From an uncultured Rhodospirillales bacterium (GTDB taxonomy: Bacteria; Pseudomonadota; Alphaproteobacteria; Azospirillales; Azospirillaceae), in the NCBI GenBank assembly GCA_903927615.1, contig CAIYNU010000087.1, forward strand, positions 62,001 to 126,000: a stretch of DNA of 64,000 bases, given 5' to 3'. Positions 1 to 64,000 of this stretch are shown here, in pieces (positions within the stretch are counted from its first letter, which is position 1; each line of letters starts with the position of its first letter). The notes below the pieces were generated by a model. That model was not told where the DNA came from, did no database searches, and was given only the letters and a program-made list of their open reading frames with translations. The position numbers were made by a program, and so were the translations under genes.

Positions 1-14
1 GCAGCGGTCATGGC

Positions 15-1496
15 TCACCCCAACTGTGCGGCGACGTGCTGGAACCAGGCGACCAGCGGCGGCGGCAGGTACAGCCCGGCCACCAGCACCAGGATCAGGT
101 GCAGCACCAGCGGCACGTAACTGCCGTCGCGCCGCAGGCTGACGCCGCAGACCTCGCCGAACACCACCTCGTTCAGCCGAAACAACAGCGCCCCCAGCGC
201 GATCAGCAGACCGGTGATCAGCACCAGCGTCAACACCGGCGCCCTGGCGAACGTCGCACTGATCAGCAAAAATTCGCTCATGAACACGCCGAACGGCGGC
301 AAGCCGGCAATCGCCAGCACCCCCAGCGCCAATCCCCACCCCAGCACCGGGTGGCTTTCGCCGACGCCGCGAATCGCCGAAAGTTGCTGGGTGCCCTTAA
401 CCTGGGTAATGTGGCCCACCGCAAAAAAGATCGCGGACTTGGTCAGGCTGTGCATGACCATATGCAACAGGCCCGCGAAATTGGCCAGCGGCCCGCCCAT
501 GCCGAAGGCGAACGCCGCAATGCCCATGTGCTCGATGGAGGAGTAGGCGAACAGACGCTTGATATCCCCCTGACGGTACAGCATCAGGGTCGCGAACAGC
601 ACCGACACCAAGCCCAGCCCGATCATCAGCGGCCCGGGCGGCAACACATGCGGATTGGCCGCCAGCACCATCTTGAAGCGAAGTATGACGTACAGCGAGA
701 CATTGATCAGCAGGCCCGACAGGACGGCCGTGATCGGCGTCGGCCCCTCGGCATGCGCGTCGGGCAACCAGGCATGCATCGGCACCAGGCCAGCCTTGGT
801 GCCGTAGCCCAGCAACAGGAAGACGAAGGCGATATCGAGCAGGGTCGGGTCAAAGCCGTCGGCATGGGTCAGCAGCACGGTCCAGGCCATGGCCTCCATG
901 CCGTCCCCCACCTCCGAGGCGGCGGCGAAGTAGACCAGGATGGTGCCGAACAGGGCCAGCGCCACGCCGACGCTGCCCAGAATGAAGTACTTCCAGGCCG
1001 CCTCCAGCGCCGGCGGGGTCCGGTAAACGCCCACCATCATCACCGCGGTCAGCGTCGCCATTTCAATGGCCACCCACATCAGGCCGATGTTGTTGGCCAG
1101 CAGCCCCAGATTCAGGGAAAACATCAGGCCCTGATACATGGCGTGATAGAGTTGGCTGGTCCGACGATTGAGCCGTCCGATCCGCCGCTCGTGCTCGATG
1201 TAGCCGGCACTGAACAGGCTGCTGGTGAACGCCACAAAGGCGTTCAGAGCGATCAGGGCGATGTTCAGATCGTCCACATGCAGGAAAATGTTGAGCGGCG
1301 GCCGATGCCCCAGCAACACCAGCGCCGCCCCGAACGAAACCAGATTCGCCGTGGCCCCCAGCACAACCGCGATCCGGTGAGCCGACACCAGCAACATCAC
1401 GGCGGCCGTGACCATCGGTCCGACCAGCAGAACCGTTACCGCGGCGGTCCCAAGGTCTCCGGAGAAAGCGAGCAGCAAGGCCTCTAAGGCACTCAT
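15..1496 (-). CDS. hyfF: Hydrogenase-4 subunit F-like (NuoN/Mrp-type proton-translocating subunit)
   Basis: 493-aa ORF with many TM segments and antiporter-like motifs (YGTKAGLVPMHAWLPDAHAEGPTPITAVLSG, HSLTKSAIFFAVGH); follows hyfE in the operon. Confidence 0.88.
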   Translation of the reverse strand: MSALEALLLAFSGDLGTAAVTVLLVGPMVTAAVMLLVSAHRIAVVLGATANLVSFGAALVLLGHRPPLNIFLHVDDLNIALIALNAFVAFTSSLFSAGYIEHERRIGRLNRRTSQLYHAMYQGLMFSLNLGLLANNIGLMWVAIEMATLTAVMMVGVYRTPPALEAAWKYFILGSVGVALALFGTILVYFAAASEVGDGMEAMAWTVLLTHADGFDPTLLDIAFVFLLLGYGTKAGLVPMHAWLPDAHAEGPTPITAVLSGLLINVSLYVILRFKMVLAANPHVLPPGPLMIGLGLVSVLFATLMLYRQGDIKRLFAYSSIEHMGIAAFAFGMGGPLANFAGLLHMVMHSLTKSAIFFAVGHITQVKGTQQLSAIRGVGESHPVLGWGLALGVLAIAGLPPFGVFMSEFLLISATFARAPVLTLVLITGLLIALGALLFRLNEVVFGEVCGVSLRRDGSYVPLVLHLILVLVAGLYLPPPLVAWFQHVAAQLG

Positions 1497-2158
1497 GGCG
1501 TGTCACCCCGGAAGCGATCGAGGGCCTGGACATCAGCCGATTCAAATCGCTTGTAAATGTGACTGAGGGAGACGACGAACACGATCAGCGCCACCAGCGC
1601 CGAAAACGCGATGCTCAGCTCAATTAAAAAGGGCATGCCCCGCGCCCCGGCCGCCGCCAGCGTCATGCCGTTGTCCACCGACAAAAAGCCGATGATCTGT
1701 CCCACCGCATTGCGCCGGGTGATCATGATCAGCAGGCCCAGCAAAACCACCGCGAGCGCAAACGACAGGTCTTCCCACATCAGCGGCGACTTGGCCGCCA
1801 CCGGCAGCATCACGACCACCGAAAGCGCCACCAGGCAGATGCCGAACAGCATGGTCACGCCGACCCCGACCACCACCTCGACGGTGCGTTCGATCCGAAG
1901 ACGGCGGACCAGACGATGCAGCACCACCGGAATCAGCACCGCCTTGACCATCAGGGCCAGCGCCGCCGCGGCATAAAGATGCTCGGCGGTCTGAATATAG
2001 GCCTGCCAGGCCAGTGCCATCGCCAGCACCAGCGCGTGCAGCGAAATAAACTGGATCAGCGCGAACAGACGATCCTGGAACAGCAGCATGAAGCTGACCG
2101 TGACCATGCCGCCGGCCAGCATGTGCGCTACATCAAAAGCAAGACCTTGGCCCGGCAT
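1493..2158 (-). CDS. hyfE: Hydrogenase-4 subunit E-like membrane protein
   Basis: 221-aa membrane ORF between hyfC and hyfF, overlapping both by a few bases; NuoK-like C-terminal portion (IGFLSVDNGMTLAAAGARGMPFLIELSIAFSALVALIVFVVSL). Confidence 0.82.
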   Translation of the reverse strand: MPGQGLAFDVAHMLAGGMVTVSFMLLFQDRLFALIQFISLHALVLAMALAWQAYIQTAEHLYAAAALALMVKAVLIPVVLHRLVRRLRIERTVEVVVGVGVTMLFGICLVALSVVVMLPVAAKSPLMWEDLSFALAVVLLGLLIMITRRNAVGQIIGFLSVDNGMTLAAAGARGMPFLIELSIAFSALVALIVFVVSLSHIYKRFESADVQALDRFRGDTP

Positions 2159-3114
2159 CAGATACTCCGCGACACGAACAGCAGCAGGGCCGCCAGCAGA
2201 CCCAGCATCAGCGCAAAATTGAGGAAATCCACCACCCGGAACACCCGCATCTTGGCCACCGTGACTTCAAGCAAGGCCAGTGCCGTGCCGCCCGCCGCCA
2301 TCTTGGACAGATAAACCCCGACCCCGATGACCAGCGTCAGAGTCCCGGCTCCATTCAAGGCCATGCCCCAGGGCAGAAACACGCAAACCAGCATCGACAG
2401 ATAAAGCGTCAGCTTGAGCGCCGCCGCCAGCTCGATCAACGCCAGGTGACGGCCCGAATATTCCAGGATCATCGCCTCGTGAACCATGGTCAGTTCCAGA
2501 TGAGTCGCCGGATTGTCCACCGGAATGCGCCCGTTTTCGGCAATGGCCACCATCACCAGCCCCAGCAAAGCCAGTCCGCACGAGACCCTGAGACCGACAT
2601 CCACCGTCATCATGTAGTGGGCGATCGAGGACAGTTGGGTGCTTTGAGCCAGCAGAGACAACGTAAACACGATCATCAGCATCGCCGGTTCGGCCAGGGA
2701 CGCGATCATCATTTCCCGGCTGGTGCCGATGCCGCCAAAGGCGGTGCCGACATCAAGCCCAGCCAACGCCTGGAAGAAGCGCGCCAGCGCCAGCAGGCCG
2801 ACGATGACGATGATGTCGGCGGACCACGAGAAGATCAAGCCCAAGGCATAAGTCGGCACCAGTGCCGCCGCCACCCAGATCGCGGAAAACACGATATAGG
2901 GCGTCACCAGAAACAGCCAGGAGGCATTGTGGGCCACCACCACGTCCTTGCGCGCCAGGCGGATCAGGTCGCGATAGGGCTGGAACACCGAGGGGCCGAT
3001 CCGGCACAACAGCCGGCTCTTGACCTTGCGGACAATGCCGATCAGCAGCGGCGCCACCGCCAGCACCAGCATCATCTGAAAGCCCTGCAACAGCAGGTAT
3101 TGGATCATTGCCAT
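2158..3114 (-). CDS. hyfC: Hydrogenase-4 subunit C-like (NuoH/HycD family)
   Basis: Start taken at MAMIQYLLLQGFQ; motifs KSRLLCRIGPSVFQPYRDLIRLARKD and ENGRIPVDNPATHLELTMVHEAMILEYSG typical of HycD/HyfC. Confidence 0.9.
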   Translation of the reverse strand: MAMIQYLLLQGFQMMLVLAVAPLLIGIVRKVKSRLLCRIGPSVFQPYRDLIRLARKDVVVAHNASWLFLVTPYIVFSAIWVAAALVPTYALGLIFSWSADIIVIVGLLALARFFQALAGLDVGTAFGGIGTSREMMIASLAEPAMLMIVFTLSLLAQSTQLSSIAHYMMTVDVGLRVSCGLALLGLVMVAIAENGRIPVDNPATHLELTMVHEAMILEYSGRHLALIELAAALKLTLYLSMLVCVFLPWGMALNGAGTLTLVIGVGVYLSKMAAGGTALALLEVTVAKMRVFRVVDFLNFALMLGLLAALLLFVSRSI

Positions 3115-5150
3115 AGCGCCAGGACCACCAACAGCAGGATCAGCACCGCATAAACCAAACTGAGATGCTGGCGAATCGACAGGGTGCGCGCGCGGCCGAC
3201 CACCGCGGCGGCGGCATTCACGGTTTCCACCAGCGGCCGGTACAGCACCGTCCACACCGGGTCCTTCATGCCGAGGGTCAGCCGGGCCGGTCGCGCGTCC
3301 CCCGGGAGCGGCATGTCAATCTGTTCGCTGGCCGAAAACACCACCGAGGCAAACACCCGGCGGATCGGCTGAGCAAAACTGGCGGCGGTGTATTGCGTGG
3401 CGGAACTGGTCTCGGGGTAACCGCAATCCCAGGCGCCGGCCCGCCGCAGCTTGCGCGACGCCAGGCCATAGATGCCAAGCGCCGGCAGCAAGGCCGACAG
3501 CGCGATGAACACCATCAGCACCAGGCCGTTATACGAACTGCGCTCGGGGGTGCTGGCCACCAGAGTCAGCCAGGGGTTGCTGCTCTGGACCGGCAAGTGG
3601 GACCCCACCAGCATGGTCACGACCGGCGCCAGGGCATCGACCACCATACCGGGGAAAAGTCCGGCCAGGACACAGGCCGCCACCAGGATCAGCATTGCTG
3701 CCTGCGAGGTGCGGTCGGTTTCGACCGCCCGCTCGGCCGCCACGGTGCGCGCCCGACCCAGGAACGCGATGCCGAACGCCTTGACGAAACAGGCGGCGGC
3801 CAGGGCCGCGGACAGCGCCAACCCGGCCCCGACCATCGGCACCAGAAATTTCAGAATCCACTGGGGCAGTTCCGGGCTGATCAGGATCGCCTGAAGCGCC
3901 AGCCATTCCGAAACAAAGCCGTTCAGGGGCGGGAGTGCCGAAATCGCGGCGGAGCCCACCAGGAAACAGAACGCCGTCACCGGCATACCCCGGATCAAGC
4001 CGCCCAAACGCTCCAGGTCACGCTCGCCGGTGGCCGTCAGCACCGCGCCCGCGCCGAAGAACAGCAGACTCTTGAACAGCGAGTGGTTCAGCACATGGAA
4101 CAGCGCCGCGGTCAGCGCCAGGGCCGCCCCCAACGCGAACCCATTGGCCCGGAACGCCAGCGCCAACCCCAGACCAATGGCGATGATGCCGATATTTTCC
4201 ACCGTGTGATAGGCCAGCAGGCGCTTGAGGTCGTGCTGCATCAGGGCGTAAAGCACGCCCACCACTGCGGTGATGCCGCCAAGAAACAGGATGCCCGCGC
4301 CCCAGGTCCATTCCGGCGGCCCCAGCAGGTCGAACACGATGCGCACCAAGCCGTAAATGGCCACCTTGGTCATGATCCCGCTCATCAACCCCGAGACATG
4401 GCTGGGCGCGGCCGGGTGGGCCAGCGGCAGCCAGACATGGAGCGGCACCAAACCGGCCTTGGCCCCGGTTCCGATCACCGCCGCCAGCACCGCCAGGCGG
4501 GCGATATCCACGGCGTGAGGAGAGGTCCGGATCGCCTCGAAATCCAGCACGCGGCCGAAGTCGGACAGCAGACCAAAGGTGATCAGCAGCGCCTGGGTGC
4601 TGATCGCGGCCATGATCAGATAAACATAGCCGGCCCGGCGGTTCTCGCGTTCCCGGTGATGGGCGATCACCAGGAACCAGGACGCCACCGACATCAGCTC
4701 CCAGGAAAACAGGAAGCTGTAGGCGTCGTTGGCCACCACCACCAGATTCATGCCGGCCAGAAACACCGGGTAAAACGGCAACACCCGCCCCGGCGCGTGT
4801 TCATGCCGGCCGTAGCCGATGGCAAACAGCGACGCCGCCGAGGCGGCGAAGTTGACCACGATCAGAAAAAATGCCGACAGGCTGTCGAGGCGAAAGCCGA
4901 CGCCGGCCCCGGGCAGACCCAGCGGCAGCCGCATCAGTTGCGGCGGGGCCCCCTCGCCCGCGGCGGCCAGGCCCAAAACGCCAACCGCCAGCAACAGGCA
5001 CGTGACGCCCAGGCACACCCCGTAGAGCGCAAAACTGGCCCAGGAGCGGCTGGCAACCGGCGTCACCAGCAGACCCGCGGCGAACAGGAACGGGACCAAA
5101 CACAGGACAAACGGCAAAAACATGCGAAAAACCTCGGGCGCCCGAGACAA
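3105..5150 (-). CDS. hyfB: Hydrogenase-4 subunit B-like (NuoL/HyfB family)
   Basis: 681-aa polytopic ORF with KAGLVPLHVWLPLAHPAAPSHVSGLMSGIMTKVAIYGLVR and C-terminal CGYPETSSATQYTAASFAQPIRRVF, typical of HycC/HyfB. Confidence 0.9.
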   Translation of the reverse strand: MSRAPEVFRMFLPFVLCLVPFLFAAGLLVTPVASRSWASFALYGVCLGVTCLLLAVGVLGLAAAGEGAPPQLMRLPLGLPGAGVGFRLDSLSAFFLIVVNFAASAASLFAIGYGRHEHAPGRVLPFYPVFLAGMNLVVVANDAYSFLFSWELMSVASWFLVIAHHRERENRRAGYVYLIMAAISTQALLITFGLLSDFGRVLDFEAIRTSPHAVDIARLAVLAAVIGTGAKAGLVPLHVWLPLAHPAAPSHVSGLMSGIMTKVAIYGLVRIVFDLLGPPEWTWGAGILFLGGITAVVGVLYALMQHDLKRLLAYHTVENIGIIAIGLGLALAFRANGFALGAALALTAALFHVLNHSLFKSLLFFGAGAVLTATGERDLERLGGLIRGMPVTAFCFLVGSAAISALPPLNGFVSEWLALQAILISPELPQWILKFLVPMVGAGLALSAALAAACFVKAFGIAFLGRARTVAAERAVETDRTSQAAMLILVAACVLAGLFPGMVVDALAPVVTMLVGSHLPVQSSNPWLTLVASTPERSSYNGLVLMVFIALSALLPALGIYGLASRKLRRAGAWDCGYPETSSATQYTAASFAQPIRRVFASVVFSASEQIDMPLPGDARPARLTLGMKDPVWTVLYRPLVETVNAAAAVVGRARTLSIRQHLSLVYAVLILLLVVLALWQ

Positions 5151-5406
5151 GCGTGGAAGACGACGCCAACGTCCGGCAGCGGCACCGGAGACGTCGCCAC
5201 CCTTTCGAACCCCTTAAGATTGTCTCACGCAATAAGAGGGGACGACCGAACCTGTCAACCGCTTTTTCCCGAACGCCGTCGACGCCGGCTGTTTCAGCGG
5301 CGCCCTCCCGACCGGTTTCCCATGCCTTCGCCGCTTCGCCACCGGCTTGACCTTTTATACCACCGACCTTTGACATCCAACGTGGTGTGGGCGGTCCCGA
5401 CACGCC

Positions 5407-5428
5407 CAAAGGGCCGTCCGGCCCTTTG
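5407..5428. terminator. Perfect 10-bp stem hairpin (caaagggccg-tc-cggccctttg)
   Basis: Read directly; lies just downstream of the minus-strand protease gene and upstream of hyfB. Confidence 0.5.
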
Positions 5429-5479
5429 AACCCATGACAGTTTGCCGTCACGACGCCTGAAAAAAACACCCATCCACAT

Positions 5480-6484
5480 TCAGGAGGCGAAATTGACCGG
5501 CATGATGCGAACCGGCAGGTCGATGTTGCGGCCGCTTCTGGAAACCGTCAGCACCACCAACGCGCCGACACCGCGTCGTTGAACTTGCTCGGACAAATCC
5601 GCGACCCGGGATACGGGGCGGCCGTTCAGGCCGGCAATCACGTCGCCGGCAGCCGCGCCGGCCATGGCGGCCGGGGTTCCGGGCACCACGCGATCAACCA
5701 CCAGCGTCCCATCCAGTCCCGGCACCACCATCAGGCCCAGGCCCGGGCGCGCGTCCGGCGCACCGACAGACGGGGTCGGCACCGTCGCTTCGGCCAGGGG
5801 GCCGGTATTCCCCAGCGAGGCGACGACCGCGCGGAGGTGGGATGCAGGGATGACATAGCCGGTAATGCCCATGCCGGTATTGCGGGGCATGGTGGCCGCC
5901 GCCATGCCGATCAGGCTGCCGGCGCAATCGAACACCGGTCCCCCGGAGTTCCCGGGCCTGAAGGGCAAATCGGTCTGCAAGAGGTCGGTCAGCGCCGTTC
6001 CCGGCGGGATCATGATCTGCTGATCACGCGCTTCCAAGGTGCCCGAGATCAGGGACATGCCTTGCCCCATGGGATTTCCGATCGCCAGCACCGCCTGGCC
6101 GTTCCGTTCAGTGCCGTCCCCGGCCAGGTCCACCGCAACGTCCGGCCGCACGCTGACCGCCAGGACGGCGATATCACGGTCGGGGGCATCGGCCACCACC
6201 GTTCCAAAGTATCGTTGCCCCGAAGCAAACGTGACGATGGGATTGGTGCCGGCGGCAACCACATGGTGGTTGGTGACGATGTGACCGGCACGGTCCCAAA
6301 CGATGCCGGAACCGTAGGCCGGGCCGCCGGGCGTGGTCAATTCGATCGCGACGGCCGCCGAGGAAACGCGATGGACAGCCGCGTCCGAACAGCGCGGCGC
6401 CCCCATGCAGGGAACCGACAGAAGCATGGTGGCCGTAATGCCCAAGATGCACAGCGTTTTGGATGGTGCTGACGGGGTGTCCAT
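5480..6484 (-). CDS. Secreted trypsin-like (S1C/HtrA-like) serine protease with PDZ domain
   Basis: Signal-like N-terminus, IVTNHHVV (His), DRDIAVLAV (Asp), RPGNSGGPVFD (Ser), PDZ-like C-terminus. Confidence 0.85.
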   Translation of the reverse strand: MDTPSAPSKTLCILGITATMLLSVPCMGAPRCSDAAVHRVSSAAVAIELTTPGGPAYGSGIVWDRAGHIVTNHHVVAAGTNPIVTFASGQRYFGTVVADAPDRDIAVLAVSVRPDVAVDLAGDGTERNGQAVLAIGNPMGQGMSLISGTLEARDQQIMIPPGTALTDLLQTDLPFRPGNSGGPVFDCAGSLIGMAAATMPRNTGMGITGYVIPASHLRAVVASLGNTGPLAEATVPTPSVGAPDARPGLGLMVVPGLDGTLVVDRVVPGTPAAMAGAAAGDVIAGLNGRPVSRVADLSEQVQRRGVGALVVLTVSRSGRNIDLPVRIMPVNFAS

Positions 6485-6724
6485 GGCGCTCTCTCCTCGG
6501 GTAGCCACTGCCGCGACGCGGCCGACCCCCCAATCAGAGCATGGCGTGTGCCACCTCGGTCCTCGCTGGACACGACTCCCAGATCGCCGCAATTATAGGT
6601 AGTTACAGCAATACCTTACCACGAAGGATGAAGTCGGGCCGACTCGGGCCGGCAAAAAGTGCCGGCGGGCCGGTTCCACGGCACCCCGGTCAGCACGGCA
6701 AAATCTTCCGGTAACCAGTCCGGA

Positions 6725-7900
6725 TTAGGGCGTCCGACCGGACGATCGGGGCTGAGCGGTATCCAAAGGGATGCGCCGTGTCATTTTCTTCCCGGATCGA
6801 ACAATGCCAAGCACGATCGCGTGGTGACGACCCGGCTTGCGCAGTTCCTGATCCAGGTCCGAAACCATTCTGATGGTGTGGCCATTGGCGCTGATCAGGA
6901 CATCGCCGGCCCGAACATCGGCCAGCGCCGCCGGTGCTTCCGGAATGACGTTCGCCACCACCAGTCTGTCGGCACGGTTGTTGATGACGATCAAGCCCAT
7001 CTCCGGACTGTGCCGATGCCGGACGGCACGCTGGGCATCGTCCGCGGCGGCGACCACCAGATCCAGGCGGTTCGCCGGAATGGCATAGCCGGCGTTACCG
7101 GAACCATCGGCCCGGGGAAGAACCGCCGCCGCCATGCCAAAGACCCGCCCCTGGCAATCAAATACAGGGCCGCCGGAATTTCCCGGGACGAAAGGAATAT
7201 CCGTCTCAACCAAGCCCGACAGAGGAATACCGGGAGGAATGACGATACTCTTTCGGAGCGCCGTGATTTTTCCGCCCGAGATCGAAAGTCCCTGACCAAA
7301 GGGATTGCCAATGGTAAATACCGGCTGCCCGCGGCGCAGAACGTCTCTCAGAATATGGATCGGCTTGGGGAGCACCACCGCAACGGTGACGACCGAAATA
7401 TCAAGTTCCGGGACATCACCGATGACCGTCGCAACGGCGCGCTGCCCAGAAGAAAAAATCACGATTGGATTAGATCCGGCGGCAATCACATGATGATTGG
7501 TGACGATATGGCCTTTACGATCCCATATAAAACCAGCCCCTTCGGCTTTTTGACCGTCTTGGGTGGTCATCTCGAGGGATACCACAGACGACAAGACCAA
7601 ATCAGCGATCTGCTGCCGTTCCTTGTGTCGGTTATGGCAAGACCACGAGGCCGACGCCGCGCCGTCGGCGGTCATCAGCAGGGCTGACCCGAGCGAAACA
7701 GCCAAAAACCATCGAACCGCCTTAGACAACGGCACGAACGGCCATACCGAGTCGAGATGATTGAGCATTCGAGAGACGATCAGCACCGAAGCTAACCAGA
7801 TTACGGCGCGGCCCATGAAGCCAAAAAAGTAACCGTTTCTCGGCATTGGCCCGCATGCGGAAGGCGGCAGGCATATTGTTTTGACGCTGTGATTTGACAA
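6725..7900 (-). CDS. Second trypsin-like (HtrA-like) serine protease with PDZ domain
   Basis: IVTNHHVIAAGSNPIV, ELDISVVTV, VPGNSGGPVFDCQGR; similar to the adjacent protease; true start may be internal (e.g. MGRAVIW at about 7816). Confidence 0.83.
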   Translation of the reverse strand: MSNHSVKTICLPPSACGPMPRNGYFFGFMGRAVIWLASVLIVSRMLNHLDSVWPFVPLSKAVRWFLAVSLGSALLMTADGAASASWSCHNRHKERQQIADLVLSSVVSLEMTTQDGQKAEGAGFIWDRKGHIVTNHHVIAAGSNPIVIFSSGQRAVATVIGDVPELDISVVTVAVVLPKPIHILRDVLRRGQPVFTIGNPFGQGLSISGGKITALRKSIVIPPGIPLSGLVETDIPFVPGNSGGPVFDCQGRVFGMAAAVLPRADGSGNAGYAIPANRLDLVVAAADDAQRAVRHRHSPEMGLIVINNRADRLVVANVIPEAPAALADVRAGDVLISANGHTIRMVSDLDQELRKPGRHHAIVLGIVRSGKKMTRRIPLDTAQPRSSGRTP

Positions 7901-8030
7901 TATGATGTGGAGTGATTACCATAACAGTGACATGATGGGTAGAGCCATTCTCACCACCGGGCTCAACACCACGACGACTCTGATGCCGATTAGAAATTCG
8001 GTGGGTTATCCAACAACAAGGATCAGGAAG

Positions 8031-8411
8031 ATGAAGAAAACCGGACAACGCATTGGCCTGCTTACGATTGGCTTTGCTCTGACCGCTGCCGTCGGCGGCT
8101 GCGCCGGTCAAGGCTACGTTTCGGCCACCCCGATCAATTACGCCACGCCGGTTGTTGCCTCCCCGGGCTACTACGCATCTTCAGTTGTGTCGTCGCCGGC
8201 TTACTACGGGTCGCCGGTGGTTGCCGCCCCCGCCCAACCCATGATGGCTCAACCTGTGATGGCTCAACCAGTAGTTTCACAACCAATGATGGCTCAACCT
8301 GTCATGATGCAGCCCATGATGGCCCAGCCCGTGGTCGCTGCGCCAACCTATGCTGCACCCGTCGCTTATGCCTCGCCCGTCGTTGCGACGGCTCCGTGCG
8401 CGTGCCGCTGA
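8031..8411 (+). CDS. Putative repeat-rich lipoprotein
   Basis: Start MKKTGQRIGLL, lipobox-like VGGC, then ATPVVASPGYYAS and MAQPVM(A/V)QP repeats, C-terminus CACR. Confidence 0.65.
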   Translation: MKKTGQRIGLLTIGFALTAAVGGCAGQGYVSATPINYATPVVASPGYYASSVVSSPAYYGSPVVAAPAQPMMAQPVMAQPVVSQPMMAQPVMMQPMMAQPVVAAPTYAAPVAYASPVVATAPCACR

Positions 8412-8482
8412 CGCCCCATGGGACCTTTTGCCGCGCGCCACCCTGGCATGCGGTGCGGACTGACTGTTTGCGGGAGGGCGCG

Positions 8483-8800
8483 ATGATGATGAAGAGGTGG
8501 CTTGTCGCCGTCGGCGTGTTGGCGGCGGCGGGAGTGTCGACCGAGGCCCAGGCACAGTATTACTACCAACAGGTTATGGCATCACCGGTGGTCTCGGCAC
8601 CGGCCTACTATGCCATGCCCGTGGTCACCGCCCCCACCTACTACGCGACACCGGTGGTGGCGGCGCCGACCTACTATGCCGCGCCTGTGGTTGCCGCCCC
8701 CACCTACTACGCGACACCGGTCGTGGCGGCGCCGACTTATTTTGCGGCACCGGTTGTAGCCGTACCCACCTTCGGTGTTCCGCAGTGCCGTTGCCGCTGA
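8483..8800 (+). CDS. Putative secreted repeat protein (YYATPVVAAPT repeats)
   Basis: Signal peptide MMMKRWLVAVGVLAAAGVSTEAQAQ, then repeats of about 10-12 aa, C-terminus CRCR. Confidence 0.65.
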   Translation: MMMKRWLVAVGVLAAAGVSTEAQAQYYYQQVMASPVVSAPAYYAMPVVTAPTYYATPVVAAPTYYAAPVVAAPTYYATPVVAAPTYFAAPVVAVPTFGVPQCRCR

Positions 8801-8898
8801 CGCCCAAACCGTAGTCGAAATCACCTTTTGAGGTCACGTTGGCCGCCAACGGCTCAATCCGCCGTGAGCCATGGCGGGTCATGGGGGAGTATCAAGGC

Positions 8899-9333
8899 AT
8901 GCGCACATGGATTACCATCTTAGCAGGCGTTATGGCGATCACCACGACGCCTCGTGACGCGAATGCCCAGTATGTTTACTACCAAACGCAATGGACCGTG
9001 CCGATGGTTACGCCCATCGCCCAACCCGTGATGGCGCCCACCACCATGATGATGGCGGCCCCGATGGCGGCACCGGTGGTTTACACGCCGGCACCGGCCA
9101 TGAGTCTGCCGGCCCCGGTCAATAACACGCCGGTCGGCCGGCTTCAGTCGGCCTTGACGATCCTTGGTTTTTTCCAGTGCCCGATTACCGGCGAGTGGTC
9201 CGACACGACCCGGCGCGCCTTGTCCCGTTTCCTGATCGCGGTGCCCGGCAGCGTCAGAAAGCACTATGGCAATCAGGTCGCCGCCATGGCGGAAGCGGCG
9301 ACCCGTCAAGAGTTCTCGTTAATCGCGAAGTGA
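8899..9333 (+). CDS. Putative secreted protein with peptidoglycan-binding-like C-terminal segment
   Basis: Signal peptide MRTWITILAGVMAITTTPRDANAQ; low-complexity middle; LQSALTILGFFQCPITGEWSDTTRRALSRFL resembles PG_binding_1. Confidence 0.55.
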   Translation: MRTWITILAGVMAITTTPRDANAQYVYYQTQWTVPMVTPIAQPVMAPTTMMMAAPMAAPVVYTPAPAMSLPAPVNNTPVGRLQSALTILGFFQCPITGEWSDTTRRALSRFLIAVPGSVRKHYGNQVAAMAEAATRQEFSLIAK

Positions 9334-9382
9334 TGCCGGCACGCCCCCCCAATGCGCCGGGGTATCCAGCCCACCAAACCTC

Positions 9383-10099
9383 CTAGGATTTTTTGGACTG
9401 AACGGCATCTTGGGGGAGGTCCTTGCGGATGGTCGGCCCCCAAGTGCTCCAGGCCAATTCATGGAAGAAGTAAATAGTGCTGTCGATCACGGCATTGCCC
9501 AACGCCAGACCGCTGGACAGCCAAAAATTCCCGGTAAAGAACAAGCCGGTCGCGAGGACATTGGCGATGCTGACGAGCCGGTAGGTGATGGTCTTGGTCA
9601 GCGCGATACCGGTGGGGTCGGTCTGGGGATCCGGGCCGAAATCTTCCCATGCCATCTCGTGCAGATCGTATAGTGTACTTGACACCACCGCATTGAACAG
9701 GGCAATGCCGCCGCCGCCCCACAGGCTGCCCGTGTACAGGTAACCGACCACCAAGGCATCGAGAGAGGCCGCGATCCGGTAGGTAAAGGTCTTGCCCTGG
9801 CTGACCACCCAGGCCGCGACTCCTTGGCTGTGATCCGTCTGGTCCCCGGACGGATCACCAAGCACGGCGTTTGGGACGGCCGGAACTGGAAGCGTCCCGT
9901 TGTCGCCGAGGGCCGCGGGTTGGGAGCCTGCGGCAGCCGGGGCCTGGGCGAACGCCGGGGACAAAAAAGTTGCGGAAAGAAAAATCGCGGAAAGAAAAAT
10001 CGGGGGAAGAACAGCCAGTGAGAAAATAACCGTCCGACACAGAAAATCGCGCACCCACCCCTCCATAAACGCTGCGCTCGCCGCCCGGTGCGAATGCAC
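9383..10099 (-). CDS. Membrane protein with two DUF2061-like repeats
   Basis: Two copies of the pattern TxTYRxxxxxxxxxxGxxxTGxxWxxxGxAxxNAVxxSTxYxxHExAW. Confidence 0.7.
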   Translation of the reverse strand: MHSHRAASAAFMEGWVRDFLCRTVIFSLAVLPPIFLSAIFLSATFLSPAFAQAPAAAGSQPAALGDNGTLPVPAVPNAVLGDPSGDQTDHSQGVAAWVVSQGKTFTYRIAASLDALVVGYLYTGSLWGGGGIALFNAVVSSTLYDLHEMAWEDFGPDPQTDPTGIALTKTITYRLVSIANVLATGLFFTGNFWLSSGLALGNAVIDSTIYFFHELAWSTWGPTIRKDLPQDAVQSKKS

Positions 10100-10342
10100 T
10101 GATCACGGCATAACAAGATGTGCGCGCCACGACAAGCGAGGAAACCGGACCCTGTGGCTCACCGAGCTTATCAGACCCGCCGGCTGACTCAACGACACCA
10201 CACAGGGTCCCGATCCTTCCGCCGCACCGGCCGATGTTGATGGATCCGGGCCGGCTGCGGACAGCCATTCGGAATCCGCAAGGACCTGGGGATGGTTGTC
10301 GGGTATACCCAGCAGGCCTTAGCCTTCAGAGAGGTTGCTGCA

Positions 10343-11398
10343 ATGCCGACCATTTTCGAACCGATGACCCTGGGCGCCCTTCATCTCCCGAATCGCCTGA
10401 TCATGGCGCCGTTAACCCGCAGCCGGGCCGGAACCTCGCGGGTCCCCAACCCGCTGATGGCGGACTATTATGTCCAGCGCGCCTCGGCCGGGTTGATCAT
10501 CAGCGAAGCGACCTCGATTACGCCCATGGGGGTCGGCTATGCCGAAACGCCCGGCATCTGGTCCGAGGATCAGGTGGAGGGCTGGAAGCTGGTCACGTCC
10601 GCCGTCCATGGTGTCGGCGGCCGGATCTTCCTGCAACTTTGGCATGTCGGGCGGATTTCTGATCCGATTTTCCTGGACGGCGCCGTGCCGGTGGCGCCCT
10701 CGGCCCTTGCGGCCGAAGGCCATGTCAGTCTGGTCCGCCCGGAACGACCCTACGTGACGCCCCGCGCCCTGACCCTGGAAGAGATTCCCGGCATTATCGC
10801 CGACTACCGCAAGGCCGCGGAAAACGCCCTGCGAGCGGGATTCGACGGGGTCGAGATTCATGGCGCCAACGGCTACCTGCTCGACCAGTTCCTGCAAGAC
10901 CACGCCAACCGCCGTACCGACGCCTACGGCGGCTCCATCGAAAACCGCGCCCGGTTAATGCTGGAGGTCACGGATGCCGCCATCGCGGTCTGGGGCGCCG
11001 ATCGGGTCGGACTGCATCTGGCGCCCCGGGGCGACCACCACAGTATGGGGGACTCGGATCCGGCCGCCACCTTCGGCCATGTCGCCCGAGAGGCGGGCAA
11101 GCGAGGTCTTGCCTTTCTCTGCACCCGGGAATCCCTGGGCGAGAACCGCCTCAGCCCGCAGTTGAAGACTGCCTTCGGCGGCCCTCTCATCGCCAATGAA
11201 GCGTTCACCAAAGCGACCGCGAACGCCGTCCTGGCAGCGGGTGAAGCCGACGCCGTGGCCTTTGGCAAGCTGTTCATTGCCAATCCCGATCTGCCCCGCC
11301 GGTTCGCCCTGGACGCGCCGTTGAACCCGCCCAAACCCGAGACCTTCTTCGCGCCCGGGCCGGTTGGCTACATCGATTACCCGACGCTTGAATCCTGA
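10343..11398 (+). CDS. Old yellow enzyme family alkene reductase / NADH:flavin oxidoreductase
   Basis: [68 protein letters not shown]. Confidence 0.93.
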
Positions 11399-11432
11399 TC
11401 CCCTGTCCATCTCCAATCAAGGATTCCCTGTC

Positions 11433-12416
11433 ATGAAGACCCGACTTCTTGCGCCTGACCTTCCCGTCTCGGCCCTCGGCCTTGGCTGCATGGGCATGTC
11501 CGATTTTTATATCGGCGGCAGTGAAGCCGAATCCATCGCCACCATTCACCGGGCGCTTGACCGCGGCGTCAACTTTCTTGACACCGCCGACATGTACGGC
11601 TGTGGCCGCAACGAGGAGTTGGTGGGCCGGGCCATCCGTGATCATCGCCAGCGTGTGGTGCTGGCCACCAAGTTCGGCAATGTCCGCGGCGCCAACGGCG
11701 AATTTCTGGGGGTCAACGGGCGCCCCGAGTACGTCCGGCAATCCTGCGAAGGCAGTTTGCGCCGCCTGGGCGTCGAGGTGATCGATCTTTACTACCAGCA
11801 CCGTGTCGACCCCGCGACCCCCATCGAAGACACCGTCGGCGCCATGGCCGATCTGGTCCGCGACGGGAAGGTGCGCTATCTGGGCCTGTCCGAGGCGGCC
11901 CCTGCCACCGTGCGCCGGGCGGTCGCGGTCCACCCCATCGCCGCCCTGCAAACGGAATATTCCCTGTGGAGCCGCGATCCGGAAAGCGAAATTCTGCCCA
12001 CCTGCCGGTCCCTGGGCATTCGGTTTGTCGCCTACAGCCCGCTCGGCCGGGGGTTCCTCACGGGTCGCTTCCAGCGTCCCGAGGACCTTCCCGAAGACGA
12101 CTGGCGGCGGAATCATCCGCGCTTCGCCGGCCCCAATTTTGACCAGAACCTCCGTCTGCTGCATGCGGTGGAGGCGGTGGCGCGCGCCAAAGGGTGTACC
12201 CCTGCGCAGTTGGCCCTGGCCTGGGTCCTGGCTCAAGGCGACGAGATCATCCCCATTCCGGGAACCAAGCATCTGCGCTTGCTCGAGGAGAATTTGGGCG
12301 CCCTGGCGATCACGCTCAGCCTGGACGACCTCCGGCGCCTGGCCGAGGTTTTTCCGCTCGGAGCGGCCTCGGGTGAGCGTTACCACCCCCAAGCCATGCA
12401 AGCCTTGAACCGCTAG
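11433..12416 (+). CDS. Aldo/keto reductase
   Basis: [63 protein letters not shown]. Confidence 0.93.
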
Positions 12417-12576
12417 AACGACCCGGCGGGACGGCAGCCCCATATCGGGGGCAAAACACCGATGATCTTCCGTGGCCCTTCCGCCGCCACCAAGGACAAG
12501 AGGCCAGGGTCATGGCAGGCTCGGACGGGCGCACGGGCAAAAATGACGGCAGGGACATGGCGGATAACGGTGCCGG

Positions 12577-15500
12577 TCAATGTTTATTACCTGCCCTGAC
12601 CCACCGCAGGATCGTGGCCATTAACAAATCGATCTCCAATGGCTTGCTGACATGATCGTTCATCCCCACCGCCAGGCAGTTATCACGGTCTGAACTCAAA
12701 GCATTGGCGGTCATGGCCACAATCGGTAACGCCGTCAGTCCCAATTGTTTTCGGATACAAAGGGTTGTCTCATAACCATCCATCTCCGGCATCTGGATAT
12801 CCATCAGCACCAAATCGAAACGGGCGGGCGCGGCGGTCAGTATTTTCACCGCCTGGACCCCGTCAGCGGCCACTTCGACCGTGGCGCCGGCCTTTTCCAA
12901 AATCCGGCGGCCAATCATTTGGTTGATTTTATTGTCTTCCACCAGCAATAATGATAATCCGGCCACCGGTTTCCCGGTGTCCGGCTTCGGCGTCTCTGAC
13001 ACCGTCGGAATCCTGTCGCAGTCCGCTGCCAGAACCCGGTCGAACCCGACCGTAAAGTGAAAGACGCTACCCATCCCCAGGGCGCTGTCGACGGCGATTT
13101 CCCCGCCCATCAGCGTCACCAGCCGTTTGACGATGGCCAACCCCAAGCCGCTGCCGCCATAACGACGGGAGGTCCCGGACTCACCTTGGGAAAACGCCTC
13201 GAAAATATGCCGTCGCTGGTCAGCGTTGATCCCAATGCCGGTATCCCGCACCGCAAAGGTCAGGCTAACGGCACCGTCGGTGATCCGGTCCGGCCTCACC
13301 GACAGTTCAACCTTGCCCCGTCTGGTAAATTTGATGGCATTGCTTAACAAATTCATCAAAATCTGCTGCAATCGCAGGGGATCGCCGATCAGAACAAATG
13401 GCGTCTGCGGCGCCAAGGTAAACAATACCTCAAGGTCCTTGTCCCGGGCATTAGCCCTCGAGATGGTTTCCAAGGTCTTCAGCAGCTCATCCAGCCGGAA
13501 TGGAATCCTTTCCAATTCCAAGCGATCGGCCTCGATTTTGGAAAAGTCGAGGATATCGTTCAGTATTCCCAGCAAAGATTGCGCCGAGGCGCTTGCTTTG
13601 GCGATATAATCATTCTGCACTGCGGTTAATTCAGTCTGCCCGACCAGATACAGCAACCCCAAAATCGCGTTCATGGGCGTGCGGATTTCGTGACTCATGT
13701 TGGCGACGAACGCACTCTTGGCCCGGCTGGCCTGCTCGGCGGCAAGCTTGGCCTGGCGTAAATCCGCTTCGCGCCGGATGTCGGCGGTAATATCGAGGAC
13801 AATACCGATCACGCCACCAAACGAACCGTCGGCGCGATCATACGGCGCCTTGCAAGCCCGCAGGTGACGGCCTTCATCGCTCCCCCAATGCTTGATGAAA
13901 TCATAGATATCGGCGCCCCTGGTCTGGTAAACTCGCTGATCCGAGGCTCGAAATATTGCCGAAACGTCCTCAGGAACTAACTTATCGATACTAAAGCCAA
14001 TAATTTGATCCAGGGGGCGGCCAATCAAATCGGCAAAGATGCGATTCCCTCCTAGGTAAATCCCTTGTACATTTTTATAAAATACCGCCGCGGGAATTGC
14101 TTCAATCAACGATTGAAGGAACAGCACTTGATCGCGTCGGTCGTCGTCAGCCCGTTTTCGTTGGGTGATATCCCGGCCGATGGCCTGAATTTCGCTCAAG
14201 GACTGATCGGCATTGGTGATTCCACTGACCTCCCAGGAATACCAGCGCATGCCGCAGCAGCCACTGAACCGGGCCTCCACCACGCCACTATCGGGAGGGT
14301 GGGCACGCGCGGCTTCGAGGCCGTCGGCCATCGCCGCTTGGTCCTCGGGATCGACCAGGCAGGTCCACAATTGCCCGATCAGATCCGAACGTGGCACACA
14401 AACCCTGTCACAAACCGTGTTATTAACAAAGGAAATGAACCCGTTTAAATCGAAACGCACCACCATATCGACCTGCGTATCGACCAGGCCGCGATAGCGG
14501 CTCTCGCTTTCCGCCAAGGCCTGCACGGCCTGCCGACGCTCCCGCTGCTCGTAGTGAGCATTGAGAATTTGGCTGATGGCCACAATCGCGGGCTGAATGA
14601 AATCGACGATGTCCCGGTCATAACCGCCGGCACGATTGGCAAGGCCGATACTGCCGATCACCGCATCGCCACGAGACATGGGCAAGCCCAGCAAACACGC
14701 CGGCCCAGGATGACCGGGGGGAAGCCCCCACCCGGTCAGATGGTGTGCGGGATTATTGACAATCACCGGCGCCTTGGCGTCCAGGATCGCCGTATCCAGC
14801 CAATCGAACGCCGCGAACGGGTCGCCGCAGGACGCGAACGGCTCGCCCGATCTCCTGAACATCTTGTCGCCGTCGGGGCCGGCGACCACCGCCGTCTGCT
14901 GGTGACGGCTCCCGTCCGGTTGAGCCACCCATTCGGCCAGGAAACCGTACCGACTTCCGGTGAGTTTCAGGATGTCGGCCAGCGCACCTTCAAAGGCACC
15001 GTAGGAATCCGCCTCGCTGATGAATCGCGCCTGCATCCGGCTGATGCAGTCCAGGAGTTCGCGGTTGAGCGCCAGCGCCGCTTCGGCACGTCGCCGTTCG
15101 GTGATGTCGTGGACCAGGGAATACAGCAGTTGCCGGTCGTTGACCATCACCGGCCCACAATATACTTCCACATCCCGGACCTCACCCGTGGCCAGACGAT
15201 GCCGGAAATGGAAATAATCGCGCATGCCGGTCTGGGCGCGCGCCATCTCCACCGCCAGCACGTCGCCGGTCAAGATATTGATTTCACCAATATTCATCGC
15301 CGTCAGGCGGGCTTTCGACCAGCCGTAATACCGCTCGGCGGCCGAATTGACGTCGATGATCCGACCATCGACGGGATCGATCAGCAGTTCGGGAACCTTG
15401 CAGCCTTCAAACATCGCCCGATAGCGTTGCTCATGTTCATGCACCCTCCGCTCCAATGCCCGCTCCACCGAGCGCACAGTCAGGTGGGTATGAACCCGGG

Positions 15501-15876
15501 CCAGCACTTCCGCGGGCGCAAACGGCTTGCTGATAAAGTCAACGCCGCCCGACGTGAACGCCCTGACCTTGACTTCGGTATCATTGGCCGCACTGATGAA
15601 GATGATGGGAACGCTCTTGAGTGCCGGATCTGCTTTGAACTGCCGGCACACCTCGTAGCCATCCATCTCGGGCATCAGGATGTCGAGCAAGACCAGATCC
15701 GGCAGTTCCCGCCGCGCCGCCTGAAGCGCCAGGCGACCATTTCGCACCGGGCGGACCTCGTAACCTTGCTCGCGCAAGACCACCGACAACACGGTCAGAT
15801 TATCGGGGATGTCATCCACAATCAAAATGGTGCGGGTGGTCGGCAAGCCGACTGCGTCCTTGCTCTCAGAAGCCAT
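12577..15876 (-). CDS. Hybrid sensor histidine kinase/response regulator (REC-PAS-GAF-PAS-PAS-HisKA-HATPase-REC)
   Basis: N-terminal receiver ([20 protein letters not shown]), His[20 protein letters not shown], HATPase [14 protein letters not shown]-terminal receiver ([16 protein letters not shown]). Confidence 0.92.
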
Positions 15877-16333
15877 CCTCCGCTCCCCACTGCGTTTCGA
15901 GGGTTTTCCAGCCGAGCCGATCCAGGGAGGCGCAAGCCTAATCGCTGCCGGTCATCCGGCCCAAACCATCCCACCCCGTTCGGTCCCGATCCGGCCGGCC
16001 GTTTCTACCCAGGATGCTTCCATCGTCATACTGTCCGGTTGACGTCCCGACCCGGCAGAACGTCCGCGCCACGGCTCATGCCGCCCCGTCGCGGTAAAAA
16101 ACCGGTAAAGATGTCATGATCATCGCGCGCCCGTATTCGTTGAAGAGTAAGCGATCGTTCCCGGTCAATTCAATAGGAATGGACGAAATTCCATATCCTA
16201 AAGACGGGGTTGACGGCCCGCGGCTCTGCCTGACCGAAAGGCCCGGCGGCAAGCCCCGGTCCCAGGGACGGGGGGGGCAAGCGGACGACGTCACAAGGGG
16301 TCCGGCCGAGCGAGCCGAACCCCTTGATCGAAT

Positions 16334-16409
16334 TGGCTCCCCGGGCCGGACTCGAACCAGCGACAAGGTGGTTAACAGCCACCTGCTCTACCAACTGAGC
16401 TACCGGGGA
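16334..16409 (-). tRNA. tRNA-Asn (anticodon GTT), CCA encoded
   Basis: Reverse complement TCCCCGGTAGCTCAGTTGGTAGAGCAGGTGGCTGTTAACCACCTTGTCGCTGGTTCGAGTCCGGCCCGGGGAGCCA folds as a cloverleaf. Confidence 0.95.
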
Positions 16410-16491
16410 TCAGTGCGCCGCCGCAGCGGCGTCGGAGGGGTGTATAGCAAACTCATCGGGATCACGCTACACCCTTTGCTAAAAAAAAACG

Positions 16492-17235
16492 TCACGATCC
16501 GTCGGCAACCGGTTCGCCGCGGAATCCGGTCGCCACCAGATAGGTTTCGCTGCTGTCGGCCCGGCTGGCGGGAGGCTTGGCGTGGCGAACCTGGGCAAAG
16601 GCACGCTTCAGCCGGTCCAGCAATTGGCGTTCCGCGCCGCCCTGAAAGAGCTTGCAAACGAAGGCGCCGCCGGGCGCCAGTACGCCGGCCGCAAAATCGT
16701 AGGCGGTCTCGGCCAAACCCATGATGCGCAGATGGTCAGTCGGCGCATGGCCGGTGGTCGGGGCGGCCATGTCGCTCAAAACCAGATCGGCCTGTCCGCC
16801 AAGCGCGGATTCCAGGCGCGAACACGCGTCAGGAGCCAGGAAATCGGTATGAAGCACCACCGCACCGGCGATCGGCGCGATTTCCAGCATGTCCAGCGCC
16901 ACCACCCGCCCCGCCGTGCGTTCGGGGGCCACACGCTGCACCGCCACCTGGGTCCAGCCGCCGGGAGCCGCGCCCAGATCGATCACGCGGGCCCCCGGTC
17001 GCAGCAGGTGGAAGCGTTCGTCCAGTTGCAGCAGTTTGAAGGCGGCCCGGGAGCGGTAGCCGCAGCGGGCGGCTTCGGCCACGTAGGGGTCATTGAGTTG
17101 GCGCTCCAGCCACAAAGTGGACGACAGCGAGCGTCGGCGGGCGGTCTTGACCCGAACCGCGGCCTGACGGCTGCCGGCAGCCGGGCCGGAGGGCTTTTTT
17201 CCAGTCATGGGTATAGGTTCCCGTTGGTCTGGCAA
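16492..17235 (-). CDS. rlmE: 23S rRNA (uridine2552-2'-O)-methyltransferase RlmE/FtsJ
   Basis: YRSRAAFKLLQLDERFHLLRPGARVIDLGAAPGGWTQVA; LVLSDMAAPTTGH; start may be 17208. Confidence 0.93.
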   Translation of the reverse strand: MPDQREPIPMTGKKPSGPAAGSRQAAVRVKTARRRSLSSTLWLERQLNDPYVAEAARCGYRSRAAFKLLQLDERFHLLRPGARVIDLGAAPGGWTQVAVQRVAPERTAGRVVALDMLEIAPIAGAVVLHTDFLAPDACSRLESALGGQADLVLSDMAAPTTGHAPTDHLRIMGLAETAYDFAAGVLAPGGAFVCKLFQGGAERQLLDRLKRAFAQVRHAKPPASRADSSETYLVATGFRGEPVADGS

Positions 17236-17256
17236 CGGGCATGGTCACCATGCCCG

Positions 17257-18369
17257 TCAGTTCAACAACCGGTCAACGAAATCGGACAGGATGCCTTCGC
17301 GCAAGCCACGATCGGCAATGCGCAGCCGCTGGAACGGCCAGACGCGGCAGATGGCCTCCAGCACCGCGCACCCCGCGATCACCAGATCCGCCCGCTCGTA
17401 ACCGATGCAAGGGTGAGCCGCACGCTGGTGGAAGTCCAGGCGAATCAGATGACGGGTAACGGCCAGGGCATGGGCGATGGTCAGATGACTACCGTCGATC
17501 AACGACCGTTCATAACGCTCCAGGCCCAAATTGACCCCCGCCAGGGTGGTCACGGTGCCCGAGGTGCCCAGTAACTGCACCCCCCCCCGGTCCACCGCGG
17601 CGCGAATGCCGTTGCGCTGCTCGAAGGGAACAATTTCTTCACGCACCGCCTCGACCATGGCCCGATAGGTGTCGTCGTCCACCTGATCGCCGCCATATTG
17701 CTCGGCCAGACTGACCACACCGTGGCGTACCGAAATCTGATCGAGCAGGCGGGGCGGCTGCCCGGGGCCGGGCAGTTCCAGCCACATGATTTCAGTGGAG
17801 CCACCTCCGATATCGAAGACCAGGGCGTTGGGCTGATTCGGATCGAGCAGCGGCGAACAGCCCACCAGCGCCAGCCGGCCTTCCTCGACGCTGGAGATGA
17901 TTTCCAGGGTGATGCCGGTTTCCTGCCCCACCAGTTCGATAAAGGCGTCGCAATTGACGGCCCGCCGGCAGGCTTCGGTGGCCACCGCCCGCACGGCGGT
18001 GGCGCCCCGGCGCTGGATCTTGGCCCCGCACACCCGAAGGGCGGCCAGGGTCCGCTCCATCGCCCGCTCCGACAGCCGGTCGCTCCGGCTCAGCCCTTCG
18101 CCCAGCCGGACGATTCGGGAAAAGGCGTCAATCACCCGGAACCCTCCGGGTTGCGCCCGGGCGATCAGCAATCGACAATTGTTAGTGCCCAGGTCAAGCG
18201 CCGCCAGCACCGGCCGAATCGCGATCGCCGCGGGCCTCCCGATGCCCCTGCCTATCTGCTCACCGAGGACCTGTGCGTCCACCCCGACTCCTCGCCTCGT
18301 CTGGTCTCGTCTGGTCTCGAGCCCGTGCCGTCGTCTGTCGCCCATCGCGCCGTGATATCGACGCCCCAT
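17257..18369 (-). CDS. ppx: Ppx/GppA family exopolyphosphatase
   Basis: ALDLGTNNCRLLIA, VFDIGGGSTEIMWLEL, LGTSGTVTTLAGVNLGL; exact start uncertain. Confidence 0.9.
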   Translation of the reverse strand: MGRRYHGAMGDRRRHGLETRRDQTRRGVGVDAQVLGEQIGRGIGRPAAIAIRPVLAALDLGTNNCRLLIARAQPGGFRVIDAFSRIVRLGEGLSRSDRLSERAMERTLAALRVCGAKIQRRGATAVRAVATEACRRAVNCDAFIELVGQETGITLEIISSVEEGRLALVGCSPLLDPNQPNALVFDIGGGSTEIMWLELPGPGQPPRLLDQISVRHGVVSLAEQYGGDQVDDDTYRAMVEAVREEIVPFEQRNGIRAAVDRGGVQLLGTSGTVTTLAGVNLGLERYERSLIDGSHLTIAHALAVTRHLIRLDFHQRAAHPCIGYERADLVIAGCAVLEAICRVWPFQRLRIADRGLREGILSDFVDRLLN

Positions 18370-18556
18370 CCGGAAGCCCGCCCTCCGGTCTCGGTGGCAA
18401 GATGCCATCCTTAACCAAGGGGTGCCAAAACAAAAGTGTAACCCGCGCCAATTTCGGCCCCGATACCCGCACACAGGGCTATCCAAACCCCGGTCGCTAT
18501 GCTACAAGCTTCCTCGCCCGCCGGGTTCGGCCGCGTCACGGCTGTTAGCCTGTGCT

Positions 18557-18630
18557 TGGGGGATCGTCTAGTGGTAGGACAGCGGACTCTGACTCCGCCA
18601 GCCTAGGTTCGAATCCTAGTCCCCCAACCA
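18557..18630 (+). tRNA. tRNA-Gln (anticodon CTG), CCA encoded
   Basis: TGGGGGATCGTCTAGTGGTAGGACAGCGGACTCTGACTCCGCCAGCCTAGGTTCGAATCCTAGTCCCCCAACCA. Confidence 0.95.
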
Positions 18631-18846
18631 ACTTTGTGAATTCCGAATCCAATCCCAGTCCCTCCAGGCCGGAACTGCCCCGCGCCGGTGGACCTCACCC
18701 ACACGAGCATCCAGCCCGGCATCGTGGTGTGGGCGGTGATGTGCTCAGTTTCAATACCCCAAAAGCCCCGAAGCGCCCTGGGAATAGGAGGGCGGCAAGG
18801 TTTCGTGATAGGGACAGCCCTCGCTGTCGCCGGACGGGGTTCTGTC

Positions 18847-21800
18847 ATGTCAACCGCGGGTATCTTCAATCCAGCCCACGCCGAGGGCTTGTACAACGAC
18901 CTGAGGCAGGCAAACACCGAACAGGCGAAGAAGGAGCGGTTCCTTCAGTATCTGACCACGGCGTTCGCGGGGGATGTCGGCGCACAGAAGCTCATCTCCG
19001 CAATGTCCCTCGGTGCCGAGCGCATCATCACGAACATGACCCGTGGCGGCACACTGGCTTCGGGCGGGGCGGACCGCCAAACCGACACGGTGATCATCGC
19101 GTGGGAAAAGGACCTGTCCCGCACCGGGGATCACGCCCGTGACCAGCTTGAGGAGTATCTCGAAGGGAACTGGCGGTCGGGGCAGGCGTACCGATTCGTC
19201 CTTCTGACGACCGACGGCATCCGGTGGCGGCGCTATGCGCCCGATTGGTCCGAAGTCCCGTTCGGGGCGTTCACCCTGGGCAGAAATTTCAAGCTCCGTG
19301 AGGTTCGCAGCTTCGACCTGGCTCCGGAGCGGTTTGCCGACTTCCCGTTCTTCCTGGATGAGGTTCTGTTCGCTTCCGGGCAGCGTCCGGCAACGCTGGA
19401 AAACATTCAGAACGACTTCGGGGACACGTCGAGCGTATTCATCAATTCCATGGTGTGCCTCCAAGGCTGTACGCACGACATGGAACAGCAATCCGATTTG
19501 AAGGTCGCATTCGATCACTGGCGGCGGTTCCTGTCGATTGCCTATGGCAGTTTCGACGACTCCCAGACGATGTTTCTGGTTCACACCTACCTGTCCGTGT
19601 TCGCCAAGTTCATCGCATACGTGGTCGTCACCAAGAGAACGGTGGTCAACGATGACACCATGAGGGGCATTCTCGACGGGTCGGCGTTTCGCAGCTTGAA
19701 TATCGAGCACTTTGTCGAGGATGACGTCTTCCATTGGGTCGGCGGCGCACGCTACTTCACGAACCTTCGCGGCATGTTCCGCGAAATGAGCATGCAATTG
19801 AACAACTACGATTTTTCTGACGTCAAGGAAGATATCCTCAAGGGCTTGTATCAGGAACTGATTGACCTGGAAACCCGTCATGCTCTCGGCGAATACTACA
19901 CGCCTGACTGGCTCTGCGAACGTGTCGTGGACGAGCTTGCACTGACCGCCACCTCCACCGTGCTTGACCCTGCGTGCGGCAGCGGGTCGTTCCTGCGTGC
20001 CACCATTGCCCGCATGAAGCGGGAGTTCCCCGAACTCGGCGCCGAGTCCCTGGCCGAGCAGGTGGTCGGTATCGACATTCACCCGCTGTCGGTCCTGATC
20101 GCCAAGGCGACCGTGCTGATGAGCCTGGGAAGGTCGGTCACGGAAGCGCGTCGTCCCGTGACGCTTCAGGTCTATCTTGCGAATTCGCTGCTGGTGCCGC
20201 GCGGCACGGCTGACCTGTTTCAGCAGACATTCAATATCACTGTCGATGACAAGAGCTATAGGCTGGATGTCAAGGGACTGGCGGGAGCGGATAGCTTCGA
20301 CCGGCTGATTGGCTTCTGCGACGTGATCGTGACGAGATACCCGAATTCCAATCCGATTGAACGGAAATTGTTCACGCGGCTGTTGAAACCTCACCTTCCC
20401 GATAGCGGAGCAGCCGATCTTCCGTCCCAACTTTATGATATATACCGCGGCATGAAGATTGCTCATGTCGAAGGGCGCGACTCCCTTTGGAAGTTCATCC
20501 TTCAGAACTCCTATAAGCCTGTATTCGTCATGGGGCGGTTCGATTTCGTCGTGGGCAATCCGCCGTGGCTGACCTATGCCTCCATCACCAACGCCGAATA
20601 CCAGGGCTTGCTGCGGACATTGTCCGATTCCTACGGGGTTACGCCACAATCGCGGGCAAACATGCCCCATCTTGAGATTGCTGCGATATTCCTTGCGCAC
20701 GCCGTGAACCACTTCCTGAAACCGAGCGGGCTTCTGGCATTCGTCCTGCCGCGAAGCTTCATGTCGGCGGACCAGCATGACAATACCAGGGGCGGTCTCG
20801 TCGAAGGCGTCCGCCTGTCCCAGGTCTGGGACCTGGATGGCGTTTCGGTGCTCTTTCGCGTTCCGAGTTGCGTGATGTTCGCGGTCAAGACCGGGGATGC
20901 AGCGGCTCTGCGGCAAATTCCTGCTGCCGGATTGCCGGGGCTGGCCCTGTCGGGACGGCTGCCCCGTTCCCAGATGCCTTGGTCGGATGCTGTCGGCAGG
21001 CTGTGTTCGGAATCGCGCCGTTGGTACTACTCACGTCTCCAGGGAACACGCGGGGCTGCGCCCTCCGCCTTGACTGCCGTATCCATGTCCTCCCTGGTCG
21101 GGGCCAACGCCTATGCGGACAGGTTTACACAGGGGGCAACCATCGTGCCCCGCAATTTCTTCTTTGTGGAAATCGATCAGGCTGGTCGGCCGGGAGAAGA
21201 CCTTCGTCACCGGGTCGTCTCGCTGCGCACCTCCGCTGCCAGTGACCGGGAGGCGAAGCCACCATGGAAAGGACAGGTTCTGTCGGGTCGTGCGGAAGGA
21301 GCGTTGCTGTTTCGCACCGCCATCTCCCGGAGCGTCATCCCCTTCGCCCTTGTCGATCCGCCATTGGTCCTGCTTCCTGTAATCGGTGGAACGGGAACTG
21401 CCCCTTACAAGATGCTTACCGCCGAAGGTTTGTTGGGTGAAGGATTTACCTACGGCAGTGAATGGTTTTTCAACGCCGAGCAATGCTGGGATCACAGCAG
21501 GACGGAGCATAACCGAGACATGGGCATGTCTCTTCCTGATTACCTCAACTGGCATAACAAGCTGACCGACCAGAATCCCAAGGCGACATTTCTTGTGCTT
21601 TATACTTCTTCGGCTACCGATGCATCCGCAACGGTTGTAGACCGGCGCCAATTTGACCTGCCCTTCATCGTTGACCACAAGACCTATCGGTGTGAATGCA
21701 CCAGCGAAGCTGAAGCGCATTACGTCTCGGCGTACATAAATTCGGGCTATGCCAACCGGATGATTAAGGAGTTCCAATCCCGTGGGTTGTTCGGCCCCAG

Positions 21801-22116
21801 AGACATTCACAAACTCATCGTCAAGATTCCCTTCCCGAAATTCTCCAAGGACGATGCTCAACACGTCGCGCTCTCTGCCCTGGGAGCCCAATGCGCCGCC
21901 CTGGCAGCAAACTTCGTGTCGAGTGCCAATGTCCGTGACCTGCAAACCCACGCCCTCGGCACAATCCGATCGCGCCTGAAGGATCAACTGACCGCCGAAA
22001 TGGGCTTGATAGATGATATCTTGGCTCAACTTTCCACGGGCAAATCCACCGCCCATCAAACCGCCGTGAAGAGGCGAACCCGCAGCCCCCCGAAGAAAGT
22101 CGGCTGGTTCGACTGA
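18847..22116 (+). CDS. Large N6-adenine DNA methyltransferase, likely type IIG-like restriction-modification protein
   Basis: MTase motif I VLDPACGSGSFLRATI, motif IV VVGNPPWLTY, long N-terminal region, TRD-like C-terminus (SRGLFGPRDIHKLIVKIPFPKF); directly after tRNA-Gln. Confidence 0.75.
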   Translation: MSTAGIFNPAHAEGLYNDLRQANTEQAKKERFLQYLTTAFAGDVGAQKLISAMSLGAERIITNMTRGGTLASGGADRQTDTVIIAWEKDLSRTGDHARDQLEEYLEGNWRSGQAYRFVLLTTDGIRWRRYAPDWSEVPFGAFTLGRNFKLREVRSFDLAPERFADFPFFLDEVLFASGQRPATLENIQNDFGDTSSVFINSMVCLQGCTHDMEQQSDLKVAFDHWRRFLSIAYGSFDDSQTMFLVHTYLSVFAKFIAYVVVTKRTVVNDDTMRGILDGSAFRSLNIEHFVEDDVFHWVGGARYFTNLRGMFREMSMQLNNYDFSDVKEDILKGLYQELIDLETRHALGEYYTPDWLCERVVDELALTATSTVLDPACGSGSFLRATIARMKREFPELGAESLAEQVVGIDIHPLSVLIAKATVLMSLGRSVTEARRPVTLQVYLANSLLVPRGTADLFQQTFNITVDDKSYRLDVKGLAGADSFDRLIGFCDVIVTRYPNSNPIERKLFTRLLKPHLPDSGAADLPSQLYDIYRGMKIAHVEGRDSLWKFILQNSYKPVFVMGRFDFVVGNPPWLTYASITNAEYQGLLRTLSDSYGVTPQSRANMPHLEIAAIFLAHAVNHFLKPSGLLAFVLPRSFMSADQHDNTRGGLVEGVRLSQVWDLDGVSVLFRVPSCVMFAVKTGDAAALRQIPAAGLPGLALSGRLPRSQMPWSDAVGRLCSESRRWYYSRLQGTRGAAPSALTAVSMSSLVGANAYADRFTQGATIVPRNFFFVEIDQAGRPGEDLRHRVVSLRTSAASDREAKPPWKGQVLSGRAEGALLFRTAISRSVIPFALVDPPLVLLPVIGGTGTAPYKMLTAEGLLGEGFTYGSEWFFNAEQCWDHSRTEHNRDMGMSLPDYLNWHNKLTDQNPKATFLVLYTSSATDASATVVDRRQFDLPFIVDHKTYRCECTSEAEAHYVSAYINSGYANRMIKEFQSRGLFGPRDIHKLIVKIPFPKFSKDDAQHVALSALGAQCAALAANFVSSANVRDLQTHALGTIRSRLKDQLTAEMGLIDDILAQLSTGKSTAHQTAVKRRTRSPPKKVGWFD

Positions 22117-22277
22117 TTCCAAAACACCCGTATTGAGGCAGGAGGCGAAATGAGCAAAGGTGAAAGCTTGGCGATGAGCCTGGTTCGCCGCCGCCGGTGA
22201 TGGGGGCACGCGATCACCAACGGCCCCCGAACCATCGTCCGCCCGCGCGGAATGCACTGACCTTCGGAGTCAAGACC

Positions 22278-23111
22278 ATGACCTCGGCCCCAAAATGGAT
22301 CAAGGTCGAAGAGGATGTTCGCACGCGGCACACGCTCTACGCCGTCGGTCCAAGGCTGGTGGGGTTGATGGTCTGCCTGGGGCTGTCCATGGTCGCCAGC
22401 GGCGTGGCCATGATGCAGGCCGCCGGCCTCAGCAGCCATATGGCGGCGATCCGCATCGCACTGGACGCCTACATCTGTCTTCAGCTTACCCAGATCGTCG
22501 TCGCGGCGGTGGTGATCCGCAATGTGCTGACCGCGCATCCGGTGCGGCTGATGATCCTGACGGGTCTGGGTGCGACCACCATCCTGGCGCTGCTGGCCGC
22601 CCTGTTCATGGCCACGGCACTGAACGAGACCAGCCTGGTGGAAGACCTGCTGGACCGGATCGGCTCGGAGCCGTTCTTCACCCTGGACCTGCTGGTGGAC
22701 CCGCTGCATCCCATCGTCGATCTGCTGGCCTCGTATTATCTGCGAAGCATCGAAACCGAGACGATCACGCGGGAACTCTCCAACATCGTGACGCTCACCG
22801 CGGCCATCCTGCTGATTCGGGACCTGCCCCTGTGCCTGTACGCCACCCTGTCCCGCCGGCTCCGGGTCCGGTGCGAAGGCGAGGTCCATCGCACCGACGA
22901 CGCGTTGAAACCCTGGAAGCGCGCCATGCGCCGCATGATCATGATTCTGGCCATGGACCTTCAGCAGCCCCAGCCCTTACGCCCGAAACTGGGGTGGCCG
23001 AAGATCAGGATGCCCAGACTGGCGTTCAAAAAAGCGGCGCCCCCCAAGACCATTACCATCATTCCGCCCAAAGGCCGGCCGCTTCTGACCTCCAGGGTCT
23101 CAAAGAAGTGA
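22278..23111 (+). CDS. Hypothetical multi-TM membrane protein
   Basis: Hydrophobic segments, long ORF, start MTSAPKWIKVEEDVR. Confidence 0.55.
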   Translation: MTSAPKWIKVEEDVRTRHTLYAVGPRLVGLMVCLGLSMVASGVAMMQAAGLSSHMAAIRIALDAYICLQLTQIVVAAVVIRNVLTAHPVRLMILTGLGATTILALLAALFMATALNETSLVEDLLDRIGSEPFFTLDLLVDPLHPIVDLLASYYLRSIETETITRELSNIVTLTAAILLIRDLPLCLYATLSRRLRVRCEGEVHRTDDALKPWKRAMRRMIMILAMDLQQPQPLRPKLGWPKIRMPRLAFKKAAPPKTITIIPPKGRPLLTSRVSKK

Positions 23112-24644
23112 CCCGCGCCCCAGATAGGCCTGGGCCGCCGCCACGCTGGACCGCTGCGGCCGGGTCGGCAGCAGCGGACGGCCCAGGCAGTTGGCACAGC
23201 GTCCGCAGCGCCCGGCCTGGTGGTCGCCCAGATCCCGGACCAGGAAGCGCATCAGACAGCCCCAGGTGCGCAGATAGGCCGTCATCCGCCCCCATTCCCG
23301 GCGCCGATGGCGCGCCAACTCGGTGATGCGGGCGGGGTCGGGCCGGTACGGCACGTCGCTGAGCGCCCAGCGGGACCCGACGCGACTCACCGGCGGCGGA
23401 TCGGCGGCAGCCAGCCGTCGCAGCATCTGATCGATCTCGGCCCCGGGCAATTCGGTGGTCGCTTCCAAGTGGGCCACGGTCAGGCCGGATGGGGCCCCGG
23501 TCAACGCCGCCAAGACCGCCCTGACCTCGTCCTCCAGGGGGAAGGCGTTGGCGATGAACGACTCGACGATGCCGGCATCCTCCCGTCCCGCCAGCAGCAC
23601 ACCGTAGGCTGACTCCAGCGCCCGGCCGGCGCGCCCCACCTGCTGATAGTACTGAAGCACCGAAGCCGGCCGCTGGACGTGGATGACGAAGGCCAGATCG
23701 GGCTTGTCGAAGCCCAGCCCGAGGGCGGTGGTGGCCACCAGCGCCTTCAGCCGGTTGGACCGCAACGCCTCTTCACGCCGACGCCGATGCTCGGCCGCCT
23801 CCAGGCCGCAGCCATCGGCGATTTTGGCATGATAGGGGTCCACCGTCAGACCGCACCGGCGCAGCCAGCCCGCCAGCCGGTCGGCCTCGTGGGTGGTCAG
23901 GGTGTAGATGATGCCGCTGCCCGGCAATCCCGGCACCGTATCGGCCAACCAGGCATAACGATCGGCCCGAGCCGGCAGGGTAATGGCCTGAAGCCGCAGG
24001 GACTCCCGGCTGAGCGGCCCCCGGAGGGTGCGGGTGGCGGCGCCGAGTTGCCCCGCCACATCCGCCGCCACCCGGTCGTTGGCGGTGGCGGTGGTGGCCA
24101 GCAGCGCCACCTCCGGGCGCAGGCGTGCCGCCAGCAACCGGCGGATGCGCTGATAATCGGGGCGGAAGTCGTGGCCCCAGTCCGAAATGCAATGGGCCTC
24201 GTCGATCACGAACAGCGCCACCCGGCCAAGCATCCCCGAAAGCCGGCCGGACAGAAAGGCCTCGCTGCCGAGCCGCTCGGGCGAGACCAGCAACAGGTCC
24301 ACCGCGTCGCCGGCGAGGGCCGCGGTGATTCGCTCCCACTCCCCGGCGTTTTCACCAGTCAGGCTTTCGGCGACCAGCCCCAGCGCCGACGCCGCCCGGA
24401 GCTGGTCGCGAATCAGGGCCAGCAAGGGCGAGATCAGCAGGGTTGGCCCGGCACCTTTCCGCCGCAAGGCCAGCGTCGCCGCAAAATACACCAGGCTTTT
24501 GCCCCAGCCGGTGCTCTGAACCAGCAATACCGGCACCGTGCCGTGGCATAGGGCCTCGATGGCCCGCCACTGATCGGCCTTGAAGGTGACGATTTGCCCC
24601 CCGCTCCGCCGCCGCAGCTCCGCCAGGAGGTCCTGTTGCTCCAC
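23100..24644 (-). CDS. RecQ-family ATP-dependent DNA helicase
   Basis: STGWGKSLVYF (Walker A), VIDEAHCISDWGHDFRPDY (DEAH/RecQ), QQVGRAGR, Cys cluster CGRCANC. Confidence 0.9.
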   Translation of the reverse strand: MEQQDLLAELRRRSGGQIVTFKADQWRAIEALCHGTVPVLLVQSTGWGKSLVYFAATLALRRKGAGPTLLISPLLALIRDQLRAASALGLVAESLTGENAGEWERITAALAGDAVDLLLVSPERLGSEAFLSGRLSGMLGRVALFVIDEAHCISDWGHDFRPDYQRIRRLLAARLRPEVALLATTATANDRVAADVAGQLGAATRTLRGPLSRESLRLQAITLPARADRYAWLADTVPGLPGSGIIYTLTTHEADRLAGWLRRCGLTVDPYHAKIADGCGLEAAEHRRRREEALRSNRLKALVATTALGLGFDKPDLAFVIHVQRPASVLQYYQQVGRAGRALESAYGVLLAGREDAGIVESFIANAFPLEDEVRAVLAALTGAPSGLTVAHLEATTELPGAEIDQMLRRLAAADPPPVSRVGSRWALSDVPYRPDPARITELARHRRREWGRMTAYLRTWGCLMRFLVRDLGDHQAGRCGRCANCLGRPLLPTRPQRSSVAAAQAYLGRGSLL

Positions 24645-24871
24645 CCCGCCACCCCTTGAAATGAAAAAAGTTAGGATTGATAAAATTATCCAGCTTTTCC
24701 ATAAGCAGTCTTAACTTTTCTTCAGGGCATGTGTTTTTTCCTTTTCTATCCGCGACACACGCAACCGAAAAATCATCCCAAATATTTTTATCGGTATCAA
24801 GCACAACGACACTCGCCATGGGACAAGTCAATGGATTGAAATCGCATATTTGCGTATTCCCTAACCGGTCG

Positions 24872-24994
24872 CTAGTGTTCCGACTCCAACGGACCATTCC
24901 GACCCCGTTGGGCCGGAACACTGGCCTGTTCAATGGGTTGTGTTGTGCCCTCGACACGATCGTCAGGAACGAAGCGTCTCGTTCACAACACTAG
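24872..24994. mobile_element. Putative MITE-like element (CTAGTGTT ... AACACTAG termini) with two internal hairpins
   Basis: 8-bp terminal inverted repeat (or TA duplication plus TIR); left hairpin 24874-24922 (9+7 bp), right hairpin 24940-24991 (8 bp) enclosing gaacga/tcgttc; intergenic. Confidence 0.45.
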
Positions 24995-25090
24995 GGCTAA
25001 GGGGCTTGCCGATGGCGATCCCCCCCCGGTCGCCCAAGCTATGCTGCCCGCGCCATGGACTTCGGCGCCTCGCCGCTTTATAAAGCGGGC

Positions 25091-25930
25091 ATGACTCTGC
25101 CCTTCCTCAAAATGCACGGACTCGGCAACGACTTCGTGGTGTTCGACGCCCGACCGGCGCCGCTTGGGTTAACCCTTGCGGCGGTGCGCGCCGTGGCCGA
25201 TCGGCGCACCGGGGTTGGGTGTGACCAGTTGATCATCATCGAGCCGCCCCAGACCCCCGACACCGCCGCGTTCATGCGCATTCACAACGCTGATGGCAGC
25301 GAAGTGTCGGCCTGCGGCAATGCCAGCCGGTGCGTGGCGGCCCTGCTGATGGCCGAAACCGGCCTGGATCGCGTCGCGCTGGCCACCAAGGCCGGTCGAT
25401 TGGAGGCCAGCCGGGACTCCCGAGGCCAGATCACCGTGGATATGGGCCCGGCGCGGTTGGACTGGCGGGAGATTCCCCTGGCCGAAGCCGCCGAAACCGA
25501 CGCTCTCGAGATCAGCCACGGGCCGTTGAACCGGCCGGTGGCGGTGAGCATGGGCAATCCCCATGCGGTGTTTTTCGTCCCCGACGTGGACGCGGTTCCG
25601 CTGGCCGAGGTCGGGCCGGTCCTGGAGCACCACCCGATGTTCCCCGAGCGCGCCAACATCGAGGTGGCGCAGGTGTTGGGGCCGGGGCGTCTGCGCATGC
25701 GGGTGTGGGAACGCGGCACCGGGATCACCCGGGCCTGCGGCACCGGCGCGTGCGCGGTGCTGGTGGCGGCGGCCAGGCGAGGCCTCACCGGACGCAGCGC
25801 CGAGGTGGTGCTCGACGGGGGCGTGCTGGCGATCACCTGGCGAGCCGACGGCCATGTGCTGATGACCGGCCCGGCCACCACCAGCTTTTCCGGCCGGCTG
25901 GCACCCGAGCTGTCGACCCCGCCGTCATGA
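25091..25930 (+). CDS. dapF: Diaminopimelate epimerase
   Basis: MTLPFLKMHGLGNDFVVFDAR, NADGSEVSACGNASRCVA, RACGTGACAVLVAA. Confidence 0.96.
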   Translation: MTLPFLKMHGLGNDFVVFDARPAPLGLTLAAVRAVADRRTGVGCDQLIIIEPPQTPDTAAFMRIHNADGSEVSACGNASRCVAALLMAETGLDRVALATKAGRLEASRDSRGQITVDMGPARLDWREIPLAEAAETDALEISHGPLNRPVAVSMGNPHAVFFVPDVDAVPLAEVGPVLEHHPMFPERANIEVAQVLGPGRLRMRVWERGTGITRACGTGACAVLVAAARRGLTGRSAEVVLDGGVLAITWRADGHVLMTGPATTSFSGRLAPELSTPPS

Positions 25931-27261
25931 CCGACGATCTCGTGACCGACCATCCCGTGACCGACCCGCTCGTCAACCAAGGACCGCACCCGGACCGGGT
26001 TCAGATCATCACCTTCGGCTGCCGGCTGAACGCCTATGAATCCGAGGTCATGCGCCAACTGGGCGAATCGGCGGGCTTGGGCGAGGCGGTGATCGTCAAC
26101 ACCTGCGCGGTGACGCTTGAAGCCGAACGTCAGGCCCGTCAGGCGATCCGCAAGGCCCGGCGCGAACACCCCGACGCCCGCATCGTCGTCACCGGCTGTG
26201 CCGCGCAAATCAACCCCCAAGCCTTCGCCGTGATGCCCGAGGTCGATCAGGTGTTGGGCAATATCGAGAAGCTGACGGCCACGAGCTATGCCGGAGACCG
26301 CTTCGGCAACGGCGCCGAGGCCCGGATCCAGGTCAACGACATCATGTCGGTGCGCGAAACCGCCGGCCACCTGATCGCCGGATTCGAGGGCCGCAGCCGG
26401 GCCTTCGTCCAGGTCCAGCAGGGGTGCGACCACCGCTGCACCTTCTGCATCATTCCGTTTGGACGCGGGCCGTCGCGCTCGGTGCCGGTGGGGGCCGTGG
26501 TCGACCAAATTCGCACCCTGGTCACTGGCGGCATCCACGAAGTCGTCTTGAGCGGCGTTGATATCACCTCTTATGGCGGTGATCTGCCGGGCCGGCCCCG
26601 GCTCGGGCACATGGTGCGGCGGTTGCTGGCTTTGGTGCCGGAGCTGCCGCGGTTGCGCCTGTCGTCCCTGGACCCGGCCGGGATCGATCCGGATTTGTGG
26701 CGGCTGATCGCCGAGGAACCGAGGCTGATGCCCCATCTGCACCTGAGCCTTCAGGCCGGCGACGACCTGATTCTCACCCGCATGAAGCGGCGCCACCGCC
26801 GGGCCGACGCGGTCGAGCTGTGCCATCGGGCGCGGGCGCTGCGGCCCGATCTGGTGTTCGGCGCCGACCTGATCGCGGGCTTTCCCACCGAAACCGAGGC
26901 CATGTTCGAACGGACCCTCGCCCTGGTTCAGGACTGCGACCTGACCTGGCTCCATGTCTTCCCCTATTCACCGCGCCCCGGCACCCCGGCCGCGCGCATG
27001 CCCCAATGTCCGGTGGCGGACCGCCGGGACCGGGCGGCCCGGTTGCGCGCCGCCGGTGCCGCAGCGGTCGCCCGGTTCCTGGGGTCGCGCATCGGCACCG
27101 AAGCCACGGTGCTGGTGGAACAGGGCAACCAGGGCCATACCGAGCAGTTCGCGGAGATCCGACTCGACCGGACGGCCCCGGCCGGCACGCTGGCTCGGGC
27201 CGCCATCACCGCCGCCGACGACACCCGGTTGCACGGCATCCTGATTCGGGAGGCGGCATGA
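25927..27261 (+). CDS. mtaB: tRNA t6A37 methylthiotransferase MtaB
   Basis: ITFGCRLNAYESEVM, radical SAM motif GCDHRCTFCIIPFGRGPSRS, VVLSGVDITSYG; overlaps the dapF stop (atga). Confidence 0.95.
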   Translation: MTDDLVTDHPVTDPLVNQGPHPDRVQIITFGCRLNAYESEVMRQLGESAGLGEAVIVNTCAVTLEAERQARQAIRKARREHPDARIVVTGCAAQINPQAFAVMPEVDQVLGNIEKLTATSYAGDRFGNGAEARIQVNDIMSVRETAGHLIAGFEGRSRAFVQVQQGCDHRCTFCIIPFGRGPSRSVPVGAVVDQIRTLVTGGIHEVVLSGVDITSYGGDLPGRPRLGHMVRRLLALVPELPRLRLSSLDPAGIDPDLWRLIAEEPRLMPHLHLSLQAGDDLILTRMKRRHRRADAVELCHRARALRPDLVFGADLIAGFPTETEAMFERTLALVQDCDLTWLHVFPYSPRPGTPAARMPQCPVADRRDRAARLRAAGAAAVARFLGSRIGTEATVLVEQGNQGHTEQFAEIRLDRTAPAGTLARAAITAADDTRLHGILIREAA

Positions 27262-28328
27262 TCAAGTTCTGGCGCAGCAAGTCTGATGAAGCCAAGCCGG
27301 ACGTGCCGCCCGTCGCGGCGCCCGTCCCCCCGCCGCCAGTGTCCGTCCCGACGCCGACCATCACCAAGCCGGCCCCGCCGGCCCCCGCGGCCCCCGCCGC
27401 CGAACCGCCCCGGGGCGGCTGGCTGTCGCGGCTGCGCCAGGGACTGACCAAGTCCTCCAGCAAGCTGACCGAGGGCATCACCAGCATTTTCACCAAGCGC
27501 CGGCTCGACCACGCGACGCTGGAGGAGCTGGAGGATTTGCTGATCGGTGCCGACCTGGGTCCGACCACCGCGGCCCGTTTGACCAGGGACCTCGCGGCCA
27601 ACCGGTTCGGCAAGGAAATTACCGCGGAAGAGGTCCGGACGCTGCTGGCCACCGAAATTGCCGGCCTGCTGGCGCCGGTGGCCCGGCCGCTGATCCCCGA
27701 CCCGTCGCTCAAGCCCCATGTGATCCTGATGGTCGGGGTCAACGGCACCGGCAAAACCACCACCATCGGCAAGCTGGCCCGACAGTGGCGCGACGACGGC
27801 CGGTCGGTGATGCTGGTGGCCGGCGACACGTTTCGGGCGGCGGCGGTCAGTCAGCTCAAAGTCTGGGGTGAACGCAGCGGTTGCCCGGTGGTGGCCCGGG
27901 AGACCGGTGCCGACCCAGCCGGTCTCGCCTATGATGCCCTGGAGCGGGCACGCCGGGAGGGAACCGAGCTGCTGCTGATCGACACCGCCGGCCGACTCCA
28001 GAACAAGACCGATCTGATGGCCGAATTGCAGAAAGTGATTCGGGTGCTTCGCAAGCTGGACCCGTCCGCCCCCCATTCAGTGCTGCTGACCCTGGATGCC
28101 ACCACCGGTCAAAACGCCCATTCCCAGGTCGAGGTGTTTCAGGGCATGGTCGGCGTCACCGGGCTGGTGGTGACCAAGCTGGACGGCTCGGCCCGGGGCG
28201 GTGTGCTGGTGGCCCTGGCCGAAAAATTCGGTCTGCCGGTGCATGCCATTGGCGTCGGTGAGGGCGTCGATGATCTGCGTCCCTTCGACCCCACCGCCTT
28301 CTCCCGCTCCTTGATGGGGTTGGAATGA
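27258..28328 (+). CDS. ftsY: Signal recognition particle receptor FtsY
   Basis: VILMVGVNGTGKTTTIGKLA, DTFRAAAVSQL, LLIDTAGRLQNK, TKLDGSARGGVLVAL. Confidence 0.96.
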   Translation: MIKFWRSKSDEAKPDVPPVAAPVPPPPVSVPTPTITKPAPPAPAAPAAEPPRGGWLSRLRQGLTKSSSKLTEGITSIFTKRRLDHATLEELEDLLIGADLGPTTAARLTRDLAANRFGKEITAEEVRTLLATEIAGLLAPVARPLIPDPSLKPHVILMVGVNGTGKTTTIGKLARQWRDDGRSVMLVAGDTFRAAAVSQLKVWGERSGCPVVARETGADPAGLAYDALERARREGTELLLIDTAGRLQNKTDLMAELQKVIRVLRKLDPSAPHSVLLTLDATTGQNAHSQVEVFQGMVGVTGLVVTKLDGSARGGVLVALAEKFGLPVHAIGVGEGVDDLRPFDPTAFSRSLMGLE

Positions 28329-28371
28329 CCGCAAGTCTTGATTATGACGGTGTACTCGACTAACCACGAGC

Positions 28372-28395
28372 GTGTACGCATGCCCTCGCGTACAC
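28372..28395. other. Inverted repeat gtgtacgc-N8-gcgtacac between ftsY and the next gene
   Basis: Perfect 8-bp arms read directly. Confidence 0.4.
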
Positions 28396-28422
28396 CCGCA
28401 ACCTTGGCTCGGAACGCCGCCG

Positions 28423-29640
28423 ATGTTCGACATCTTCGCAACGATCCTCTCCGCCGGTGTCGTGATTTCGGTTGTCACGCTGGTGGTACACGAGCCCCTG
28501 CTTCTGGCGGCCGGCATCTCCACCATCCTCGGGCTGATGTTCGTGCTTTTGCCCGCGTTTGTGGCCATGGTGCCGATGCTCGGCTATTTGCTGATGTTTA
28601 CCGGCGCAGTCCTGCTGGGCTATGGCGTGATCAGCACCCGGTCCTGGCTGAATGCCTTGGAAGCCAAGCGCGTCGCCGCCCTGACCCGTCGGCGAACCCT
28701 CGCCGCGGCCCGGACCCGGCAGGATGGTGACTCGGATTTGCGTCTGGCCAGCCGGCTGACCACCCTGGCCACCACCGGAAGCAAGCCCGCGGCCGGCGGC
28801 CATCCCGGCCGTCCCCGCCCCCTGACCGGCGATGACGACTCCCGGGTGGAGTCGGCTCCGGTCCGTGGCCCGGCGGCCACCGGCGGCGATTCGCCGCGGG
28901 GACGTGGCCTGCCCGATGGCGGTCAGGCCATGACCGGCAGCGCCTTGGGCCGCCTTGGCCGCAGTCTGGCCCGGACCAGCACGGGCTTGGAACCGGTGTC
29001 GGGGACATCCAGGCCCCCTCTTTCCACCCGGCCCGGGCTTCCGACCCGCCCCGGGTCCCGGATCGATGAGATCGACTTGGCGCCCAAGCCCTCACCCCGG
29101 TCCGTCATCACCCGGGACGTCGATGACGACAACGGTGATGGACGTCCCGCTCAACCGTCCGCCCCGGCCCCCGCCACCGCCCCGACGCCGGTCCCGGCCC
29201 CGACCGCAGCCGCAGGGGCGCTCGTGGCCGCACCGGTACCGCCGCCGGCCGCCCGGTCGCCCCTCAAGGCCGCCGACAAGCCCAAGGGTCGGGGCGCCGA
29301 GCGCATCGAGCAAATCAAGGCCGAATCACGGCAGGCCAGCCAAACCCGCCGCCGCCGGCCCGCCAGCCCGGGAACGGGGGAGAGCCCGAACAGCCAGGCA
29401 CGGCCCGCAGGCGTCACCATGCCCATGGAAACCCCGGCGATTCCCCCCCTCGCCCCGCCCGTCAGCGCCCCCCCCACCCAACCGCCCGATGCCCTCGCAG
29501 CGGCCGATCGGCGCAGCCGCCGGGAGCGGGATCTGATGGAATTGGGGTTGCGGGAACAGGTTCTGGCCGATGTCGACGACGCCCGCGCCGAACGGCCCGG
29601 CACCAAGCCGTTCCTGGCGCGACTGGCCCGGCGAAGCTGA
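28423..29640 (+). CDS. Hypothetical protein: N-terminal TM segments and long Pro/Ala-rich low-complexity tail
   Basis: MFDIFATILSAGVVISVVTLVVHEPLLLAAG; Pro/Ala-rich linker. Confidence 0.5.
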   Translation: MFDIFATILSAGVVISVVTLVVHEPLLLAAGISTILGLMFVLLPAFVAMVPMLGYLLMFTGAVLLGYGVISTRSWLNALEAKRVAALTRRRTLAAARTRQDGDSDLRLASRLTTLATTGSKPAAGGHPGRPRPLTGDDDSRVESAPVRGPAATGGDSPRGRGLPDGGQAMTGSALGRLGRSLARTSTGLEPVSGTSRPPLSTRPGLPTRPGSRIDEIDLAPKPSPRSVITRDVDDDNGDGRPAQPSAPAPATAPTPVPAPTAAAGALVAAPVPPPAARSPLKAADKPKGRGAERIEQIKAESRQASQTRRRRPASPGTGESPNSQARPAGVTMPMETPAIPPLAPPVSAPPTQPPDALAAADRRSRRERDLMELGLREQVLADVDDARAERPGTKPFLARLARRS

Positions 29641-29885
29641 AACCGCACGGCCGCCGGCCTGTGTCCGAACCCCCGGGATCAAACGATTCACAAAATACAC
29701 AATCCATCAACGTTGAATAATAATTTTTTTACATATCCGTTGCATGATTCCGGACGGCCCACTATCTTCATCCTCGTGAATACGGGCTGGCCCGGTCCGG
29801 CGGCGTTTTCGATGCCGCCCCTGGGCCTGTCCTGCCCCTATGGTTCCTGCGCCCATCCCCTGCGACAAAGGACGTCCGATCCCGC

Positions 29886-30650
29886 ATGCTCTCCGAGGTC
29901 AGCCTTCCACCCCATGATCCTGATGCCGTGCGGTCCCAAGCCGCCAATCTTGCCGCGCGGATCGGCGGCCTTGACGGGTTAGAGCTGCTGGAGGCGGTGT
30001 TGCACACCGAATTTCCGGGACAGATCGCCCTGGTATCGTCGTTTGGCACCGAATCCGCGGTGCTCCTGGCACTGGCGGCCGAGGTTGAGCCCGCGGTCCC
30101 GGTGCTGTTCCTGGACACCGGTAAACTGTTCGGCGAAACCAGGCGTTACCGTGATCAACTGGCCGCCCGGTTGGGCCTGCGCGATGTGCGCACGCTGAAG
30201 CCGGAACCGTCCGAGGTCAAGGCCATGGACCGGGACGACCTGCTGTTCCACCGCAATGCCGATGCCTGCTGCCATCTGCGCAAGGTGCTGCCGCTCGATC
30301 GGGCGCTGACCGGGTTCGCCGCCTGGATTTCCGGGCGCAAGCGGTATCACGGCGCCACCCGGGCCGAATTGCCGGTGATCGAGATCGACCGGGCCTGGAT
30401 CAAGATCAACCCGCTGGTCAACTGGTCGCGGGAGCGAATCCAAGCGGAATTTGAACGCCGCGCCCTGCCCGCCCATCCCCTGGAAGCCGATGGTTTCCTG
30501 TCCATCGGCTGTATGCCCTGTTCGTCGCGGGTGGAGCCCGGAACCGACGTCCGGGCCGGCCGCTGGGCCGGCAAGGACAAGACCGAGTGCGGCATCCATC
30601 GCCCGGCCACCGGGGTATCCGGCCTGGAACCGGTACAAACCGCCGCGTAA
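29886..30650 (+). CDS. cysH: Adenylyl-sulfate (APS-type, Fe-S) / phosphoadenylyl-sulfate reductase
   Basis: [53 protein letters not shown]. Confidence 0.93.
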
Positions 30651-30679
30651 CGGCCCGTCGTCTGAAGGAATTTTGGGTT

Positions 30680-31480
30680 ATGGATCAGCTTTCGGCCCTC
30701 GAGGACCAGAGCATCTACATCTTTCGCGAGGCCTTCAACAAGATCGACAAGCTGGCCATGCTCTGGTCGATCGGCAAGGACAGCAATGTCATGCTCTGGC
30801 TGGCCCGCAAGGCCTTCTTCGGGCATGTGCCGTTCCCGGTGGTCCATGTGGACACCAGCTACAAGATTCCCGAAATGATTACCTTCCGCGACCGGATGGC
30901 CCGGGAATGGGGCCTTGAGATGGTGCTGGGGCAGAACCGGGCGGCGCTGGACGACGGCATGGGGCCGCAGCGGGGCCGCATCACCTGCTGCACCGCGCTC
31001 AAGACCGACGGGTTGAAGGCGGTGCTGGCCGAGCAGGGCTATACCGCGGTGATTGCCGGCATCCGGCGTGACGAAGACGGCACCCGGGCCAAGGAGCGGG
31101 TGTTCAGCCCGCGCGGCCTGAACGCTGAATGGGATTTCCGCGACCAGCCTCCGGAATTCTGGGACCAGTTCAAGACGACCTTTCCGCCCGGAACCTCGTT
31201 ACGGGTTCATCCGATCCTGCATTGGACCGAATTGGACGTCTGGAAATATATCCGCCGGGAAAATATCCCGGTGGTTGACCTCTACTTTGCCAAAAACGGC
31301 AAGCGGTACCGGTCGTTGGGTTGCGCCCCGTGTACCGCGCCGACCGAAAGCACCGCCACCACGGTGGACGAGATCATTACCGAACTGGAACGGACCCGCA
31401 CCTCCGAACGTTCGGGCCGCGCCCAGGACAAGGTCTCCGAAGACGCCTTCGAGCGGTTGCGCGCCGGTGGTTATATGTAG
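30680..31480 (+). CDS. cysD: Sulfate adenylyltransferase subunit 2
   Basis: [45 protein letters not shown]. Confidence 0.95.
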
Positions 31481-31527
31481 CCGGAGCCCCCGGCCGCCTC
31501 TCTTTTTTATTTCGGGATTCTTGACCC

Positions 31528-33429
31528 ATGAACGCCATCGTCGGGCTCAGCCAGACCGAGCTACGCTTGCCCATCGTCATTGTCGGCCATGTGGACCACG
31601 GGAAATCGACCCTGGTCGGTCGCCTGCTCAATGACACCGGCTCTTTACCCGAGGGCAAGGTCGAGGCGTTGCGCGAAATGAGCCGCCGGCGCGGCATGCC
31701 CTTCGAATGGTCGTTCGTGATGGACGCGCTGCAAGCGGAGCGCGATCAGGGCATCACCATCGACACCACGCAGGTGCGGTTTCGCACCGCGGTCCGGCCA
31801 TACGTGATCATCGACGCGCCGGGCCACAAGGAATTCCTGAAGAACATGATCACCGGCGCCGCCAGCGCCGAGGCGGCCTTGCTGGTGATCGACGTCCAGG
31901 AAGGGGCGCTGGAGCAATCCCGCCGCCATGCCTACCTGCTGCACCTGTTGGGGGTGCGCCAGGTGGCGGTGGTGATCAACAAGATGGATATGTGCGACTT
32001 CAGCGCCGAACGCTATCAGGCGGTCAGCGACGGCATTTTAGGGTATCTGTCGGAAATCGGCGTGACCCCATCGGCGGTGGTTCCGGTTTCGGCCCGCCAC
32101 GGCAACAACGTGGTCGAACGCTGCCGTCACATGGCGTGGTACACCGGGCCGACCGTCACCGAGGCGCTGGACGCTTTCACGGCCGCCAAGTCACTGGCCC
32201 ACCGGCCGCTGCGATTGCCGGTACAGGATGTCTACAAGCTTGACGAGCGCCGCATCATTGCCGGCCGCGTCGAAAGCGGGCACCTGAAAATCGGCGATAC
32301 CCTGACCTTCCTGCCCGGCGGACGCACCGCCACCATCGCCAGCCTGGAAAGCTGGAACGAGCCCACGCCCCGAACCGAGGCGGTGGCGGGCCAGTCCATC
32401 GGCATCACCCTGGATCAGCCGATCTTTGTCGAGCGTGGCCATGTGGCGTCCCTGGCCGAACATCGGCCGGTGGAAACCCACACCCTGAGGGTCCACCTGT
32501 TCTGGCTGGGCCATGAGCCGCTGACCGTCGGCCGCCGCTATACCCTGAAGGTGGCCACCGCCGAACACGACGTCACCGTCCAGGCCATCGAGCGGGTGAT
32601 CGATGTCGAGGACCTGTCGAATCACAACGGCGACCGGGTCGAGCGGAATGGCGTCGGCGAAGTCGTGCTGCACAGCCGCTCGGCAATGGTCGTGGATGAC
32701 TTCGTCGCGGTGGCGCGCACCGGCCGGGCGGTGATCGTCGATGGCTATGACGTGGTTGGCGGCTGCATCATCCAGCAGCCCAAGGCCGACGAAATGCCGG
32801 CCCGTAACCTGATCGCCACCGGCCATACCGTCACCGCCGACGAGCGCGCCTGGGTCAACGGCCATCTTGGCGGCGTGCTGTGGTTCACCGGCCTCTCGGG
32901 GGCCGGTAAGTCGACCATGGCCATGGCGCTGGAACGCGAGTTATTTCGCAAGGGCATTCAGGTTTATGCCCTGGACGGCGATGGGATTCGCCAGGGACTT
33001 AACGCCGATCTGGGATTTTCGCCCGACGACCGCACCGAAAACATCCGCCGGGTCGCCCAGGTCGGCCGCCTGTTTGCCGAAGCCGGGGTGATCGTGGTCA
33101 CGGCCCTGATTTCGCCGACCCGGGCCGACCGGGCGGTGGCCCGCCGGATCGGCGGTCGCCATTTCCACGAAATCCACATCAGCGCCGACCTTGCGGTGTG
33201 CGAGGCCCGCGATACCAAGGGCCTGTACCGCAAGGCCCGGGCCGGACTGATCCCCGAATTTACCGGCGTCTCCGCCCCCTACGAACCGCCCCTGACCCCG
33301 GAACTGACGCTGCACACCGGCGGGCAAACCGTCGAGGACTGCCTGGCGGAACTGGTCGCCTATGTCGAACGAACCCTGATCCGCCCGGCCCGGCAGGGCG
33401 GAAGCGGGGCTAATACCGGCGAGCCTTAA
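31528..33429 (+). CDS. cysNC: Bifunctional sulfate adenylyltransferase subunit 1 / adenylylsulfate kinase
   Basis: GTPase [28 protein letters not shown]-terminal APS kinase [17 protein letters not shown] and [27 protein letters not shown]. Confidence 0.95.
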
Positions 33430-33878
33430 GAAAAAAGGGCCGACCGGCCTTTGCGGGTGTGGGCCGGGCCCCATGTGCGCTAGGATAAGCATTTCTGGAT
33501 GGTTTCTGTCTGCTTTTTTTTTCGACGACGTGGTGGGTCGAAGAGCTTTCGCCTTGAGAAAGTCCAGAGGACTGACGTCACCGTGAACAATATCTATGAA
33601 TATTTTGCAAAGGATTCGATAGATACGCCAGGTGCAAGGCGTGTAGTTGGTCGATCCAGGGTCCACAGGGGGAAGATTCCAGGATTTCCTGGGTCATTGA
33701 GTCAATCACAAGGGCGGCAATGAGATGAGTGTAAATTCATGTCTTTGCTAGCTCTGGATCGAATGCCCGAAGATTATCAATGTGGAGAAGGCTTTTCAGT
33801 CGCTTAAAAGCCAATTCAAGATGCTTATTGCATCTCTCATATGAATCACACTGGGATTCGTCTCGTCAGAACCTTATT

Positions 33879-34187
33879 CTAGCGCTCATGCTCCCGCGCC
33901 CTGCGCCGCGGTGCTGCTGAATAGATCACGCTATAAGGCGTCGCCTGGGGTGCGATCGGGCCACCTTGAGCGGCATCGAGAACCCCCTTCAGCGTGTCGG
34001 CTTCCTTTTTCGAATCGGCATTGGCCGCATCAAAAACGATGGCGATCGGCACGGCACCCGACACCGGCGGGTTGAGGAAGCCGATGACCTTGAGCATCAG
34101 TTGCGCGTCCTTGGCCGTGACCTCGGCATGGGCCACCGGTATGGCCATCAGCATCGCCCCGATCACCATCGCGGACACCCTGATCAT
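33879..34187 (-). CDS. Small secreted protein, YfiR/DUF4154-like (tentative), possibly truncated
   Basis: MIRVSAMVIGAMLMAIPVAHAEVTAKDAQLMLKVIGFLN; signal peptide; Arg-rich terminus may be out of frame. Confidence 0.35.
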   Translation of the reverse strand: MIRVSAMVIGAMLMAIPVAHAEVTAKDAQLMLKVIGFLNPPVSGAVPIAIVFDAANADSKKEADTLKGVLDAAQGGPIAPQATPYSVIYSAAPRRRAREHER

Positions 34188-34999
34188 CGGGGTTAACCGC
34201 CGCGTCGGTTGATGCCGGGTCCAGCCGCATCCTTCACCTCGCTTTACGATAAGCCGCCGTGACACCCTAACTGATCTAAAAGAAATAGCCCGCGTTACCC
34301 GCAATCGGATCAGGCAAGGCCCCAGATACCCCGTATTTCGGGCGTCGCCTGACCGGGTGGGGGATCGGCAGACCACGTCGTTTGTGCCTTTATTTAGGGA
34401 GTATCGAAAACCGGATGCTCTATAACTAGCATTATTAGAAACATAACCATTTTCACTATGGCTCATCTTGGTAGCCAAAAAAAGGATGCATTTCAAGTAT
34501 TATTTCTACCAACACTTATTAACAAATCCTTTTTCTATACCGCCGATGAAGGTTATACCCAACCTCAGGTCTCAACCCGGTCAGGGTCCTGATGGTCCGA
34601 TTGCTGAAGCGGTCCAATGGGTTGAGGGGGCCTTGGGGGCGACGACGCGGGATGTTTTCCGGCGGGGCGTGCGTCTTGCGGAAATCCCCTTGAATGATGG
34701 CGCCGGGGGTGGACCTTGGTCCTGACCGCCAGCAGCGTGACGGTGACGGCCGCGTTCGACGACTGATCGCGCGCGCGGCCGACCGGCTGAGATGCCGGGC
34801 CCGCGGCTCGCTTCAGCGCCTCGTCCTGGCCGTCGATCATGAGAATCATGGGATGCGGTCAACGGAACCGCCCTGGATTATTATGTCTTACCAGGCCCTG
34901 ACTATCGCGATGCGCGTATCTCTTGTCCGACCCCCGGTGCCGCGCTATAACTCCCTCAAGATCGGTGCGAAATGACTGGTCTGGGTAGCGACGAGGAGG

Positions 35000-36079
35000 G
35001 TGTGCGTGTTGACAGCCCGGGCGGTCTGCCTTGCGATCCTGGTGGCCTGGCCGACGGTCCCCGCTGCCGCCGAGACCACGGCCCGGTCACCACAACGCGA
35101 CGTCATCACGGCCCTGGTTTCCCCGTCGCAAACCGCCTTCACCAAGGCCTTGAGCGATCGGCTGGTCAGGCGATATGACCTGCCGCCGCTCTCGATCACC
35201 ACGACGCCGGCCGCCCCGGCCATCAAAGCGTTCTGCGGCGGCATCGGGGCCAAATATCCCGACGTCATCGGCATCCCGCGCCCGATGAACAGCCATGAAT
35301 ACAACGGCTGTGTCGACAATGGCGTGGTTGATATCGTCGAATTGCCGATCGGGGTCAACGCTCTGGTGCCGGCGGTGCGCAAAGGCGATCCTGTGTTCAA
35401 CCTGACACCCCGGGCCGTCTACTTTGCCCTCGCCGCCCAGATACCGGACGGCAATACCTTTGTCCCCAATGGCCTGAACCGCTGGAGAGACCTTGACCCG
35501 CGATTGCCCGATCTCGACATCTCCATTGTCGGATCAGAGAATGGCACCTCGCTTAACGCCTTCTTTAAAGAGATATTCATGGAAGGCGGCTGTCGTGGAT
35601 TGCGTCAGTTCAAAGCCATCTATGCGGCCGCCGAGCGCACCGAACTGTGTACTGACATTCGGACAGACCGCCGTTTTTTCCCGATTCAATCCCCAATCCT
35701 TTTGACGTTTAAGGATACTATGGAGCACGCACCACCGGGCGCGGTGGCCATTATCCCCTTTACCGTCTACCGCAAGAACGCCACCTGGCTTGATCTGATG
35801 CCCGTCCTGAACATCATGCCCAGCCACCACACGATTAAAGACGGGGATTACGAGGCGGTTGCGCCGGTTCGCTATTACGTCAAACGCGCGCATATGGAAT
35901 CAAGCCTAGGCGGCACCGGGGTGGTGCGCGGCCTTTACAGCGTCATCGAAGAGATCATGAGCGAGGATGCCATCGGTCCCGGCGGTTACCTCGAGGCCCT
36001 GGGTCTGGTGGTCGACGACCCCGAAGATCGCCAGCAGGACCGCGAAAGTGCCCTGCGGTTGCAGCCGTTCCGGCCGTAA
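35000..36079 (+). CDS. PstS-like periplasmic phosphate-binding protein
   Basis: Signal peptide, DVIGIPRPMN, VVDIVELPIGVNALV, SENGTSLNAFFKEIF; PBP-like layout. Confidence 0.65.
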   Translation: MCVLTARAVCLAILVAWPTVPAAAETTARSPQRDVITALVSPSQTAFTKALSDRLVRRYDLPPLSITTTPAAPAIKAFCGGIGAKYPDVIGIPRPMNSHEYNGCVDNGVVDIVELPIGVNALVPAVRKGDPVFNLTPRAVYFALAAQIPDGNTFVPNGLNRWRDLDPRLPDLDISIVGSENGTSLNAFFKEIFMEGGCRGLRQFKAIYAAAERTELCTDIRTDRRFFPIQSPILLTFKDTMEHAPPGAVAIIPFTVYRKNATWLDLMPVLNIMPSHHTIKDGDYEAVAPVRYYVKRAHMESSLGGTGVVRGLYSVIEEIMSEDAIGPGGYLEALGLVVDDPEDRQQDRESALRLQPFRP

Positions 36080-36164
36080 GACGGAAGAACCCGAAACCCA
36101 TACCCCCGATCGTGTCATCAAAGGATGCGCCCCCCATGTTGCCGACGATCAGGGAGCCCCGAAC

Positions 36165-36980
36165 ATGAGACCGGCTGTCATCAGGGCCGCCGCCGTCCTG
36201 GCCCTGACCCTTGGTGCCGCTTTGGCGGCATCCGCTCAGCCGGAAGCGGTCCCGCCTCAGCAACCGGTTCAGCCCGTGGCCGTGCTGCCGCCGACGCTCA
36301 CGCCGCCCGCGGTCACCCATTCGCCCGAAGACGGACTGGCGGTGCCCCAGGTCGCCCGTGATCTGACCGGTGATGCGACGGAAATCATCACCCTGGATCT
36401 GGCCGGGCTTGATCAATCCGAGCCCAACCGCAGCCTCCTCACCGGCCGCGGTCCGTTTGGTCAGTTTTGGGATGCCGTCGTTTATTGGTTTCAGACCATC
36501 GTCACAACCGTGGCCAACGCGCTCACGCCGCCCTCGCCGGTCTCTCTTGCCAAGAGTCTCAATTCGAAAGACGTCGACAGTTTGTGGCAACTGGTGGGCG
36601 ACGCCGGTTATAAACTGAGCGAAATCACCACCGATGTCGGGGTGGTGCCCGATGTCGCGTTTCAATTCAGGTATATTCGGGAACTCTCGGACGGCGACAT
36701 TAACTGGCTTGAACGTAGGCTGGCGCGTCACGCCCGCATTCATCAAGACCCGATTTCGCTGCTTCAGCGGATGATCATCGATACCCTGCTGAACATTAAC
36801 AGCAGCGACACCTATTTCGTCAGCGAACTTCGGATCAAGCTGCTCCCGCTGCCCAACGTACAATTCACCCTGCAACCTTGGGACCACGGGCTCAGTCCGG
36901 AAAGCGAACGCCTGGTGCGCACCCTTCAAGGAAAGCCGGTCGTGAGGCACAAGCCCGCCGAAGAAGACTCCCGTTATTAA
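36165..36980 (+). CDS. Hypothetical secreted protein
   Basis: MRPAVIRAAAVLALTLGAALAASAQ signal peptide; ORF follows the PstS-like gene. Confidence 0.5.
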   Translation: MRPAVIRAAAVLALTLGAALAASAQPEAVPPQQPVQPVAVLPPTLTPPAVTHSPEDGLAVPQVARDLTGDATEIITLDLAGLDQSEPNRSLLTGRGPFGQFWDAVVYWFQTIVTTVANALTPPSPVSLAKSLNSKDVDSLWQLVGDAGYKLSEITTDVGVVPDVAFQFRYIRELSDGDINWLERRLARHARIHQDPISLLQRMIIDTLLNINSSDTYFVSELRIKLLPLPNVQFTLQPWDHGLSPESERLVRTLQGKPVVRHKPAEEDSRY

Positions 36981-37019
36981 GTCAGGCGGGATATGTACAT
37001 CCGGTGGCTTGACCCAATA

Positions 37020-39533
37020 TTAAGATTTATGAGTATCAAGACTCGCCTCAAGCGTGTCCCAATCATACCGAGACACCAGATCACGCAAGACCGCCGCGAG
37101 ATTGGCCTGTTCTGGTGCCAACTGGTTGATCAAGCTTAGCATTTCCTGGTCGTCGGCCCTCCACGCGGCCCGACGCAGGGCCTCCCGCAGGTCAGCGCGT
37201 ACCGACCCCAGGCCACAGGCCGCCAGCCGCTCGGCCGCAGAACGGCCGCCGCTGTTACCGTCACCGCCCGCCGGGCCAGGCGCCTCGGGCGCGTAGTCGT
37301 AGACCAGCCCCAGATGCCCGCCGATGACCGTCAACAGCTCATCGGCCATGACGGGTTTGCGCACAAAGTCATCGGCACCGGTGGCCATGACGGCGTCGCG
37401 GTCCTCGTCAAACGCACTGGCGCTCAGCGCCACGATCTTAACCTCCTGCCCCTCGGGCAAGGCCTTGATCCGGCGGGTGGCCTCGTGACCGTCCATTTTG
37501 GGCATCACGATATCCATCAAAATCAGGCCGGGCCGCCAGTCCCGCCAAACCGCAATCGCCTCCAGCCCGTTGGTCGCCTCACGCACGCAAAACCCCAGGG
37601 GTTCCAACAGTCGGCGCAAAAACAGCCGATTGTCGGCCTTGTCATCAACGATCAAGATCCGAACCTCGTTCATCCCCGTCCGAAGTCCCACCGGCCGCCG
37701 GCTGACCTGGACCTGGGGCAGGTCGCTGGCGGCCCCCACCGTAACCGGGATCTCAAGCCGAAACAGGCTGCCCCGACCGACGACACTGGACACGGTGATC
37801 TCGCCGCCCATCACATGCGCGTGACGATCGGCGATCGCCAGCCCCAGACCACTGCCGCCCTTCGCAAGGCCGGTCGCGGTCTGATGGAACACTTGGAACA
37901 CCGCCCCCCGCTCCTCGGACGCAATGCCGGGCCCCGTATCTTCGACCTCGATCACCAGATGGGGTAAGATGCCCGCCGAGGTCAGGCCGGCCCGCAGCAC
38001 CACGCCCCCGGCATCGGTAAATTTGATGGCGTTGCCGGCCAGGTTGATGACGATTTGCCTGAGTTTACCCTCGTCGGTCACCACGTAACGCGGGACATCC
38101 GCGGCAATGGTCAGTTCCCAGTGCAGACCCTTGGCCACCGCAGGCGCCTTCAGCATGGCTTGGACATCAGCCAGCAAATCATGAAGGTCAAAGGTTTTCG
38201 GCACAAAGTCGATCCGTCCGGCCTCGATTTTCGACATTTCGAGGACATCGTTGATCATGGTCAGTAAGTTGCGGCCGCTTCGCTGAATAATCTCCAGATT
38301 CTCCCGGTCGCGGGGCGCCAGCGCCGCGTTGTTCAGCAAGATCTGGGTAAAACCCAGAATCGCGTTCATGGGTGTACGAATTTCGTGCGACATATTGGCC
38401 AGAAAGGCGCTCTTGGCGCGATTGGCAGCCTCTGCCCTTTCGGCTTTCTCGTGTTCCCGGGCGCGTTCTTCCAGCAACTGCGCCGCTCTGAGCAAAGCGT
38501 GGCCGACCTCCTCCGCCTCCTGGAAATCGAAGGCCGGTACCGAGATCGGTTCACCGCGACCCAGGGCCAACGCCGGTCCGACCAGCCCCCCAATCGATCG
38601 GGTGATGCGGTGCCCCATGGCCATCGCGAGGAAAACGCCCCCAAAGGATAGGAAAATCGCCCCGGCGATGGTCCAGCACAACCACTGCCGAAGGCCCGCC
38701 ATCAGTTCCGCGGTCGGCATGCCGATCACCACCGCCCAACCCGAGACCGGCGCCCGACTGTAGGCCACGGTCGCCGGCACGCCCTCCAAGGTTGGCACAT
38801 CCAGCCATCCCTCGCTGGACGTAGCCAGTCGGTCCTGGAGTTCCGGCCGGACCGGGCGCCCGGTATACCGTTCCGGGTCGCGGGTCCGCGCCGCCACGAC
38901 GCCGGCACGGTCGACGATAACCCCCACCCAATTCGGCACAAGATGTTCGCTCAAAAGAATTTGCCCCAACCGATCGGCGGGAAAGGTCATGGATAAATCG
39001 TAAATCACCTTTTCATTCTGCAAGACCGGTATATCAAGGCTAACCAGCAGGCGCTTGGTCACCGCACCGTGGAACAAATTACTGATAAAGGGCGAACCCG
39101 TGGCAAAGACTTGCGTCACCGCCGCCGGAATATTGCGATGGGGTAAAGCTTCACCAAAAGCCCGGTAGGTATTGACCACCTGCTGGCCATCGGCACCGGC
39201 CAGAATGATGTCCGCTGCCGGATAGCCGCGAAGAACGACGCGAGCCTGAGCGTGAAAGGCCGCCATATCACCCGTGATCATGTGGGGCGACGTCCCCAGG
39301 ACCTGCAAAGCCGTTTCAATATTCGCCAGTTGCTGGTCGACGGTGAGGGCCAACGCCCGCGCCGTATCCAGCATATGCTGTTCAATTTGCGTCTGCTTGT
39401 CCTGATAGGCGTGGTAAACGAGGATCCCTCCGACGCACCAAGCCGGCGCCACACAAGCGAACACTAGCCACGCCAGCCGGTCCCTCAGCGTCAGGTGGCG
39501 ATGTCGACGGAACCTTGCAAACAGCGCCTTCAT
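37020..39533 (-). CDS. Hybrid sensor histidine kinase/response regulator with periplasmic Cache-like sensor
   Basis: N-terminal TM pair, [32 protein letters not shown], receiver PGLILMDIVMPKMDGHE. Confidence 0.9.
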   Translation of the reverse strand: MKALFARFRRHRHLTLRDRLAWLVFACVAPAWCVGGILVYHAYQDKQTQIEQHMLDTARALALTVDQQLANIETALQVLGTSPHMITGDMAAFHAQARVVLRGYPAADIILAGADGQQVVNTYRAFGEALPHRNIPAAVTQVFATGSPFISNLFHGAVTKRLLVSLDIPVLQNEKVIYDLSMTFPADRLGQILLSEHLVPNWVGVIVDRAGVVAARTRDPERYTGRPVRPELQDRLATSSEGWLDVPTLEGVPATVAYSRAPVSGWAVVIGMPTAELMAGLRQWLCWTIAGAIFLSFGGVFLAMAMGHRITRSIGGLVGPALALGRGEPISVPAFDFQEAEEVGHALLRAAQLLEERAREHEKAERAEAANRAKSAFLANMSHEIRTPMNAILGFTQILLNNAALAPRDRENLEIIQRSGRNLLTMINDVLEMSKIEAGRIDFVPKTFDLHDLLADVQAMLKAPAVAKGLHWELTIAADVPRYVVTDEGKLRQIVINLAGNAIKFTDAGGVVLRAGLTSAGILPHLVIEVEDTGPGIASEERGAVFQVFHQTATGLAKGGSGLGLAIADRHAHVMGGEITVSSVVGRGSLFRLEIPVTVGAASDLPQVQVSRRPVGLRTGMNEVRILIVDDKADNRLFLRRLLEPLGFCVREATNGLEAIAVWRDWRPGLILMDIVMPKMDGHEATRRIKALPEGQEVKIVALSASAFDEDRDAVMATGADDFVRKPVMADELLTVIGGHLGLVYDYAPEAPGPAGGDGNSGGRSAAERLAACGLGSVRADLREALRRAAWRADDQEMLSLINQLAPEQANLAAVLRDLVSRYDWDTLEASLDTHKS

Positions 39534-39556
39534 TGTTCCTCGGGCTCTGCCCTTTC

Positions 39557-40390
39557 TCAGCCGGCCAGTTCGCGCGCCCGGACGGTGGCGGCCGCCACCG
39601 CACGATCGAACAAGGGTTGCAACCCGTTGTCCGCCATCAGAACGTCCAGCGCCGCCTGGGTCGTGCCACCCGGACTGGTTACATTCTTGCGCAATTGAGC
39701 CGCCGGTTCGATGGAGCGATAGGTCAGTTCACCCGCTCCAGAGATGGTCGCTCGGGCCAGGCGCATGGCCAGGTCTTCGGGCAACCCGGCCGCAATCCCG
39801 GCCCGGGCCAGAACCTCGATCAGCAAAAAGACATAGGCCGGCCCGCTGCCCGAAACCGCCGTCACCGGATCCAGCAAGGCCTCGTCGTCGATCCAGGCGA
39901 CGTCGCCAACCCCCCGCAACAGCATTTCGCACCGGTTGCGCTGCGCCTCGGTGACGGCCTGGTTGGCGCAGGCCACGGTGACTCCGCGCCCCACCGCCGC
40001 GGGCAAATTCGGCATCGCCCGCACCACCGCCGCCGCCGACGCCAACTGCGCCTCGAACCAGGCGATGGGCTTCCCCGCAGCGATTGACAGAAAAACCGTG
40101 TCCGGCCCGACAAAACGGCGATAGTCGGGCACCACGTTCCCCAGGACCTGGGGTTTAACCGCAAACACCACAACGTTAGGTAGCAGTCGCGACGGCAAGG
40201 CATCGGCACCGGCACAGTGCAGGACCCGTTCGTGACCCGAGGCAACACCGAGTGTCCCCGGTTCCACCACCACCACCCGCGCGGCAGCATTGGTGGCTAG
40301 CCAGCCTTCCAGCAACGCACCGCCCATTTTGCCGCAACCGGCCAACAACAAAGTCAAGGTCACCGGATCATGCCTCGCCAACCGTATCAA
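39557..40390 (-). CDS. proC: Pyrroline-5-carboxylate reductase
   Basis: LLLAGCGKMGGALLEGWL, VFAVKPQVLGNV, RAMPNLPAAVGRGVT, AVSGSGPAYVF. Confidence 0.93.
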   Translation of the reverse strand: MIRLARHDPVTLTLLLAGCGKMGGALLEGWLATNAAARVVVVEPGTLGVASGHERVLHCAGADALPSRLLPNVVVFAVKPQVLGNVVPDYRRFVGPDTVFLSIAAGKPIAWFEAQLASAAAVVRAMPNLPAAVGRGVTVACANQAVTEAQRNRCEMLLRGVGDVAWIDDEALLDPVTAVSGSGPAYVFLLIEVLARAGIAAGLPEDLAMRLARATISGAGELTYRSIEPAAQLRKNVTSPGGTTQAALDVLMADNGLQPLFDRAVAAATVRARELAG

Positions 40391-40886
40391 GCAGGGCCGC
40401 GGACACCGCCTCGGCTGGAGTCTTACCGCCCCAGATCACAAACTGAAACGCCGGGTAGAACCGCTCGCACTCTGAAAGGGCAATCTCGACCAGATCCTCG
40501 AGCTGCTCCACGCTCGCCCCATGAGCGCCTCGCAACAAGGTGGTCTGACGAAACATCGGCGTATGCTCTTCACTACACACGTCAAAATGGCCGAGCCACA
40601 TCCGCGTGTTGACTTCCGACAACAACTCATGAATCGCTGTCTTGCGATGGGTCTGAACCTTCATGTCAAACTGACACGAAAACTGCATGGCGCTGAGATC
40701 GGCCTGCCAGACAAAATACAGACGGTAGTCGCACCAACGACCACCAATCTCTACCACCATTTCATCGTCGCTGGCGCGGTCGAAGGGCCATTCGTTGGCG
40801 GTGACGATCTCCTCGACAATGTCGAGGGGATTGTGAGTCGCACTGGCGGTTTCAAGAGCCGCTATCGACATGCGCATCCTCCTCAT
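40368..40886 (-). CDS. YbjN domain-containing protein
   Basis: NEWPFDRASDDEMVVEIGGRWCDYRLYFVW; RQTTLLRGAHGASVEQLEDLVEIALSECERFYPAFQF. Confidence 0.8.
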   Translation of the reverse strand: MRRMRMSIAALETASATHNPLDIVEEIVTANEWPFDRASDDEMVVEIGGRWCDYRLYFVWQADLSAMQFSCQFDMKVQTHRKTAIHELLSEVNTRMWLGHFDVCSEEHTPMFRQTTLLRGAHGASVEQLEDLVEIALSECERFYPAFQFVIWGGKTPAEAVSAALLDTVGEA

Positions 40887-41078
40887 GTCCAGCACCGGAG
40901 GGCGTGCGTCCGGCAAGGTCTCGAAACAGAGACGATCAATTCCAAGATCGACGTCTTGTGCCCTCTGCCCATTGGACTGGGGACCGGCCGACGGTGCCAG
41001 AAGGTCCCCAGGGGCGCAACAGGATTTGACAGGTTGTCACGCAACCTTCTCAAGCTCCACCATGCCGGAACTGCGGTC

Positions 41079-41357
41079 TCAGCCCTCGGATCCCTTCACT
41101 TGGGCCGCCAGCGCCGCAATCTGTGCCTCCAGCACCACCACGCGCTCGGCAAGCGTCTCCTGTTCGGCGCGGGCCGTGACGGCGATCTCCTTCACCGCCT
41201 CGAAGTCCTCGCGACTGACCACGTCCATCTGGCTGAGAATGCGCTCGAACTGTTGGCGCAACTGCGCCTCGACCTCGCCCCGCAGCCCGGACAGCGCACC
41301 CAACGCACCACCGGCCACCCGGGCCAAATCATCCAGCAGCTTGTTTTCCACCTGCAT
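41079..41357 (-). CDS. ubiK: UbiK/YqiC (BMFP) family accessory factor
   Basis: LLDDLARVAGGALGALSGLRGEVEAQLRQQFERIL ... VVSREDFEAVKEIAVTARAEQETL. Confidence 0.8.
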   Translation of the reverse strand: MQVENKLLDDLARVAGGALGALSGLRGEVEAQLRQQFERILSQMDVVSREDFEAVKEIAVTARAEQETLAERVVVLEAQIAALAAQVKGSEG

Positions 41358-41887
41358 CGGCGTCGAATCCTTCCCGTGATGGCGGGATTATGACCCTGGC
41401 ATCCCGCCGTTGCAACACCCACGTCGGCCCCACCGCGGCGAAAAGCGCGGCGGCGGTGGCCTGACCCCGAGGATGGGCAGGGTCAACAGCTTGGGTTCCG
41501 TGTCGCGGGGGTTACCGTTGCCTGGCGCCAGGGGATTTTCCGGGGAATGTGCTTTCCAATATTTTCCTTCGACCGGAGCCGTTCCTTAAATATCGACACC
41601 GCCGCCCAACCTACCCTATCAGGAAAAGAGTGAGTCAATAACGCGCCAATCTTGTCAAAGACGTCGGAATTCCAGCCCCCCGACTCCCGGCCATGACCGG
41701 CGGCGGCTCTCACCCACCACACCGCCCGTCGGCCTGCCCGTCCCGGCGCGGGTGTGCCGCCGATCCCGCGAGAACCTGTTCCGTTTGCCGCTTGGGCCTG
41801 GATCGGGAGGCCCATATATTACCCTGGTACCGGTATGACCCTGGTACTGGCCTCGTGCCAAGGCTTCCACGGGAAGGAGGCGAGACG

Positions 41888-42577
41888 ATGACCGCGTTAC
41901 CGACCGATATTGCCGCTTGCGCCTTCGATGCGTACGGGACCCTGATCGATTTTAACGCCGCAGCCCGCCGCGCGCCCAATCTGCCCGGCACCCAGGCCGA
42001 CGCCCTTGCCACGCTGTGGCGGTCACGCCAGCTTGAATACACCTGGCTACGAACCTTGATCGGTCGCTATGCCGATTTCTGGCACCTGACCGGCGAGGCC
42101 CTCGACGAGGCCATGGCCGAACTCGGCATCAGCAATCCCGCGCTCCGAGCCCACCTGATGGAACTGATGCTCCAACCCGGAGCGTTCCCGGACGCCGTCG
42201 AAGCCGTGGCCGCGGCGCGACGGTCGGGTTTGCGAACGGCCGTGCTGTCCAACGCCAACGCGGCCATGCTGGCCTCGGCTATCGATGGCGCCGGGTTGCG
42301 CCCTCATGTCGATGTCCTGCTGTCGGCGGACACGGTCGGGCTCTACAAACCCCACCCGGCGGTTTACCGGGCGCTATGCGACCGGCTGGACCTGGAACCG
42401 CCGCGCATCCTGTTCGTGTCCGGCAATGATTGGGATGTCGCCGGCGCCATCTGTTTCGGTCTGCGGGGCGTCTGGGTCAATCGGAACCGCCGGCGCCCCA
42501 GTCGGCTGGCGGCCATGGCCATGACCGAGCTGCCCAGCCTCACCGATCTGTCAACCCTGCTCGGGTCCCGGTCCTGA
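41888..42577 (+). CDS. Haloacid dehalogenase type II (HAD superfamily)
   Basis: CAFDAYGTLIDFNAAA, LSNANAAMLASAI, GLYKPHPAVY, FVSGNDWDVAGA. Confidence 0.92.
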   Translation: MTALPTDIAACAFDAYGTLIDFNAAARRAPNLPGTQADALATLWRSRQLEYTWLRTLIGRYADFWHLTGEALDEAMAELGISNPALRAHLMELMLQPGAFPDAVEAVAAARRSGLRTAVLSNANAAMLASAIDGAGLRPHVDVLLSADTVGLYKPHPAVYRALCDRLDLEPPRILFVSGNDWDVAGAICFGLRGVWVNRNRRRPSRLAAMAMTELPSLTDLSTLLGSRS

Positions 42578-43147
42578 ACCGACGGGAGCCACAGTCCCCG
42601 CGTGAATTTCCAGAGTGCTGCCGGGACCGCAGGCCCGAACCAGAGCCAACAGATCCGGCAAGGCGAACGCCACGCAGCCTTCGGTCGGACCGCCATCCGG
42701 ACGGGCCACATGCATGAAAATGGCACTGCCTCGCCCGGGGATCACCGGATCATCATTATGACCAAGCACCACCACCAGATCATACAAGCCGTCATCACGC
42801 CACAGCCGTTCATGACCGGCGGCACAGGGGAGCCGGATCGGCCGGTTATAGCGCAAATCGGCGGGGTCATCGCACCACCCATCGTCGGAAGCAAGCTCCC
42901 CCACCGGCAAGCCGGTGACCGGCGGCGGCAGACGATCGGGGCGGTATAGCACGCGGCGCATCGGCCAGCGTCCGGCCGGCGTGGCTCCGTCGCCTTCGCG
43001 CTTGTCGACTCGAACCCCGCTACGGCCAAGCACCCCCCTCATGGCGCCGCCCGGCCCCCTGACACAACCGTCGGAGGTGACAACCACCACAACGGGCAAC
43101 GGCCCCGCCGTCACCGCGCCTCGCGCCCGGGCGCCAGCGGCTGACAA
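42551..43147 (-). CDS. L,D-transpeptidase (YkuD) family protein
   Basis: KREGDGATPAGRWPMRRVLYR, VVVLGHNDDPVIPGRGSAIFMHVARPDGGPTEGCVA. Confidence 0.85.
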   Translation of the reverse strand: MSAAGARARGAVTAGPLPVVVVVTSDGCVRGPGGAMRGVLGRSGVRVDKREGDGATPAGRWPMRRVLYRPDRLPPPVTGLPVGELASDDGWCDDPADLRYNRPIRLPCAAGHERLWRDDGLYDLVVVLGHNDDPVIPGRGSAIFMHVARPDGGPTEGCVAFALPDLLALVRACGPGSTLEIHAGTVAPVGSGPGPEQG

Positions 43148-43785
43148 TACAGGTGAGACTGGCTGACAACCGCGCAGAGCTTTTCAGCGGCGTCCCGATC
43201 GTCGAAGGGGCCGGCCAGCAAGCGTACGAAGGTCCCTTTGCCCTTCAGGACCACCGAGACCTTGCTGGGAGTCAGGGTTCCCAGCACCGCCGGCAACACA
43301 TGCCGCAACTCGGTCCAGCCCCGTTCGGCACCGCCGGCACTGCGGTAAGACGCTAAATGAACGTGCCAACGCGCCCCTTCGGCCTGGGGCAGCGCCTGAA
43401 CCGCGGCGTCGGGACCACCCGGCGATGCGCCCCGGGTGTCCGGCGGCGGCGCAGGAGGAAGCGACGCCATGGCCATGGTCGAGGTTGGCGTCGAGGTTGG
43501 CGTCGAGGTGAGCGTCGGGACGGGCGCCGGTGTCGCCTGAACCACCGTGGGTGGCGGCCGGATCATCACCGGAGCCGTTGATCGAACCGGGGTTGGAGTT
43601 GGGACCGGGGGCACTGCCAGGGCCGGGGCCGGGACCGGGGGCACCGTCCCGATGTCGATTGGCCCTCCCGAACGGGTCTGCACCTGGACACTGGGACTGG
43701 GGGCCGTGCCGACGCCTGGGGGCACATCCGAGGGGACCGGGGTCCCAAGGATACTGAGGGCGGCCCCCACAAACCGGAAGCTCAT
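43111..43785 (-). CDS. SPOR domain protein with Pro/Thr-rich linker
   Basis: WHVHLASYRSAGGAERGWTELRHVLPAVLG...FVRLLAGPFDDRDAAEKLCAVV. Confidence 0.75.
   Translation of the reverse strand: MSFRFVGAALSILGTPVPSDVPPGVGTAPSPSVQVQTRSGGPIDIGTVPPVPAPALAVPPVPTPTPVRSTAPVMIRPPPTVVQATPAPVPTLTSTPTSTPTSTMAMASLPPAPPPDTRGASPGGPDAAVQALPQAEGARWHVHLASYRSAGGAERGWTELRHVLPAVLGTLTPSKVSVVLKGKGTFVRLLAGPFDDRDAAEKLCAVVSQSHLYCQPLAPGREAR
43478..43510. repeat. 12-bp tandem repeat (gtcgaggttggc, about 2.8 copies) inside the SPOR-protein linker
   Basis: Read directly; encodes TSTPTSTPTST. Confidence 0.7.
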
Positions 43786-43798
43786 GGTCCTATCCTCC

Positions 43799-44392
43799 TC
43801 ATCCCTCGTCACTGAACCGCAAGGCCTGAAGGCCACCCGAAAGCTGATCGGCGTTCGAGCGGGTTCCCTGATTAAATATGCCCCAGGTAATAACCCCCTC
43901 TTTAAGGTGCCGATATAGCTCGTTTTGCTGCTGCCAAGTGCTGGAAATCATGCGGGTAATGGTTTGATGCACGCGTACCGACAGCGTTCCGAAATAAGGC
44001 TCGCAAGGAGCAATTTGCATCAGTAAGCTGCCGATCAATTGTTGTTCAACGGGAGTGGCCTTGCTCCTGTCGAGCAGACTCGCAGGATAGGGATCGTCTT
44101 TGCCGGTCTCCGGCGCCCTGGCGCGCAACGGCGCGAACGCCGGCATGGCCTCGGTGCGCGTCACGCATTCGGAGGCCCGACGCAATTCAGCGACGATCCG
44201 CTGATACTCCTCGGCCCGGACTTGAGCCGGGTTGTCGGCCTGGGCCTGGGGTGAGACGCCCCCCCCCGATGACGACCCCGTGCCATTGGCACAACCACCA
44301 AGCGCCCCCATCGCCACGGCCACAGCCAGAAGCGCAACACCAAACGGGTGGCGACACCAGGAGAGTTGGAAACGATTCTGAATCAAGGCCAT
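43799..44392 (-). CDS. Hypothetical lipoprotein
   Basis: MALIQNRFQLSWCRHPFGVALLAVAVAMGALGGCANG (lipobox LGGC). Confidence 0.55.
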   Translation of the reverse strand: MALIQNRFQLSWCRHPFGVALLAVAVAMGALGGCANGTGSSSGGGVSPQAQADNPAQVRAEEYQRIVAELRRASECVTRTEAMPAFAPLRARAPETGKDDPYPASLLDRSKATPVEQQLIGSLLMQIAPCEPYFGTLSVRVHQTITRMISSTWQQQNELYRHLKEGVITWGIFNQGTRSNADQLSGGLQALRFSDEG

Positions 44393-44586
44393 CTCAGATC
44401 TACCGTCGTGCTGGTGGCTGGCGTCGCACAACGCGACCGACGCCATGACGCGCCGCCCCACTTTACCACTCCCAATCGCACACGCAAAGCCTGAACCCAC
44501 GCCCCCGCAACGCGCCATGCCGCCGATGTCGGGGCGCCGGGCCGCGCAGAGGCGCTACCCTTGCCGCCTTGACCCCATCCCCACGA

Positions 44587-46128
44587 TCAATGCAAACCCA
44601 GCCATGCGACGGCCGCCGTCAGCGCGACAATGGCCGTCCACAACGGCCACAGGGCGGCATGGCGGCGATCGTGGGCGCGGGCCAGCGCGGCGATGGTTTC
44701 AGAGTCCAGTCGCAAGCCCTTTTCCAGCATCTCGGCCGTCCGCTGTGTGCCGCGGATGACATCGGGAAGCTGGCGCAAGGCGTGAATCACCCCTTCAACT
44801 TCATTGAGCACCCGAGCTTCCGGTCCCCGATGCTCGCGCATCCAGGCCTCGATCAGGGGCCGGGCCATTTCCCACATATTCATGTTGGGATTAAGCGCAC
44901 GTCCGACACCCTCGGCGGTCAGCATGCTTTTCTGGAGCAACAGCAGTTGGGGTTGCGTCTCCATCTCGAACTGCTCGGTCACAGCGAAAAGCTGGGCCAA
45001 CAGCCGGCCCACGGAAATCTCGTTCAGAGGCTTGTTGAGCAACGGTTCGCCGATGGAGCGGGCCGCCTGGGTGAACATTTCGATGGACTGGTTGGCCGGC
45101 ACATAGCCGGCCTCGAAATGAACCGCCGCCACCCGCCGGTAATCGCCGGTCAAAAAACCCAAGAGCATGTCCGCCAGATAGTAGCGGGTCGCGCGATCCA
45201 ACCGGCCCATGATGCCGAAATCCACCACCGTCACCCCGCCACTGTCGTTGACGAACAGGTTTCCAGGGTGAAGATCGGCGTGAAAATAACCGTCGCGGAA
45301 CACTTGATTGAAGAATGCCGCCGAGGCAATCGCCATAACCCGGTTCAGGTCGTGCCCGGCCTGCCGCAGCTTTTCGGCCTCGTCCACCTTGATGCCGCGG
45401 ATCCGTTCCAACGTCAGCACATGCTGGGCCGTCCGGTCCCAGTCCACATGGGGCACCTTGAACCAGGGATCATCCTTGAAGTTGCCCGCCAGCTCCGAAG
45501 CGGCCGCGGCCTCCATCCGCAGATCCATCTCGATGTGGGTGGTGCGTTCGAACATCTCCACCACCTCCAGCGGGCGGAGCCGGCGCAAGCGCGGCTGGGC
45601 GCGCAACGCCAGTTCGGTCAGCCAATACAGGAGGTCGATATCCCGCCGGAAGGAATGCTCGATGCCGGGGCGCAATACCTTGACCGCAACCTCCGCCCCC
45701 TCAATGGTCACAGCGAAATGGACCTGGGCAATGGAAGCCGCGGCGATAGCGTCCCGATTGAAGCTGGAAAAAAGCTGGTCGAGCGGCCGCCCCAACTGGT
45801 TTTCGATGATCGCGACGGCGTACTCCCCGGGAAACGGCGGCAGCCGATCCTGAAGATTGGCCAGATCGGCCGCAATCTCCTCCCCCACCAGATCAGAGCG
45901 CGTCGACAACGCCTGCCCCAACTTGATGAAGGTCGGCCCCAAAGCCGACAGGGCCGCCGCCAGCCGTTCACCAGGGCGGCCGGGAACGTTCCGTCTGGAA
46001 ATGAGCCGCCCGATCAGCGCCAGCCCAGGTTGGGTGTCGCGCAGTTCGTGCAGAAACAGGGCGTCATGCCGGGCCAGCGTCCGGATGATGACAAACAGCC
46101 GGGTCAGGTTGCGCGCGATACGAATCAT
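44587..46128 (-). CDS. ubiB: 2-polyprenylphenol 6-hydroxylase accessory protein UbiB
   Basis: LGPTFIKLGQALSTRSDLVG, AAASIAQVHFA, FHADLHPGNLFV, VDFGIMGRLD. Confidence 0.95.
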   Translation of the reverse strand: MIRIARNLTRLFVIIRTLARHDALFLHELRDTQPGLALIGRLISRRNVPGRPGERLAAALSALGPTFIKLGQALSTRSDLVGEEIAADLANLQDRLPPFPGEYAVAIIENQLGRPLDQLFSSFNRDAIAAASIAQVHFAVTIEGAEVAVKVLRPGIEHSFRRDIDLLYWLTELALRAQPRLRRLRPLEVVEMFERTTHIEMDLRMEAAAASELAGNFKDDPWFKVPHVDWDRTAQHVLTLERIRGIKVDEAEKLRQAGHDLNRVMAIASAAFFNQVFRDGYFHADLHPGNLFVNDSGGVTVVDFGIMGRLDRATRYYLADMLLGFLTGDYRRVAAVHFEAGYVPANQSIEMFTQAARSIGEPLLNKPLNEISVGRLLAQLFAVTEQFEMETQPQLLLLQKSMLTAEGVGRALNPNMNMWEMARPLIEAWMREHRGPEARVLNEVEGVIHALRQLPDVIRGTQRTAEMLEKGLRLDSETIAALARAHDRRHAALWPLWTAIVALTAAVAWLGLH

Positions 46129-46192
46129 GGGGTCCCTGGAAAGGGCGATACCGGTGCCGACATCCCTGTCGGCACCGCCCGCCGGGGCGCCG

Positions 46193-46996
46193 TCACAGGC
46201 GCCAGCCGGAATGAATGGCGGCAATGCCGCCGGTCAGGTTTCGATAGCGCACCTGTCCGAATCCGGCCGCCGCAATCCGCCGGACCAAGCTGTCCTGATC
46301 GGGGAACTGGCGGATGCTTTCGACCAGATACCGGTAGGCCGGTTCATCGCCGGCCACCAGCCCGCCAAGTTTGGGCAACAGTGTGAAGGAATAGGCGTCA
46401 TACACCTCGCGCAACAGCGGCACCACCACATGGCTGAATTCCAGGCAGAAGAAACGGCCGCCTGGTTTCAGCACGCGCCGGGCCTCGGCCAACGCGGCGT
46501 CGATACCCGAGACATTGCGCAAGCCGAAGGCGATGGTATAGGCGTCCACCGACCGCGCGGCAATGGGCAGGCGCTCGGCATCGGCCGTCACCCAATCGAT
46601 GCCCGAAAGCTGACCCTGGTTGACCGCCCGGTCACGGCCGACTCGCAGCATCGATTCGTTGATGTCGCAGACATGGACGTGGCTGCCGCCCCGCTCGAGA
46701 AAACGGAACGCGATGTCGCCGGTGCCGCCGGCCACATCCAACAGCACCATGCCCGGCCCAGGCCGGATCAGGTCCATCAGGGCAGCCTTCCACAACCGGT
46801 GAACGCCCACCGACATCAGGTCGTTCATCAGGTCGTAGCGCCCGGAAACGCTATCGAACACGGCCCGCACCAACCCGGCCTTCTCGGCCGGGTCCACTGC
46901 GGTAAAGCCGAACCAGCGCGCCTCCGCCCCGGGCTCGGGGGACTTGGCGGGCACCTCGGCCCGATCGGTCGGGTCTGTCTTGTCGCTTTCGCTCAT
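46193..46996 (-). CDS. ubiE: Demethylmenaquinone/ubiquinone methyltransferase UbiE
   Basis: VFDSVSGRYDLMNDLMSVGVHRLWK, VLLDVAGGTGDIAFRF, AFGLRNVSGIDAALAEARRVLKPGGRFFCLEFS. Confidence 0.96.
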   Translation of the reverse strand: MSESDKTDPTDRAEVPAKSPEPGAEARWFGFTAVDPAEKAGLVRAVFDSVSGRYDLMNDLMSVGVHRLWKAALMDLIRPGPGMVLLDVAGGTGDIAFRFLERGGSHVHVCDINESMLRVGRDRAVNQGQLSGIDWVTADAERLPIAARSVDAYTIAFGLRNVSGIDAALAEARRVLKPGGRFFCLEFSHVVVPLLREVYDAYSFTLLPKLGGLVAGDEPAYRYLVESIRQFPDQDSLVRRIAAAGFGQVRYRNLTGGIAAIHSGWRL

Positions 46997-47193
46997 GGAT
47001 CGCAGCATAGCGGTTTGCCCGCACCGGTGCCAGTTGCCTGATGCGGGCAACCGCACGAACCCCACCACCCGGGCAAAAAGCGCACACCCGCTCTCCCCCA
47101 CCGCTCCGACCCCGTAGAGGGCGGGTGCTCGACATCCCCCGAAAACGGCTTGCGCCCCAGCCGCCGCTGCTTTATAGAATCCCCCCGAAGCTG

Positions 47194-47269
47194 GTCCCCT
47201 TCGTCTAGAGGCCTAGGACACCGCCCTCTCACGGCGGTAACAGGGGTTCGAATCCCCTAGGGGACGCCA
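47194..47269 (+). tRNA. tRNA-Glu (anticodon CTC), CCA encoded
   Basis: GTCCCCTTCGTCTAGAGGCCTAGGACACCGCCCTCTCACGGCGGTAACAGGGGTTCGAATCCCCTAGGGGACGCCA. Confidence 0.95.
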
Positions 47270-47341
47270 ATTCCGTTGACGACAGAAAACCGTCAACGAA
47301 TTCAGCGGCCTAATCGGTACACGTTTTTGGCTTCCCCGTCG

Positions 47342-47364
47342 TGTCGTACACGCTTGTCGTACAC
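47342..47364. repeat. Direct repeat tgtcgtacac x2, possible arm-type recombinase sites
   Basis: 47342-47351 and 47355-47364; an inverted core gtgtacga occurs near the other island end at 51849-51856. Confidence 0.4.
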
Positions 47365-47384
47365 ACGAGTTAGTCGTTTTATGC

Positions 47385-48350
47385 TCACTGTATACATTCC
47401 ATAGGCGCGGCGACCTGTCGCGCCGAGTGTCGTGCATCAGTGAGGATGGCGCGCGCCTCTTTCTTTGCCTGCACCTTGATGGCGTCGGCCGCATCGGCGG
47501 CCACCTTGGCATCGGCCATCGCGCGCTTGGCTTCTGCGATGGCGACCCTTGACTTCATCGCCGCCGCTTCGGCCATCGCCTCACGATTCGTGGCCGCCTG
47601 TACCGTCACGGAAGCCGCCTCCGCATGCCGAACGAGTTCGGCGGTGGTCCGCGCCGCCGCTTGCTCCGTCTGCCACGCAACACGGGTGAGCCGTCGTTTC
47701 TGTGGTCCCAGGCGAGCAAGGCCGCAGGGCAAACCAACGGCGTGCCAGTAGGAGTCTTGCCAGGCGCGCATCGCCTCTTTGTAAGCACGGTCGCCGACCG
47801 CGTTCGCGGCCTTGCCGTCCGTGCCACCTCCCTTGGCCACACGAACCGCAGCGTCCTTCGCCGTCCATCCTGGATGCAGGCGCTTCGCCCGCATCTCGGG
47901 GTCATCGGGGAGCACGATGGCATGAAGGTGAGGGTGGGCTTCGTCCGTGTGCATGACCACGGACGCGAGTTGCCCGCCGAACTGATTCCGCAGCCACGCG
48001 ACGGTTCGAGCCTGCCAATCTTTCAGGAGGTCGGCTCCGTTCGCGTCGCCTTGCATCTGTTCCCAGGTCATCGGATACGAGGTAACCACCGTCGCAAGGG
48101 TGTGCTGGTCCTGTCGAATTTTCCGCGCCTTGCCCGCCGCCTCCGTCATCGCCGTGGCTGCCTTTGCGTCGTGAACCTCACGCGAGTCGGCCAACGGCGC
48201 CCCGTAAACCAACGTCGGCGCCATCGGCACGGCAACATGCTGGCAGGCATGGAGACAACGATAGGCCTCGTCAACGACGAAAGATGTTGACCGACCGTGC
48301 TTATCGGGTTCGCGTGAAAATGTTTCGAGATGAATGAACTGATAGCCCAT
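47385..48350 (-). CDS. MobV/Pre-family plasmid mobilization relaxase
   Basis: MGYQFIHLETFSR; HTDEAHPHLHAIVLP matches the HxDExxPHxH motif; Ala-rich coiled C-terminus. Confidence 0.8.
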   Translation of the reverse strand: MGYQFIHLETFSREPDKHGRSTSFVVDEAYRCLHACQHVAVPMAPTLVYGAPLADSREVHDAKAATAMTEAAGKARKIRQDQHTLATVVTSYPMTWEQMQGDANGADLLKDWQARTVAWLRNQFGGQLASVVMHTDEAHPHLHAIVLPDDPEMRAKRLHPGWTAKDAAVRVAKGGGTDGKAANAVGDRAYKEAMRAWQDSYWHAVGLPCGLARLGPQKRRLTRVAWQTEQAAARTTAELVRHAEAASVTVQAATNREAMAEAAAMKSRVAIAEAKRAMADAKVAADAADAIKVQAKKEARAILTDARHSARQVAAPMECIQ

Positions 48351-48563
48351 ATTAACCTCCCATGAACAGTATCACAGGATAAACCAGCAGGTTGCAAGAA
48401 AGTCGTAGTGACCGACTACCGCTATTACATAGCTGTCGGCCCTGCGGGGCGTCTCATGGGGCTTCGCCCCGCCGACGCCTCCCCTTATTTCACTCGCCGT
48501 GAGGGCGTTCCTCTGGGAACGTTGTTCCCAGTGGCGTACGTGAGCATGGTAGCAGGCAAGTCG

Positions 48564-48866
48564 TCAAGGTACGGCCCGCCCACGCTCGCAAGCTGCGCGC
48601 GGGTCCCCGAGGTCGACCTTGACGATAACGACGTGATGGCCGCTGTTCGCCTCCCGATGGTCGGCTTCCCACAAGCGCATTACAGGAACTTCAATCATTG
48701 GCAGTAGTCCCCAGGGCACCCAGGCAGCCCGTGGTCCGTCTCCGTAGATAACCCATAACAAGAGAGCAAAAATTAATAGCCGAAGGCCATCAAATTCTGG
48801 CGCAGACAGGATGTCGCGGACGATAATATCAGTATATTCTGGGGCGTCGGGCGCTCGCTTTTTCAT
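48564..48866 (-). CDS. Small hypothetical protein with one TM segment
   Basis: MKKRAPDAPEYTDIIVRDILSAPEFDGLRLLIFALLLWVIYG; plausible only. Confidence 0.35.
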   Translation of the reverse strand: MKKRAPDAPEYTDIIVRDILSAPEFDGLRLLIFALLLWVIYGDGPRAAWVPWGLLPMIEVPVMRLWEADHREANSGHHVVIVKVDLGDPRAACERGRAVP

Positions 48867-49236
48867 CATGCGCACGTAAACCGCTAGAGGTTTCTTATAT
48901 ATAATAACAATATGATGCTCAGACAAAATTCTTACAAATATTTTTTCTTTTGAAAAGAGATAGGTGCGGGGCCGTGATTATGTAAAAGGCATATTCCACT
49001 AGCTCATCCATGGAAGTTAATGCTACAATGTCTATCATGGCATACTCCAACAAAATCTAACAAGTCATATATTATCACTAATCGATGAATCATACAACGC
49101 CATACCTGCAACAAGATTGGCTTGAGCGCTGTTTCAAAAAAACAATCGGAGCAAATCGCCAATGCGTGTCAAGTCATCGCGCCTTTGGAACACTCAACAG
49201 CGAGCCGCCAAAAAATTTTAATCTAAATGCTAACAT

Positions 49237-51696
49237 TCAAATTCCAAAACCTTTCGCACGAAAACAGCTAATCACATTTTGAACCTCATTATCTCTCGAA
49301 AAACGATCGGCCGCCCTATTTGTAAGTGTAGACATCTTATCCCTCTGAGAGATAGATAGCTGCCCATTACATTCTAAAAATTTTATTGTCCCTCTAAGTA
49401 ATGAAACGTATGGCTGGACGGCAATTCGAGACCACGACGCTTCAAGGTCAATGGCATCACACAAACAATTGAAGGCTTCATTGTAACTATAAGTTATCGA
49501 GTAACCTTCCACATCCATCTGTGTCATTAATACTTTGCCAAGAGTCGTCAGTGTATGTGGGTGCCTTTCGATTGATACGGCGTGACGAGCATATCTACAA
49601 GACATTTCAAGGTAATTTTTACGATCTTCAATGATTGTCAGTCTAAAATATTTCGCGAGATTAAGAAGAGCAACCTGCTCCCAATACCGTGAGTTCCATT
49701 GCCACGCTTTTTGAGCCTGCGAATAAAACTTTTCAGAATTATTCTTCAGTAAATTTGCGACGACATCGTCATAATTAAATAGGCGGCCTACCAATCGGGA
49801 TTCAGGTGACCGTTGCATTATACTTCTTCTATTTACAAGCGACGAAATATGTTTCGAAAGCGAAACAAATATGTCTAGAAGCCTATCCTCGTCTTCTTCC
49901 GATGCTTTTTCCAACACAAGCTGAGCTAGAGTCGCATTTTCAGGGGCAACAAAATTCCTCTCTAAATCACAATATGCGAGCGGTAGTGGGTGATTGCCTC
50001 CAATTTGTAGTCTCAGGCCCGGCGGCCCTAAGGCTCCAATAAGAATTTCGTAGCGTAGCCCTCCCCGAAAGCAATGATACGCTAATGCTGTCATTATATA
50101 TCGATTCTTGTCAATATCAGATGATGCGGCAATCACGTCTCTGACAATACGATCTAGCGGATTGAAGTCATTCGTAATCCGACAGCAAGCAATCGCGATA
50201 GGCTCGTGGCTTACGCTAGTAACGAATTTTGCTCTATGTCTTATGACGGAAGGATTTGATACGATGCCGTACTCAATATATTTATCAATCAGCCGTTCAA
50301 TCTCAACACGCTGCAACTTAGTATCATGAATTATTCGGCAGTTGATACCAGATAATACTTGCCTGATGTAATCAAAGCGATAATTTCTCTCCGCTGCAAC
50401 AATAACGACATCTTGTTTTTCGAGTCTATTAATCATATCTGCAACAGCAGTAACCCGATCCGCAAAGTTATCAACAACCAGTACAACTGGCCCATCAATT
50501 AAATCTATTGCGCTCGCAGTATAAGAAGAAAGGCGACTGATGGCTGAGCAGATTAATGTTCGGTATCCGCGCCTAGCCAATTCAAACGCAGTGCGCCTAA
50601 GAACAGTAGTTTTTCCACTTCCTGGGATTTCAGAAAGAAGTATAATACGATTGACGCTGTCGGTTCTACCTAGCACTTTCTCAGCGCTATCCAACAACTC
50701 AGTAACAATCGGCCGCGAAATATCCTTGCCTGTTGCAATGTCCATCCATGAAGGCACGTGCCCGTACATAAACCTTGATATATACTGAGCGCTTGGCGTG
50801 TCAGATGGCACTAATTCAAAATCAGCGCTAAACGCCAAGGCAACTGACTTTGAAAGAGATGCGTGCAATAGACTCTGCATTTCATGAGGAACTAACTCTA
50901 ATGGCGTCGGCCTATGTGGCAAAATAGTTGCGCAATATTCAAAAAAATCGCGTGAATGGCCAACGAAATGCAAAAGATTATGCTTTGCGCACATACTGTG
51001 AGTGACTTCATCATCCACAGCCTCAACAATTATCGAAGGGCCTCGATCATCCCTCGAAGAAATATTAGTCCTGTGCGCGAGATAGAAATCAAGGTCGAAC
51101 TCATCCAGTGACGTTCCAGATATAATGAAAGGTTCGCTTTGCAAAAATTGCGCAAGCACAGTCATCCAATGACTTATATTTCTTATCTGACTTATGTATT
51201 CGTTTCTTGAAAATACATACCCCTTGCTGGCCGACAACACGCACCCATGGAGGTGTACAATAGGAAGTTCGCATAGATTTTGAGCTTCCTGAAAGTCATC
51301 GCTATAATGAATTGAAATACACTGTTGGCGCGAGTTATTTATCGAATAGACTTTCTCTAGTATATTGTCGACGTTCCATGTAAATATCCGCCGCCAGATA
51401 AATGATGATATTAATTCAGCAGTACGCCCTGGCGTGCCGCACTGGAATCGCTTTGTTACATATTCATCTATTTCTTTGTCAGTTAGTAGAGAATATACAC
51501 GCTGGAGCGTATGTGAATTACTTATCGACTTAAGTTTGCATAGCTCATCCCTAAAGGCGTTGCCACTCGGAAAAAGGCCAAAGTCATTGGTTGAATCCAT
51601 GCTTGCGCCAGCGCCGAGTAACAGATTGTACTGTCCAGACCGTAGGGCAGATAGAAACGCGGCTTTCTGCTGGGCGGTAATGTTTTTGAATGCCAT
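49237..51696 (-). CDS. SIR2-like domain fused to STAND-like P-loop NTPase and helical (TPR-like) C-terminus; putative anti-phage defense protein
   Basis: SIR2 motifs LLLGAGASMDSTNDFG, TWNVDNILEKVY, VHLHGCV, IISGTSLDEFDLDF; Walker A LSEIPGSGKTTVLRRTA; Walker B-like GPVVLVVDNFAD; helical C-terminus. Confidence 0.8.
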   Translation of the reverse strand: MAFKNITAQQKAAFLSALRSGQYNLLLGAGASMDSTNDFGLFPSGNAFRDELCKLKSISNSHTLQRVYSLLTDKEIDEYVTKRFQCGTPGRTAELISSFIWRRIFTWNVDNILEKVYSINNSRQQCISIHYSDDFQEAQNLCELPIVHLHGCVLSASKGYVFSRNEYISQIRNISHWMTVLAQFLQSEPFIISGTSLDEFDLDFYLAHRTNISSRDDRGPSIIVEAVDDEVTHSMCAKHNLLHFVGHSRDFFEYCATILPHRPTPLELVPHEMQSLLHASLSKSVALAFSADFELVPSDTPSAQYISRFMYGHVPSWMDIATGKDISRPIVTELLDSAEKVLGRTDSVNRIILLSEIPGSGKTTVLRRTAFELARRGYRTLICSAISRLSSYTASAIDLIDGPVVLVVDNFADRVTAVADMINRLEKQDVVIVAAERNYRFDYIRQVLSGINCRIIHDTKLQRVEIERLIDKYIEYGIVSNPSVIRHRAKFVTSVSHEPIAIACCRITNDFNPLDRIVRDVIAASSDIDKNRYIMTALAYHCFRGGLRYEILIGALGPPGLRLQIGGNHPLPLAYCDLERNFVAPENATLAQLVLEKASEEDEDRLLDIFVSLSKHISSLVNRRSIMQRSPESRLVGRLFNYDDVVANLLKNNSEKFYSQAQKAWQWNSRYWEQVALLNLAKYFRLTIIEDRKNYLEMSCRYARHAVSIERHPHTLTTLGKVLMTQMDVEGYSITYSYNEAFNCLCDAIDLEASWSRIAVQPYVSLLRGTIKFLECNGQLSISQRDKMSTLTNRAADRFSRDNEVQNVISCFRAKGFGI

Positions 51697-51773
51697 TTTG
51701 ATGCCATCCCCAACCGCGAGTGCGCGACGCATCGTAATCTTAGCTCGAAAAAAAACAAGAGAAAACAGGTCAA

Positions 51774-51802
51774 TTAGAACGACCTAAAACAGGTCGTTCT
51801 AA
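51774..51802. promoter_or_regulatory. 12-bp perfect inverted repeat (ttagaacgacct-aaaac-aggtcgttctaa) upstream of the SIR2-STAND gene
   Basis: Read directly; ends about 78 bp upstream of the start codon; overlaps direct repeats aaaacaggtc (51762-51771, 51786-51795). Confidence 0.55.
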
Positions 51803-51917
51803 ACGCGCCTCTCGTTATAGGTTGACCGTTGACACAAACTCAAAGGACGTGTACGATACGCCTGACTGACACGATGAACGCATCAAGAGCTTGTGCCCCG
51901 TAAGTCGTTGATACCCA

Positions 51918-52373
51918 ATGGGTAGAGAACGAATTGGCACCCCCCCCCTAGGGGATGCCACGTTTTTTCGAATGCCCACGAATTTCTGGTCCACTTTCGG
52001 TCCAATCGCCTCCGAGACAGGGGGGCACGGACCAACGGCCAAGAGCACATCGAACGACAACGCGACAGACCCCGCCACGGGCGGGCCGTTGACTGCGGGA
52101 GTCGTCTACCGCGGCGCGGCGCAATACCGGGCGCGAACGCTGGACGACGGCAAACGGGTGGGAAAGGCCTTCGCGACGGCGAAGGATGTCGCGGCGTGGC
52201 TTCGACAAAGAAATCGTGGTTGCCGCCCGCGTGTCGGGCCTGTGGACGGCGCAGCGCGCCAACTCCGGGCACGCCTCACCACCCCTGTCCGGATGTCGGA
52301 AAGGGTGGTGAGGCCATATCAGCTGCGTAGCCCGGGGGCTTCCTGCCCGGTCCGCGCCACGTATTCCGTATAG
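51918..52373 (+). pseudogene. Possible N-terminal fragment of a tyrosine recombinase (integrase)
   Basis: VVYRGAAQYRARTLDDGKRVGKAFATAKDVAAWLRQ resembles integrase arm-binding domains; no catalytic domain in the ORF. Confidence 0.3.
52273..52314 (-). terminator. Hairpin terminator of the ABC-F gene (12-bp perfect stem gcctcaccaccc/gggtggtgaggc)
   Basis: Immediately 3' of the minus-strand ABC-F stop codon. Confidence 0.65.
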
Positions 52374-53941
52374 CCGCCACCATACTGATGGAGGCCTTCC
52401 GGCGTCAGTTCCAACACGCGGTTGGACAGTGTCGCCAGAAAATGTCGGTCGTGTGAAACGAACAGCATGGTGCCTTCGTAGGTGGCCAGTGCCTTGATCA
52501 ACATTTGCTTGGTGTCGAGATCAAGGTGATTGGTCGGTTCGTCGAGCACCAGGAAATTCGGCGGATTGAACAGCATGAGCGCCATCACGAGCCGGGCCTT
52601 TTCCCCACCCGACAGGACGCGGCATTTCTTTTCCACATCATCGCCGGAGAACCCGAAACAGCCGGCCAGCGCCTTGAGCACGCCCACGCCCGCCTGCGGG
52701 AACGCCCCTTCCAGGGACTCGAACACGGTGGCATCGCCGTCAAGCAGTTCCATCGCGTGCTGAGAGAAATATCCCATCCTGACGCTGCCGCCGACCGTGA
52801 CCGTCCCCGTATCCGGTTCAGTGACCCCCGCCACCAGCTTCAACAGCGTCGACTTGCCCGCGCCATTGACACCCATGACGCACCAGCGCTCCTTCCGGCG
52901 GATCATGAAGTCCAGTCCCTGGTAGACGGTCCGGCTGCCGTAGCCTTTGTGGACATTTCTCAGGACCACCACATCCTCGCCCGAGCGCGGGGCCGACGGG
53001 AAGTCGAACGACACCACGTGACGGCGCCTCGGCGGCTCGATGCGCTCGATCTTGTCCAGCTTCTTCACCCGGCTTTGCACTTGGCTGGCGTGCGAGGCGC
53101 GGGCCTTGAAGCGCTCGATGAACTTCAGCTCCTTGGCCAGCATGGCTTGCTGCCGTTCGAATTGCGCTTGCTGCTGCTTCTCGTTCACGGCCCGCTGCCG
53201 CTCGTAGAAGGCGTAATCGCCGGAATAGCTGGTCAGCGATCCGCCGTCGATCTCGATGATCTTCGAGACAACCCGGTTCAGGAACTCGCGGTCATGCGAG
53301 GTCATCAACAGAGCGCCTTCATAGCCTTGCAGAAATTGCTCCAGCCAGATCAGGCTCTCGAGGTCCAGATGGTTGCTCGGTTCGTCGAGAAGCATGGCGT
53401 CGGGCCGCATGAGCAGGATGCGGGCGAGCGCGACGCGCATCTTCCAGCCGCCCGATAGCGTCCCCACGTCCATTTCCATCATGTCCTGGCTGAAGCTGAG
53501 CCCGGCGAGGACTTCCCGCGCTCGCCCCTCCAGTTCGTAGCCGCCCAACTCTTCGAACCGCGCCTGCACCTCGCCGTAGCGCTCGACGATCGCATCCATC
53601 TCGTCGGCTCGGTCGGGATCGCACATGGCCGCTTCGAGTTCCGCCAATTCCGCCGCCACGGTGCTGATCGGCCCGGCCCCATCCATCACTTCCGCGACCG
53701 CGCGGCGGCCGGACATTTCACCGACATCCTGATTGAAATAGCCGATCGAGACGTGTTTCTCGATCGTCACCTGCCCCTCATCCGGCAACTCCTCTCCCGT
53801 GATCATCCGGAACAGCGTCGTCTTGCCGGCGCCGTTGGGGCCGACGAGGCCGATTTTCTCGCCCCTGTTCAGCGCTGCGGAAGCCTCGAAGAAGAGGATG
53901 CGGTGACTGTTGTGCTTGCTGACGGTTTCCAGACGAATCAT
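52319..53941 (-). CDS. ABC-F family ATP-binding protein
   Basis: Two ABC domains: GLVGPNGAGKTTLFRMI / LSGGWKMRVALARILLMRPDAMLLDEPSNHLD and GVNGAGKSTLLKLVAG / LSGGEKARLVMALMLFNPPNFLVLDEPTNHLD. Confidence 0.95.
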   Translation of the reverse strand: MIRLETVSKHNSHRILFFEASAALNRGEKIGLVGPNGAGKTTLFRMITGEELPDEGQVTIEKHVSIGYFNQDVGEMSGRRAVAEVMDGAGPISTVAAELAELEAAMCDPDRADEMDAIVERYGEVQARFEELGGYELEGRAREVLAGLSFSQDMMEMDVGTLSGGWKMRVALARILLMRPDAMLLDEPSNHLDLESLIWLEQFLQGYEGALLMTSHDREFLNRVVSKIIEIDGGSLTSYSGDYAFYERQRAVNEKQQQAQFERQQAMLAKELKFIERFKARASHASQVQSRVKKLDKIERIEPPRRRHVVSFDFPSAPRSGEDVVVLRNVHKGYGSRTVYQGLDFMIRRKERWCVMGVNGAGKSTLLKLVAGVTEPDTGTVTVGGSVRMGYFSQHAMELLDGDATVFESLEGAFPQAGVGVLKALAGCFGFSGDDVEKKCRVLSGGEKARLVMALMLFNPPNFLVLDEPTNHLDLDTKQMLIKALATYEGTMLFVSHDRHFLATLSNRVLELTPEGLHQYGGGYTEYVARTGQEAPGLRS

Positions 53942-54562
53942 GTGTGGTTGGGTCCCTGTGGCGTGGTCGGCCCCTTATGCCATAGAATGCGCGATACGAT
54001 AGAGTCCCGGTCGACAGGGCGAACCGGGAAAGCGGGTCCGATTACGATGGCCGCCCCGCTCGCCGAGTGCGACGAAGAGTGGATGTCGGGCGAGGCCTAC
54101 CTTGACCTGAAGGGGTGACCACACTATCGGGGAAGCAAGCCGCCTGATAAAAATTACAGAAAAAAATTGCGCGGCCAGCGTCAGGGCGGGGTTTGCCTGC
54201 CTCTCCAGCATCATGGTTGTCGGCGCCGACTTCTCCTTCAACTTGTATGTATTGTCAGTATAGCTCTATTAGCAATATAGTTCATTTATAATACCTCCTG
54301 TACGGGATTTTTCTTCTCATGGGCTGCGATCCGAAAATTGGGGGCGTCGCCACCGCCCTGTCGCGATCCGATTTTCCAGGAAAATTTGCTTGTACCATTT
54401 TCAACGGAAAGGGTAGTGTTCACACCAAGGACTTCGTCTCAAGTTCTTGGTAATTCGCTCTGAGAGCAACGAAGCTTGCGCTTGAGAGATGACATACACC
54501 CGTTCGCGGTTCTTGACAAAATCCAGAGACTCACTTCAACTTCGTGATAAAGGGGTATTGCC

Positions 54563-55540
54563 GTGGTAGACCTCGCGAAAATTGGCGCAACACTTTTAGG
54601 AGCTGGAAAAGGCGCGCTGGAGGCGGTGGCTCAACAGACTCTCAAATTCTATAAAGATAAAGTTGAAATCAGAGCCCAGAGTAACGCAAATTTTTTGTCC
54701 ACCAAGGACGAAGCGGAACTTCTGGAAGTGGCCGTTGGCGCCGAATTCCGTTTGACGAGGCCGGTGGCGCAAGCCGCGATCACTGAAGTCTGCCATGAAA
54801 AGGGAATTACCCGCGAAAATATCGTTAGAGAGAAAGCGTTGCTGGACATTCGGGACATCACCGAACAAGGTGCGTTCGTTGATCCTGATCAGTATCAAAA
54901 ATTGGTCGGAAAAATAGAGGCCAAATACGACCTGTCGGCGCAACACGCAAAAGAAATTTGTGACTCGGTGATGACGCAGAACCACATTAAGCTGGCCGAC
55001 GGCCGGGAAGACGGCGCCGATGACGATGACGATGAGGGGGCCGAGGCCTCTGGCGACGATGACGGGGCGGACGGGGCGGACGAGGAGGAGGAGGAGGACG
55101 AGGACGAGGACGAGGAGGAGGACGAGGAGGAGGACGGCGAAGGCAGCTCCGGCGATGGAGGAGAATCCGACGAGGCTGGCGAGGACGAGGCCGCCGAGGT
55201 GCCTTTCGTCAATCTTGCGAATTTGGAAGCGTACCTGGACGAGCTTGACGACGCGGCGGTTGTGGCGATCTGCGAATATCTTGAAATCGACACTTCCGGT
55301 GATGCCGATTCATTGAAATCTGCCATCCTCGCTTATGGCGGCGAAACCGATGACGATGAGGCGGCAAGAGCTGCACTTTCCGAAGCGATCGACGCAGACA
55401 TTGATCGCAGCGATCGGCAATGGCTTAAGGTCGTGTGCAATAATTTCGATTTAAGCAGCTCCGGGACTACTGATGCCCTTAAATCACGCCTCTATTACTT
55501 TATTTTTGATGGAGAGGCGGTCTCTGAAGATCAGGAATAA
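54563..55540 (+). CDS. Hypothetical protein with long Asp/Glu-rich tract and two SAP-like C-terminal segments
   Basis: VDLAKIGATLLGAGKGALEAVAQQ; acidic run DEEEEEDEDEDEEEDEEEDGE; LDDAAVVAICEYLEIDTSGDADSLKSAI and DRQWLKVVCNNFDLSSSGTTDALKSRLYYFIF. Confidence 0.7.
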   Translation: MVDLAKIGATLLGAGKGALEAVAQQTLKFYKDKVEIRAQSNANFLSTKDEAELLEVAVGAEFRLTRPVAQAAITEVCHEKGITRENIVREKALLDIRDITEQGAFVDPDQYQKLVGKIEAKYDLSAQHAKEICDSVMTQNHIKLADGREDGADDDDDEGAEASGDDDGADGADEEEEEDEDEDEEEDEEEDGEGSSGDGGESDEAGEDEAAEVPFVNLANLEAYLDELDDAAVVAICEYLEIDTSGDADSLKSAILAYGGETDDDEAARAALSEAIDADIDRSDRQWLKVVCNNFDLSSSGTTDALKSRLYYFIFDGEAVSEDQE

Positions 55541-55688
55541 AACTGCGCAGACGATCGGGCTGTTGGGCGCGGCTCGTTAGCCAAACCTCAACTCGGCGAG
55601 GGTGATCATCGGCTCGACAGCATATTCTCATATTTAACATGAATTTGGCTGTCCTAAGGGCTGGGCATCCTGAAGTTTACACAGCCTG

Positions 55689-55740
55689 GTGTTGCGACCG
55701 AGGCGTCTCATAACCGGTCATCGTCCCTCGGTCGCAACAC
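55689..55740. terminator. 15-bp perfect inverted repeat (gtgttgcgaccgagg / cctcggtcgcaacac), 22-nt loop
   Basis: Arms 55689-55703 and 55726-55740, read directly. Confidence 0.5.
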
Positions 55741-55883
55741 AACACCAGCGTCTATGCCGAAGGATGGCCGTGCCATGGAGTTGAGCCAGGCCTGCTTCAT
55801 CCGCCGTCTGCTCATCCAGCAAACCGCAGGAGTTGACTCCCGATCGAGCGGGGACATCTTTCGCCCAAACACAGGAGAACCCA

Positions 55884-57440
55884 ATGGGATCGATCCAATA
55901 CGATGATCTGCCGATGAACTGGGTGGGTGATTGGGCCGGGCGCCGCGCGGCCTTGACGCCCAATCGAACCGCTCTCTATGATTCGTTCACCACGAAATCC
56001 TACACCTTCCGGCACATGAACGAACGGGCCTGCCGGGTCGGCGTTTACTTGTCGAGCGTTCTCGGTCTTGGAAAAGGGGATGTGTTGACCCTGATTTGCC
56101 GGAACCGGATTGAGTCGATCGATATTTATTTGGCTTGCGGTAAACTTGGCATTATTCTGGCGCCGTTAAGTCAACGCCTGAAAATGCCTGAACTGAATGA
56201 TCTGCTGACGCGTCTCAAGCCTCGAGCATTGTTCTATGAAAATCAGTTTGCCGAATTAATATCCACGCTTTCGGTACCGGCGACGGTTCAATTTCAGATC
56301 AATATCGATGATGACAAGAATTACTTCGACAATATAATTCTAAAAACGGAACCGCGGGAGGTCAATGTCCCGCTGGCCCTAAACGATGTCTGCCTGTACG
56401 TCCACACCGGCGGAACAACGGCGGTTCCGAAGATCTGTATCATCTCTCACCGGCAGATGGTGTGGAATTCCGTGGACCTGGTTGTCACCGGCGTGGTTGG
56501 CACCTGCAACAATGTCTTGATTACGTTCCCATTTTTTCACATCGGGGGATGGAACACCTTCACACCGCTGTTCCACGCGGGCATCACCAGCGTTTTGTTG
56601 CGGGAGTTCAATGCCGGCCTGATTCTTGATTTGATCCACGCTCGGCGCGTGGAAAACTTTGGCGCGGTCGAAGCGATGCTACAGTTCCTGATTGCCCATC
56701 CGAAGTTTGCCCAAACCGACTTCTCGAACATCAAAGCCATCACCACCGCCGCCGCCCCGTGCTCCCAATCGGTGATGCAAAAATTCATGGATAAGGGCAT
56801 TCCGATCAGCCAGACGTATGGCATGACCGAGGCCGGTCCTTCGAATTTCGCCTATCTTGCGCGCACCGCGTCATTGGACGAACTGTTGACCAATGCCGCC
56901 AGTATCGGAACCTCGATGTTTCATTGCGACGCCAAGATTATCAATCAAGATACCGGTGTGGAGGTGACGCCCGGCGAGATCGGGGTCCTGTGCCTGAGAA
57001 GTCCGCATACCTTCGACGGTTACCTCAATGATTCGGCGCGGACCGAGAAAATACTGAACCCGGACGGCTGGATTTATACCGGGGATCTGGCAATTCAGGA
57101 CCAGGATGGACTGATCTCGATCAAAGGGCGGGCGGACAACATGTTCATCTCGGGCGGGGAAAACATCTCTCCCGAGGAAATTGAGCAGGCCTTAATGAAA
57201 CACCCGGCCATTGCGGGAGCAATCTGTGCCGGCCATCCCGATAAGAGATGGGGGCAGGTTCCAGTCGCGTTGGTGGTTTTAAACGCCGGACAAATTGCCT
57301 TGGAAGAGGAACTTAAGGCGTTTTGCCGAAAAAATCTCGCCGACTACAAGGTGCCCAAGCAGATTCGGATCGTCAACGAACTGCCCCTGACCGGTGCCGG
57401 CAAGCTGAACCGGGTTGCGGTCACGGCGGTCTTTTCCTGA
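55884..57440 (+). CDS. AMP-dependent acyl-CoA synthetase/ligase
   Basis: VHTGGTTAVPKICIISHRQ, QTYGMTEAGP, GWIYTGDLAIQDQDGLISIKGRADNMFISGGENISPEEIE. Confidence 0.93.
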   Translation: MGSIQYDDLPMNWVGDWAGRRAALTPNRTALYDSFTTKSYTFRHMNERACRVGVYLSSVLGLGKGDVLTLICRNRIESIDIYLACGKLGIILAPLSQRLKMPELNDLLTRLKPRALFYENQFAELISTLSVPATVQFQINIDDDKNYFDNIILKTEPREVNVPLALNDVCLYVHTGGTTAVPKICIISHRQMVWNSVDLVVTGVVGTCNNVLITFPFFHIGGWNTFTPLFHAGITSVLLREFNAGLILDLIHARRVENFGAVEAMLQFLIAHPKFAQTDFSNIKAITTAAAPCSQSVMQKFMDKGIPISQTYGMTEAGPSNFAYLARTASLDELLTNAASIGTSMFHCDAKIINQDTGVEVTPGEIGVLCLRSPHTFDGYLNDSARTEKILNPDGWIYTGDLAIQDQDGLISIKGRADNMFISGGENISPEEIEQALMKHPAIAGAICAGHPDKRWGQVPVALVVLNAGQIALEEELKAFCRKNLADYKVPKQIRIVNELPLTGAGKLNRVAVTAVFS

Positions 57441-58001
57441 ACGGTGGGTGCTGGGTCGATACGCCCCCTGGTGGTTGGTGGTCATCATCGGTAAGACCCG
57501 CGCTCTGGTCACCGCCATCGCTACCGGGCCGGGCTCGCACTGTAACGATCGCTATCTGGCATTCTCTTAATAAGAATAAGAAGGAATAACCTTCGGAACC
57601 GCATTCAGCCGGCGGTCCGTCGTCACCTCATTTTCGCTGGACATTTGATGTGATTAGCGTATAGATGATCAGACAGTAGCGTTTTGTTTCTAAAGGCCTG
57701 GCCTGCCACCCCTATTCATATCGTGATGGGGTGACGTCTGCACAAAACCGTCACGCTGAATGTTCGATCGCAACAATCATGCCGTCAATTAACCTATTTA
57801 ACCAAATGGTTATTGAAGCAAACGAACACGATACATCTCGCCTTGACCACCCATGACCGTCGTCGTCCTCATGGGCGGAACCAGGCGGGCTGGGCTCATC
57901 ATCGTTACCCATCGTCCGGCACTCTTTTTAGAGTATTCTTTCAAATTTTGAATTTTTACTGAACACCACGACCAATATCGTAACCTACGGTGGAGATATC
58001 G

Positions 58002-58451
58002 ATGCTGACAAGGTTCGTTTTAGGGATCGCCCTGCTCGTCGCTATGGGGGGGGCACCTGACGCCCGCGCCGCCACCGCCCAGGAGGCCCAGGCACTATCC
58101 GAGCGGGCCGCCGCCCACCTCAAGGAGGTTGGTCCCGACAAGGCGTTTTCGGATTTCACCAGTGGCGCCAACGACTTCAAAAATGGCGAGCTCTACGTTT
58201 TCTGCTACACCCCCCAGGGTCTCAATCTGGCGCATGGTGGCAACCCCGCCTTTGTCGGTAAGAATCTGTTGGAAATCAAAGATCCCGATGGCGCGCGCCC
58301 CAATGCCCTGATTATCCAAAAAGGAATGACCGAGGGTCGGGGGTGGGTGGACTTTAAGTGGGTTAATCCTGTTTCGAAAAAAATTGAGCCCAAAAGCGCG
58401 TACGTGATCAAGACAGATAATGCCATTTGCGGCGTCGGCTATTATCACTAA
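58002..58451 (+). CDS. Periplasmic single-Cache domain protein
   Basis: Signal peptide MLTRFVLGIALLVAMGGAPDARA; FTSGANDFKNGELYVFCYTPQGLNLAHGGNPAFVGKNLLEIKDPDG typical of sCache_2. Confidence 0.8.
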   Translation: MLTRFVLGIALLVAMGGAPDARAATAQEAQALSERAAAHLKEVGPDKAFSDFTSGANDFKNGELYVFCYTPQGLNLAHGGNPAFVGKNLLEIKDPDGARPNALIIQKGMTEGRGWVDFKWVNPVSKKIEPKSAYVIKTDNAICGVGYYH

Positions 58452-58517
58452 TGCTGTTGAACCAGGAAGCTGCCCGGCGACCTCGGCCGACAGCTTCCGC
58501 TTCCAAAGGCACTACGA

Positions 58518-60200
58518 ATGACCAAGTTTGGCGATATTCCCATTTCGGTCAAGATTCTCCTCACACCGTTCATTATTATTATCGCGCTTTTTGGGTTAAC
58601 CGTTTATGTCGTAAATTTACTTAATTCGCAACAACAGCAAGTTATTTACCTCGATGGTCAAGTTTCTTCGGCGCTCGAACAAACGCTCATTTTGGCTCAT
58701 GATGCGACCAAGGTCGAAGCCAATCTCTATCGCATGACCTCGGCCGCCGCCAACGAAAGCGACGCGTCAAGGCTGGCAGCACTGGGCAGTCGCCTGACCG
58801 ATACTCTCGACCGATTGACCGCCAGCGAAGCAAAATTTCAACTGGGTCTGCTGCCTGCACGCGCCAAAGACCTGGATCAGCTATTCACCGCCTGGAAAAA
58901 GCAGGCCGACGACGTCATTGATATGACCCGAACGGATGCCGCCTACGGGGTCATGCTGATGGGTCAGACGGAGGATGCCTATCAGAAACTGGCCGACAAC
59001 CTTGGGACGATACGAACCGAGGCTGAAGACAATCGACATCACATTGCAAACGGCATGCTCTCGGCCATGGCGCAGTCAAAGGCTGTATTCGTTGCCATCG
59101 CTATCGCTGCAACATTGGTCGTAATCCTGATGTCGTTATCGATCGGTTGGGCGATTGCCAACCCGGTCCGAGAGTTGTCCGGGACTATGTTGGAACTGGC
59201 AGCCGGCAACAATGACGTCCCGGTCAGGCACAGCCACCGCAAGGATGAAGTCGGCGCCATGGCTGGGGCCGTCGAAATCTTTCGCTTGCATGCCATCGAT
59301 AATGGCCGACTTCACAAGCAAACCCTGGAAGACTCGGAGGCGCGGGCGCACCGCGCCGACGTCTTGCAAAAGCGAACCGACGTCTTCAACGCACAAGTAA
59401 CCACCAGCTTGCAGACGGTTGCCGTGGCGACCCAGGGGCTCCAAAGGACCGCCGACGACATGCTGATGATCGCCGGTGAAGCCAGCGTCCGGTTGTCGGC
59501 GTCGGCCCTCCGCTCCGAGAGCGTTTCCGCGACTGTTTTAGGTGTCGCTGAAGCGGCCGAACACCTTTCAGCAAGTTTCCGGAATATGGAGGCGATGGTG
59601 ACGACGACCACGGGTGCTTTTCAGTTGGCGGTGACCGAAAGTGACAAGATCGTCAGCACCATCGAATTTCTGGGCGGTGCCGCCGACCGTATTGGCGGTG
59701 TCGCGCACCTGATTCAAGAGATTGCGCAACAAACCAATATGCTGGCCTTGAATGCGACCATCGAGGCGGTCCGGGCGGGCGATGCCGGTCGAGGCTTCGC
59801 TGTCGTTGCGGCCGAGGTGAAGGCTCTGTCGAACCAAACCACCCGAGCCACCGAGGAGATTTCCCTTCGGATCGCCGAGATTCAGCGCTCAGCCCGGGAG
59901 GCCGCAACGTCGGTCGGGTCCGTCGCCGCCGCAATCCACCGCGCTCAAGACGGCGAGGGAGCCATTGCCGCTGCGGTTCAGGAGCAAAGCCGGTCGACGG
60001 TTCGTATCCAAACCGACGTGAGCGAAGCCGCCGCGGCTGTCCGTGACGTTTCAGCCGACATCGCCACAGTCGCATCAATCGCTGATCGGGTTAAAGTCGT
60101 CGCGCACGGCGTGCGGGATGCCACAGCCCACCTGGATCAAGAGAGCAGGGACCTCAAGGCTGGTGTTCAAATCTTTCTCAAGGAGGTCGGTCAAATTTGA
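58518..60200 (+). CDS. Methyl-accepting chemotaxis protein
   Basis: Two TMs, HAMP, signalling hairpin [41 protein letters not shown]. Confidence 0.93.
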
Positions 60201-60206
60201 CCGACC
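60185..60206. repeat. 22-bp perfect palindrome ggtcggtcaaatttgaccgacc spanning the MCP stop codon
   Basis: Read directly. Confidence 0.8.
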
Positions 60207-60221
60207 ATGCCTCTCGGGTTA

Positions 60222-60332
60222 ATACCAGTTCCCGATGAGCCCAACTCGTCGGGAACTGGTATCGGCGGCGACTGCCGCCGCGCCGCTCGTGCGGCGTCCC
60301 GCTGATAGGGTCCTATCAGCGGGAACTGGTAT
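60222..60332. repeat. REP/MITE-like element with ataccagttccc termini and internal hairpins
   Basis: 14-bp inverted repeat 60222-60235/60249-60262; perfect hairpin 60298-60309/60312-60323; third gggaactggtat at 60321-60332. Confidence 0.6.
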
Positions 60333-60495
60333 AACGCATCCCGCCACCGTCCGAGGACAGTGCCTCTGGTGCGGTGCGGCCAAAGGCCAGGGCTTCGTCG
60401 CACCGTCCGTCGGAGGCCAGAGGGGGTTGGACCTGCGCCAAACCGGTTCCGTATGGTTGGCCCTGCCGACTGCCGGACGCCACCCGGGCGCTCGC

Positions 60496-60876
60496 TCAGT
60501 GCAGCGTCTTGAGGTACGCGATCACATCCGCTCGAGCCTGGATATCGTCCACGCGCCCACCCATCGTCGTACCGGGAACGATAGTGTCGGCGGCTCTAAT
60601 AAACCGATCCAACGCCCCGTCGGTCCAGACCAGCCCCGACTGGATCAGTGCCGCCGAGTAGGGAAAGGTGGTGTTCGAGCCCGCCGGCTTGCCCAATACC
60701 GCAAATAAACTGGGGCCGTTTTGATTGACATTGGGCTCCACGGTATGACAGCCGGCACACTGATCTTCAAAAACGACTTTTCCATGGGCCGCATCTTGGG
60801 CGCTGGCGCCGCTCTGGACCATCATGAGGGCAATACATGATACTATTTTGGCGCAAAGACCTCGATATTCACGCAT
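60496..60876 (-). CDS. Class I c-type cytochrome
   Basis: Signal peptide; CAGCH heme motif; PGTTMGG axial Met loop; RADVIAYLKTLH. Confidence 0.9.
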   Translation of the reverse strand: MREYRGLCAKIVSCIALMMVQSGASAQDAAHGKVVFEDQCAGCHTVEPNVNQNGPSLFAVLGKPAGSNTTFPYSAALIQSGLVWTDGALDRFIRAADTIVPGTTMGGRVDDIQARADVIAYLKTLH

Positions 60877-60969
60877 TTTCCAAGACTCCGCGTTCACCCA
60901 CAACAATCATGGTGATAGTGATAGTGATGCCATATCGACACCGGCGGGATGCGCCGTATTCGTCTCGAA

Positions 60970-61350
60970 TTAATGCAATGTCTTAATATAGGCGACAACA
61001 TCCGCCCGCGCCTTAGCGTCGTCCAGCTTCCCACCCATGGTTGATCCGGGAATCATGGCCTTGGCATTCTTAACGTATAAATCTAATTGATCGTCAGTCC
61101 AGATCACGCCGGAATTGATCAACGCCGCCGAATACTTAAACTTCGTCGCCGTCGCGGCCCTGGTTCCAGCCACGGCAAACAGACTGGGGCCTTTGCCATT
61201 GATGTTGGCTTCGGTGGCATGGCACACCGCGCATTCATCCTCAAAGACGTCTTTACCGTTGGAAATGCTTTGCGCCGCCGCACCGACGGTCGAGACGGCA
61301 AGGATCATGACCGCGGCAGGCCACAAACCGATTTTAAAAAAAACGCCCAT
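60970..61350 (-). CDS. Class I c-type cytochrome (paralog of the neighbour)
   Basis: Signal peptide; CAVCH heme motif; PGSTMGGKLDDAKARADVVAYIKTLH. Confidence 0.9.
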   Translation of the reverse strand: MGVFFKIGLWPAAVMILAVSTVGAAAQSISNGKDVFEDECAVCHATEANINGKGPSLFAVAGTRAATATKFKYSAALINSGVIWTDDQLDLYVKNAKAMIPGSTMGGKLDDAKARADVVAYIKTLH

Positions 61351-61770
61351 TGGTTCCATCCCCGGCTTTACAAATCCCTACAGTGTGGGCTCCTTCATAA
61401 AGCCAAAGGCTGCCGGCGCGCAATCAGTATGTCCCGCTCGGCATCAACAGTCCTAGCGATTAGAAGACATTGTTATCGGTCGGCCCACGCGAATCGCCTG
61501 GATGATTCTGGCATGATGATGTCGTACGGTAATATTATATATGATGCACACTAATGGTGGTTTTGATCTAGCCCACGCAATAATGACCCAACATGAAATC
61601 GATAGCTTTGGTTTTATGTACACATGACCATACTCTCGACCGCCACATAATTCATTACGTTGCTCATTGAATATAACTTTTTGTTGCAAGCGAACCCTTT
61701 TTGTTGTATCGACCTCGAAGCGGCACCCGGTGGCCTCGTGAATATACGCTTTCCGAAGAGATGCGCCATG

Positions 61771-63468
61771 CTCCCGATATTTTCGATTCGGACCCGGTTT
61801 CTGTTAATTGTTGGCGCTAGCATCATTGCTCTTGCCACGATATCGACTTGCGCATTTGCGTTATTTCAACAGCGTCAGATGCAGCACACCGTTTATAATG
61901 AGAGTCTCAACGAGCTGTTATCACTTAAGGCGTTGATCGAAGCGGCAATGTTTCAACGCCTGAAGGACCCGAAGGATATTGGCGCTAAGGTCTTCAATGG
62001 TTGGTTTGCACGGCGGAATGAGGACTTTGCTGGTAAATTATGGAGTGCCTGGAATCCCAAGATCGTTACATACGTCCATGAGACCAGCCCAAACCACGAG
62101 ATTAAGCTTCCTCTCGATGATATTGATCAGGAAGCCCTGGCAACCGGACAATTAACTGCTCGTTTTGTCGGCAACTCTTACCGAATGAGTCTTCCGATTG
62201 TCTTTGGCGTGACCCGTGGCGCTGACGAGGCGTCCTGCCATACCTGCCACGAGACTCTGATTGGCCAGGCCAATGGTGATGTTATTGCGGTATTATCAAG
62301 CGAGATGAGTATCGAATCCAATATGTGGCAATTATGGAATGTCATTTTTACCATGACCATTGCGACATTGATCGCTACAGCTTTGTTATTATTGGCTATC
62401 CGGGTCGTCCTGAACCGTACCATCACCACCCCTATTGCCGCCATCACGGAAACCATGACCAGATTGGCTCGCAGTGATTTGACCGTGGAGATTCCCGCCC
62501 TGTCCCGCGCGGACGAGGTCGGTGCGATGGCCCAGGCGGTTGCCATCTTTAAAGAAAATGCCGTTCTCGCCCAAAGCCTCGCCGTGGAACGCCAAAATGA
62601 ACAGAGCGCGAAGGGGCGCCGCGCCGGGATCATCGAGACCTTGATCGGCGAACTCGACCGGGAAGCCCACCAAGCCTTCACGACCGTGGCGACGGCGGCC
62701 ACCGACATGGAGGATTCGGCGCAAACCATGTCGGAACGGGCAATACAGACCGCCAGACAAAGTGAACAGGTCTCCGATGCTTCCAAATGCGCGTCTGAAA
62801 ATGTGGCCACCGTCGCCGCCGCCAGCGAAGAGATGGCGGCGGCCGTTTGCGACATTAGCGTGCAAGTGACGCGCGCCGCGACTTTAACCCGTGATGCCGT
62901 GACGGAAACGCAGGCAGCCGGTGATCGGGTCCATGGCTTGACCAAAGCCGTGGCACAGATCAGCCAGGTGGTTCGCCTGATCGGCCAGATTGCGGACCAA
63001 ACCAACCTGTTGGCACTCAACGCGACCATCGAGGCGGCCCGGGCGGGTGAGGCCGGCCGAGGATTTTCGGTGGTCGCCAACGAAGTTAAGACTCTCTCCG
63101 CCCAGACGACCCGGGCAACTGAACAGATTGTCAAAAGTATCGAAGACGTGACTCGGGCCAGCACCGAGACCAGCCAGGTCATTTTCGATATTTCCAAGAC
63201 TATTTGTGAAATCAACACCATTTCGGAGTCGATTGCTCAAGCTGTTGACGGACAGCGCGTGGTTACCCGGGCCATCAGCCACTCGACGCAGATCGCCGCG
63301 GCACGAACCACCGAGGTGTCCGACAATATTTCGGCGGTCAGCAGTGCCGCGGTTGACACCCACGCTTGCGCCGATAAGGTCCTTGAGGCCACCACATTAT
63401 TGAAAGAGACGTCAAAAACACTTCGTTCAAAAATTGATTTGTTTTTGGAAAATGTCAGGGCTGCCTAA
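61771..63468 (+). CDS. Methyl-accepting chemotaxis protein with heme c-binding (DUF3365-like) sensor domain
   Basis: N-terminal TM, periplasmic domain with [15 protein letters not shown] (CxxCH), second TM, HAMP, MCP hairpin [41 protein letters not shown]. Confidence 0.9.
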
Positions 63469-63554
63469 TATTTCGTTAAATATCTGTTTTCTGCAATCAT
63501 CGATGTTGTTATTTTCACCGACAAGGCCGTGGTTGTGACGAGTTGGGGGAACTG

Positions 63555-64000
63555 ATGGTCTGGCGCTCGATTTTGCTTTTATCGATGATTAACCTATTGC
63601 TCCTGTTCAGCTCGCCGCCATTGCGCGCCGAGGCGGCATCGACTTCGACCGTTAGGCCAGAATTTGCCCGCAAAGGGGCCCTGACCTGTATGAAATGCCA
63701 TGATGACGCCGCGATCACACAGATCTTGCTGACCCCACACGCCGTCAAAGGCGATGCCGACACGCCGTTTGGCCAGCATGACTGCGAGTCCTGCCATGGC
63801 GCCAGTCCGGAGCATGTCCATAGCCGACCTCCGGAAGGCGCGTTGCGGGATCCGCCAACGGTGCGGTTTTCCGGACCCCACCCGTCATCGCTGGCAGAGC
63901 GCAATGCCGTTTGCCTCGGTTGCCACGAAAATGGCCAGGCCATCCATTGGACCGGCAGCAAACACGCCAATAACGAGGTGGCCTGCACCGCCTGCCATAC
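63555..64000 (+). CDS. Multiheme c-type cytochrome, MtrA/DmsE-like, truncated by window edge
   Basis: Signal peptide MVWRSILLLSMINLLLLFSSPPLRAEA; TCMKCHDD, HDCESCHGASPEHVH, NAVCLGCHENG, ACTACH: four CxxCH in the first ~148 codons; not in the supplied ORF list because it is open at the edge. Confidence 0.82.
   Translation, partial: MVWRSILLLSMINLLLLFSSPPLRAEAASTSTVRPEFARKGALTCMKCHDDAAITQILLTPHAVKGDADTPFGQHDCESCHGASPEHVHSRPPEGALRDPPTVRFSGPHPSSLAERNAVCLGCHENGQAIHWTGSKHANNEVACTACH

What the first reader, a model, noticed from the sequence alone, without database searches (positions are those of the whole stretch)
49237..51696. Single-gene SIR2-STAND candidate anti-phage system in a small tRNA island
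The 820-aa product (from MAFKNITAQQ) has SIR2-like NADase motifs (GAGAS, TxNxDxxLE, VHLHG, GTSLDEFD). These are followed by a P-loop NTPase (EIPGSGKTTVLRR, VVLVVDNFAD) and a helical/TPR-like C-terminus (RHPHTLTTLGKVLM...). An effector, NTPase switch and sensor repeat layout is that of STAND defense proteins (Avs5-type SIR2-STAND is the closest named class). The gene is much more AT-rich than its surroundings, has no obvious partner gene, and sits beside a relaxase. Whether it belongs to Avs5 or to a separate SIR2-NTPase clade cannot be told from the sequence alone.
Basis: partly seen in the sequence, partly recalled or inferred. Interest (0 to 1): 0.8.

Follow-up and report, generated by a model that had tools for sequence, protein, structure and literature searches.

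The report
Avs5-like SIR2-STAND phage-defence gene
A single foreign gene next to a tRNA encodes a three-part protein that most likely senses phage infection and then destroys the cell's NAD+; it belongs to a deep side-branch of the known Avs5 immune receptors, and relatives of it sit inside prophages.

Summary
A complete 819-aa ORF lies at 49237-51696 on the MINUS strand. Its GC is 43% against 62% around it. It encodes a SIR2_2 domain, a STAND P-loop NTPase and a C-terminal helical array (model pLDDT 83.5). The STAND domain is Pfam nSTAND_NTPase5 at 78 bits; the nSTAND3 domain of Avs5 stays below its cut-off. The top two PDB matches, by profile and by fold, are the two Avs5 filaments: 9jap (EfAvs5) and the 9nah/9nc9 sequence (AVAST5). 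The gene therefore belongs to the Avs5-like SIR2-STAND superfamily. It lies outside the EfAvs5 clade in a tree, keeps the HG motif instead of NG, and is not recognised by PADLOC's Avs5 model. I read it as a new clade ('short SIR2-nSTAND5'), not as Avs5 proper. Full-length relatives (51%, 35%, 35%) are in Rhizobium freirei and two prophages, one at the P2 defence-hotspot position. In R. freirei and R. tropici one tRNA-Thr slot holds two very different short-class members. In the window the gene and a small-plasmid-type relaxase lie in a 4.7-kb segment bounded by a direct repeat of the tRNA-Glu 3' end. Anti-phage NADase function is strongly inferred but untested. New variant of a known kind.

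The parts
47194..47269 (+). tRNA-Glu (CTC), integration target of the island
   Evidence: ARAGORN; homology to genus relative G049 runs through ubiE and the tRNA and stops exactly at 47269; in relative G047 a DUF6538 integrase lies directly after the tRNA-Glu (CTC)
47254..47269 (+). left att-like copy CCCCTAGGGGACGCCA (tRNA 3' end)
   Evidence: direct repeat; 0 expected in shuffles
47385..48350 (-). MobV / Mob_Pre-type mobilisation relaxase, 321 aa, of the kind carried by small mobilisable plasmids
   Evidence: Pfam Mob_Pre above cut-off, NCBIfam MobV 47.8 bits below cut-off; best plasmid relatives 34-48% identical on 2.5-7 kb plasmids
49237..51696 (-). SIR2-nSTAND5 gene, 819 aa, single-gene immune receptor candidate
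   Evidence: ORF and translation; Pfam; model pLDDT 83.5; PDB fold matches to Avs5
50923..51696 (-). residues 1-258: SIR2 NADase effector, alpha/beta fold; N108, D110, H150, G151, E199 conserved
   Evidence: Pfam SIR2_2; invariant in the inner clade; model
50368..50778 (-). residues 307-443: STAND NTPase (nSTAND_NTPase5); Walker A core PGSGKTT 358-364, Walker B D409, conserved R437
   Evidence: Pfam PF25199 78 bits; alignment A4
49843..50367 (-). residues 444-618: mixed helical region with a short beta hairpin, probable winged-helix/arm part of the STAND module
   Evidence: model secondary structure; domain assignment is inference
49240..49842 (-). residues 619-819: C-terminal paired-helix (TPR-like) array, putative sensor; conserved WNSRYWEQ 667-674, most variable tail 726-819
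   Evidence: model helices 642-817; conservation by region
51945..51960 (+). right att-like copy CCCCTAGGGGATGCCA
   Evidence: homology to genus relatives resumes at 52314 with ABC-F

Best explanation
The gene is a self-contained abortive-infection immune receptor of the Avs5-like SIR2-STAND type, carried into the chromosome on a small mobile element inserted at tRNA-Glu. Most likely mechanism: (1) the C-terminal helical array binds a phage component (inferred; ligand unknown); (2) the STAND NTPase, ATP-loaded, releases the closed monomer and drives oligomerisation, probably a filament as in the two solved Avs5 proteins (inferred from homology); [quoted passage not shown] the catalytic residues are shown to be conserved). 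Shown here: domain order, conserved active-site and Walker residues, purifying selection in the class, horizontal origin, prophage and tRNA-hotspot carriage of relatives. It forms its own clade and should be called 'Avs5-like, short SIR2-nSTAND5 clade' rather than Avs5.
For: SIR2_2 plus nSTAND5 over cut-off; all 12 members of short-class alignment A2 match both families. The A2 profile matches 9jap at E 4.6e-35 over SIR2, NTPase and C-terminus, and 9nah at 3.5e-23. AlphaFold2 pLDDT 83.5 with three modules. Foldseek ranks 1-5 are EfAvs5 and AVAST5 filaments. Residues needed in PaAvs5-1 (N110, D112, E202; G362, K363; R438; PMC12931631) correspond to conserved N108, D110, E199, G361, K362, R437 (correspondence by motif). 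Relatives lie in prophages: L116 beside a lambda-type portal and S49 peptidase, L117 after a gpP-like terminase and a portal, the P2 cos-proximal position that holds defence genes in E. coli (PMC9122126). The same tRNA-Thr slot in R. freirei and R. tropici carries different short-class genes. Purifying selection: dN 0.012 against dS 0.178 for L039/L040.
Against: No phage assay, ligand or NADase assay. Global fold agreement is modest (TM 0.36, rmsd about 26 A), perhaps because domains are arranged differently in a monomer model and a filament; pTM is 0.57. The first glycine of Walker A is lost in this clade (EIPGSGKT). No dense defence island surrounds the gene. The closest relatives share only 35-51% identity, so genomic evidence for the inner clade rests on four loci.
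Confidence: 0.82

Rival explanations
1. It is simply an Avs5 protein: one more clade of an already broad family whose published clade representatives are themselves only 18-21% identical.
For: Best PDB matches by profile and fold are both Avs5. Published Avs5 clade representatives share 18-21% identity, as low as the 14-22% seen here between the window protein and the outer short-class members. EfAvs5-like proteins also score about 29-33 bits on nSTAND5, just below its cut-off.
Against: nSTAND3 below cut-off (21.7 against 27.2) while nSTAND5 is 78 bits; PADLOC Avs5 model silent; tree separates it from EfAvs5-like proteins with 100/100, and holding the inner clade with them is disfavoured (AU p 0.010); HG instead of NG.
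Confidence: 0.35
2. It defends against plasmids or other mobile elements, or lets its own element exclude rivals, instead of acting against lytic phages.
For: It travels with a small-plasmid relaxase on an integrated element; relatives of the family are on plasmids as well as prophages.
Against: The closest relatives outside bacterial chromosomes are in prophages, one at a known anti-phage hotspot position; experimentally studied Avs5 proteins act on phages (PMC12931631).
Confidence: 0.1
3. It is a decaying cargo gene without function in this host.
For: No relative at E<=1e-8 in the other 82 genomes of the order searched; no integrase was found in the segment; GC very unlike the host.
Against: Intact 819 codons colinear with the R. 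freirei and prophage proteins, catalytic residues all kept; no stops or frameshifts.
Confidence: 0.06
4. It is a metabolic or regulatory sirtuin with a P-loop domain, unrelated to immunity.
For: SIR2 proteins include deacetylases; no assay has been done.
Against: SIR2_2 type, fused to a STAND NTPase and helical repeats; nearest structures are Avs5, then SAMD9, DSR2 and ThsA; sporadic, foreign, prophage-borne.
Confidence: 0.02

Closest known systems
EfAvs5 (AVAST type 5, SIR2-STAND), PDB 9jap
   Same: Single protein; SIR2_2, STAND NTPase, helical C-terminus; profile match over all three parts (E 4.6e-35); first fold match.
   Different: About 13% identity in the fold match; EfAvs5-like genes have NG in place of HG (A6 consensus HING), score nSTAND3 and nSTAND5 about equally, and form a separate clade.
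AVAST5 filament protein, PDB 9nah/9nc9
   Same: SIR2-STAND protein that forms a helical filament; profile E 3.5e-23; second fold match.
   Different: 769 aa; sequence profile aligns mainly over SIR2 and NTPase.
PaAvs5-1 (Muralidharan et al. 2026, PMC12931631)
   Same: Same domain order; SIR2 N/D/E and Walker A residues needed for immunity have counterparts here.
Long SIR2-nSTAND5 proteins (about 1030-1050 aa; own genome C55:5273-8413, Acinetobacter, Vibrio, Klebsiella plasmids)
   Same: SIR2_2 plus nSTAND5 over cut-off; nearest other class in the tree; also AT-rich against their flanks.
   Different: About 220 more residues: a longer TPR region and, in some members, a cold-shock-like C-terminal domain (below cut-off); 17-22% identity.
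ThsA (Thoeris) and DSR2
   Same: SIR2_2 NADase effector domain.
   Different: No STAND NTPase; ThsA is switched on by a TIR-made nucleotide, DSR2 by tail-tube protein through helical repeats (established knowledge).

Membership tests
Avs5 (AVAST type 5) | N-terminal SIR2_2 (PF13289) effector | tested here: met
   44.4 bits, cut-off 24.5
Avs5 (AVAST type 5) | Central nSTAND3 NTPase (PF20720), as described for PaAvs5 (PMC12931631) | tested here: not met
   21.7 bits, cut-off 27.2; nSTAND_NTPase5 scores 78.3 instead. EfAvs5-like proteins score both, so this feature is not sharp
Avs5 (AVAST type 5) | C-terminal helical repeats as sensor | tested here: met
   Paired helices 642-817 in the model; role as sensor not tested
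Avs5 (AVAST type 5) | Single-gene system | tested here: met
   No conserved partner gene at the window, L017, L116 or L117
Avs5 (AVAST type 5) | Matched by PADLOC Avs5 model PDLC02170 | tested here: not met
   No match listed up to E=1; but EfAvs5-like L109-L112 are also missed, so the model is narrow
Avs5 (AVAST type 5) | Phylogenetic placement inside an Avs5 clade | tested here: inconclusive
Avs5 (AVAST type 5) | Closest solved structures are Avs5 | tested here: met
   Foldseek ranks 1-5; profile search ranks 1-2
Avs5 (AVAST type 5) | Filament formation, NAD+ hydrolysis and phage immunity | not testable with these tools
   Needs protein and phage assays
SIR2-nSTAND5 class (short form, defined here) | SIR2_2 plus PF25199, total about 810-870 aa, W-x-Q motif in the C-terminal array | tested here: met
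   W672 and Q674 invariant in A2
Thoeris ThsA | SIR2 plus SLOG domain and a TIR partner gene | tested here: not met
   Only the SIR2 part of ThsA models matches; no SLOG in Pfam; no TIR gene seen nearby
DSR1/DSR2 | SIR2 plus long helical repeats without NTPase | tested here: not met
   STAND NTPase present; no PADLOC DSR match for the window protein

The most novel reading that the evidence does not exclude
SIR2-nSTAND5 proteins are a separate family of immune receptors beside Avs5, with a short form (about 820 aa) and a long form (about 1040 aa, some with a cold-shock-like nucleic-acid-binding tail), spread over many phyla and prophages. Divergent members replace each other at one tRNA slot. 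Their triggers would be new.
Probability: 0.45. Interest if true: 0.6.

Novelty: new variant of a known kind. Interest (0 to 1): 0.45.

Why it matters
Avs5 specificity is set by poorly conserved sensor regions, and only one trigger (JADA) was found in the papers read here. A deep sister clade with the classical HG catalytic motif, carried by prophages and swapped at a tRNA slot, gives a natural set of effector-matched, sensor-divergent proteins with which to map what SIR2-STAND receptors recognise. Current tools miss it: PADLOC-DB 2.0.0 has no model that recognises the window protein as Avs5, and the plasmid relatives checked are named only 'SIR2 family protein'.

Tried and rejected
Truncated long-form protein: rejected, because the full-length relatives of 808-821 aa are colinear. 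Thoeris or DSR: only the SIR2 part matches. Integrase remnant in the ORF at 51918-52373: looked plausible by eye, but no Pfam match, and tblastn shows only the overlap with the end of the ABC-F gene; dropped. Clean empty site in the genus: not obtained; G049 keeps ubiE-tRNA and G048/G049 keep ABC-F, but on separate contigs with other DNA beyond. Close-relative scans with the single protein in genome contigs, viral contigs and phages found nothing; an alignment query was needed. PADLOC Avs5 search over 399 genomes rang nowhere, controls included, so it says nothing. The Avs5 filament paper PMC11897194 is not held.

Full report
OBSERVATION. The ORF exists as described but on the minus strand: 49237-51696, 819 aa plus stop, start MAFKNITAQQ. 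The frame is open for 12 more codons upstream (to 51732), but the R. freirei relative aligns from the same start. GC is 0.427 and GC3 0.39; ubiE and ABC-F on either side have GC3 0.81-0.82. The 1-kb profile drops from about 0.65 to 0.41-0.45 here.

DOMAINS. Pfam: SIR2_2 PF13289 44.4 bits over 103-230; nSTAND_NTPase5 PF25199 78.3 bits over 307-443; nSTAND3 PF20720 21.7 bits, below its cut-off of 27.2. PADLOC gives weak ThsA matches to the SIR2 part and no Avs5 match. An AlphaFold2 model from 24 window and related sequences (alignment A5) has mean pLDDT 83.5 and pTM 0.57: an alpha/beta domain to residue 258, a P-loop domain about 317-460, a mixed helical region, and paired helices from 642 to 817 at pLDDT mostly about 90.

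WHAT IT RESEMBLES. Foldseek against the PDB puts 9jap, 'Helical structure of EfAvs5 (SIR2-STAND)', first (E 4.2e-23) and 9nc9, 'Helical assembly of AVAST5 filament', second; human SAMD9, then DSR2 and ThsA follow. Independently, a profile of twelve short-class proteins (alignment A2) matches 9jap at 4.6e-35 over SIR2, NTPase and C-terminus, and 9nah at 3.5e-23. Profile-profile comparison of the inner clade with EfAvs5-like proteins gives 96.5% probability over residues 6-482. The TM-score is low (0.36), so the agreement is by module, not by overall pose.

RESIDUES. PaAvs5-1 needs N110, D112 and E202 of SIR2, G362 and K363 of Walker A, and R438 in part (PMC12931631). By motif these correspond to N108, D110, E199, G361, K362 and R437, all invariant in the inner clade. 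The catalytic position is HG (H150) here; EfAvs5-like genes have NG (A6 consensus HING), as does PaAvs5-1. The first glycine of Walker A is absent (EIPGSGKT); the GxGKT core is kept.

FAMILY. No other genome of the order among 83 searched has a relative at E<=1e-8; none is in the phage record collection. An alignment-based scan of 85,462 species genomes gave 80 loci. They fall into two size classes, about 810-870 aa and about 1030-1050 aa, nearly all AT-rich against their flanks. The closest is Rhizobium freirei PRF 81 (51% identity, full length, 817 aa). Scans of viral contigs added two full-length relatives at 35%. The tree puts window, R. freirei, L116 and L117 in one clade (100/100), the long class in another (100/100), and EfAvs5-like proteins behind a 100/100 branch; the short class as a whole is only moderately supported (87/91). 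Holding the inner clade together with EfAvs5-like proteins is disfavoured (AU p 0.010). EcAvs5 and PaAvs5 sequences could not be added, and one 9nah-like row has a very long branch, so the rank of this clade (fifth Avs5 clade, or sister family) is open.

CONTEXT. L117: the gene follows a gpP-like terminase and a portal gene in the same direction. In P2-like phages the cos-proximal region between gpA and the portal gene gpQ is a hotspot of anti-phage systems (PMC9122126); only the portal side could be seen here. L116: beside a lambda-family portal protein and an S49 peptidase. L118 and L119, more distant short-class members, are also in viral contigs. R. freirei (L017) and R. tropici (L039, and L040) share 86-91% identical flanks on both sides of one slot 10 bp from a tRNA-Thr 3' end; R. 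freirei carries the window's clade there, R. tropici a different short-class gene that is about 17-18% identical to the window's. R. tropici also keeps an ORF with a DUF6538 domain in the slot, the domain found in the integrase beside tRNA-Glu in G047. tRNA genes lie within 2 kb of 11 of 60 family genes (215 kb scanned) against 8 tRNAs in 485 kb further out; three of the eleven share one site, so this is suggestive only.

THE WINDOW'S ELEMENT. The tRNA-Glu 3' end (47254-47269) recurs at 51945-51960, 15 of 16 bases. Between them lie only a MobV-type relaxase (relatives on 2.5-7 kb plasmids, best 48% in Sinorhizobium meliloti) and the SIR2-STAND gene. Genus relative G049 is homologous up to the last base of the tRNA and then differs; G047 has an integrase directly after this tRNA type. 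The segment looks like an integrated small mobilisable element that has no integrase of its own; this is inference.

MECHANISM. Shown: three modules, conserved catalytic and nucleotide-binding residues, purifying selection in the short class (dN 0.012, dS 0.178 for L039/L040), foreign origin, prophage carriage of relatives. Inferred from Avs5: ligand binding by the C-terminal array, ATP-dependent oligomerisation, NAD+ hydrolysis, arrest of infection. The last 94 residues are the least conserved part (19-26% between sub-clades, 7% invariant, against 37% for 661-725), which fits a sensor under diversifying pressure but could also be a neutral tail.

VERDICT. Avs5-like SIR2-STAND receptor, new clade; new variant of a known kind; function not tested.

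Noticed in passing
L010 5273-8413 (-) = own genome contig C55: The same genome carries a second, long-form SIR2-nSTAND5 protein (1046 aa). By reading alone it lies near a recombinase and a large primase/helicase-like protein (L010 2046-4673) that resembles a TOTE conflict-system protein.
   Followed up: partly
L011 3297-5333 (+) = own genome contig C47: A third nSTAND5-like P-loop protein (678 aa) without a SIR2 domain, beside an AT-rich membrane-protein-like ORF.
   Followed up: no
L014 1489-2538 and L016 (genome G160, contig C108): A short-class-like SIR2-nSTAND5 gene appears split in two, with a transposase-like ORF directly after the first half.
   Followed up: no
window 47276-47299: A perfect 7-bp inverted repeat (GTTGACG...CGTCAAC) directly after the tRNA-Glu at the left end of the element; terminator or recombination site not decided.
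   Followed up: no
window 48567-48926 (-) and 48408-48707 (+): Small overlapping ORFs between relaxase and SIR2-STAND gene without Pfam match; probably not genes.
   Followed up: partly
P0002-P0004 C-termini (L007, L008, L009): Plasmid-borne long-form members end in a cold-shock-like region (CSD 20.3 bits in P0002, below cut-off), which would suit a nucleic-acid sensor.
   Followed up: no
window 54563-55540 (+): 325-aa ORF with a long Asp/Glu-rich tract, next to the ABC-F gene.
   Followed up: no
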